This document shows, piece by piece, positions 1 through 47,759 of a stretch of 47,759 bases of DNA. Source of the stretch: Bolinopsis microptera (Eukaryota > Ctenophora > Tentaculata > Lobata > Bolinopsidae); contig NC_087075.1 in NCBI RefSeq assembly GCF_026151205.1, positions 16,278,252 to 16,326,010 of the forward strand, written 5' to 3'. Position 1 is the stretch's first letter. The number at the start of each line of letters is the position of its first letter. Position numbers and translations under genes: made by a program. The notes below the pieces were generated by a model. That model saw only the letters and a program-made list of their open reading frames with translations. It was not told where the DNA came from and made no database searches.

Positions 1-2180
1 TAAGTTTAGCTGGGTTAAGCTGAATTTACTTGATTTTTATAACTTAAGAAAATCCTCATTAATATAATCTTCACGTACCTGCCAAGAAGTATAAGTGTCT
101 CGTCAACAAAGATGCGTCGATTTAAACAAGCTAATAAAACAGGCCAGGTTTAGTGTAAGCTTACAAAGACACGAAATCAAGAATTAGAAATGAGTCACAA
201 GTCACAACGAGCCGACGAACCAAATTATTCGGATGTAGATTACAGGCATTCCAGAGTACAGGAACATGATTAAATGCGTCACGTGCACTTCATGTGACCC
301 GTCCGAGAGCTCAGAATAGCGAGTTTAATGTCAGCAGGTAAGGTAACGTGACATTTCATTTGATCACAGCGGTGTTATATTACCTACCTACACGTAAAAG
401 AAACAGTACTCAACATTTATCTAGCTGGTGAGTAGCAGCCCATAATTGAGCCCTGAAATTTGTGGGTAGTTGAGCTGCTTATATCGTATTATACATTGAC
501 AATCTAAGGATTTTTAGTGACAAAGCAAAAACTTGACAAATCATCGGAGCAATGAGTTTTATATACGTATAAGTGACACGATGCTGGAAGCGAGGGTGAA
601 ACTCTTTTACATTTAATACGTGATACAAATTAGAATGAGGAAGCTAGACTTCCCATAAACCTTGATAAATGCCGGACGACGTTACAGATACTCGATACAG
701 ATTCATTAATTAGTACACTTGTTATTACAGTTGTAGAAACAGAGGTCCTCCTCCATCAGTATGCCGCTCATTGTATAAACACCGTGTTGCAGAGTTATGT
801 CTTGTTTGTTAGTTTGTTCGTTATTATTTGTAACTGCTGAATGTTTAGAGATGTGGTGGAGTGATACCTGTCATTCAGTTCGGTGTAATTATGGTAAGGG
901 CATTCACACAATAACGCTTTTCGCATGATCCATCGACACCGCCTGAAGGTGATTACCTGGGGACCCCCAGGCTGTCATGTTAATAGTATTAGTATATATT
1001 CGGCGGAATGACAGGCTGAGCGCCGTCTAGTAAGAAGGTGATGCATAATAACGGATCAAAGTGGAATCACACGATAATAAGCTTGCAGACTTCCATGACA
1101 ATGTGTTCAATGTTAGTCTCAGTCTGGTGTCATGCTTGAATTGGTTTTGGACCTCTTGCCTATACTTTATTCGTTATTGGTATTTGGAATTATGAGCTAA
1201 TATGTACAAATACATGCGGTATCTAAAAGTGTTATAGCGAGCATATTTAATAATTTCATAGTGCATTGCGAGCAGCTGTAAGTTTAATATCGCATGACAA
1301 TCATATAACTTTAAAAATTAAAATTAAATTTTGACTAGTGAATGCTGTGAAAAAAATATATTATATATTTGACTAAAGTACTATTACTCTCAGAGTCCCA
1401 TTTGGACGTTGTACTTATATATAGGGGCAAAAATGGAAAATGTATTTTACCTCAATAAGCGTGATAGGGTTTTTTGTTGAAAGGGAGAATCAGCAGATTT
1501 CTCCAAGTTTAAATGTGTAAATCAGCGCATCTTGTATTAGTCAGGTACGTGTTCTTATTTCATTTAATTTAGGATTTATATTAGTATTTGGAATTAGGCT
1601 AGTTGAATTTAATGATAAGGATTTCCGCGGGTAAAGTTTGATTTAGCTTATCTCTATTTTACACGCGTTTGTTGTAAATATCGGTTTAAGCGAGCTTATC
1701 TTTATTCAGATAAGAGTTGTCCGCTCATGTTTGCACTTAACTGGCAGAGTGGCCTGTGGTTGGTTCTTGCGACTGCAGGGTGACTAACTAGCAGAGTGTT
1801 CATTGGCGAGACTGCTAGTCACGTGGGACAAGCAGATGCGTTGTTCCGTCACGCATTATTGCGTGACAGTTTTGTTTGAGAATATACCCGAGGGATCACA
1901 GGAGTGAAGTTGTGACTTCTTCTTGAGCTGCCCTAAATTGTGATAGACCCCGTGATAGATCCTATCGAGATCTATATTCACCCGTCTATATTCACGCCAA
2001 ACTGTTTGGAGCGGACTAAGAAGTATTTCTCGTTTGTTGTTCACTTTGTATTACATTTATATTTAATTAGTTTCTCCTTTTAATATACTTGTTTCCTTTC
2101 TATCTTTTCGGTACGCCCTACCGTTCGTGTTACGTGACCAGAGCTTGACTAGTATACACTAAACCCCAGAGAACTCCGTT
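1..2180. other. Gene-free stretch
   Basis: No convincing coding region or RNA gene is seen on either strand. The DNA is AT-rich unique-looking sequence with one MITE remnant at about 952-1040. Short reading frames here lack recognisable domains. Confidence 0.5.
952..1040 (+). mobile_element. MITE remnant (ACTGGGC/CCGCCGAAT family)
   Basis: The segment carries the motif CGGCGGAATGACAGGCTGAG followed by a degraded terminus (CTAGTAAG), plus an internal GGGGACCCCCAGG palindrome. The same ends and palindrome occur in the better preserved element at 8658-8842, and a half-end recurs near 37818. It appears to be a decayed copy of that family. Confidence 0.5.
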
Positions 2181-2202
2181 TTCTATATTTTGAACCACCA
2201 TA

Positions 2203-2241
2203 AACAGGATCAAACAGGATCAAACAGGATCAAACAGGATT
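2203..2241. repeat. 11-bp tandem repeat
   Basis: About four head-to-tail copies of AAACAGGATC(A) lie just upstream of the LINE copy. No function is evident. Confidence 0.7.
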
Positions 2242-2418
2242 GCATCAAGATACCTTACTTAGTCTTAACTAGCTTGTATCAAAATGTAACTTATCGAGCG
2301 TGCTAAATCACTCTACGTTCGATTTTTCCAAAAGGGCCTCCGACAGCTGAAACCAACTGGGATCGATGTTGGTTTCTGCACGACTTCCAGGCCCCCCTAT
2401 TATTAGGGGTCAGATCAT

Positions 2419-4918
2419 ATGAAAATAGTGAGCGGAAAAAGAAAAAGGAGACAAAGGATGAAGCCCAAAGCTCCGTGGTTTGATGTAAGTTGTATAAACG
2501 GCAAGCGGGAGTTGAACAAACTGTCCAAAAGTTACGGCAAAAATCCTACGAATAAAAAACTCAGAGACTCTTACTATGAAAGTCGACGATCATATCGGAA
2601 ACTCATAAAACTTAAAAAGTCTGCATTCATAGAGGACCTATGTAATGATATCGAACGAGGCAAAAATATTAACTGGTCCCGTTTCAAGAGGCTTAAAGAT
2701 ATGAAGACAAATGGAAGCAAATTGGACGTCTTTGATATGCTTAACTTCAGCAAATTCTTCAAAGAGCTGTATAGTAAACCATCGATCAGCCCAAAGAAAA
2801 TAAAAGAACTACAAGACGAAATGGACAGAGATGCCACCCAGCAAACAATCACAGAAATCCTTGACCAAGACATAAGCTCCGAAGAACTGTTGGCTTGTAC
2901 TCGAGTGCTCAAGAAAGGGAAAGCAGTGTCGGAGGATTTAATCCCTAATGAATTTCTCAAACATCTCTGGAAAACATATGCGGTGCGCTATACTGCATCT
3001 CTTTAACCTATGTTTATCACACAGAGTTTATCCCTGGGGAACATCTGTTGTGACGCCTCTGCACAAAAAAGGCAACATCTACGATCCCGACAACTATAGG
3101 GCAATTGCAGTAGCCAGCAACGTGGGAAAACTGTTTGCAAGTATTCTCCTCCAGAGACTTATAAAACTCCGTGCTGAGACAAACCCTGACACCCCCAATC
3201 AACTGGGGTTTTGCAAAAACGCGCAAACAGCAGATCATATATTGACACTGTCGACTTGCATAGAAAAATATGTAAAAGCTAACAAAGGCAGATTGTTCTC
3301 CTGTTTTGTTGACTACGCCAAAGCGTTTGATACAGTCTGCCGGGAGGCACTCTTGTACAAACTCTGGAAACTAGGCATCAAAGGAAGATTCTTTGGTTGC
3401 ATGGAGTTCATGTACACAAACTCCAAAGCAAAAATCAAGCTCTTGAACAAGCTCTCTGAAAAGATCGATGTTCTTTGCGGGACTGAACAAGGACACCCCA
3501 TGTCTCCAGAACTCTTCAAATGCTTCATACACCAACTATCAGAAGACCTTAATTCTATGGAAAATGTCGAAGTACCGTTACTGAAAAGTACTAGAGTAAC
3601 CCACCTCCTCTGGGCCGATGACCTGATTCTGTTGGCTCTCGATCAAGAGAGTCTTCAAAGAATGTTAGAAGTTTTACACACCTACTGTCAAGAGTGGGGG
3701 TTATCGGTTAACATATCAAAAACAGCAATTATGGTGTTTAACCGGGCAGGACGGGTGCTCAAGGACAGTACTAATTTTGGTCTACGGGGAAATGACCTTG
3801 CCATCAGTGCGTGAGTACACATATCTTGGAATTACGTTCACACTCACGGGATCATTAAAACTTGCTCAGATAAAGCTTAGACAAAAAGGGCTCCGGAGCT
3901 ACTTCTCCTCTCAGAGTATGCTTGACCTTCGATACCTCCGGAAGACAACTGTGTTTAAGCTTTTCGACACTCTGATTGTTCCTGTTCTATCCTACGGGTG
4001 TCAGATCTGGCTTCCCATGACAAATTTCATGTCTATCTTTGCTTCGGGGAGTTATCCGGCTACTCAGGATACAGCAAAGACCCCCTGGAGAAAGTTCACC
4101 TATCATTTATGAATGGACTATGAATGTCAACAAATCGACTTCAAACACCGCTGTGTGGGGTGACACTGGAAGATACCCGCTTGCCATCGAGCTTACGTCC
4201 CCAAGTCTATAGCTACCTCGGGAGGTTGGAGGGACTGGACAAAGAGGGATGCTCTTCTTTAGTGAGGCACGCTTACGCCGAGCAGAGGGATCTGAAACTG
4301 TTATGGTTCTCCCGGCTGGAATCCACCAAGAACACAGTGAAAGAACTGACAGGAGGAAGTGATATTTCAAACCCGCTCAAAATCAGCGAGGCTATGAAAA
4401 CCCTTTTCGTTCAACAATGGAACAAAGAGCGAAAACTCAACAGAAAACTAGGATTCTACAACCTCATCAAGGCAAGCTTCGGTTGCGAAACATACCTGTC
4501 GATCAACCTACGGCCACAGCAGACTAGGAGACTTGCGCAACTCAGAACAAGCTCGCATCAATACAACATCGAAACTGGAAGACACGGCATGCATCGACAT
4601 AAACTTTCGAATAGGGCATGCAAACACTGTTCTACTACAGATGTGGAGTCACTCGATCTTCTTCTAGAGCTTCCTTTCCCTGATCCAATCATCGAAGATG
4701 AACTTCATGTATTGCGTACTTGCCCTCTCTATGAAGATCTCCGCCACTGTTTGTCCCAACAAAGTAAAACATTACTCTTCTCTGACATTGGACAGATCTT
4801 CGCACACCCTACAACCATCGGAGACCTAGGAAGGTTCCTTACCAAAGCTCATGAACGGAGATTCCCTAAAGCGTCCTCCAAACAAATTCCTAACATTAAC
4901 AATATTGCCAAATTATAA
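2419..4918 (+). pseudogene. Frameshifted LINE (non-LTR) reverse transcriptase
   Basis: This is a decayed copy of the RT-bearing ORF of a non-LTR retrotransposon. Reading frames at 2419-3006, 2948-3814, 3777-4112 and 4124-4918 give consecutive parts of one protein. The N-terminal basic linker (KAPWFD) comes first, then the RT palm: PLHKKG, DNYRAIAV, the VDYAKAFDT box with the first catalytic Asp, TEQGHPMSPELF, and WADD in place of YADD with the other two Asp. A thumb follows, then a C-terminal zinc-binding segment with CKHC and a later H-x-C-P-x-Y pattern. Shifts near 2960, 3790 and 4100 break the frame, so it is not functional as read. No apurinic-type endonuclease domain lies upstream, so the copy is probably 5'-truncated. 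It aligns throughout with the minus-strand copy at 44497-46833 but is clearly diverged. The LINE clade was not determined. Confidence 0.85.
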
Positions 4919-5087
4919 TCTATGACTCGGAACACTTTCAGATAAGTTCATTTAAATTATTAAGTATTTTGAATCTCACTCTTAAGATTTACGGGGTTCA
5001 TTGTACATATATATACTTTATGACTTTTGGGTAAATTTAATTTTTTATATCTGGTCAGACATTACCATTGTAATTTGACTTTTGAAT

Positions 5088-5114
5088 CGTTTAATCCGTT
5101 TAATCCGTTTAATT
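5088..5114 (+). repeat. GTTTAATCC tail repeat of the LINE copy
   Basis: Three tandem copies of a 10-bp unit containing GTTTAATCC lie about 170 bp after the LINE stop codon. The minus-strand LINE copy ends in tandem units containing GTTTAATTCC, so this probably marks the 3' terminus of the element. Confidence 0.5.
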
Positions 5115-5519
5115 TATGACGTATAATTAGTGATGTGACGTTTAATTAGTGATGTGATCCACCAGCTATGATTTACAGAACATGTGAACTCTACCCCACA
5201 TCTAGCACAGTTTTACTCCTTACTTTTGATTTAAATTAACAAGTCAATACACATTTTTTCGTAATCATATAGAATTGAACCTTTGTTCATTAACACTGTT
5301 TGATCGTCAATAGTATCAGTAAATCAGTGAGCACCAAAAACATTTTCAACTCTTAGCACAACTGAGTAAACACTTTACTTCTTTTCCGTTTATCAGATCG
5401 AGAGAATGTCGATCAAAAAATTTATTTAAACCTTGAGAAGTCAATGAAACAATAAATTTTCAATGAAATAGTCGTTGATATTTTTAACTAAGCTGACTTT
5501 ATAATGGTTATCACAACAA
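5115..5519. other. Gene-free AT-rich spacer
   Basis: AT-rich sequence without a coding or repeat structure that I can support. Confidence 0.4.
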
Positions 5520-5640
5520 CAGCGGCTGATTTTTACACATTAAGGCTGTTGATTTTTACACATTAAGGCTGCTGATTTTTACACATTAAGGCTGCTGATT
5601 TTTACACATTAAGGCAGCTGATTTTTACACATTAAGGCGA
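5520..5640. repeat. 24-bp minisatellite, five copies
   Basis: Five near-identical units built on GCTGATTTTTACACATTAAG with small changes in the first bases. It lies in the flank of the GPCR fragment. Confidence 0.85.
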
Positions 5641-5765
5641 TCCTACAGAGTCTGAGTCTTACAACCAAATTATCAGGAAATATCAAATTATCAGCAATAC
5701 ACTGATAGCCTTAAAGTAACGATAAAAACAGTAGAGAATAAAATATAACGAATCCAACCTCCTGC

Positions 5766-6213
5766 AGGAAATCAAGTGTAAAAAGAGGGGGGGGGGTCCG
5801 CCACTTCCATAGTAACCATAGTAACCATAGTAACTAACCCTCAGTAACCATAGTAACTAACCCAATCTCCGGCAGAAAATCAAGTGTAAAAAGAGGGGGG
5901 TCCGCCACTTCCATAGTAACCATAGTAACCATAGTAACTAACCCTCAGTAACCATAGTAACTAACCCAATCTCCGGCAGGAAATCAAGTGTAAAAAGAGG
6001 GGGGTCCGCCACTTCTATAGTAACCATAGTAACCATAGTAACTAACCCTCAGTTACCATAGTAACTAACCCAATCTCCGGCAGGAAATCAAGTGTAAAAA
6101 GAGGAGGGGTCCGCCACTTCCATAGTAACCATAGTAACTAACCCTCAGTTACCATAGTAACTAACCCAATCTCCGGCAGGAAATCAAGTGTAAAAAGAGG
6201 AGGGGTCCGCCAC
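5766..6213 (+). repeat. 97-108-bp minisatellite leading into GPCR loop 3
   Basis: Five units begin with GGAAATCAAGTGTAAAAAGAG, at about 5769, 5877, 5981, 6084 and 6181. Unit length varies with the number of embedded CATAGTAAC steps. The last unit runs without interruption into the open frame of the GPCR fragment and encodes the loop-3 residues RKSSVKRGG. The array is therefore an amplification that includes coding, or exon-start, sequence. Each unit also carries CTCCGGCAG before GGAAATC, which could act as a 3' splice site. Confidence 0.8.
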
Positions 6214-6764
6214 TTCCACCCTTCACCAGATGACAACTCTGCAGCAGGAGACCTCTCAGTTACCATCAGAGACGAGGAGAAAACAATCGGCAACGACATG
6301 GACGACAGTCTGGATTCGGGCCAAAACACCAAAAAAGTAGGCAGGAAGAAACGTCAAGCTGAGCGTCATGCCATCATCACCATGGTGACGGTGATAGCGT
6401 TTTTATCATCACCTATACGCCGAGTTTCATTTGTTTCATAGTGCCGGGTATCTACGACATGGCTAAAGGTAACAACACCCTCTGGATCTTCCTCGTGGTA
6501 GATTACTGTACTTTTATAAACTCTACCTTTCTTCCCATGGTCCACTTTTCCCGGTCCGCCGGCTTCAAGAGACAGCTTAAAAACATCCAAAGTAAGATAA
6601 TTAGAACACTGAGACTAACGGGCAGCAAGAAAACCGTAGCAATAACCGATTCTATGGTAACTAGTAGTGTTACTATGGTAACTAGTAGTGTTACAATGGT
6701 GATCACGAGTCAAGAACTGTGTAAGGGTTGCTTTCAGTGTTTTGAGATATATTGCGTATATTAA
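6178..6764 (+). pseudogene. Fragment of a rhodopsin-type GPCR (loop 3 to C-tail)
   Basis: The first frame reads an acidic then basic intracellular loop 3 (...KKVGRKKRQAERHA) into the start of helix 6 (IITMVTVIAF). It then leaves frame at a run of five T at 6400-6404. The other frame continues as the rest of helix 6, with Thr-Tyr-Thr-Pro at the place of the family CWxP motif. A short extracellular loop (PGIYDMAKGNN) follows, then helix 7 with FINSTFLPMVHF in place of NSxxNPxxY, and a helix-8-like segment FKRQLKN. The C-tail includes a 21-bp in-frame repeat (MVTSSVT). Helices 1-5 are not found upstream. This is either the last exon of a gene whose other exons lie outside the window, or a dead fragment. 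The single-base shift supports decay or a homopolymer sequencing error. Class A is inferred from the helix 6-8 pattern; the ligand type is unknown. Confidence 0.6.
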
Positions 6765-6769
6765 TTATT

Positions 6770-7469
6770 ATGTTGTATTTATTTTTGAATTGCAATATAG
6801 GTTTGCTCCATGTTCGGTTTGTGACTCATGACTGCCCTGAGGCCTTCAGTTACTTTATGTCGATTGACTAATAATACATCCGTCTATTACATCAGCGCAT
6901 AAACGTAAATTTTACGTACATTTCAATCCGTTATAAATTCCCAATGCAGCCAATAATTTTGATTTCTGTTTTGATTAATTTTCTTATTGTTAATGAAACT
7001 TTTTACCTACTATATTTAAATTTTCCAAAATATCGTAACTGTTATTTTGACTCATACATCCTTGGTAATAGTAGATCGCTTTATCTTTAAAGTTTGTCCC
7101 AAACTGCTCCTGAAAACTTGGCCGTTGACCACGGTGCGATAACGAACCTTCATTCGAAAAAAAACACGAATATTCTTTGATTTAATAATAATATATTCCT
7201 CGAATAATTGGTGATACTGATAGTAAGCCATGCCAAAAAGAATTATCTCAATCGTGCAATCAGTTAGACTGAGCTATAAAGGTCAACGTTATACGTATCC
7301 CCCCCCCCCTGAATATTTTGATCTTCAGTACCCTGTGTGGCGCCGTTCGACAGCGAGCGTGCTAAATCACTTTACAGTCGATCTTCGAGATTGTTCTAAT
7401 ATGTATTTTCGGACGCTGATTCCGAATCACCCCCCCCCCCCCCCCCATAACATAGGGTTAAAATTTGAT
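6770..7469. other. Gene-free stretch with poly-C tracts
   Basis: AT-rich unique sequence, with poly-C runs near 7291-7309 and 7430-7446. The predicted proline-rich frame across the runs is a composition artefact. I see no gene. Confidence 0.4.
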
Positions 7470-7580
7470 TGACGGTGTCAACCCATCGAGGTCGTTGCTC
7501 TGCGAAGCAGAGCAACGATCGACGATGCGAAGCAAGAATGCTAGTTTGCGCGGCGCGTCGCAGCGGCGAAGTCCTCCAAG
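7470..7580 (+). repeat. Hairpin-bearing dispersed repeat, copy 1
   Basis: About 110 bp containing a perfect hairpin (GTTGCTCTGC / GCAGAGCAAC) and the string GCGCGGCGCGTCG. A second copy lies at 8950-9070 in the same orientation with a few substitutions. Confidence 0.75.
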
Positions 7581-7699
7581 GTTAAAAATAAAATGCTCCC
7601 TGACGAAATATTGACGAAAACTGTCTCGATCACGTGATATGACCGTATAAGGAAATTGGTCTAATTTCTCGTTAGGGTTAAGGTTTCAGCATATGCTTT

Positions 7700-7760
7700 T
7701 GTTAGGGGGGGGGGGGGGGGGTTCACCCTGATTTTTTTGTGAAACTTGATTTCGAGATAA
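7700..7760 (+). mobile_element. Terminal fragment of the poly-G/TTAA MITE family
   Basis: A poly-G run followed by GTTCACCCTGATTTTTTTGT matches the terminus of the complete element at 19034-20070. Only the end is preserved. Confidence 0.6.
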
Positions 7761-7785
7761 TTAATTGACGATGTCAATTTGAATT

Positions 7786-7887
7786 ACTGATGAGAAGCCT
7801 CCTTAAAGTTTATTTGGGTTAGAAACGACATCTGGGTCCTTACCCTCGCACAAGATTATTTTCAATTTTCTTGTTGTGTTCCACAAC
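7786..7887 (+). repeat. 102-bp direct repeat, copy 1
   Basis: A 102-bp segment from ACTGATGAGAAGCC to GTTCCACAAC recurs almost exactly at 8177-8278. The 289 bp between the two copies contain a short open frame with no recognised domain. The arrangement could be a small element with direct terminal repeats or a local duplication. Confidence 0.7.
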
Positions 7888-8176
7888 TGTACTTCTGTAC
7901 ACTTCAGTGATTGGGCTGATGACTCCCGTGAAAGGGCTGGTGACTTTAGTGAAAGTGCTGGTGACGATGAGAAAGACCATAAACCAGGGATTCCTTGGGG
8001 AGCATGTAAGATTATATCCAAAGTTTGTTCGCCAATGGGGTGTGTCTGGGTGTCAAAGATCTTCAAGGTGGGTGCTACTTGTGATGAACTCTAGAAGGAT
8101 GGGATGGTAATACTCGGTCTGGCCGTCTGGAAGCCCATAGAATTCCAGTTCAGAAACCGAGTAAGGAGGTGCGGCT

Positions 8177-8278
8177 ACTGATGAGAAGCCTCCTTAAAGT
8201 TTATTTGGGTTAGAAACGACATCTGGGTCCCTACCCTCGCACAAGATTATTTTCAATTTTCTTGTTGTGTTCCACAAC
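8177..8278 (+). repeat. 102-bp direct repeat, copy 2
   Basis: Same length as the copy at 7786-7887, with about one substitution seen by eye (GGGTCCC against GGGTCCT). It lies next to the MITE fragment that starts near 8399. Confidence 0.7.
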
Positions 8279-8398
8279 ATCGCAGCTCGGCGAGGCACAG
8301 TAGCGCATTTTGCCGATCTAGCGAGGAGAAGCCTCATTGAGTGCGCCTCATTGAGTGCGCGGCGCGGCACAGTAACGCATCGCGCTACATGCTACAAT

Positions 8399-8938
8399 CG
8401 AGATAGCAGTTGACCAACAAACTAGGACCGGTGACCAAAAACTTTTGAGGGGGTTCCGGACCCCAACCGCCAAACGGTGCCCAAAACCCAAATTTTAGGT
8501 GCTGTACTTGTAGCTAGTAGTAGTAGTCCTTTGAACTCGTATATGAATTTTCATCAAGATTGGACAAAAACAAAAAAATGACTGAGTTATGAGCCAAAAA
8601 CCAAATGCCCATATCACATATTTAGGCATACGCACCAAATTTGATCGATTTTTGCCCTTACTGGGCGGCGCTCAGCCTGTCATTCCGCCGAATCTTTTAT
8701 TATTTATTATTTGTTTATGAGCATAATAGCCTGGGGTCCCCAGGTAATTTTCACCTGGGGACCTCAGGCTATTTTGTCCATAAACACATCCGCCGAATAG
8801 AGATTCGGCGGAATGACAAGCTGAGCGCGGCCCAGTAAGGTAATTTTTGCCCATAAATTGGTAAAATATTAATATTTTTGAATGAAACCAACTTTTTATG
8901 GAAGGTAAGCCTATACTTAATACTACTACTAGTACTCC
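8399..8938 (+). mobile_element. Fragment of the poly-G/TTAA MITE with a nested insert
   Basis: From GAGATAGCAGTTG onward the sequence follows one arm and the centre of the element at 19034-20070 (reverse complement of about 19650-20040). The match includes the phrases AACCGCCAAACGGTG and ACTCGTATATGAATTTTCAT. It is interrupted at 8658-8842 by a second MITE and resumes after it. Confidence 0.75.
8658..8842. mobile_element. 185-bp MITE with 10-bp target duplication, nested
   Basis: Terminal inverted repeats run from ACTGGGCGGCGCTCAG to CTGAGCGCGGCCCAGT and continue inward through TGTCATTCCGCCGAAT. The 10-mer ATTTTTGCCC occurs immediately left (8648-8657) and right (8843-8852). The undisturbed paralogous sequence near 19715-19735 has this site only once, which supports a 10-bp target duplication. 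A 9-10-bp duplication is typical of Mutator-like elements; a TA duplication with shorter ends is the alternative reading. The interior is a palindrome built on CCTGGGG/CCCCAGG. Confidence 0.65.
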
Positions 8939-8949
8939 ACATTCTTTGG

Positions 8950-9070
8950 TTGACGATGTTAACCCATCGAGATCGTTGCTCTGCTTCGCAGAGCAACGAT
9001 CGACGATCGATCGATGCGAAGCAAGAATGCTAGTTCGCGCGGCGCGTCGAAGCGGCGAAGTCCTCCAACA
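8950..9070 (+). repeat. Hairpin-bearing dispersed repeat, copy 2
   Basis: Second copy of the repeat at 7470-7580, with the same hairpin and an extra GATCGATC step after it. Confidence 0.75.
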
Positions 9071-9085
9071 CATTCTTTATGATTA

Positions 9086-9385
9086 TCCGCGCTCACTAAA
9101 TAAATCGCTCGCCCAAACTTTTTCATTTTACTGGTAACGCGCATTTTCGCATTGGATAAATTGCAAAATTGGTTTGACTGTCAGGAGTACTGGTTCTATC
9201 CTATTTACGTCTTTACACTTTGCTTCTCGGAGGAAGAAAGCAGCAGTGTCTCTTGATCTTATGGCATTGGCGCAAAAGTTGAAATTGTTGGCATGGTTTG
9301 GGCGAGCGATTTAGTAAGAGCTAGCCATATAAATATAATATAACATATTATGAAATAAATCTTTAAACTGATTCTACTGATAATG
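9086..9385. other. Gene-free flank of the LTR element
   Basis: Unique AT-rich sequence up to the ATATG target site at 9386-9390. No gene is seen. Confidence 0.4.
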
Positions 9386-9390
9386 ATATG

Positions 9391-10278
9391 TAGTGTAAAA
9401 TAAGATGGCACCAGACCAGTCCTCCCGAAGCGTACCGATGGTCTACAGTGCCTGCTCACAAAGGTGTACTCACAATATACACAACTCACTCAGTCGTTCT
9501 TAGCGACTGACAACCGCAATAACTCACAATATCAAAGTATTGAACTCTACGTTAATATAACAAATACGATATTCTAGTACCGTACACGGAATTAACAGAA
9601 AGGGATACTAAGGTGTTGATATCGAGAATATGAATCAAATGGGAAATATAAACTCGTTACGAACGTAGTAGGAACACTAAACTCTTAGAACTTGCACTTA
9701 CTCTGAATTGACTGAAACACGATCTTCGAGTATCGAAAGCTTACTAATTTACCCCACACGGAAATAGGTGAGGCAACTTTAATTTGAACGGTATAATGTG
9801 GTACAATTCGTTCCTACGCTAGTGTTGAACAAGGGAAACAGTTGAATCGATTAATAACGTTCGAAGATGAAATATACGGTTAATTTACAACAATTAACAA
9901 CTATAAACTGTGGCAATACGGGCCACGCCGGGTCGTTCCAGATCAGCGGTTAACACTTTGATTGAAAGTTAAACACGTCACCTAAAAAGCTTTTCCAGAA
10001 CTGACTCCAACGTGTCCAGAACTGCGTTAACGACCCGCGCCACGTGATACCACGTGGTCACCCACGTGGTACCGCGCGGCTCGGCCCAGCCATAAAACTA
10101 TAACAAAACCTACACGCCCGACTATCACGTGCCCTACTTTACACAAATCTCTAAACCTAACTACTCTAAATCTACACTAATCCTAACGGTTTTTCTTCAC
10201 TTAACTGCAATATCCTAACTAAAACATGACTACTAAACTCTGCTTAAAGATCGCTGCAACCAGCCTACACATTACACT
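9391..10278 (-). repeat. 3' LTR
   Basis: 888 bp with short inverted ends (TAGTGTAA / TTACACT on the + strand). It matches the 5' LTR at 17485-18372 without a difference that I can see. Three CACGTG boxes at 10041, 10051 and 10063 and a fourth near 10126 lie in it. Confidence 0.95.
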
Positions 10279-10292
10279 ATATCCCCCGGGAA
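10279..10292 (-). other. Candidate polypurine tract
   Basis: On the minus strand the bases just before the 3' LTR read CCCGGGGGATAT. This short G-rich run is the expected place for plus-strand priming but is a weak tract. Confidence 0.3.
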
Positions 10293-10885
10293 AATTTAAT
10301 CGATTTCGTCAATATCTCCAGGAGGTATTGACAAATTCGACTAAATCCCCCCCTACCTCCTAAATCCTAAATAAATCCTAAAACTCCCTCTAAAACAACA
10401 CCCTAAATAATATCCACAATAAATAATCAAATTACACGTACCCTAACGTGTCCAACTACAAGTATAACAATACTTAAATAAATTAAAATAAATAAATTAC
10501 GTAAAAAAATATCAACATCATCCCCGTGATACAACCACCCATAAAAAATTTCACGTGTTACAAATTTAAAAATCTATATAAAAATACGTGTTACAACACG
10601 TACCAATTCTGAATATTAAAAACTCTACGTGAAACAACTCACGTTTTACAAACAAACAAATTTATAAAACTTCGTGACAACCTTCACGTAATAAAATTCA
10701 AATATTTAAAACAAATTTATAAATACAACTTGCTACCCTACTAATTGTCCTTCTCCTAATTGTCCTTCCTACTCTTCTTACTCCTTCTGCCCTGCTGTTC
10801 TTTTGAAGTTGAAGTCCACCATCCCCCGTCTCTCCGTCCCCATACCCGTTGTTGCACACCCTCCACAACCATACTCATAACCAAG

Positions 10886-12186
10886 GTACCGTGCATCTAG
10901 TCACGAACCTAATTAATACAATGTTTTCGTACACCTAGTTACGAACATAACTTATATAATTATTTCCGTACACCTAGTTACGAACATACTTACACAATTT
11001 TTTCCGTACACCAAGTTACGAACATACTTACACAATTTTTTCCGTACACCTAGTTACGAACATAACTTACATAATTATTTCCGTACACCTAGTTACGAAC
11101 ATACTTACACAATTTTTTCCGTACTCCTAGTTACGAACATACAGGGTGGGCCAAAAGTCAGTACCCATACGTTGGGTCTTATACCTCCGCTGTGTTTTAT
11201 ATTTGAGAGTTGTTGCTTTGCAGGTGGCATACTGTACCTACTTGTTCGAGGATTCTGTCACCAAAATTTGAAAATTCGATTTTTGGGGGCCACACCCAAT
11301 CAACATTGAATTGCTTATACTGGTGTTTGTGAACATGTTAGAGACTCCGTTGTAACATATTGCAATAGGTCATTTAATCCGGAATATGATCTGAAAATAT
11401 GGTGCGAAACGGATTTAAAATGACGAAGTTATCAAGCAATTTGTTTATCTCGTTAGCAAAATTGATTGGGTACTCAATGATTACCCAATTACGGCACCAT
11501 AATTGGGCTTTCTACACGATTCCCATAATGAGGATCTAGCCTCAACCCAATTACATGATCACACGTAATGAACAAACTCGTTATGCTTCATATCTCGGTC
11601 ATCTGAGAAGCTAGAACTCTCATTTTTTCAGGACAAACGTAATTTAAATGGCCAAACACTATTCAATAAAATTTGGCTTGATCCGACTATCCAAACTATC
11701 AAATAAATGCAAAAATGAACCTTCATTTGAAAAAAATGAACACGAATAATTTTCGATTTGACAAATTCCTCGAACCAGTGGTAGTAGTAAGTCATACCAG
11801 AAAGAATTATTTCAATTGGGCACTCAGGGATTGAGCTATTAAGACCAACATATGGGTACTGACTTTTGGCCCACCCTGTACTTACATAATTATTTTCGTA
11901 CACCTAGTTACGAACATACTTACATAATTATTTTCGTACACCTAGTTACGAATATAATTTACCTAATTATTTCCGTACACCTAGTTACGAACATAATTTA
12001 CCTAATTATTTCCGTACACCTAGTTACGAACATAATTTACCTAATTATTTCCGTACACCTAGTTACGAACATAACTTGCATAATTATCTCCGTACACCTA
12101 GTTACGAACGTAACTTACACCATTATCTCCGTACACCTAGTTACGAACATAACTTGCATAATTATCTCCGTACACCTAGTTACGAA
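10886..12186. repeat. 38-39-bp minisatellite in the LTR element, split by a MITE
   Basis: Units built on TTTCCGTACACCTAGTTACG repeat at 38-39-bp spacing, about seven times from 10886 to 11141 and about eight times from 11880 to 12186. The left and right sets differ in sub-type (ACACAATTTTTT against CCTAATTATT). The array lies in the noncoding 3' region of the retrotransposon and is interrupted by the MITE at 11142-11878. Confidence 0.9.
11142..11878. mobile_element. 737-bp TA-flanked MITE (CAGGGTGGGCC ends)
   Basis: Terminal inverted repeats start CAGGGTGGGCCAAAAGTCAG, and TA lies on each side (11140-11141, 11879-11880). No transposase is encoded. A second copy in the opposite orientation lies at 38938-39704. 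TA duplication and these ends suggest a non-autonomous Tc1/mariner-type element. Confidence 0.85.
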
Positions 12187-12749
12187 ATTCACATAAGTCA
12201 CTGCAGACCGTCATATTTATAGATATGAAGTCAAATCATCTAGATCAAACCTTATCGGCACATGATAATTAAAAGTCAACTAAAGGCAAATCTAGGCATC
12301 AGGAGCGATGCTCTACCGGATTTAAAGGTGACTCCCACTCTACACTCTACTCTACTCCACGGTTCAACAACTAACTCAACCTCTCGCAAACTCTCCACTC
12401 TCCAGGGTAGCAAGCCCTCCTAAAAAAAACAACCAATCCTAACAAATTCAACTTCCATTCAGGACACCAGTCGAACCCTTAGCACGGCGGGAGATAAGAA
12501 ATGCAACGATGACCACCTTCCACAGGTTCCAGGTAGTCTGCAAAACATGACAACAATCGTCGTATCTGCCCGAGCAACAGGTAGTTAACTGGCATCCCGT
12601 GACCAGCAATCCTCTAAAACCCAAGTTTTCTCTTTACCCTCTTCAATACCACATTAATTCTTGACACCGGTCTATAGTAATCCGGCCTCTTTAACTGAGC
12701 TCTATTTCTTAGAGAACGTCCTCCACTGGCTACAGGCGTACTCTGTTCA
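12187..12749. other. Noncoding 3' region of the LTR element
   Basis: Sequence between the pol stop codon and the minisatellite. I find no reading frame with RT, RNase H or envelope-like features on the minus strand. Confidence 0.6.
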
Positions 12750-15700
12750 TCAGGTGAGTAAGCTAGTGTATTGTTGCTCTCCCCCCAGCTCGACAGGACT
12801 TAAACTATCCTCTATCTCGGATGTAGGTTCCTCAACCCCTCTGCTCCACCCGGGTGTGTAGAAAGATCCAAAACTTGATCCCGTCTCCTGGATCGGTGAT
12901 GAATTATGAACCGGAGTGTTAACCCTAGCTGGTGTCTGAGGGTCATGTTGGATTGAAATTTCCTGACTTTCCGTTCTGAAAGGAAGTGTGTACTCAGGTG
13001 ACAGAGGTTCGTCAGGAATTTCAATTCTCTGATTAGATACAGTGCTCTCTCGAATCACAGGATCCCTTCTCTCTACTTGCTCAGGCATCCACAACTCCTC
13101 GTCACTACTGCTATCACTATCATCACTATCACTTTTCACCGTATCTCTCCTCTTAGGCTCCGCAGTGTTGCTACTGCCATCACGAATCACTACTCTTTTC
13201 TCCGAGAATCTGTTCATCTCGTAGTGCTTCATTTTGCAAATGTTCGTGACCCTCTCCAACCCAGGTCCGTACTCCACCACATACAAGTGATCATTTAAAA
13301 CCTTCTTCACTCTACATGGACCCCTAAATCGCGGAGCAAACTTGTGTTTAGGACATTGCACTAACACGAAACAAAAGTCGTTCTCCTTAAAGTAAGGACC
13401 ATGCAGGTTTCGATCATGTTGCCTCTGTGCATACATGAAATCTACATTCGCACTCTCTCTCACTCTCTTGATGATTCTCTTCATTTCTCTGTGAAGCTCG
13501 TACGCCTCCCTGGCAGCGGCGTTCCTCGTATCTGGCTGATGCTGTTCTCTATCATCTAACATCAGATTCAACGGCAAGTTGACCTCTCTGCCAAATATCA
13601 TCTTGTGAGCAGAATACCCAGTTGTCCGGTTCTTCAAACAGTTCAAGGCAAATGTACTCTTGTCCAGGTACATATCCCAACAGTTCTCCTTTCCCCTAGG
13701 AATGCATGCACGCAACGCTCGATTTGTTCTCTTGTTGTTGCTCTCAGCACGGGCCGTGCTAGACGCTTTATACGATGTTCCGTGAGTTTTCTTGCACTCG
13801 AAAAACTCCCAAACTTCCTTGAAGAATTCTGCTCTGAACCCGGGGTGATTATCCACAATTAACTCCCGACATATTCCGAACTTTAATACCCAGTTCTTCA
13901 TTATTGCTGCTATATTCTCCTTAGCAGTTTGACTCTTGACTGGAACTGCTACCAGATAGTTTGACCAGGCATCAGAGATAGTAAGGATGTATCGATATCC
14001 TCGGGGTGTTCTCTGATTTGCTGTCGGTACTATGTGATCAATTACAATAGCGTCATTGAAATGGTGGAAGAACAAATGCTTTAACGGTGCTTTCAGATAA
14101 GCTTTCGGCTGCTTCATCTCTCCGCATCTTATGCACGCTTTGATGTACATTTTGAAGTCCTGCTCCATCTTTGGCCAGTAGAAGTACTCCCTGCATTTCT
14201 CCACACAGGTGCTGATTCCCGGATGACAGTTGGTGATGTTGTCGTGAAACAGTCTCATGATCTCCTCTTCATAGCTGTCTGGTATCACGATTAACTCTCT
14301 CGAATCTTTCTCTTTTCTTGAAACCCACTTTCTCTTCAAGAGTCCGCTTTCATCCACTTTCATCAAGCTAAATTGGGTCCAATAGGTGATCAATTTGTCT
14401 GGCACACGGTTCACCTGGATTGTTCCCCGGGCGCCGTCTTTAACCCACTGTTTCACAATTCTCAATATTGGATCCAAGTTCTGCTCCGTCTTGATCCTCT
14501 CCAAGTCTGGTAAGCATTGTTTGTCTGTTTCTGTATCTGGTACTGCAAAGGTAACCTGTTTACAATTACCCTGCTTCTTCTGAAGTCGTGGCATCACATT
14601 GATGCTGCAAATACATACAGGAACATCCTTCTCCTCGAGCTTTACCATCCTCACATGTCCATCATGGTTGTCCTCGAATAGGAGTTGTAGATCACTTTTC
14701 TCCGTTTGATCCCTCTTAGACACCTTGTTTTCATCATGCTCATCAATTATCATCTCATCTTTACTCTGCTCTCTCCATATCTCATTCTTCCAGCCATTTA
14801 TCCCCTCACTGATTACTATCTCGCTCCCACTACTACACACTCTGCTGTTCTCTCCCATACCGCACATGACGTTATCAGCGTCACTCACCACACCAGGACT
14901 CTTCTCAGAGGATTCACTAACGTCAGAAGCGTTGTGATCACGTGTAACATTACTAGAGGATTCACTAACGGAAGAAGCGTTGTGATCACGTGTAACATTA
15001 CTAGAGGATTCACCAACGGAAGAAGCGTTGTGATCACGTGTAACATTACTGAAGGATTCACTAACGGCTGAAGCGTTATGACTCGGAATGGTATTGACAC
15101 CCACAGACCTGGTAAACTCCTCTCCTCCCGATCTCTCATCTAGACTGACCTCTGTCTGGCACGATGCTTCCGCAAAACTCCTTCTGAATGGAACTCTGCT
15201 TCGTCTGTCCTCCTCAGCATTAGACATTGTCGCCTTTATTATGTTCAGCCCGTGACTCTCCAACAACTCATTCTGAGTCCATCTTTCACCACAGAACTTT
15301 TCTGCCTGACCCCTGTTCTCCTGAGCTTGTCTATCAATCGCAGTCCCTCTAACACCGATATCGTGACCTCTGATCCTCTGCACGCCGTGTATAAATTTCT
15401 TACCGCCTACAGGTTTCAATAGTGCGACGATCTTGTTCTTGCGGATCGTTATTGGCTCATCAGTAGAGTTAACACACTTTATCGGGACCAATCTTTTATC
15501 AGAGTGCACAACTGCATGAGCGAATGAAATGCCCGTGTCCCCAATACCTTGCTTGTACTGTGGCTTAATCACACCTTTAAAATTCACTCCTTTCGCCTGT
15601 AACTTTCCCCTGATGTACTGCACCGTGTTAGGAGGAATAATTGTGACCTTGCTACATCTAACTTTTATCTGCTGCTTGACATTCTCCGGCTTCTCCGTGA

Positions 15701-16070
15701 ATGGTACACTATCTCCATTAGTCAGCACCAGTCTGCACTTGCTGTAGTCCAGAGTTACCCTATTTGACCTCAAGAAATCATCTCCAATCAGGAATTCTGT
15801 GTCTAACAGATCAGTTACCACGAAGGTGTGTACAAATCTATTGCCAGCAACTACCACCTGTAGTTCTAACTCTCCCCTGATTTGTATCTTGTCTTGAGAA
15901 AATGACTTCAATGTCATGTTACACGGTCGGATCCCGCTCTCTAGTCTCAGTCCTCTCACAAAACCCGTGGACACAATACTCACAGCCGACCCGCTGTCAA
16001 CAAAAAGGTAGGCTGCCACTCCTCTGCAACTCCCAGCCACCAAGATGTGTTTCCAGTTCACCGCATTCAC
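12750..16070 (-). CDS. pol: Pol: retropepsin plus DD35E integrase, no RT
   Basis: 1,106 codons counted from a GTG. The frame is open upstream to about 16152, so the protein is probably made by -1 frameshifting from gag rather than from this codon. Residues 21-100 are a retropepsin: active-site DSG at 25-27 and FLIGDDFL at 93-100. A linker of several hundred residues follows, including about four 16-residue repeats (NVTRDHNASSVSES) rich in Ser, Asn and acidic residues. The integrase begins near 605 with an HHCC zinc site (HDNITNCHPG then CIRC). Its catalytic core has Asp near 676 (IDHIV), Asp near 739 (VDNHPGF) and Glu near 775, with exactly 35 residues between the last two. A GPY/F-like module (FAPRFRGPCRVKKV) and an acidic, Ser-rich tail end the protein. 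The RT and RNase H that should fill about 500 residues are absent both before and after integrase. The frame is intact. Confidence 0.92.
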   Translation of the reverse strand: MNAVNWKHILVAGSCRGVAAYLFVDSGSAVSIVSTGFVRGLRLESGIRPCNMTLKSFSQDKIQIRGELELQVVVAGNRFVHTFVVTDLLDTEFLIGDDFLRSNRVTLDYSKCRLVLTNGDSVPFTEKPENVKQQIKVRCSKVTIIPPNTVQYIRGKLQAKGVNFKGVIKPQYKQGIGDTGISFAHAVVHSDKRLVPIKCVNSTDEPITIRKNKIVALLKPVGGKKFIHGVQRIRGHDIGVRGTAIDRQAQENRGQAEKFCGERWTQNELLESHGLNIIKATMSNAEEDRRSRVPFRRSFAEASCQTEVSLDERSGGEEFTRSVGVNTIPSHNASAVSESFSNVTRDHNASSVGESSSNVTRDHNASSVSESSSNVTRDHNASDVSESSEKSPGVVSDADNVMCGMGENSRVCSSGSEIVISEGINGWKNEIWREQSKDEMIIDEHDENKVSKRDQTEKSDLQLLFEDNHDGHVRMVKLEEKDVPVCICSINVMPRLQKKQGNCKQVTFAVPDTETDKQCLPDLERIKTEQNLDPILRIVKQWVKDGARGTIQVNRVPDKLITYWTQFSLMKVDESGLLKRKWVSRKEKDSRELIVIPDSYEEEIMRLFHDNITNCHPGISTCVEKCREYFYWPKMEQDFKMYIKACIRCGEMKQPKAYLKAPLKHLFFHHFNDAIVIDHIVPTANQRTPRGYRYILTISDAWSNYLVAVPVKSQTAKENIAAIMKNWVLKFGICRELIVDNHPGFRAEFFKEVWEFFECKKTHGTSYKASSTARAESNNKRTNRALRACIPRGKENCWDMYLDKSTFALNCLKNRTTGYSAHKMIFGREVNLPLNLMLDDREQHQPDTRNAAAREAYELHREMKRIIKRVRESANVDFMYAQRQHDRNLHGPYFKENDFCFVLVQCPKHKFAPRFRGPCRVKKVLNDHLYVVEYGPGLERVTNICKMKHYEMNRFSEKRVVIRDGSSNTAEPKRRDTVKSDSDDSDSSSDEELWMPEQVERRDPVIRESTVSNQRIEIPDEPLSPEYTLPFRTESQEISIQHDPQTPARVNTPVHNSSPIQETGSSFGSFYTPGWSRGVEEPTSEIEDSLSPVELGGEQQYTSLLT
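14923..15080 (-). repeat. 48-bp in-frame repeat in pol linker
   Basis: About four units of 48 bp, each encoding 16 residues around NVTRDHNAS. They lie where the RT domain would be in a standard gypsy pol. Being a multiple of three, the repeat keeps the frame open. Confidence 0.85.
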
Positions 16071-16080
16071 CTCCTTCTGC

Positions 16081-16145
16081 TTCCCAGATGATTTTAATTG
16101 CGACTGATGGGAAATGAATTTTGTCCAGTCGCACGCCCGTTTAAA
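16081..16145 (-). promoter_or_regulatory. -1 ribosomal frameshift signal between gag and pol
   Basis: On the minus strand the heptamer TTTAAAC (16139-16145) sits in gag frame as T-TTA-AAC. After a 5-nt spacer, TGCGACTG (16126-16133) can pair with CAGTCGCA (16099-16106), giving a perfect 8-bp stem. The loop segment TTCCCA (16108-16113) can pair with TGGGAA (16081-16086) downstream, which completes an H-type pseudoknot that spans the gag stop codon at 16094. A slip by -1 enters the pol frame, which is open through this region. The arrangement is the standard form of a -1 frameshift site. Function is inferred. Confidence 0.8.
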
Positions 16146-17458
16146 TGGTCTCTCTGCATTCCATGCTGTTCATTCACTGTGGGTCTGTACTGCCCTCCTC
16201 GTTCTCCAGATTGCCCTCTGTTGACGTTACAGAATCTCTGAATGTGTCCCTCACCGTGACAATTATAACAAATCAATGGCCTACGACTCTCTCCTCTACT
16301 CGCACCTCCACTCGCCCCTCTACTCGCACCTCTACTCGCACCTCTGCTACTCCGCTCAACCGGACTCACTCTACTCCTACAAACACTGGCAACATGCCCT
16401 TTACCTCCACACAGCTGGCACACAATATTGCTCCAACACGAGTCAGCCTTGTGACCCTTCTTCCCACACATTTGACAGTCATTCTCATCCTCTTCTTTCT
16501 CACCTTGCCTGCCAACACCATAAGTAGGTGCCCGGAATTCCAGTGTATTTATTGGATCACTGTCAAGCTCTCCCTCTACTGCCTTGGATATGTGTTCCTC
16601 CTGTACAGCTAAACGGATCACACTATCAAAATCCTCTGTCTCCGTGTTCATCTGAAGGAGCCGTCTTTTAATAGCAGGGTCTCTCACGCCCTGTATCAAC
16701 ACAGTGATACCTGCACTCTCTCTCTCCACAGCTCTCGGGTATATCTTCTCAGCAGTGTCCTGTATTCTCTCTGCGAACTGCTCCACGCTCTCTAACGCTT
16801 CCTGTCTCATCTTGTGAAACGTTGTTCTCATAATTCTCGCATCAGTAGCGGGATATAGCTCTCGTTTCACCGCACTGATCAGCATTTTCACGTCACCTCT
16901 CTCCTCACTCAACAGCCGAATGTTCTTGACTTTCTTGAACTTTGCATCGTCTTCTATCTGATTTGCAAGCCTCAAGTCTAGATTGTCCTTTACTCCGCAT
17001 AACAGGACCCATTGCTCGAATCTCTGTAAGAATGTACAAAAGTCATCATTCTTCCTATACCTAGGCGCCTTACACTTCATCGTGTATACTCCCTTATCTC
17101 TCTCTGTATTTCCGGGTTGCAAATCATCACTCTCAGTAGTTCTCACTCTTTCTTGAAATAAGTTGCTCGTGTTCTCCAACTTTACTTCTTGATCCCTCAT
17201 CAATCCCTCTCGCTCAAGTTCTGCGTCCTGTCTCCACTTGATCATATCTCTCTCCAACTCTCTCACTCTGCTCAAACACTCCTCTCTCTTCTCGCTCAAA
17301 TCAAACAACTCCACTTTTCTCTCTTTTATCTCCGTCTCTTTCTCACTTGTGTCCCAGGACTTCATTTCCAATTTCACCTCCACAATCTGATCCACAATCC
17401 GTTTTTCCTCCTCTACTAGTTCCTTCATCTCCTGCTCCATGTTTGTGAGTCCAGACAT
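16094..17458 (-). CDS. gag: Gag polyprotein with three CCHC zinc knuckles
   Basis: 454 residues from ATG, starting 26 bp inside the 5' LTR boundary. The first ~110 residues are charged heptad-rich sequence likely to form a coiled coil. Residues about 130-300 look like a retrotransposon capsid: KAPRYRKNDDFCTFLQRFEQW, then LKREL-type helical sequence and the phrase VEQFAERIQDTA. Three nucleocapsid knuckles follow: CQMCGKKGHKADSC, CQLCGGKGHVASVC and CYNCHGEGHIQRFC, all C-x2-C-x4-H-x4-C. A (RGAS) repeat separates the second and third. The role is to package element RNA in virus-like particles. The last ~58 bp overlap the pol frame and contain the slip site. No interruption is seen. Confidence 0.93.
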   Translation of the reverse strand: MSGLTNMEQEMKELVEEEKRIVDQIVEVKLEMKSWDTSEKETEIKERKVELFDLSEKREECLSRVRELERDMIKWRQDAELEREGLMRDQEVKLENTSNLFQERVRTTESDDLQPGNTERDKGVYTMKCKAPRYRKNDDFCTFLQRFEQWVLLCGVKDNLDLRLANQIEDDAKFKKVKNIRLLSEERGDVKMLISAVKRELYPATDARIMRTTFHKMRQEALESVEQFAERIQDTAEKIYPRAVERESAGITVLIQGVRDPAIKRRLLQMNTETEDFDSVIRLAVQEEHISKAVEGELDSDPINTLEFRAPTYGVGRQGEKEEDENDCQMCGKKGHKADSCWSNIVCQLCGGKGHVASVCRSRVSPVERSSRGASRGASRGASGGASRGESRRPLICYNCHGEGHIQRFCNVNRGQSGERGGQYRPTVNEQHGMQRDHLNGRATGQNSFPISRN

Positions 17459-17461
17459 AGT

Positions 17462-17484
17462 ACCACTTTCCTAGGTTCTCCAGA
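17462..17484 (-). other. Leader with candidate primer-binding site
   Basis: Two bases after the 5' LTR the minus strand reads TGGAGAACCTAGGAAAG. A primer-binding site normally starts TGG because tRNAs end in CCA. I cannot assign the tRNA. The leader is very short (26 bp to the gag ATG). Confidence 0.45.
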
Positions 17485-18372
17485 TAGTGTAAAATAAGAT
17501 GGCACCAGACCAGTCCTCCCGAAGCGTACCGATGGTCTACAGTGCCTGCTCACAAAGGTGTACTCACAATATACACAACTCACTCAGTCGTTCTTAGCGA
17601 CTGACAACCGCAATAACTCACAATATCAAAGTATTGAACTCTACGTTAATATAACAAATACGATATTCTAGTACCGTACACGGAATTAACAGAAAGGGAT
17701 ACTAAGGTGTTGATATCGAGAATATGAATCAAATGGGAAATATAAACTCGTTACGAACGTAGTAGGAACACTAAACTCTTAGAACTTGCACTTACTCTGA
17801 ATTGACTGAAACACGATCTTCGAGTATCGAAAGCTTACTAATTTACCCCACACGGAAATAGGTGAGGCAACTTTAATTTGAACGGTATAATGTGGTACAA
17901 TTCGTTCCTACGCTAGTGTTGAACAAGGGAAACAGTTGAATCGATTAATAACGTTCGAAGATGAAATATACGGTTAATTTACAACAATTAACAACTATAA
18001 ACTGTGGCAATACGGGCCACGCCGGGTCGTTCCAGATCAGCGGTTAACACTTTGATTGAAAGTTAAACACGTCACCTAAAAAGCTTTTCCAGAACTGACT
18101 CCAACGTGTCCAGAACTGCGTTAACGACCCGCGCCACGTGATACCACGTGGTCACCCACGTGGTACCGCGCGGCTCGGCCCAGCCATAAAACTATAACAA
18201 AACCTACACGCCCGACTATCACGTGCCCTACTTTACACAAATCTCTAAACCTAACTACTCTAAATCTACACTAATCCTAACGGTTTTTCTTCACTTAACT
18301 GCAATATCCTAACTAAAACATGACTACTAAACTCTGCTTAAAGATCGCTGCAACCAGCCTACACATTACACT
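17485..18372 (-). repeat. 5' LTR
   Basis: 888 bp, the promoter copy for the minus-strand element. It carries the same cluster of CACGTG boxes as the 3' LTR, here around 18135-18165 and near 18220. The ATATG target duplication follows at 18373. Confidence 0.95.
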
Positions 18373-18497
18373 ATATGAATTTATAAATACATACTGTTAT
18401 GAACTTAATTTACTGAAATAAACTTAATCTACTTAATCGCTGTAATAAAGTAATGAAAATTGAACACAAACAAATGTTCGGCAGTAGCAATGCTTAA

Positions 18498-19037
18498 CTA
18501 ACTCGCTGGTGCACTTGAGCATTTGGTTACCATGGTTATGAGCAAGTGTTTGACCACCCTGGTTACCATGTCCTTTCTAACTTGCTGGTACACTTGGGTT
18601 GCGGAATTGAAGGAATCCCAAGAGAACATTAGCAAGACCAGCAATTCCAGAGAGGATAACACACACACGTAGGCAAACAGATATTTACTGGGAATAGTAT
18701 TAAAATAGTTGAGGTCAAGTTCTTTCCACGTACGATTCCATGCCACTCCTAATGAAGTCCACCAGATGAATGCGATTAAAGTGAATCCGCCTGAAAAGAT
18801 GAATAATAGTTAGATTGTAGATTTACAATGTTTATATTGTGGAATTAGTTCCTTTTTCCTCTCTTAAGTGGATCATGGTAAGTTGTACGGGAATAAATGG
18901 GAGTAAACAGTGAGTGGAGACTGTCATTTCGTCCCCAGAAATATATTATCGTTAATGTGGAAAATTTGAAATGTTAATGAATCCGATAGACTAACAATTT
19001 CAGAAATAGACTACCAGTCAAAATTTATGTATTTTAA

Positions 19038-19073
<36 letters not shown>

Positions 19074-21759
19074 CACCCTGATTTTTTTTGTGAAACTTGG
19101 TTTCGAGATAGCAGTTGTCCAACAAACTAGGACCAGTGACCGAACTTTTGAAGGGGTCCCGGACCCCAACCGCCAAACGATGCCCGCAGGGCAGCCACGC
19201 CCATATTTGGTCCAAATTAGGCCCAATTTAGCTAAATACCCTGAACATGCCCAAAACCCAGATTTTAGGTGCTCTACTTGTAGCTAGTAATCCCCTGAAC
19301 TCGTATATGAATTTTCATCAAGATTGAACAAAAGATGACTGAGTTATGAGCTAAAAACCATATGACCATATTTGGTCATACGCGAAATTCAGAATTTGGC
19401 CGCCAAATTTTTTTAAAGGCCTAACTCAAAATTCCAATACAAAACTGAAGGTCGAAATGCGATTCTACGTTGATTCTGAAAATTTCATGTACAAATATTG
19501 AAACCCTATTGAGTTCTATTGATTTGAGCGAAATCAGTTTCGCAAATATCACGAACTGAGATATGGGCGATTTTGTTCATTTTTTGCGATTATTTGAACA
19601 CAGAATCCATAGTTAGGTAGATACTGAGCTGATAATCATAGAGAATGTGTAGTACAGGCTTACCTTCCATATAAAGTTGGTTTCATTCAAAAATATTGAT
19701 ATTTGACCAATTTATGGGCCAAAATCGATCAAATTTGGTGCGTATGACCAAATATGGTCATATGGTTTTTAGCTCATAACTCAGTCATCTTTTGTTCAAT
19801 CTTGATGAAAATTCATATACGAGTTCAGGGGATTACTAGCTACAAGTAGAGTACCTTAAATCTGGGTTTTGGGCATGTTCAGGGTATTTGGCTAAATTGG
19901 GCCTAATTTGGACCAAATATGGGCGTGGCTGCCCCGCGGACACCGTTTGGCGGTTGGGGTCCGGGACCCCCTCAAAAGTTCGGTCACCGGTCTTAGTTTG
20001 TTGGACAACTGCTATCTCGAAACCAAGTTTCACAAAAAAATCAGGGTGAACCCCCCCCCCCCCCCCTTAAATATGTCTTACTAACCCGAGATAAGTCCGA
20101 CGCCGACAATCAATAAGACTAATAGCTTCTTGACTGAAAATTATTATAGATGAGTGAATTTGATAAACACATTGACATGTCAACATCGAAAATATTGTGA
20201 CTCAAAATGAATGACATTCAATGACATTCAATGACATTCAGTGTTTGTGTTTATATACTAATAAAAATATAGTGTAGATACTATAAATTTAGGCTTATCT
20301 TAACTTACTATCTTTAAGAAATCCTAGCGTCATCATACCTGAAAAAATATGTGCAGTAAAACCCCGATTTACAGCGGAGTTTGGGGAAAGGAAACATCCG
20401 TGTTAAATCGGGGTTTCCGATAAATTGGGCTTTTACCCTACCATACATATTATAACATGCTAGTAGTAGTACTAGTAAGCATGGAGGGTAAATTTATAGT
20501 CGGGAATTATTTAGTCGTTCTAAGTAATTTTAGGGGATGATTTGAATTCATTGCATATTCATTCCTTACTTTATGTAACATTATATAACTGCTCGATGTG
20601 AAAAAGAGTATAACAATTCACTAAAATAAGACTCACCAGTAGAGCTGACTACATCAACCAATCTCATGAACGAGCACAACCCCCCGGCCAGGAAACCAAA
20701 CAAGATCTGAGCAAGTATTTGGTTACCATGGTTATGAGCAAGTGTGTGGTTACCATGGTTACGAGCAAGTATTTGGTTACCATGGTCACGAGCAAATATT
20801 TAGTTACCATGGTTATGAGCAAGTATTTGGTTGCCATGGTTACGAGAAAGTATTTGGTTACCATGGTTACGAGCAAGTATTTGGTTACCATGGTTATGAG
20901 CAAGTATTTGGTTGCCATGGTTACGAGAAAGTATTTGGTTACCATGGTTATGAGCAAGTATTTGGTTACCATGGTTATGAGCAAGTATTTGGTTGCCATG
21001 GTTACGAGAAAGTATTTGGTTACCATGGTTATGAGCAAGTATTTGGTTACCATGGTTATGAGTAAGTATTTGGTTACCATGGTTATGAGCAAGTATTTGG
21101 TTACCATGGTTACGAGCAAGTATTTGGTTACCATGGTTATGAGCAAGTATTTGGTTACCATGGTTATGAGCAAGTATTTGGTTACCATGGTTACGAGCAA
21201 GTATTTGGTTACCATGGTTACGAGCAAGTATTCGGTTACCATGGTTATGAGCAAGTATTTGGTTACCATGGTTACGAGCAAGTATTTGGTTACCATGGTT
21301 ATGAGCAAGTATTTGGTTACCATGGTTATGAGCAAGTATTTGGTTACCATGGTTATGAGCAAGTATTTGGTTACCATGGTTATGAGCAAGTATTTGGCTA
21401 TCATGGTTACGAGCAAATATTTGGTTACCATGGTTACGAGCAAATATTTGGTTACCATGGTTATGAGCAAGCATTTGTTTACTAGCAAGTATTTGGTTAC
21501 CACGGTAACCATGTCCTTCAATTAATAAATCATCACTTTTAGTCATTTATGCTAATGTCTGGTTTTTAACTAAGACTTTCTTCATTACCCAACGAGTTAA
21601 ATTTATGAGATAATTTGTAATTTCTTACCATGATAGCACAACCATCAGGAACTAAAGCGCTAGGAACTTCGACTATGCACAAAGACTCAAAGAGATGAAA
21701 AGAAGGAAAGTGGCTACCGCCGCAGCAATAAATCCCAATATATTTTTAGATATTTCCAT
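18498..21759 (-). CDS. TM4-D: four-exon tetraspan membrane protein, possible frameshift
   Basis: Exons (minus strand) are 21629-21759, 20637-20706 (70 nt), 20086-20133 (48 nt) and 18498-18790, with GT-AG introns in phases 0, 1, 1. The product is about 180 residues with four hydrophobic segments: helix 1 in exon 1 (ILGFIAAAVATFLLFISLSL), helix 2 in exon 2 (LAGGLCSFMRLVDVV), helix 3 across exons 3-4 (LLVLLIVGVGLIS then GFTLIAFIWW), and helix 4 in exon 4 (YLFAYVCVLSSLELLVLLMF). Exon 2 carries the family signature GLCxxxR, and exon 4 matches TM4-C (AFIW). Exon 1 from the ATG is 131 nt, so a stop is reached unless one base is restored near 21685; this may be a pseudogenising deletion or a sequencing error. 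Intron 1 is mostly a 27-bp minisatellite touching the exon 2 acceptor. Intron 3 holds a MITE ending 10 nt from the donor hexamer. The family is not recognised and its function is unknown. Confidence 0.68.
19034..20070. mobile_element. TTAA-flanked fold-back MITE with poly-G ends
   Basis: TTAA at 19034-19037 and 20067-20070 bounds inverted arms of roughly 330 bp. The arms begin with long poly-G and GTTCACCCTGATTTTTTTGTG and converge on a unique-looking centre near 19400-19660. The TTAA target suggests a piggyBac-type non-autonomous element, which is an inference because no transposase is present. It lies in intron 3 of TM4-D and could fold into a long hairpin in the transcript. Fragments of the family lie at 7700 and 8399-8938. 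Confidence 0.8.
20352..20442. mobile_element. Short hairpin element, pogo-like ends
   Basis: GTAAAACCCCGATTTA at the left is mirrored by TAAATCGGGG and by TAAATTGGGCTTTTAC at the right. The CAGTAAAACCCCGATTTA end resembles pogo/Tigger-type termini. It is about 90 bp long, in intron 2 of TM4-D. The assignment is tentative. Confidence 0.35.
20707..21495 (-). repeat. 27-bp minisatellite in TM4-D intron 1
   Basis: About 29 units of 27 bp, on the + strand GAGCAAGTATTTGGTTACCA plus TGGTTAT. The final unit directly forms the 3' splice site of exon 2: unit end TTGCTCAT/TTGCTCGT against the real TTGCTCAG. Because 27 is a multiple of three, long artefactual open frames run through it on both strands. 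Near-identical sequence forms the coding end of TM4-D exon 4 (18517-18575). Confidence 0.95.
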
Positions 21760-22184
21760 CACTAGTCACTACTCGGCCTTTCCACTATTCGGGGTTGATT
21801 TTTTCTTTTAAGTTGCTTTTCGGTTTTATCAGGAGATGTACATATCAATTCAACGAAAATTACCGTGGTATGGATTTAGCAAAGTAAATAATAAATAAAA
21901 ACGACGATCAAACATATTCGACTGTTCAGAATGGCATATTAGATCATTAAATTCTTAAATTACAAGTTGATTCCCTCATTTGAGTCATGGCCCAACTTGT
22001 CAATGGTGTTAAAATATTACTATATTACTGGGTCAGGACTGAAACATTTCATAGCTTCGTCGACACATAACAGGGGAGATAATAGATCTTATCAATTATT
22101 AGGAATGACCAATTAAACCTAACAATTTAAGCGCGTGTAAATAATAACTGGTAAAAAATTGAGACCATGAAAAAGGGCGGTAAT
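21760..22184. other. Upstream region of TM4-D
   Basis: Unique AT-rich sequence between the TM4-D start codon and the fold-back element. It presumably holds the promoter and 5' leader, but no TATA box or initiator can be claimed. Confidence 0.35.
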
Positions 22185-24837
22185 CGGCACTATCCGTCGC
22201 GGAGTCGAGTCCGCGGCGGAGCCGCCGGACTCCGGGCGGACTCCGAGCGGACTCCGGCGGAGCCGCCGGACTCCGAGCGGACTCCGGCGGTGCTCCGCCA
22301 AAATGTATTTACAGTGGACTCGAGTACATTTTGGCGGACTCCGAGCGGAGCCGAGCGGACTCCGAGCGGACTTTAAAGTCCGCCGCGGACTCCGAGCGGC
22401 TCCGCGGCGGCTCGGCGGAGTGTCCGCCGCGGACTAAGCCACTAGGCGGACTCCGGTCCGCCGCGGACTCCGGCGGAGTGCTTGGCGGACTCCGCCGGAC
22501 CTCTCCGCCAGACTTGAATCCGGCGGAGTCCGGCGGAGCTTGGCGGAGTCCGCTCGGAGTCCGCCGGACTCCAACAGAGTCCACTGACTTCCGACCTCCG
22601 TCTTCCGACCCTCGGCTAAATTTGTCACGTGACATACAACATAGCATTTTGCAATATTGTGGTCAGATGAAAAGGTCGCTAGTGATAAACCTTAACCATT
22701 ACCCTCACAATGTCAATAGTGTACAACTCTAGTCCTAACTTTGACCCTATAATGTATAAACGTTGACCCTAACCCTCCACCAAACCGTCCGCAGCGAAAT
22801 ATCAATGTCATTGACTGGTCACGTGACCAAAACAATTTTTGTCATATTATCTCGTATGGGGAAGCGTTTTTAGCAAGCAAAAATACGTCGACCATCACAG
22901 GACGACGCCAGCCAGCACTCTCTACGCTTTTCGAGCTCCGATCGTCCTGTGACGAAGTAAGGACGAAGCCTGAGGTCCTCAGGTAACATCGACCACCGAT
23001 TGAAAATTCAAAGATTTTTTGACATAAAGGTCAAATGTAAAACTAAAATCTTGATGTTGATTGATTGACGACGTCAATTTTTGAGCACAGCGCGAGCGCA
23101 TATTGCGGAAAAGGACCGCGTAGCTAGTCAAGATGTTGATAAATATTTGGCTTGTGGCGCGATGTGTTGCTCTAACTATAGCCCTCTCGCTTGCAGTAGC
23201 GCGCGACCGCCGGAGGCGGAAATGACCTGGTTAGCTAGGTAAACGCGATGTGCCTTGTAGGATGAAATCCTACTAGCTGACGCCATTCGCAGCTGTGCTG
23301 CTCGCTGTACGTCAGCGATCGAAATTTATACGCGTATCCCCCGTTAAAATGTGCCACTCGACGCGCCACACAATTTTTTTCGTTGCTCGTCGCACGTCGA
23401 CGAACAACGAAGCTCGTTGCGACGCGCCGCGCAATGAGCTGCCAGGCTAGGACATCGTCCTGGTCCAACAAATTTTGGCGAGCGATTTTCTCCAAAAATT
23501 TAATGAGGGCGTCGACGTGCGACGAGCAACGAGAAAAATTGCATGGCGCGTCGGGTGGCACATCTTAACGGGTGATACGTGTATAAATTTCGATCGCTGA
23601 CGTACAGCGAACATCACAGCTGCGAGTGGCGTCAGCTAGTAGGATTTCATTCTACAATGCAAGGCACATCGCGTTCATTTAGCTAACCAGGTGCTTTCGC
23701 GCCGCTGCGGGCGCGCTTGTTCCACAAGTCATTTCCGGCGGTCGCGCGCTACTGCAAGCGAGAGGGCTATAGTTAGAGCAACACATCGCGCCACAAGCCA
23801 AATATTTATCAACATCTTGACTAGCTACGCGGTCCTTTTCCGCATGCGCTCGCGCTGTGCTCAAAAATTGACGTCGTCAATCAATCAGCATCAAGATTTT
23901 AGTTTTACATTTGACCTTTATGTCAAAAAATCTTTGAATTTTCAATCGGTGGTCGATGTTACCTGAGGACCTCAGCTGAGGTCCTCAGGTAACATCGACC
24001 ACCGATTGAAAATTCAATCCTTCGTCACAGGACGATCGGAGCTCGAAGAGCGTAGAGAGTGCTGGCTGGCGTCGTCCTGTGATGGTCGACGTATTTTTGC
24101 TTGCTGGGATCCGGCCGAATGACGCCACATGCAACGTGTAGGGTAAAACTAAAAACGCTTCCCCATATGAGATAATATGACAAAAATTGTTTTGGTCACG
24201 TGACCAGTCAATGACATTGATATTTCGCTGCGGACGGTTTGGTGGAGGGTTAGGGTCAACGTTTATACATTACAGGGTCAAAGTTAGGACTAGAGTTGTA
24301 CACTATTGACATTGTGAGGGTAATGGTTAAGGTTTATCACTAGCGACCTTTTCATCTGACCACAATATTGCAAAATGCTATGTTGTATGTCACGTGACAA
24401 ATTTAGCCGAGGGTCGGAAGACGGAGGTCGGAAGTCAGTGGACTCTGTTGGAGTCCGGCGGACTCCGAGCGGACTCCGCCAAGCTCCGCCGGACTCCGCC
24501 GGATTCAAGTCTGGCGGAGAGGTCCGGCGGAGTCCGCCAAGCACTCCGCCGGAGTCCGCGGCGGACCGGAGTCCGCCTAGTGGCTTAGTCCGCGGCGGAC
24601 ACTCCGCCGAGCCGCCGCGGAGCCGCTCGGAGTCCGCGGCGGACTTTAAAGTCCGCTCGGAGTCCGCTCGGCTCCGCTCGGAGTCCGCCAAAATGTACTC
24701 GAGTCCACTGTAAATACATTTTGGCGGAGCACCGCCGGAGTCCGCTCGGAGTCCGGCGGCTCCGCCGGTGTCCGCTCGGAGTCCGCTCGAAGTCCGGCGG
24801 CTCCGCCGCGGACTCGACTCCGCGACGGATAGTGCCG
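22185..24837. mobile_element. 2.65-kb GC-rich fold-back element
   Basis: A large inverted repeat with termini CGGCACTATCCGTCGCGGAG and its reverse complement. The flanks GTAAT (22180-22184) and GTAAC (24838-24842) are a possible 5-bp target duplication with one mismatch. The arms are about 1.2 kb around a centre near 23450. Positions 22331-22732 and 24290-24691 are exact reverse complements. The outer ~450 bp of each arm are tandem and inverted variants of GAGCGGACTCC. The right arm has two extra insertions, including a nested palindrome around 23957-24020. No transposase is present and the superfamily is unassigned. The Ser/Arg/Glu-rich reading frames inside are composition artefacts of the repeat. 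Confidence 0.85.
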
Positions 24838-24842
24838 GTAAC

Positions 24843-26817
24843 TGGTAAAAGTAAAAACATTAAAATAGCGTTAAACAAAGTTCCGTATAAAAGTAAGTGA
24901 GACATTTTCGTGAGGCTGCTAGTGAGCTTTCTGAGCGATTTATTAAATGAATCAACCCACGTCTGCTTATAAAAATGTATACATGAAATATGAATCGAAC
25001 ATTTGAAAATTCCATTATCAAGTCAAAGAACTATACTACTGGAACCAATAGATGTGGCGACTGGCGAGATCTAAATTAAAACCTGAAATATTGAGTGATC
25101 ATATTGCACAGTTGTACTGTTGGAGTGTATAAGAACAGTTCCAGGTGCACTGGTTCTGGTTCCAGGTGCAGGTCACGTGATCTTCACGGGGTACCACGTG
25201 GTATATTTTGGTTTGTATCACGTGCCACTAACTCTATTATAGGTAACAATAAAATTAACAGTTGCAAGTTGGTTTGTATTTTTGCACTTTACTGTTTTTG
25301 GATGAGGATTACATTTACCTACTTCATTATATTATGTAGTTAGATCATCTGAAATATAGATAGTGAACTTTCTGTGTAAAGTTACGTTTCTAACTTATTG
25401 TTTGTATTTACCACGTTACTAGGATACCACGTGTCTACGTTGCTAGGATTGTAACAGATGGCCACGTTTTGTCCTTCGTCTGAGTAACGACCCTGAAACC
25501 GGATAACCCTGAAACTGGTTGGTATTACTATATCATACAGATATCATGTGGTCACGTGTTCTACTTGACGGATGTTACTCGTCTAAATTTCTTCGAAGTA
25601 GCGCGCGCCGGGCCAAATCATTAACAATGGTCACGTGTTCTACGAGCTCTCTTCTTGGCGCTATTACTGAAGGAACATTGTGTTTCACCCTTGCCAACGG
25701 TATTGAAACTTGAGTATAAACTGGCGACGGAACATACGAAACATACGAATGCCATCTATATACAATTTTAAGTTTTAACTGAAACGCTTGAACTGTTGGA
25801 GTACTATTTTCGCTATTTTGCCAAAATCTACTATCGTTCATAAAGCGTGCTTTTGAAACTTTTTTGGTTGGGTCGAATGTTTTATAACGGCCTTTTGGTC
25901 AGTAAAGCATTCGACACCACTTTAGAGAAACACGGGTTCCTAACAGAGACAAAAGGAAATCGCAGCATGTGCGGAATTTCGATTATTCCTATTATTTGCG
26001 ACAAATTTTATGTATAGTCTTATGTTTAGTCTGTTAAAAATCGCGGTATCGAGATTTTTGGGCAAAATGATCGCGATTTTCTTTTGTCCCTGGTTCCTAA
26101 AGCGTGCGCGCGCCTGCCGGCCGATAAAAGAAACTACACAAGTACACAACGAGCGGGAAATCGTGTCCTCTCTACATGCTACAGGGCTTGTTCAGGCGTA
26201 TTTTAAGATGGAGCTTTTTGTTTATTATATCCGAGAGAAAATAGTTGGTGTGACTCTAATTAATGAATCTGAAATACATATTAGATTTTATCCCAGGTAT
26301 ACACTTTATTTGCATAATTCGAAAGTGACCGCACAACTTTGATAACCTTGAGCTTAAACATCAACATCGCTCTACTCAATTTCCGAGTCTATCATTTCAA
26401 TCCGATTACATAAAATTACAAAAACAGCCATCTGATTTTAAAAGAACTAATTTCGACATAATGTCACTCATACAACTAAACAGTAAATATACTTCTACTA
26501 ATACTAAACATAAACACACAATATTTAATCAAATATTTATAAATTCACGACAGAGATGTATTTAAGAAATTCAAGATATATTCAAAATGTATTATCCTTT
26601 TGCAACACAAACTCAGTAAAGCATAAAAATTCGAAACCTAAAAAAAACATACTGTTTATAAATTCTATTGTTATTACCCAACATATAAACAGAACCCCAC
26701 GTGATGTTTCACTATGTAACATAGTATGTTTGACTACCCCACTATCCTAACTAAAAGTAAAGAGTTTGTCCATGCTATTATTACAAGTTAAATTGAGCAT
26801 AGTACAGGATTCCACAA
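24843..26817. other. Gene-free intergenic stretch
   Basis: No gene supported. It holds scattered CACGTG motifs (about 25176, 25195, 25219, 25429, 25553, 25632), a palindromic GGTACCACGTGGTAT near 25190, and one decayed Helitron-like end at 25850-25955. Confidence 0.45.
25850..25955 (+). mobile_element. Decayed Helitron-like 3' end
   Basis: GAAACTTTTTTGGTTGGGTC followed by GACACCACTTTAG and CACGGGTTCCTAAC matches, with many changes, the 3' half of the repeats at 35040-35348 and 38905-39982. Confidence 0.5.
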
Positions 26818-27034
26818 CACGTGTTTCAGCACGTGTTCCAGCACGTGTTTCAGCACGTGTTCCAGCACGTGTTCCAGCACGTGTTCCAGCACGTGTTCCA
26901 GCACGTGTTCCAGCACGTGTTCCAGCACCTGTTCCAGCACGTGTTCCAGCACGTGTTCCAGCACGTGTTTCAGCACGTGTTCCAGCACGTGTTCCAGCAC
27001 GTGTTTTAGCACGTGTTCCAGCACGTGTTCCAGG
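26818..27034. repeat. 12-bp E-box array, 18 units
   Basis: Eighteen units of CACGTGTTCCAG at strict 12-bp spacing, from 26818 to the unit starting at 27022. Seventeen carry CACGTG and one (26926) has CACCTG. A few units have TTTCAG or TTTTAG. The long Arg/Ala/Val-rich and His/Val-rich reading frames across it are artefacts. It lies about 270 bp beyond the TM4-C stop codon. Confidence 0.95.
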
Positions 27035-27060
27035 AATCGCAGGAAGCATTGTACTATTCA

Positions 27061-27383
27061 CGCGTATCAAGAAATCCTAGCCCAATGTTACCAATGCTTG
27101 CAACTACAGAAGCAACTATTCACGCGTATCAAGAAATCCTAGCCCAATGTTACCAATGCTTGCAACAACAGAGGCAACTACACACGCGTATCAAGAAATC
27201 CTAGCCCAATGTTACCAATGCTTGCAACAACAGAAGCAACTACACACGCGTATCAAGAAATCCTAGCCCAATGTTACCAATGCTTGCAACAACAGAAGCA
27301 ACTACACACGCGTATCAAGAAATCCTAGCCCAATGTTACCAACGCTTGCAACAACAGAGGCAACTACACACGCGTATCCGAAA
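27061..27383 (-). repeat. 62-bp minisatellite encoding the TM4-C C-terminus
   Basis: CGCGTATC recurs at 27061, 27123, 27185, 27247, 27309 and 27371, exactly 62 bp apart. On the minus strand the last exon of TM4-C reads into the array and uses one unit plus part of the next for its helix 4 and stop codon. Because 62 is not a multiple of three, each successive unit is read in a new frame. Confidence 0.95.
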
Positions 27384-28325
27384 TAGAATGTCGCATTGTA
27401 GCTAAAGAAACTAGAGTATGGGCTGCTATTGTATTCCGCTATATCAACAGTCAACCAGATGAAGGCAATAAAGGCACACAAACCTGAAATGGTACTCCTT
27501 AAAAATTACAATCTCTATTGATTGAGCAGAAATTAGTTATTAGTTATTAATAATTAGTAATTTAAATACTATAGTTGGTTAAACTTCAATTCTTGTTTTT
27601 TTAAATCTTAAACTTTTACACTGTTAAGTCAGGTAAATTTACCAGAAATTGCCGCGATTGCAACGACGAGCATGTTAACCATCTTCTTATCTGAAATAAC
27701 AAACATGTAACAAATATGTATTATCATTAACAACAATAATTTTTTAATTTATTTTCATTCATCGTATATTTGAACAACGTGAGCTGTAGTCTATTGGAAT
27801 TAGTATGACTAGAACTCCTGGCTGAGCTATATTTTAGTCATATTCATTATAACTTTATAAAAGTTCTCACTGTCATTGATGACTCCTATCTCCGTGCCTG
27901 ACAGGAAATAAGCATTGTTAATTTATTAGGTTAACAGTTCGTAATTAGTATGTAAAGCTATACTTTAAATATAGAAAGACATGTCTAAATCTATCTTATA
28001 CTTGATGTTATAAAAGAGTACTTGCCATTTGCGTTGAGTACGACGAGAAGTCTAATGATAGAACACAGTCCAACAGCCAGGAATGCTAAAAGGACCTTAG
28101 GAATTTCATTATCTTTTAACAATGAACACGCTCTTCTTAAGGTATCAAAATATGGTTTAATACTATGTGACGTGGAGGAATTTCAAAACTCAATTTGATT
28201 TTGCTTTTTTTTAAATAACTCACAAGGACGACAGATTCTTTAACATTCCACAGACATAGCGGGATAAGGAGAAGGATAGTCGCAACAACTGATAAAATCA
28301 ATCCGGGCACGCTTCTTTCAGCCAT
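27302..28325 (-). CDS. TM4-C: four-exon tetraspan membrane protein
   Basis: Exons (minus) are 28224-28325, 28026-28095 (70 nt), 27643-27690 (48 nt) and 27302-27483. Total is 402 nt, or 133 residues. Intron phases are 0, 1, 1. Intron 2 starts GC (ATG|GCAAGT), the others GT. Helix 1 is GLILSVVATILLLIPLCLW, helix 2 VLLAFLAVGLCSIIRLLVVL with the family GLCxIIR signature, helix 3 MLVVAIAAISG with LCAFIAFIWL, and helix 4 YFGYACVVASVVASVGNIGL. The loop between helices 3 and 4 carries Asn-Ser-Ser and Asn-Ala-Thr, possible glycosylation sites if extracellular. The last ~25 codons and the stop lie in the 62-bp minisatellite. The start is the ATG that gives a short hydrophilic MAERSVPG before helix 1, as in the paralogues. 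The family is not recognised. Confidence 0.75.
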
Positions 28326-28329
28326 CTTA

Positions 28330-29410
28330 TGTTTCTACATTGATTTTGGGGTTAATATCGTTAATGCGCCTTCCAAAGTTGGATGACTGATGCCCCTCAT
28401 GATGGTCGACCACCTTTATTAAATCAAAAAGTGAAATTAACTTTATTGGGCGTAGTGCGGAGGTGGAACTAATTGACATGTGCAATGTGCATGTGTTGAC
28501 ACGTGTCAGCTGATTTCCTTACCGCTGGTCCGCTGTCACGTGCACTAATATACTTAATCCGTTTTCGTTGGTAAACAAACTAAATTGTGGCTATCACGAA
28601 AGTATTTTTAACAAGCAGCTCAACTCGACTTAGATAATCATCGGAACTCATGTAAAAAACATAAACATGTTAGAGACTAGACTCTAGAGTAATATGAAAT
28701 ATCATTATCTTAGGGTCGTTAAACCAACCAACAACATGCGAAAAATCAAACTAGGAAAAATCAAAAGAGTTTGGGGACGGGTTTATGGAAAAGAGACAAG
28801 AGTAAAGTACGGCGTAGGCCCAATGATCAGGCGGTATTTTGTACGTTTCCTGCAGAAATCTAGCATTCCAGCATTCCATAATAATGAAATTAAATAGATC
28901 TATGGTTAGGGTATTTTCCATAGAAAGATCTGTGCGTCTTACACTCAAAATTCGAATATATCGACAAATTGAGAATTTTCTCCCTAAAACCAATTACATA
29001 ATCATGATAGGTTAAGTCATAAATAGATGCCGATGGGTCACAAAATTAAGATCTTGAAGAAATTCATAAGAATTTTTAGTTTTCTAAATGCACCACGGCG
29101 AGCATGCAAACCTGGCTATCAGCATCCCACATCTTATCTGGTATCTACTGCAGTAGTTGGAACTGCTAACCAAGTTAACCTCATTCTAAACGAAGGTTAT
29201 GTTGAAAGTGATTGAATTATGGTAAATGTTAAAATACTAAAGAACTTGGCGAGGAATTTTTAAACTGTTCTAGACAGACTTGTCAGTGAAGAAAATGTAA
29301 ATGATATGTTTTCCAAAGCTTGTTTTCTAAATAACGAGTGGAATGTGACCTCTAAGACATGAAGGCTATACAAAATAAGAAAATAGACTATATTGTTGAG
29401 CAACATTAAA
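28330..29410. other. Gene-free stretch upstream of TM4-C
   Basis: No supported gene. Two short + strand frames (28694-28897 and 29027-29215) have no domain, and I do not call them. The promoter of TM4-C should lie in the first few hundred bases. Confidence 0.4.
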
Positions 29411-29414
29411 CATG

Positions 29415-29645
29415 TGCGGTGGATACGGAATCGCACTATTGACCGCACTTTTTCGCACCATCAGCTGAAATTTGTTCCATTATATTTGTGTAATTGGTAC
29501 CGTTGTTTATAATGAGATAAGATCGAAATGCCTACAACTATGGTTAGGGTCAAACGATTTTCATGACGTAACATCGGAAATAAGGATTACTTTTACAAAT
29601 CAGATGACAAGTTAATAATTAATGTTGGATTCCGCATCCACCGTA
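29415..29645. mobile_element. Candidate MITE, ~230 bp
   Basis: CGGTGGATACGGAATC at 29418 is mirrored by GATTCCGCATCCACCG at 29628. The interior is unique AT-rich sequence. A related GCGGAATCGCAC string recurs near 30790. Target duplication is not clear. Confidence 0.5.
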
Positions 29646-29974
29646 GTTAATGCAGCAACTTTTAATATTATCGATATTTTATAAAGAAACAAAAGAGGGT
29701 AAAGAGGGCGAATGATCTTATATAATAATTTAATTATATTTATAGTTAGAAAATATTATAGTTTTCAGGACTTTTAGCTTCTACACACAATGTGTTACAC
29801 TATTGAATACTCTGCATAAATTATGCTCGTCAACTAGCCCCATTCATCCATCTAAATGTAAAATCTTCTGTGATGGTAATTCTAGAATTATAAATATTAC
29901 ATTTTCAGAAAGGTACCCCAAGTTCGACACGTACTGTAAAAACCCTTAAGTTCGACTTTACAGGGGAATCATGC

Positions 29975-30497
29975 ACTTAGTACTGGACGTGACGTTGGGG
30001 TGGTGGGTCATATTTTCTTCCAAAACACAGTTAGTACTTTTGTACTAAGTGGTGGGTCTGCTGCTCATTTCCCAGAAAAACAGTTAGTACATGGTACTTA
30101 GGGGGGTGTCCAACACCAGAAAAACCCATTTTATCTCAAATATTTTGGGAATCGGTTTTTTTTGTTGGTTTAAAAAAATTGTTTCCCTTTCATTGTAAAT
30201 TTTTATCTAATTCGACTACATTGAAAACAAAACCCCTACTAAATATTGGGTATAATTTGCCCATTTTCCAATGTTTAATGAGCTGTTTTAAGCAATTTCT
30301 GGGTCGGTATTTTATTTTATATACCAAGACACAGTTAGTACCGTGATTTTTCAACAGTTAGTACCGCAAAAGTCGGCAAAAGGGGCGGGTGTCTCAATTG
30401 TTATCTGAAAAAACAGTTAGTGCTGCAAAGGGGATGGGTGGATCTTTTGAAAAATTCCAAAATTACACTAAGTCGACGTCACGTACAGAACTTAGTA
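29975..30497. mobile_element. Candidate MITE with internal ACAGTTAGTA repeats
   Basis: Imperfect inverted ends: CTTAGTACTGGACGTGACGT at the left against the reverse complement of ACGTCACGTACAGAACTTAG at the right. The interior carries five dispersed copies of ACAGTTAGT(A/G)C. No coding capacity. Confidence 0.5.
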
Positions 30498-30499
30498 CC

Positions 30500-32190
30500 T
30501 AAATTATTTGTTGTTTGTAACTCAGCAATGGTGTAATACGTTCTACTACGCTATATATTTGATATTATCTATATTAATATTATATTTTAAACTTTAAGAA
30601 ATCCTCCGGCAAAAAAACACTAAAATTTGACCAAAAACCGACCCTTCTTCCTGACCAATTTCAGATACGCTGTTGAATAATCAAACCTGAGAGTGCCTAA
30701 AGGTTGCAAATTTGACGAATTGGTCAGCTCTGAGCTCAATTTCGGTGTTTTTGTCTCAAAATTTGCCGCACATAAAAACATTTAGACAGATGCGGAATCG
30801 CACTATTTGCAAAATTTTACCGCACCTAAAATGTTGCGTCCGAAATGTCTCGTGTCAAAAATATGCTTCGCCAAAGTCCACAACAGTGATGTATGAAGAT
30901 ATAAAAACTATTGGTAAATGTGTATTGATTGGAATAATATGTTAAACCCAGAACAACATTATCAACTCACTCTGTTGCTGTTTAATGCTTAATACTAATA
31001 GTAATACAACTCCTCTGACATATCGAACTGTTAATTATCTCCAGAGATCATTTTTGGGACTTACATATTTAAACATTATCAAGATTTTTGCAATTTAAGA
31101 TTTAAGCAATTTCATGTTGACTGTCACTCTGCCTATATTAATGTTTTACTAAACGAGGAATGTAAAAATATTTACTCCGCGCGTTTATTAGACAAATTCA
31201 AACAATTCCACACTAACAATGGGGTTTACAAACACATAACAACACATAACTTGACCCCATGAGAAATATGAAGCAGTGGCGAGACTGCATAATGACTCTT
31301 CAACGTCTCGAACGAGTTGTGGTCAAGATATTCAACATAATATGAGGGTAATTACACACTTTGTTTAGTGGTGGATGCGGTGTAGGTTTATAATGTATAA
31401 CTATAACGCACCGAGCCGCGCACTGAGCTGTGCGGAAACGGATATTTACGGGTATCATCTGTAAATGGATGCAGATCTATGGAGACAAAATGTGGTTACA
31501 AGTCTACAAGTTACAAGTTTACTGCCACTTCTGCAGTTTTAAAAAGAAAAATAAAGTTTACGCCCCAAGTTTACGTTCCAAGTTTACGCCCCAGAGTTAC
31601 TATACGTATATTTATTACAGATAATACTAGTTTCAGCACCACATACATAACATCACACAATACACTCTCGTACCGAACAACTAACCGATCTCTTGAAGGA
31701 ATTTATATGTATACATACCTTTGAATAATTTCATCAATTGTTTTAAAGCTCATAAGTCTGATTTACTGCGTAATTCTATTCTACAAGGGCCTTGTTTTCG
31801 TTAAGGGACAGGACAAATGATCATTTGCTAATTCATTTTATGAAGGAAAATAATAAAGGGGTTTAGTTTGCTGAATACAACCAAAGTTATTGACGTGAAT
31901 CCTTGAAATTATGAGTACTTTAGTAGATAGACAAATAAGGCTGCGCAGTGAAATTTGGAGAAAATCTGCTCGTTGCATTCCAAGATAACTTTTCAATTTT
32001 TGGTAAGGTTGAAGATTTTCCCTCGTTCATTATGGCTCAAGTTTCAGACAGTTTAAGGTAATTAATAATTTATAATCATTGTTATCAAATATTATGGTGG
32101 GTCATCAGATGTATATGAGAAAAGTTTCTAGGCCATGCAGATGAACTTAAAGATTTGTTTGTAATTCAGATGAGAAACAGAAAGTTGCAA
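30500..32190. other. Gene-free stretch
   Basis: AT-rich sequence. No exon with TM4-like or other domain content is recognised on either strand, and no strong repeat. Confidence 0.4.
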
Positions 32191-32195
32191 AGTAA

Positions 32196-32671
32196 GGGGT
32201 CGTTCACATATTACGTAATCAATATATTGGCAATTTTTACCCCCCCCCCCCCTCCGTAATCAACCGTAATCAAGACCGAACCCCCCCCCCCCCTATATTA
32301 CGTAATCAAGGTTTGACCCACCCCCCCCCCCCCCCCCCCCCCCCCCCTTGTAATCAAGACCCAACCCCCCTCCTATAATGTAATTTTGTCGTTGATTTAA
32401 TTTTATTACTGATTTAATTTTTATTACTAATTCAATTTTATTACTATCTATTACATGTTCATGTTAAGCCATTTATTTATTAAAAGCTATCACAACGGAT
32501 TAATGAATGAAATAATCGCAAAGCACTTACTAAACGAAAATTGCTTTAAAAAACGAAAATTTTGATTACGTAATCAACGACTAAAACCCCCCCCCCCCCC
32601 CCCCGTAATCAACCGTAAGCATTTGAAACCCCCCCCCCCCTCGGCTGATTACGTAATATGTGAACGACCCC
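32196..32671. mobile_element. 476-bp MITE, Harbinger-like, with poly-C tracts
   Basis: Inverted ends GGGGTCGTTCACATATTACG, extending to about 26 bp, are flanked by TAA on both sides (32193-32195 and 32672-32674). A 3-bp TAA duplication is typical of PIF/Harbinger elements. The interior has five poly-C tracts separated by GTAATCAA phrases. No transposase. Confidence 0.8.
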
Positions 32672-32674
32672 TAA

Positions 32675-33234
32675 CCATGGTAACGGTGTTGAAACGCGCA
32701 CGTGCAATGACTGTTTTAACGTCATTTTGATCAGTTTTGTGATAATTACTTTGTGTTTAAATTGTTTTACATTTAAATCGGCTGTATTTTCAGTTGGATG
32801 AATATTTCTGTATGTGTATGTGATTACAATTTTATTTCAAAGAATACTACTAGCCTCCTCCCTGTTACCACGGGCTTTCTAGAAATATAATAAAGCAAAG
32901 GAGCAATAAAATGTGGAATAATAAATGATGCTCATTGGTTTTTTCGGAAATTACAACATATTTTTATTTTTACCCGCAATAATAAAACCCGCCGAGTTAA
33001 TTTTTGGAGTTCTGACAGGGTACATGGCATAATAATTTTCGGAAAATCCGCCATATTTTTTACCCGCCATTATTTTTACCCACCATAATATTAGTATTAC
33101 CCGCCATAAATATACAAACTAAGGCATTTTACAAATTGTAACAAGATCTTGGGGGCCAGAGTAAGAGTCCAGAGCACGTGTGCTCTAACATGGATATAAC
33201 TGGTTTCCCAATCATATAGTACAGTCAAATCCTG
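32675..33234. other. Gene-free stretch
   Basis: AT-rich, with several copies of ACCCGCC(A)TAAT around 32970-33110. No gene is seen. Confidence 0.4.
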
Positions 33235-33385
33235 TTTACTTGTGCCTTCCCCAATCAGTCCGAGCATTTTCCCAGCCTAAATATTCTTTCTCGCCATTTG
33301 ATTTTATTACAGTTTCCATGTTGTATATTTCTGTATTATTTGTTGAAAGTATCAAATCAGCATCGGTTGACTTTATCGAAAGATT
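33235..33385. repeat. Segmental duplication arm, TM4-A side
   Basis: From GTGCC..CCCCAATCAGTCC through AATATTCTTTCTCGCCATTT to the phrase ATATTTCTGTATTATT, this matches 38515-38660 with few changes. Both copies lie beyond the 3' ends of the paralogous genes TM4-A and TM4-B, so the tandem duplication includes this flank. Confidence 0.8.
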
Positions 33386-33392
33386 GTAACAA

Positions 33393-33431
33393 GATGGGTT
33401 GGGTATAGACAATGTCTATACCCAACCCATC
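33393..33431. repeat. Perfect 39-bp palindrome
   Basis: Two 19-bp arms beginning GATGGGTTGGG separated by a single base. They lie at the start of the insertion that carries the RT remnant and are absent from the TM4-B flank. Confidence 0.85.
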
Positions 33432-33469
33432 TATTAATTAGTTATTAGACATGTCTCGACTCTCGAGCG

Positions 33470-34005
33470 TTCGATACAATCAAACACCAGACTATTTTAG
33501 ATCTTCTTGTCAAAGCTGGATCCACAGACGACGATGTCAGGCTGGTAAGACTCCTCTTAGCCAACTCTATGCCCAAGGTTAGAGTGGAAGGATAACTATC
33601 TGCAGTGTTTTAGAGCCTTCTCCGGTCATTTCAGGGTGATAGCCTTTCTGGTAAGCTCTTCACTCTTGTCTTAGCAGGAGCTCTTATTGAATTTCGCCAG
33701 GGATTAGTAGAGTCTCCCCCACACATACCCATCCCTCCTATATCCAAAGGAGGAATGCCACTTGAGTAAGCGTACTCTGACGACCGTAATTTCATGAATG
33801 TAGAGAAAGAATCGCTAGAAGCTATCCTCCCAATACTCAATAGCCAAGGAAGTCGTCAAGGAATTCAACATGTTCATCAATACAGATAAAACAGAATTCA
33901 CCCATGTTTTTCTCGCTCCAAGATTATTGTGAATGATTTGACCCGTAGAGGTTTAAAACTTAACCCTTTGAAAGAGCTTAATAAGCTAAAGATATTAGCA
34001 AATCA
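33470..34005 (+). pseudogene. Reverse transcriptase remnant
   Basis: Pieces in different frames read DDDVRLVRLLLANSM, then QGDSLSGKLFTLVLAGAL (the RT box that normally reads QGDxLSP), then a degraded catalytic box YSDD at about 33773, EKESLEAILPILNS, and FNMFINTDKTEFTH. Stops and frameshifts separate them. It is a dead fragment of an RT-bearing element, different from the two LINE copies. The whole segment (about 33385-34110) is missing from the duplicated TM4-B flank, so it arrived in, or was lost from, one copy only. Confidence 0.7.
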
Positions 34006-34350
34006 GAGTTGCTTGGAGGAATAAATCTTAACTATTTTGCTGTTTGGTCTGCACTGATAGTGATCACCATATTAGGATGTCTTATTTCCTTCGTGGGGTT
34101 TTGAATATTTAAATGGTGTATACAGTTTGTTATTATACATAATATAATACATTGTTATCTATCAAATTATAAACTCGCGCTAAAATAGCAAACATTTACA
34201 TTCAAATAAAAATCTAAACCAAAACTAAAATACTGTACTAGACACTTAAACTGCGACTAAAATCATTTCTAACGCAAAGTTTCTAACGAAAACATTACAT
34301 TTCTCTGGATTTACTGATCAGAAGTGCACAATCTTATAAAAAGTAACAAT

Positions 34351-35949
34351 TTAACCATGTCCTTGCTCGACCTGTACCTGGCCACTCCTCTTGATCTGCA
34401 CAATAGCGACGACAGTATTGATAGCTGTAGCTATCACCCCGTTGATAGCCCAATAGAATTGTTGTGCGGAATCTGTTTTTTGCCAGAAAGTAAATAAAAG
34501 TGGATTAGCGAAGATTGGTTCAAGGACAATGATGTACCGGACTAGACCACATACTCCGAACACAACTGAAATTGTGGGGGTTTATTGTTTATAAGAGGCT
34601 GTGAATTCCGGCCTCTGAGTAGAGACAATAAACGAATGAATATACAGACCCAAAAGGTCTGTGGAATAAAATTCTCCCTTTGTAATGACAAAATAGCATA
34701 AATAAACTCACATCCTCCACCTCCGGTGAGAAAGATAACAATGGCGACTAATTGTCTCTCTGAAAGTAAACGTATTTTTAGATTAGATTTCTAATTTATG
34801 TTAAATTATTTTTTCTCGTTACAAATCAAAAGACATCCCAATAAGACAAATCAAGAAAGTGTTATGAAGAGAAGGCAAATCTTTGAACAGGACATCCAGT
34901 TAGGATGTTTGTTGAATTGATATCTTACTCACTGTCACTAAAAAGGCTGAACTTGATCTTCCCTGAAATCGTACTCGTCAGTACAAAGTATTTATTACGT
35001 GTTACATACCTTATCGGACCTTATTTGAACGAACATTAATCTTACTATATATAAAGCGAGACGATATATATGGTTCCGTGCCATTTTACTGACACCACGG
35101 CATCAACTTTAACGGGACTTTCCTCAAAAACCGTAAAAGATATACAACTGAAACTTTTTCGACTGGGTCAAATGCTTTAATGGCCTTCAAATCAGTATGA
35201 AAAACTAAAAAATTGGCCAAGGAATAAGAATTTTAGTGCCCAAAATTTGGACCCCCAAGTGGTGTCAAAAACGCGAATTAAATAGGTAATGATTATTTTA
35301 GTCTCTTGAGTCTTGACATTACTTTATAGTAAGACGGGTTCCTGCTAGTTGGACTAAATTATACCATCATTCTTACTGGTTTAGACTGCTTTTCTTGTAT
35401 AAGAACTTAAGGTCCCAAATTTGGAGTATTCTGAAAATCATGTGAAGAAAATGCAGACCAATTAACTATATAAAAGTTAATTAGTTAGTTAGAATAAAAT
35501 ATGTTTTATTATCGAATCACAGTTAACTAACCATGTTTATGAAGAAGTTCTAACGATCGTATGATAAAGCAAAGTGCACATGACAGCGCCGCCATCAACA
35601 TCTGAAAAATTTACTTTAAATCTAAATTAATGACTAGATGGGAAAAACTCAGCTAATTAGTTTTAAAAGCAAGGGCAGAGCTATCATTTGACATGCCGTA
35701 TGGTCAATGTCATTTCCATTAGTACTCAGCTGAAAGATATAACAAAAAGATTAGCTGTGTCTTCAAAAGAATTTTATACGAGCCAAAAATCCCACTCACC
35801 ATAATAGGTGCCAAGTCCGCGGTAGTGAAACCGATAGAGATATTAGCGAAATACGATACAGCCCCATCCCCGGCCATCAGCCAGCCCAATTTTCTCAACT
35901 TATCATGGAGAAAAAACCCCTGTCCACATATTCTGATACTGATCGACAT
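34351..35949 (-). CDS. TM4-A: four-exon tetraspan membrane protein
   Basis: Exons (minus) are 35800-35949, 35532-35601 (70 nt), 34712-34759 (48 nt) and 34351-34565. Total is 483 nt, 160 residues, intron phases 0, 1, 1, all GT-AG. It is the tandem duplicate of TM4-B. Shared strings are GWLMAG in helix 1, LCxIIRS.ELL in exon 2, RQLVAIVI.LTGGGG in exon 3, and FGVCGLxRYI plus AIVQxKxSGQV in exon 4. Four hydrophobic segments are visible and the C-tail is polar (GQVQVEQGHG). The start differs: the ATG used by TM4-B is replaced by His-Asp here, so an upstream ATG at 35947-35949 is proposed, adding about 14 residues. Intron 2 contains a 309-bp Helitron-like repeat. Function unknown; a small plasma or endomembrane protein is inferred from the helices. 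Confidence 0.72.
35040..35348 (+). mobile_element. 309-bp Helitron-like repeat in TM4-A intron 2
   Basis: It begins TCTTACTATATATAAAGCGA and ends TTCCTGCTAG, inserted between A and T with no target duplication. A small hairpin (TTACT/AGTAA) lies just before the end. TC start, CTAG end, a subterminal hairpin and A|T insertion are Helitron hallmarks. The second copy at 38905-39982 has the same net length. Confidence 0.65.
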
Positions 35950-36073
35950 TATGATTCGTCTTGAAAAACAGAAATGACGATCAATAGGCACAAAAGATTC
36001 AAGTACAAGGTCAAGAGTAAGTGAAAAGTGGCATGCAACGTATGTCAAGTGAACGAGGTGTTTTTGTTTATTA

Positions 36074-36742
36074 GTCTATGTAATAAGCGCCATGAGTTGG
36101 CAAAGAATTTTTTGTCTCTGATTTTGATAAATTTGGTACCAAAAGTTGCCTTTAACTGTGAATAATGAAAATTCACCGTGTAGCACGATTCGTTGAGATG
36201 TATGTGGGCCTCCTGTGTATTGCAAAAGTGTACTATGGACTAAAAATGGTTAATTTATTGCTTAAAATGCCTATAACTCCTAAAATATTGAATATTTTGA
36301 AATAGTTCTTACAGAATCGTAATGAGCTTAATCAGACGCAACTTTTGGTACCAAAATTATAATATTTAAAGCACAAAATTTTTCGAAAATTTGTTCAAAA
36401 TTTTACACAAGGGGGGACCATTGTGTTCAAATTAAAAACGTTTGAAAAAAAAAATCCTTTAAATCTTAAAATATTAGTACTAAAAGTTTCGTCTCGATGA
36501 GCTGATTATGATATCATAATAACTATGTGATAATGATTTGAAATGTGAAAGTTATAGGCCAAAAACTAAAAATTTGCGCGAAAAAAGCACGCGCGGCGAA
36601 CAAGCGCCGTGTAGCATTTTTTCCGAAAATTGCTACACGGTGGATTTATTTTATCCACATTTTTAGACAACTTTTGGTACCAAATTTATCGAAATCGGAG
36701 AAAAAAAGTTCTGTGCTCGCGCTTGGCGCTTATTACACTGAC
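36074..36742. mobile_element. 669-bp TA MITE, first of a tandem pair
   Basis: It begins GTCTATGTAATAAGCGCC and ends GGCGCTTATTACACTGAC, with inverted ends of about 75 bp (ending CAACTTTTGGTACC) and TA on both sides. The right-hand TA (36743-36744) is shared with the next copy. No transposase. Confidence 0.85.
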
Positions 36743-36744
36743 TA

Positions 36745-37413
36745 GTCTATGTAATAAGCGCCATGAGTTGGCAAAGAATTTTTTGTCTCTGATTTTGATA
36801 AATTTGGTACCAAAAGTTGCCTTTAACTGTGAATAATGAAAATTCACCGTGTAGCACGATTCGTTGAGATGTATGTGGGCCTCCTGTGTATTGCAAAAGT
36901 GTACTATGGACTAAAAATGGTTAATTTATTGCTTAAAATGCCTATAACTCCTAAAATATTGAATATTTTGAAATAGTTCTTACAGAATCGTAATGAGCTT
37001 AATCAGACGCAACTTTTGGTACCAAAATTATAATATTTAAAGCACAAAATTTTTCGAAAATTTGTTCAAAATTTTACACAAGGGGGGACCATTGTGTTCA
37101 AATTAAAAACGTTTGAAAAAAAAAATCCTTTAAATCTTAAAATATTAGTACTAAAAGTTTCGTCTCGATGAGCTGATTATGATATCATAATAACTATGTG
37201 ATAATGATTTGAAATGTGAAAGTTATAGGCCAAAAACTAAAAATTTGCGCGAAAAAAGCACGCGCGGCGAACAAGCGCCGTGTAGCATTTTTTCCGAAAA
37301 TTGCTACACGGTGGATTTGTTTTATCCACATTTTTAGACAACTTTTGGTACCAAATTTATCGAAATCGGAGAAAAAAAGTTCTGTGCTCGCGCTTGGCGC
37401 TTATTACACTGAC
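36745..37413. mobile_element. 669-bp TA MITE, second of a tandem pair
   Basis: Same length as the first copy and nearly identical; one difference seen is GGATTTG for GGATTTA before TTTTATCC. TA follows at 37414-37415. The pair sits between the TM4-A and TM4-B transcription units. Confidence 0.85.
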
Positions 37414-37415
37414 TA

Positions 37416-38510
37416 TATGGCAGCTTGCATCGGCGCACGTACAGCATCGGCACAAATGTCGCTTAGTTGCTTCCTTTGCAAAGTTATTTTGTAGAGTTTT
37501 TACACAATATTCTGGATTGAGTTGTTGTTGGTGCGCGGCGCGAAACTGTAAACTGGTCAAGAAAATCGTTAATTTCCATCATGCGCGGATGACGGATCGC
37601 ATTATGTATGGCAGACATGCAAATATTTTGCACTTTATTTCGAGTTAGTATTACTATTACTGATTATGCAAAGATCTGTGTCAGCTTCAAACTTGTGTTA
37701 CTGTTAGCAATGAGCATAAGATTGCATAGAAATAAAATCGATTTTCACAAAATATGATAATCAAATCCCATATTAATTATGACCTCCCCACCAGTATCCA
37801 CATCTAATAATTTGGAATTTACTGGGCGGCGCTCAGCTCTGTCACTCCGCTATATCTTCATGTTTATGATATGGATTATGTTAGGAATCGTCATCACGGC
37901 AGCCGAGCGTCTCTGTGTTTTTCGAGACAACCTGGATTTATTAGATGAGCTGCCCACATATAGAAACTTTTAAATTTCCTCGCAGATAGTAATTATTTTA
38001 TGCTTTAAAAAATAAAAATTAACAAGTCATCTAAAAATTTTCTCTTTGACACAAAATTTCCTTACAAATTATCTGCCGATCCGCCGTCTTTCTTGATGTG
38101 GATAGATGAGCCATATCAGGTGCCCAGATGGCAGGATCTTTATGATGATCATTTTTAGAACTTAATGGTCCAGACATGATGGTAGATTCAAATTCAGATT
38201 ATTATATTTTCAATTTTCCAAACGAAAAATATAATAATAATAATAACAGTAAAATGTTCCAGGGTTCTCCCTTTTTTATCAATTTCGTTATACCACGAGT
38301 TCCCAACCCTGCTTCCAGCCCCCTCCGGTTTCAAACCCAACACACAGAACAAATTGTCTCCGTTAACACTGCCCTTCTTATGCTGAAACAATGAGTTTGG
38401 ACCCAGAAAGTCGCAGTGTTTTTGAGCGAACTGGTCTAGTTGAAGTTCCACGGCCCATCGCAGAAGTTGGACGCCGTGTCTTTGATGGTGATTATTGTGT
38501 AATTGAATTC
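37416..38510. other. Gene-free stretch between TM4-A and TM4-B
   Basis: No gene called. It contains a half-end of the ACTGGGCGGCGCTCAG MITE near 37818 and two short + frames (37779-37973, 38391-38500 with MSLDPESRSVFERTG) that lack recognisable domains. The second could be a small exon, but nothing supports it further. Confidence 0.35.
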
Positions 38511-38514
38511 TGCT

Positions 38515-38660
38515 TTAATTGTGCCTGCCCTAACCAGTCCGAGCATTTTCCCGGCCTCAACATTCTTTCTCGCCATTTGATTTTGTTTAAGTTTCCATGT
38601 TGTATATTTCTGTATTATTTTGTGAAAGTTTCAAATCAATTCAGCATTGGGTTATCGAAA
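38515..38660. repeat. Segmental duplication arm, TM4-B side
   Basis: Matches 33235-33385. A further shared stretch, ATCAAATTATAAACTCGCGC, lies at about 34150 and 38732, closer to each gene. Confidence 0.8.
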
Positions 38661-38904
38661 AATTGTAAAATATATTATTATTATATGTATGTATATGCAT
38701 TATGCAATACATGCATAATAATACACTGTTATCTATCAAATTATAAACTCGCGCTAAAATAGCAAAACTTACATTTCATATTTACATTCAAATAAAAACT
38801 AAACCAAATCTACATATTGTACAAGAAACATAAATCTTAAACTGCAAGATTTATTTACATCCAAATAAAAACTAAACCAAATCTACAATACTGTACAAGA
38901 AACA

Positions 38905-39982
38905 TCTTACTATATATAAAGCGAGACGATATATATACAGGGTGGGCCATAAGTCAGTACCCATACGTTGGCCTTTATAGCTCAGTCACTGAGTGCCCAA
39001 TTTAAATACTTCTTTCTGGTATGACTTAGTACCACCACTGGTTCGAGGAATTTGTCAACTCGAAAAATATTCGCGTTCATTTTTTTCAAATGGAGGTTCA
39101 TTTTCACATTTATTTGATAATTTGGATAGTCGGATCAAGCTAAATGTTATTGAATTGTGTTTGGCCATTCGAATTACGTTTGTCCTGAAAGAATTAGAAC
39201 TGTACCTTCTCAGATGACCGAGATATGAAGCATAACGAGTTTATTCATTACGTGTGATCAGGTGATTGGTTTACCTAATCACGTGATAAGGTGCCCCCGT
39301 TAACTACCCCGTTAAACATTATGGGAATTGTTAAGGGTACCCAATTAAGGTGTCGTTTCACGGTGTCACATAATCACCCAGTCAATATTGTTAACGAGAT
39401 ACAGAAAATGCTTGATAACTTCGTCATTTCTAATCCGTTTTGCCTCATGTTTTTAGATCATATGCAACATTTGATAATATACCGTCTCTGAAAAAATTAG
39501 GCGTTCAGCATGTTCAGAGAAAACAATATAGGTGTTTTAATATTGAATGGGCGTGGTCTAAAATATTCGAATTTTTAAATTTTGACGACGGAATCCTCGA
39601 ACCAGTAAGTACAGTATGCCATCTGCAAAGCAACAGCTCTCAAATATAAAACACGGCGGAGCTATTAAGGCCAACGTATGGGTACTGACTTTTGGCCCAC
39701 CCTGTATATCTGTGCCATTTTACTGACACCACGGCATCAACTTTAACGCGACTTTCCGCCAAAACCGTAAAAGATATACAACTGAAACTTTTTTGACTGG
39801 GTCAAATGCTTTTATGCTTTTCAAATCAGCATGAAAAAATAAAAAATTGGCCAAGGAATAGGAGTTTAAGAGCCCAAAATTTGGACCCCCAAGTGGTGTC
39901 AAAAACGCGAATTAAATAGGTAATAATTATTTTAGTCTCTTGAGTCTTGACACCATTTTAGGGTTATACGGGTTCCTGCTAG
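38905..39982 (+). mobile_element. Helitron-like repeat interrupted by a mariner-like MITE
   Basis: Same ends as 35040-35348 (TCTTACTATATATAAAGCGA ... TTCCTGCTAG). After removing the 767-bp insert and one TA, its length is 309 bp, equal to the TM4-A copy. It lies 3' of TM4-B rather than in intron 2, so the two copies are independent insertions. Confidence 0.65.
38938..39704. mobile_element. 767-bp TA-flanked MITE (CAGGGTGGGCC ends)
   Basis: Inverted ends as in the copy at 11142-11878 but in the opposite orientation, with TA on each side. The uninterrupted Helitron-like copy at 35040-35348 shows the empty target GATATATATGG, which confirms the TA insertion. Confidence 0.85.
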
Positions 39983-40073
39983 GATTTACTGACCAGAGGT
40001 GCACAATCTGATTAAAAGTAATAACTTAACAATGTCCCGTGTGTAACCATGGTAACATGACCAAATAAGGTCC

Positions 40074-41890
40074 CTACTCGACCTGCCCGCTCTTCTTCAT
40101 CTGCACAATAGCGATGAGACTATTGATACCTGTAGCTGCCACCCCGATGATAGCACATATGAATTGTCCTCCGAAGGCTGAGTTCAGCCACCCCATGTCC
40201 CCCCCAGATAAAGTGATGACAAGTTCCACGAGCTGGATGTACCGGGCTAGACCACATACTCCGAACAAAACTGTGGGGGAGTTTATAATGGGTTTGGTAG
40301 TTTATAAGGGGTTGTGAATTCCACTTAGGGAGTTAAAATATTCGCCATTTTCCATTTGTAATTACAAAATAGCATAAATAAACTCACATCCTCCTCCTCC
40401 GGTGAGCATGATAACAATGGCGACCAATTGTCTCTCTGAAAGTAAACGTATTTTTAGATTAGATTTCTAATTTCTGTTATATCATTATTTTGTTGGTGCA
40501 AATCAAAAGACATCCCAATAAGACAAATCAAGAAAGTGTTAAAAAAGGCAAATCTTTGAACAGGACATCCAGTTGGGATAATAATTGTTGAATTAATATA
40601 TTTTCTTCACTCACTGTCACTGAAGAGGCTTATGTTTATTGTCCCTGAAATTGTACTCGTCAGTATTTAACAGTGATACATGTTCTTACGATTATGTGTT
40701 AACTTGCTTATCAACTAATGTTTTGCCAAAAAACATTATAATAAGATAAACAAGTCGGAATATTCTGAAAATCGTGTAAAGAAAATGCGGACCGATTAAC
40801 CAGTAAAAGTTATGTTTAGTATCGAATCACAGTGTACTAACCATGGTTCATTATCTAATCACAGTGTACTAACCATGGTTTAGTATCTAATCACAGTGTA
40901 CTAACCATGGTTTAGTATCTAATCACAGTGTACTAACCATGGTTTAGTATCGAATCACAGTGTACTAACCATGGTTTAGTATCGAATCACAGTGTACTAA
41001 CCATGGTTTAGTATCTAATCACAATGTACTAACCATGGTTTAGTATCTAATCACAGTGTACTAACCATGGTTTAGTATCTAATCACAGTGTCTGTGTACT
41101 AACCATGGTTTAGTATCTAATCACAGTGTACTAACCATGGTTTAGTATCTAATCACAGTGTACTAACCATGGTTTAGTATCTAATCACAGTGTACTAACC
41201 ATGGTTTAGTATCTAATCACAGTGTACTAACCATGGTTTAGTATCTAATCACAGTGTACTAACCATGGTTTAGTATCGAATCACAGTGTACTAACCATGG
41301 TTTAGTATCGAATCACAGTGTACTAACCATGGTTTAGTATCTAATCACAGTGTACTAACCATGGTTTAGTATCTAATCACAGTGTACTAACCATGGTTTA
41401 GTATCTAATCACAGTGTACTAACCATGGTTTAGTATCTAATCACAGTGTACTAACCATAGTTGTTCAGAAGTTCTACCGATCGTATGATCCAGCAAAGGC
41501 CTCCTGATAGCATCGCTATCAAAATCTGAAAAATTTACTTTAAATGTAAATTAATTTTACTTTAAATCTAAATTAATTCCTCACTTGTAAAGACATATCT
41601 GATTAGTTTTAAAACTAGGACAGAGCTATTACTCTATTATTTGGCATGCCGTATGTTCAATGTAATTTCCATTAGTTCTCCGGCGAAAGCTATAACAACA
41701 AATTAGCTGTGGCTTCAAACCCTGAATTTTATAAAACTTTTACTCTTTTTACTAAAAGTTGGATAGAAAAAGTCCCACTCACCATGATAAGCCCCCAGTC
41801 CGTGGAGAAACCAAGACAGATAATAATGAGATGCGCTAGAGCTCCACCCCCGGCCATCAGCCAGCCAAATATTCTCAACATGTCAGCCAT
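40074..41890 (-). CDS. TM4-B: four-exon tetraspan membrane protein
   Basis: Exons (minus) are 41783-41890, 41456-41525 (70 nt), 40388-40435 (48 nt) and 40074-40270. Total is 423 nt, 140 residues, phases 0, 1, 1, all GT-AG. Helix 1 is GWLMAGGGALAHLIIICLGF, helix 2 ILIAMLSGGLCWIIRSVELL, helix 3 LVAIVIMLTGGGG continuing FGVCGLARYI, and helix 4 FICAIIGVAATGINSLIAIV. The C-tail is short and basic (QMKKSGQVE). The ATG at 41888-41890 is chosen because it leaves a short hydrophilic MADMLRI before helix 1; a second in-frame ATG lies 27 nt upstream, at 41915-41917, partly inside a MITE. Intron 2 (1,020 bp) is mostly a 32-bp minisatellite that starts at the exon 2 donor. No known family is recognised. 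Confidence 0.78.
40818..41460 (-). repeat. 32-bp minisatellite containing the TM4-B exon 2 donor
   Basis: About 20 units at 32-bp spacing; on the minus strand each reads CCATGGTTAGTACACTGTGA followed by TTAGATACTAAA. The unit next to exon 2 supplies the true 5' splice site (TATG|GTTAGT), and every other unit repeats CATGGTTAGT. In TM4-A the same position has one unit only. Confidence 0.93.
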
Positions 41891-41914
41891 TTTTGGTTGT
41901 GGTTCGTCTTGAAG

Positions 41915-41987
41915 CAAGGTTGTTAAATACGTATTGGAATACGAATACGTATTATTTCACGAAAATTTGACGTATTTAACAACCTTG
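41915..41987. mobile_element. 73-bp hAT-like MITE in the TM4-B 5' leader
   Basis: Perfect 18-bp inverted ends CAAGGTTGTTAAATACGT are flanked by the 8-mer TCTTGAAG on both sides (41907-41914, 41988-41995). TM4-A has the corresponding site once (TCTTGAAAAAC). An 8-bp duplication is typical of hAT elements. The insert ends 25 bp upstream of the proposed start codon. Confidence 0.85.
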
Positions 41988-41999
41988 TCTTGAAGAACG

Positions 42000-43120
42000 G
42001 AAGTGTGGGTTAATTCAAATGATTCGTGTGTAAATCAGATCGTATTCAATATTCATGTTATAGTTATACTGAATAGTATTTAACTAAGAATATAATAGCA
42101 ATTAGTAGGAAAACTATTAAATTCGCGTATGGGACCGTAAAAATATAACGTAATTAGTCTACTTAAAGGAGGGGTGGTTCGAAAAACTAAAATTTAAGAC
42201 CTACAGCCAAGCATCTTTAAACCGATCGAAACCAATCTGATCATTTATAAAATGAAAATTCAAATTTTGACACAAGTCTTGCATCTCTGTAATAATATAT
42301 AATATAAGTGTAAACATGATTTAATACTACAAATACAATGGACTGATTTGAAGGGGGGGGGGGGGGGGGGGGGGGGGGGTTGCAGGGAGGTAGGGGGACT
42401 GATTTGAGTTAAATTTTCGGATAGCTTGCTGTACTGCTTGAGTTTTTTGGAAAATAACTACGATTAAAACCTAGCAAAAATTAACCGATCAAATGCACTC
42501 CTCCAAGAAGCTTATTCAACTTTACGTTGAATAGTATTATAGATCCTCTCAAAATAAATACTGATTTACTAAAACCAAGCCTACACACTAGTAATACAGC
42601 AGTTTAGTATAGCAGTGGATTTCCTGAGAGTCCCAACTGCCATTAATAATAAAAGTCGAATGAGATTCCCTAGCAACATCCATCACTTATGTAGTTGGTC
42701 CGCTGCAAAGCTGCTTGTTTGTTGTCATGGTGCAATCCCAAAACGAGGGGAATATTTTTGTTTGGTTGCCTTGACTCCCGCCCATTTATCTCTGGGATCA
42801 TGATTTATGGATCGCTAATTCAATAGAGCGGATACGCATATATGCCCTTATGAGCATCAATAGAAATACCATACCTATTATATACAGAAAATCAGATGAG
42901 TTCAGAGACGCATGATATGCCATTAGCATTACCGTTGCGTATATTTATGAGATAAGATATTTTCAAAATTTTGTTTAGTTTACTTTCGCCATGGTAACTT
43001 CAAATGAAAGTATGGAATATTATTTTGAAAAGCAGCGTGGGACTGGTTTGATCATTAAATATAAATGATGGACAACTTAATCAGAGTTTAACAGGGTTAA
43101 CTGATCGCCACCTGCAGGAT
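42000..43120. other. Gene-free stretch with a poly-G tract
   Basis: Upstream of TM4-B, so promoter sequence may lie in its first part. A poly-G run occupies about 42352-42379. No gene is seen. Confidence 0.4.
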
Positions 43121-43125
43121 CTGTT

Positions 43126-43236
43126 GTACAATGTACAATGTACAATGTACAATGTACAATGTACAATGTACAATGTACAATGTACAATGTACAATGTACA
43201 ATGTACAATGTACAATGTACAATGTACAATGTACAA
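43126..43236. repeat. 7-bp satellite (GTACAAT)n
   Basis: About sixteen uninterrupted copies of GTACAAT. Confidence 0.95.
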
Positions 43237-43422
43237 GGGTAAAGGATTAAACCGATCCTAACACGTGTTTTGTCGTTTGTTTCTGCACGAGAACGGCTAG
43301 TTCCACTTTTTATTATTATTTAAACATAATTACTCAACTAATTTTATCTTTCAGTACCTGTTCCGAGCTAAAGAAGTAATCTCAACTAAAATTAACGACG
43401 GATCTATCAGCCCCGATTGAGC

Positions 43423-43775
43423 GACATCTGTCCGACAGCGACATCTGTCCGACGGCGACAGCCGAATTACTATTAGGGATTTCGGACAGATGTCGCTGTC
43501 GGATAGCTAGGAGTCGTTTTTGGCGATATCTGTCCGAATTTCGGACCATAGTAAACTATCACTATGCATGGCTCAGATCATATCTCAAATCGGAAATGTT
43601 ACGTATACAACTTAGCAAGTAACAGTTCAGATCATGTCTCTAATTGGAAATGTGTCGTATTGAAATCAGTTCACAATTTCGGACAGATGTCGTTTTTTTC
43701 TGGTACCCTAAGTCGGACAGATGTCGCTGTCGGAGTGTCGGACAGATTTCGCTGTCGGACAGGAGTCGTGTTACC
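43423..43775. repeat. Cluster of CGGACAGATGTCGCTGTCGG inverted repeats
   Basis: The motif GCGACATCTGTCCGAC occurs at the left in one orientation, and GTCGGACAGATGTCGCTGTC recurs several times at the centre and right in the other orientation. This gives several possible hairpins and an overall fold-back. It may be a small non-autonomous element; ends and target duplication are unclear. Confidence 0.6.
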
Positions 43776-44036
43776 TGAAATATGTCTTTAACTTGTTTGA
43801 TTCTGCACTGCACTAAGTTGATGTTTTACGACAAAAATTTAACGGGGAATCGTTTAACTTTGTTTTTAAGATCACTTTTGACTTCGAGGCACCTCGACAA
43901 AAAGCTACTCACGCTATTGTGCTTTTCACGGAGAAATACGGGGGGAGGGGGGAGCATATATGATATACTTTTTGACAAGTGATACTGATAGCAACTAACC
44001 GATAAGCTTCAACTATAACAATCTACATTGACTTGT

Positions 44037-44081
44037 CGGAATTAAACTGGAATTAAACTGGAATTAAACTGGAATTAAACT
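44037..44081 (-). repeat. 3' tail repeat of the minus-strand LINE
   Basis: Four tandem copies, on the minus strand, of an 11-bp unit containing GTTTAATTCC. They lie about 420 bp after the LINE stop codon and resemble the tail of the other LINE copy (5088-5114). Confidence 0.55.
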
Positions 44082-44496
44082 TAAATAGTCAGAGGGAACA
44101 CTAACGGACCCGTCGTGACAATACATCAATGAAATAAATAAGATAATTATAAGAAAATCATAAATAAGACCCAAAACACGTAAAAAAATTAACTTCACTA
44201 CAATCTGTACGAAAAAGAAACAAGATCAAATATAATAATTTAACCGGATAAAAGTGGATAATGCACCGATAAGGTAATAAATTATGCAGGAGAGGTTCAA
44301 AGAATTCACAAAGTTACTCCAAAAGTCAAAAATACACTATCAAGAAAGATTACACACAAACTCAAAGACGGGCGTAAATTATGCAACTGTAACTCCGAAT
44401 GAAAACAGTTCGAACACTCATTTAAGGGACACTGGGGTAGTTAGAATGTCCTACTCCTTAAGACGGTGACTCGGAATCATTACCGGATGAGTTAGA

Positions 44497-46833
44497 TCAA
44501 GTGGAAGACGATGTTGGTGTCTTTTTCGGATTTCTGATGCGATGACAGCTGCTGAGAAACTTGCCCAGTTCTTCTATGTGGGCTGAATTCATCATGTCTT
44601 TGTAGTTCCTGAGAAGTAAAAGCCCTTTGAGGTCATCTGAGAGAGAAGATCGTACTGAGTGGTACATGGGGCACTCAGTAAGGCAGTGTTCCTCGTCTTC
44701 AATAATCGTGCCTTCAAAGAAGGGAAGGTATTCGAAGCCGAGAACGTGATCCCTATCGCAGCAGAATCTGCATGCTCTTGGCCATACTCCGGCCTCCTTC
44801 GTGTAACGCCCTCGTTCTATCATCAGGTCGTGGCTGCTGGAGCGGATTTTAGCTGTATTCGTTCGGAATTGCCTGCTCTTCAGATTGAGGTACTGCTCTT
44901 CTCCAAATTCCTCCTTGATTTGGTTGTAGAACTGCATCTTGGTTTGCGATCCCAGGTCCACCCTCCAGTCACTGATAAAGACATCCCTCATGGTGCCATG
45001 AGCTGCTTCTGTTTCATAATGAGCCACAGAGCTAAGTTTCTCGTACCAGGAGAGGTTAAGATTTTTCTGTTCCTGAAACGCTTGAGATACTAAAAAATTT
45101 ACACTGTTCATCTCAGAAGAAGCTCTGGAAAGTCTTCCAAAGTATCTGAGGCATTGTGGCAGAACTGCGAGGGCCCAGGGCATCCTTCCTGTATCCCCGT
45201 AACAGAAGTTGTTGTTAGTTTTCTTGTGCACACCCAGTACCCATTTCAGCATTTTGAGGTGTGTTGTCTCAAGACTGTCTTTTGCTGCAACTTTTGATAG
45301 GTTGTGTCTTTGGCTGGGTTCACGCGCCATTTCTTTCATGAGGTGAGTCGAGGGTAGCCATATCTGACAGGCGTAAGTTGCTACCGGTTTCACCAGACAG
45401 TCAATTAGCTTTAGCATGGTTTTGGTGGTCAGAGCTCTGGTGTCTACCATGCGTTTTATCGAAAAGAATGCTCGAAGCGCCTTCTTCCTCAGTTCGTTCA
45501 TGGCGCATTTAAAAGATCCATTGAGGCTGAGCTGGATACCTAGATAGCAGTAGGACCTTGTTGGAGAGATGTCGAGCTGTCCAAGCTTGAACCCGTACGA
45601 GCGGTTTAGCACCCGCGAGCTTGAGTTGAAGACCATTATTTTAGTCTTATCAATGTTGATAGATAGCTCCCATTTGCTTGCAAATTCATTTAGGCAGTCA
45701 AGCTCTTTCTGAAGGCTTTGGTGGTCGAGAGCTAAAAGGATGAGATCGTCGGCCCAGAGCAGGTGGTTGACCGGGAAGCCATTAAGTTCAGGGACAGAGA
45801 GATCTTCTAGGGCTGCTAGATAGATGGAGAGGTCGTAGATGTATATTTTAAACAATTCAGGAGACATTGGATGCCCTTGCTCTGTTCCAATGGTGACATC
45901 AATGGTCTCCGATAGTTTTTGGATCAGTTTGATGCGGGTCACCGAGTTGCTGTACATGTTCTTAAGGCAAGCGAAGAAGTTCCCTCCGATACCAAGGTGA
46001 TTGAGTTTATACATGAGTGCTTCTCTGCACACCGTATCGAACGCTTTCCGGTAGTCAACAAAACAAGCAAACACTCTCTTTTTGAGCTTTTTCGTGTATT
46101 TCTCAATGATTGTGGTAATTGTAAGTATGTGATCCGAGCACTGTGCACCAGCTCTGAAGCCAAGTTGGTGGGGGAAATCGGGGCAGATAACTTTGCGGAA
46201 GTCGATAAGTCTTTCAAGGAGAAGAGAAGCAAATAGCTTCCCTAGACAGCTTCCAACAGTTATTGCCCTATAGTTGTCAGGGTTCTGTTTGTCGCCCTTC
46301 TTGTGGAGAGGGGTGGTTATCGAACAATTCCATGGGTAAGTCCCCTGTTCCAGGCAGCCGTTGAACAACTTGAGAAGAACTTTCCTTAGGCAAAGTTTGG
46401 AGTTCTTGAGCATCTCGTTCGATATTAGGTCCAGTGATACGCTCTTGTTGTTTTTGAGTTTGTTGATCACCTTTTCAAGCTCTTGTAGAGTGAACTCCAT
46501 GTTAAGATTTTCCACTTCAGTTGGTAGGTCAGGGTGGCTGCTCCCATCATTGCTTGCGTTGTGGGCTTGAAGTTCACGGTGGGATGGATCCTTGCACTTT
46601 TGGTTGTAGAGGTCGTTGAAGAATTTGTGAAAAGCAAATAGGTCGTACAGATCGAACGTCTCAGGATCTCTACAGGAGGACGAGAGATCTTTCAGAGCAG
46701 ACCAGTTGATGTCATTGCCATTATTTATTTTCTCGTTCAGTTGAAAGAGATATGCGCCTTTTTTGGATCGAACTTGAGCCCTGTATTCCTTTTTTCGGAG
46801 GTAAAACTTAGCCCGAGTAGGTTCCACTAGCAT
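44497..46833 (-). CDS. LINE (non-LTR) reverse transcriptase, open frame, 5'-truncated
   Basis: A 778-codon uninterrupted frame; the frame stays open upstream of the ATG to a stop at 46912-46914 and reads KRQVCKIERVKNNPYIDP there. Domains in order: basic linker, RT fingers and palm with PLHKKGDKQNPDNYRAI and SCLGKLFASLLLERL, first catalytic Asp in CFVDYRKAFDTVCREAL, GTEQGHPMSPELFK, and the WADD box with the other two Asp (HLLWADDLILLALD). The thumb and a long C-terminal domain follow, ending in a zinc-binding motif CRFCCDRDH ... EDEEHCLTECPMY. The enzyme would copy element RNA at a nicked target. No endonuclease domain is present upstream, so it is probably a truncated insertion, although the RT itself looks intact. 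The clade is unassigned. It is diverged from the + strand copy. Confidence 0.85.
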   Translation of the reverse strand: MLVEPTRAKFYLRKKEYRAQVRSKKGAYLFQLNEKINNGNDINWSALKDLSSSCRDPETFDLYDLFAFHKFFNDLYNQKCKDPSHRELQAHNASNDGSSHPDLPTEVENLNMEFTLQELEKVINKLKNNKSVSLDLISNEMLKNSKLCLRKVLLKLFNGCLEQGTYPWNCSITTPLHKKGDKQNPDNYRAITVGSCLGKLFASLLLERLIDFRKVICPDFPHQLGFRAGAQCSDHILTITTIIEKYTKKLKKRVFACFVDYRKAFDTVCREALMYKLNHLGIGGNFFACLKNMYSNSVTRIKLIQKLSETIDVTIGTEQGHPMSPELFKIYIYDLSIYLAALEDLSVPELNGFPVNHLLWADDLILLALDHQSLQKELDCLNEFASKWELSINIDKTKIMVFNSSSRVLNRSYGFKLGQLDISPTRSYCYLGIQLSLNGSFKCAMNELRKKALRAFFSIKRMVDTRALTTKTMLKLIDCLVKPVATYACQIWLPSTHLMKEMAREPSQRHNLSKVAAKDSLETTHLKMLKWVLGVHKKTNNNFCYGDTGRMPWALAVLPQCLRYFGRLSRASSEMNSVNFLVSQAFQEQKNLNLSWYEKLSSVAHYETEAAHGTMRDVFISDWRVDLGSQTKMQFYNQIKEEFGEEQYLNLKSRQFRTNTAKIRSSSHDLMIERGRYTKEAGVWPRACRFCCDRDHVLGFEYLPFFEGTIIEDEEHCLTECPMYHSVRSSLSDDLKGLLLLRNYKDMMNSAHIEELGKFLSSCHRIRNPKKTPTSSST

Positions 46834-46914
46834 GGGATCAATGTAGGGGTTGTTCTTTACTCTTTCGATCTTGCAAACTTGACGTTTTGCCGGATGTTGT
46901 AGGTTTACAACCTA

Positions 46915-47759
46915 CCAGGACGCGCGCCGAGTTGGATGGAACAGATATTATACGAGTATCACCCGTTAAGTCGGATGATACTTTAAAATGTTGAACAGAA
47001 CAATTTACAGCGCGCCGGGTCAGTAGATTAGCCGCCTAGCCGGGTCAGTAGATTAGCAATAGCAATAACAAGCTAGGTAACGCGCGCTACTTCTAAAGTT
47101 CTAAGAAATTCAGTGGGCTGGAGAAAAAGGAAAATTTAACGTTTAAAAACTTGAAGACGATTAAAATTTAAATCCTCATTCTATTTCAAAAATGATGAAA
47201 TAAGATTAAAATATACTTATAGTACAAAGTACATCTAAATTCTACAAGTACAACTTCAATATTCCAAATTAATAATAACTGACACGATAGGTGCTACTGC
47301 TATAAGTTCTACTCAAAGTGAGACTCACATTTAAAATTGCCCAGTTCATAGACTAAAGGGACACGGACAAATCAAGATCAAAGTATAGGTCAAATAAAGA
47401 CCCAGGATTTATACAATAGATGTAATCTTGTGAAGAAGGAACCAATACCATTTGTTAATGAAACCCATAGTGTCAACATTTAGAACCATTCCATGTTCTC
47501 ATTCAACTCAAGAATATAGTTAATTAATCGCCATTGGTGCTAGAGCCTATCCTGTAGACTGTTGTATATATATGATTACAATGCAGACGACAATACTATC
47601 ACAATGCAATAAAATGAAATGAATAGAAATAAATATAAATACTTGCGCGTTAAAAACATCTGCTATTAGGCATAGTAAAAATGTTAAAAAGACATCTGTG
47701 AAAATTCTAAATTAAAATAAGTAAAGTAGGCAACCAAAAATCTGGCTCTGTCAAGATAA
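46915..47759. other. Gene-free stretch to the window end
   Basis: AT-rich sequence with two direct copies of GCCGGGTCAGTAGATTAGC near 47013-47058. No coding region is recognised. Confidence 0.4.

What the first reader, a model, noticed from the sequence alone, without database searches (positions are those of the whole stretch)
12750..16152. Young LTR retrotransposon whose pol encodes protease and integrase but no reverse transcriptase or RNase H
Seen: the pol frame is intact, with retropepsin DSG at residue 25, an HHCC zinc site near 608 and a DD35E integrase core near 676-775. No RT boxes occur in the ~500 residues between or in the tail. The rest of the element has no other RT frame. The LTRs look identical and the 5-bp target duplication is exact, so this copy inserted recently. 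Known: non-autonomous LTR elements (LARD, TRIM, BARE2-type) usually lose more coding sequence, and Gmr1-like elements move integrase ahead of RT rather than drop RT. Inference: RT is supplied in trans while gag, protease and integrase stay in cis, or the family splits its polymerase onto a partner element. A low-complexity 48-bp repeat sits where RT should be.
Basis: partly seen in the sequence, partly recalled or inferred. Interest (0 to 1): 0.88.

Follow-up and report, generated by a model that had tools for sequence, protein, structure and literature searches.

The report
RT-less retrotransposon carried by a partner
A jumping element in a comb-jelly-like genome has neatly lost the gene for copying RNA into DNA yet keeps spreading, most likely by borrowing the enzyme from complete sister elements that share its ends, and related copies in another genome show the same old loss.

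Summary
In detail: the 9.0-kb LTR element at 9391-18373 has an open pol with protease and DD35E integrase and no RT or RNase H. It is not a lone accident. In this genome (264.65 Mb, probably a ctenophore) 15 loci carry the same in-frame RT/RNase H deletion junction, and 8 loci match only up to that point, as RT-bearing copies must. The RT-bearing sisters share Gag, primer site, polypurine tract, LTR termini and 4-bp target duplications, so they are the obvious source of RT in trans (inferred). Only 2 of 15 RT-less loci keep integrase; 6 show a second shared in-frame deletion and 7 were not resolved. The window copy is a mosaic: its protease-junction block belongs to the RT-less lineage, its integrase is up to 99% identical to RT-bearing sisters. 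Proteins from another, unnamed host share the RT junction. In the junction-linked protease block all 11 RT-less rows form one clade (99/97), and grouping by host is rejected (AU p 0.0006-0.0007): one loss, older than the split of the two element pools. Closest known kind: wheat "semi-autonomous" partners (Cereba/Quinta, Wilma/Sabrina). New variant of a known kind.

The parts
9391..18373 (-). whole LTR retrotransposon (RT-less, integrase-bearing copy)
   Evidence: identical LTRs, 4-bp target duplication
9387..9390 (.). target-site duplication TATG, left copy
18374..18377 (.). target-site duplication TATG, right copy
17485..18373 (-). 5' LTR (889 bp, TAGTGTAA...TTACACTA)
   Evidence: 100% identical to the other LTR
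9391..10279 (-). 3' LTR (889 bp)
17468..17484 (-). primer binding site (TCTGGAGAACCTAGGAA, starting right after the LTR)
   Evidence: same 17 bases in the 7 other copies whose 5' LTR was read
10280..10290 (-). polypurine tract CCCGGGGGATA
   Evidence: present in the 7 other copies whose LTR pair was read
16097..17470 (-). gag frame, 458 codons stop to stop, CCHC zinc knuckles
   Evidence: zinc knuckle under the Pfam cut-off; closest four database relatives 77-80% identical; window vs RT-bearing L045: 25 synonymous, 4 nonsynonymous differences over 828 bases
12753..16169 (-). pol frame, 1139 codons, overlaps gag by 73 bases in another frame
15768..16022 (-). retropepsin-like protease (DSG at pol residues 58-60)
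   Evidence: Pfam PF13975 E 4e-4, under its cut-off
15202..15203 (-). RT/RNase H deletion junction (CAGAC|GAAGCAGA)
   Evidence: compared with RT-bearing L045/L046; shared by 15 loci
14490..15201 (-). linker with 48-bp repeats (14907-15081); switch in identity near 15080-14980
13227..14303 (-). integrase: H2C2 zinc domain, D711, D773, E809, C-terminal part
12753..13118 (-). C-terminal tail of pol, cut short by a frame change
10872..12193 (-). 39-bp minisatellite in the 3' untranslated part, also in sister copies
11142..11878 (.). nested 737-bp insertion with inverted ends CAGGGTGGGCCAAAAGTCAGTACCCAT, flanked by TA; no match in the 8 copies compared

Best explanation
It is a recently inserted member of an old, semi-autonomous Ty3/Gypsy lineage. 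One in-frame deletion, probably a reverse-transcription template jump at a 3-base match, removed RT and RNase H from an ancestor (shown: shared junction; inferred: mechanism). The lineage kept LTR ends, primer site, polypurine tract, Gag and protease (shown). Its RNA is packaged and copied by RT supplied by RT-bearing sisters in the same genome (inferred). Co-packaging lets the two lineages recombine: the window copy carries the RT-less protease-junction block next to an integrase of the RT-bearing kind (mosaic shown; direction of transfer inferred). Most resolved RT-less copies lack integrase, so integrase too must usually come in trans (inferred).
For: 15 loci span the deletion junction at 94-100% identity (14 over all 351 bases, one over 18-343); 8 loci match only the left part, 9 only the right part. 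None of the 15 RT matches lies at an RT-less locus (nearest 77 kb away). RT-less copies have different 4-bp target duplications (element strand: window CATA, L039 GTAT, L041 GAGG, L042 CCCC, L043 TTAA), so they inserted independently; with a shared junction they did so already lacking RT. LTR pairs: window and L042 100%, L039 99.9%, L041 99.6%. RT-bearing L045 has 100% identical LTRs, the same primer site and polypurine tract, and an open frame through protease, RT and RNase H. Mosaic: identity to L045/L046 is 97-100% in integrase but 77-91% in the steps from 15972 to 15372. Another host: P0009, P0015-P0018 and P0030 carry the same junction. Protease-block tree: the 11 RT-less rows are one clade (99/97); host clades rejected, p-AU 0.00057 and 0.00069; 9 columns separate RT status, 0 separate host. 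In the tail the RT label needs 5 changes, host 1. dN/dS 0.21-0.26 between the lineages' protease blocks.
Against: No expression, particle or new-insertion data; RT in trans is inferred. No complete living helper is shown: of 8 RT-bearing loci three were read across pol. L045 and L046 are open through RT but break at or before integrase, L045's gag frame is broken too, and L047 has no pol frame of 250 codons. L044, the other RT-less integrase-bearing copy, has no target duplication and a frame break before integrase. L058, an RT-less copy read for 801 bases, has a frame break in the protease region. LTR sequence does not track RT status: the window's LTR differs strongly from L045/L046 (72% at its start where matched, no match in several steps), but so does the start of RT-less L041 and L042, so shared promoter control is unproven. 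L039 and L043 are only 85-95% like the window in parts of gag and protease. Within-lineage dN/dS rests on few changes (0 to 1.1).
Confidence: 0.82

Rival explanations
1. The RT-less, integrase-bearing structure is the old state of the lineage and integrase was lost later in other copies; the near identity of integrase to RT-bearing sisters is due to later exchange. (Differs from the best explanation only in the order of events.)
For: The other host's RT-less proteins have a different, larger integrase deletion, compatible with two separate losses from an integrase-bearing ancestor. Window and L044 tails are sisters (99/99).
Against: The larger deletion encloses the smaller one, so one loss that later grew explains it as well. 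Tails of window and L044 group with RT-bearing copies (87/88, drawn open), integrase is up to 99% identical to them, and the identity switches in the linker near 15080-14980.
Confidence: 0.12
2. A reciprocal two-component system: RT-less copies supply Gag, protease and integrase while RT-bearing copies, with broken integrase, supply RT.
For: L045 and L046 have open protease-RT-RNase H and a broken integrase frame, whereas the window has an open integrase.
Against: The breaks are at different places, as in ordinary decay; a further RT-bearing copy (L057, 801 bases) is open through the linker up to the start of the integrase part; only 2 of 15 RT-less loci have integrase, and one of these is broken.
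Confidence: 0.06
3. RT is removed by splicing of the genomic RNA, and RT-less copies are reverse-transcribed spliced RNA that arise again and again.
For: The deletion is exact and in frame.
Against: The deleted block has no GT...AG ends in RT-bearing copies; the ends fit a 3-base match with two later substitutions. The linked protease block is a diverged clade, not scattered among RT-bearing rows.
Confidence: 0.02
4. A lone post-insertion deletion or an assembly join.
For: None found.
Against: 15 loci share the junction and so do proteins from another host.
Confidence: 0.01

Closest known systems
RLG_Cereba / RLG_Quinta of wheat (PMC11302176: abstract and passages seen)
   Same: Autonomous Gypsy element and a derived partner that keeps Gag, LTR ends, primer site and polypurine tract but lacks RT and integrase; old partnership across species; recombination between lineages.
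   Different: [quoted passage not shown] here protease is kept in frame, and in two copies integrase. Plant centromeres versus a probable animal genome. Here the deletion junction itself is traceable across hosts.
[quoted passage not shown]
   Same: 'Semi-autonomous' elements that encode Gag and depend on a partner's RT and integrase; co-evolution over millions of years; LTR exchange.
   Different: There little sequence is left in common, or the coding part is decayed; here frames are open in several copies and two precise in-frame deletions are seen.
Mouse IAP type I-delta-1 (PMC7472028: passages seen; that it makes a gag-pol fusion is recalled)
   Same: Animal LTR element with a 1.9-kb deletion in gag-pol that is mobile as a non-autonomous form.
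   Different: Different deletion; described in mouse strains (passages), whereas here the junction is found in two hosts.
BARE2 of barley (mentioned in PMC9744471 section 3.2; otherwise recalled)
   Same: Partly coding relative that depends on an autonomous sister.
   Different: BARE2's Gag is disrupted and the rest intact; here Gag and protease are kept and RT is lost.

Membership tests
Ty3/Gypsy LTR retrotransposon | LTRs, primer site, polypurine tract, short target duplication | tested here: met
Ty3/Gypsy LTR retrotransposon | Gag with CCHC knuckles, aspartic protease, Gypsy-type integrase | tested here: met
   protease, rve and CCHC matches are under the curated Pfam cut-offs, Integrase_H2C2 is over
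Ty3/Gypsy LTR retrotransposon | pol order protease-RT-RNase H-integrase | tested here: not met
   not in this copy; met by RT-bearing L045, L046 and P0001
Semi-autonomous LTR partner (Quinta/Sabrina type) | derived from a full-length family present in the same genome, sharing LTR termini, primer site and polypurine tract | tested here: met
Semi-autonomous LTR partner (Quinta/Sabrina type) | independent recent insertions while lacking RT | tested here: met
   different 4-bp duplications and 99.6-100% LTR pairs in window, L039, L041, L042
Semi-autonomous LTR partner (Quinta/Sabrina type) | RT and integrase supplied in trans by the partner | not testable with these tools
   inference only; no RT-bearing copy with all frames open was seen
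LARD / TRIM | no coding capacity between the LTRs (definition recalled) | tested here: not met
   open gag and pol frames
Gmr1-like Gypsy | integrase placed before RT (definition from the finding) | tested here: not met
   no RT in the element; sisters have RT before integrase
Ginger-type DNA transposon | Gypsy-like integrase between terminal inverted repeats, no LTRs or Gag (definition recalled) | tested here: not met
   LTRs and gag present

The most novel reading that the evidence does not exclude
The RT-less lineage is not just a parasite but a stable, selected half of a two-part element: it supplies extra Gag and protease (and at times integrase) to RT-bearing sisters whose own integrase is failing, with reverse-transcription recombination repeatedly swapping modules, a partnership kept since before the hosts separated.
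Probability: 0.1. Interest if true: 0.8.

Novelty: new variant of a known kind. Interest (0 to 1): 0.52.

Why it matters
It gives a case in a probable ctenophore of a long-lived LTR-retrotransposon partnership like those described in wheat, with the founding deletion readable base by base. Because both lineages, their recombinants and a second host's versions exist, one can ask which parts stay tied to the deletion and which are exchanged freely, and whether keeping Gag and protease is selected.

Tried and rejected
Rejected: assembly join and lone deletion; splicing; Gmr1-like order; LARD/TRIM; hidden RT in another frame. Nothing came of Rfam at gathering scores, tRNAs in the window or Pfam on the extra frame of L044. 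P0005 (753 residues, no RT domain) was set aside: it begins inside the linker, so it says nothing about RT. Ten paper searches listed no report of RT-less LTR elements in ctenophores; only CC-licensed PMC papers are held, so this is no proof of absence. My early reading that 13 of 15 RT-less copies share a clean integrase deletion was cut back: one search shows the full integrase-deletion junction at 6 loci and only its left side at a seventh (C10:12826735); 6 further RT-less loci match neither integrase nor that junction and were not read. I had no rate and give no absolute dates.

Rows dropped or not used: L047 had no pol frame of 250 codons and is in no tree; the protease tree used 12 of the 43 database proteins (P0030 and others not); L039 fell out of the tail tree because its motif did not match; L039, L043 and L047 fell out of the full-protease dN/dS for the same reason.
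Full report
What is there. The window is part of a 264.65-Mb eukaryotic genome in 232 contigs. The only named organism among hits to this pol above 30% identity is Mnemiopsis leidyi (P0007, P0012), so a ctenophore is likely; that is inference. On the minus strand, 9391-18373 is a complete LTR element: LTRs of 889 bp, identical, a primer site right after the 5' LTR, a polypurine tract before the 3' LTR, and a 4-bp duplication TATG.

Coding. Gag (458 codons, zinc knuckles) overlaps pol (1139 codons) by 73 bases in another frame. Pol holds a retropepsin-like domain with DSG, a long linker with 48-bp repeats, H2C2 and a DD35E core (D711, D773, E809), and a serine-rich tail. Protease, rve and CCHC matches are below the Pfam cut-offs, but integrase matches the Ty3 and PFV structures' sequences. 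No RT or RNase H is found. About 45 residues at the end of the tail are lost by a frame change.

Sisters with RT. Of 29 proteins found with pol, 22 carry the RT domain PF00078. In the same genome an RT query finds 15 matches: 7 loci over essentially the whole query at 97-100%, two pieces that I take as one interrupted copy, one partial match, one locus at 83% and four at 70-71%. L045 and L046 show protease, RT, RNase H, linker with the same repeats, and integrase, with gag before them (L046 read only in part). The repeat is therefore not a replacement for RT.

The junction. RT-bearing copies read ...CCAGAC-TGAAGGAG at the left and ...GACTTTT-TGAGCAGATTTCC at the right. RT-less copies read ...ACAGAC-GAAGCAGAGTTCC, with small variants. 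The loss is in frame, has no GT...AG ends and fits a jump at the shared bases TGA followed by two substitutions. A 351-base query over the junction finds 32 matches: 15 loci across it (on 10 contigs), 8 left parts, 9 right parts. Of the 15, integrase (1201 bases) is found at 2, the window and C5:3070446. Six others have a second shared deletion that removes integrase in frame; in the four read, its ends share the 7 bases GGAGAGA. One has only the left side of that point and six were not resolved. The four integrase-less copies read (L039, L041, L042, L043) have open pol frames of 682-805 codons.

Independent, recent insertions. Target duplications differ between RT-less copies (CATA, GTAT, GAGG, CCCC, TTAA on the element strand) and LTR pairs are 99.6-100% identical in window, L039, L041 and L042. 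L043's pair is 98% and 88% in two pieces; L044's pair is 99.0% over 730 columns but it has no duplication. RT-bearing L045 also has identical LTRs. Both kinds have thus moved recently; no rate is available for dates.

Mosaic. In 150-base steps every 100 bases the window is 96-100% like RT-less L041 and L042 from the start of gag through the junction; L039 and L043 drop to 85-95% in parts of gag and protease. Against RT-bearing L045/L046 it is 77-91% in the steps from 15972 to 15372 and 97-100% throughout integrase; in gag it is 87-93% in part of the first half and mostly 98-100% in the second. The switch in the linker lies near 15080-14980. LTR sequence does not follow RT status: RT-less L041 and L042 share with L045 the divergent LTR start. 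Arabidopsis LTR elements recombine pairwise in bursts (PMC5668417, abstract seen).

Age. Proteins P0009, P0015-P0018 and P0030 (614-759 residues), from one or more unnamed hosts, carry the same RT junction and a different, larger integrase deletion. They do not seem to come from this assembly: one search scored all its 32 candidates, reached 76-79% identical sequence in RT-bearing copies, and found no RT-less copy below 94%. In the protease half next to the junction (188 columns, 20 rows) all 11 RT-less rows form one clade (99/97). Forcing either host's rows together is rejected (p-AU 0.00057 and 0.00069). Nine columns separate the RT-less rows from the 4 closest RT-bearing rows and none separates hosts. 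Seen against five more distant RT-bearing rows, the RT-bearing state is shared by all five at 4 of the 9 columns and by three of five at 2; one column is mixed, one fits neither state, and at one (91) three of the five share the RT-less state. So the RT-less state is mostly the derived one. Cross-host identity is alike in both lineages (82% RT-less, 85% RT-bearing), as expected if they diverged with the hosts; transfer between hosts is not excluded. In the protease half away from the junction the RT label needs 3 changes, and in the tail 5 against 1 for host. P0015 looks like a recombinant in the other host too: its protease start groups with RT-bearing P0022 (98/95). So one old deletion stays tied to its flank while the rest is exchanged within each host.

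Selection. Between lineages the protease block has dN/dS 0.21-0.26; gag of window against L045 has 25 synonymous and 4 nonsynonymous differences over 828 bases. Within the RT-less lineage numbers are small and ratios range from 0 to 1.1. This fits retained use of Gag and protease but does not prove it.

How it works. Best reading: RNA of RT-less copies is packaged with RT made by RT-bearing sisters and integrated with partner integrase, or now and then its own when recombination restores that module. Shown: structure, shared junction, independent insertions, mosaic, single clade. Inferred: supply in trans, direction of exchange, template jump. Weak point: of 8 RT-bearing loci three were read across pol. 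L045 and L046 break at or before integrase, L045's gag is also broken, and L047 has no long pol frame. A fourth was read for 801 bases and is open there (L057). One RT-less copy read in part has a break in the protease region (L058).

What is known. Wheat Cereba/Quinta (PMC11302176, abstract and passages) and Wilma/Sabrina/WHAM (PMC9744471, abstract and three sections) are the closest kinds: partners that keep Gag and lack RT and integrase. Mouse IAP I-delta-1 (PMC7472028, passages) is an animal deletion form. My ten paper searches listed no title or abstract on an RT-less family in ctenophores, or on one that keeps protease and integrase while lacking RT; the library is partial and I did not read the listed papers beyond those named. 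I rate it a new variant of a known kind.

Noticed in passing
L044:2006-3598 (minus strand; C5:3067705-3069297): A 531-codon frame sits between integrase and the 3' LTR of the other RT-less integrase-bearing copy; no Pfam match over cut-off. Its last 213 residues are 71% identical to a tail fused to protease-RT in P0022 from another host. Matching DNA lies 1.1-1.6 kb before related LTRs on C14 and C7 (three places), with fragments clustered on C11. It may be a captured third gene of a sub-family.
   Followed up: partly
window 11142-11878: A 737-bp insertion without a long frame, with inverted ends (mariner-like by recall) and TA flanks, is nested in the element's 39-bp minisatellite; no match in the 8 copies compared, one of them incomplete.
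   Followed up: partly
L040 (C10:16362900-16369900): Three LTR-like copies at 2.6-2.8 kb spacing with none of the element's proteins found between them.
   Followed up: no
L047 (C3:226800-236400): An RT-bearing copy with 99.4% identical LTRs and integrase DNA 96% like the window, whose proteins align only in broken pieces, some at 37-46% identity.
   Followed up: no
linker of L042, L044 and others: The number of 48-bp repeats in the linker varies between copies; L044 has many more than the window.
   Followed up: no
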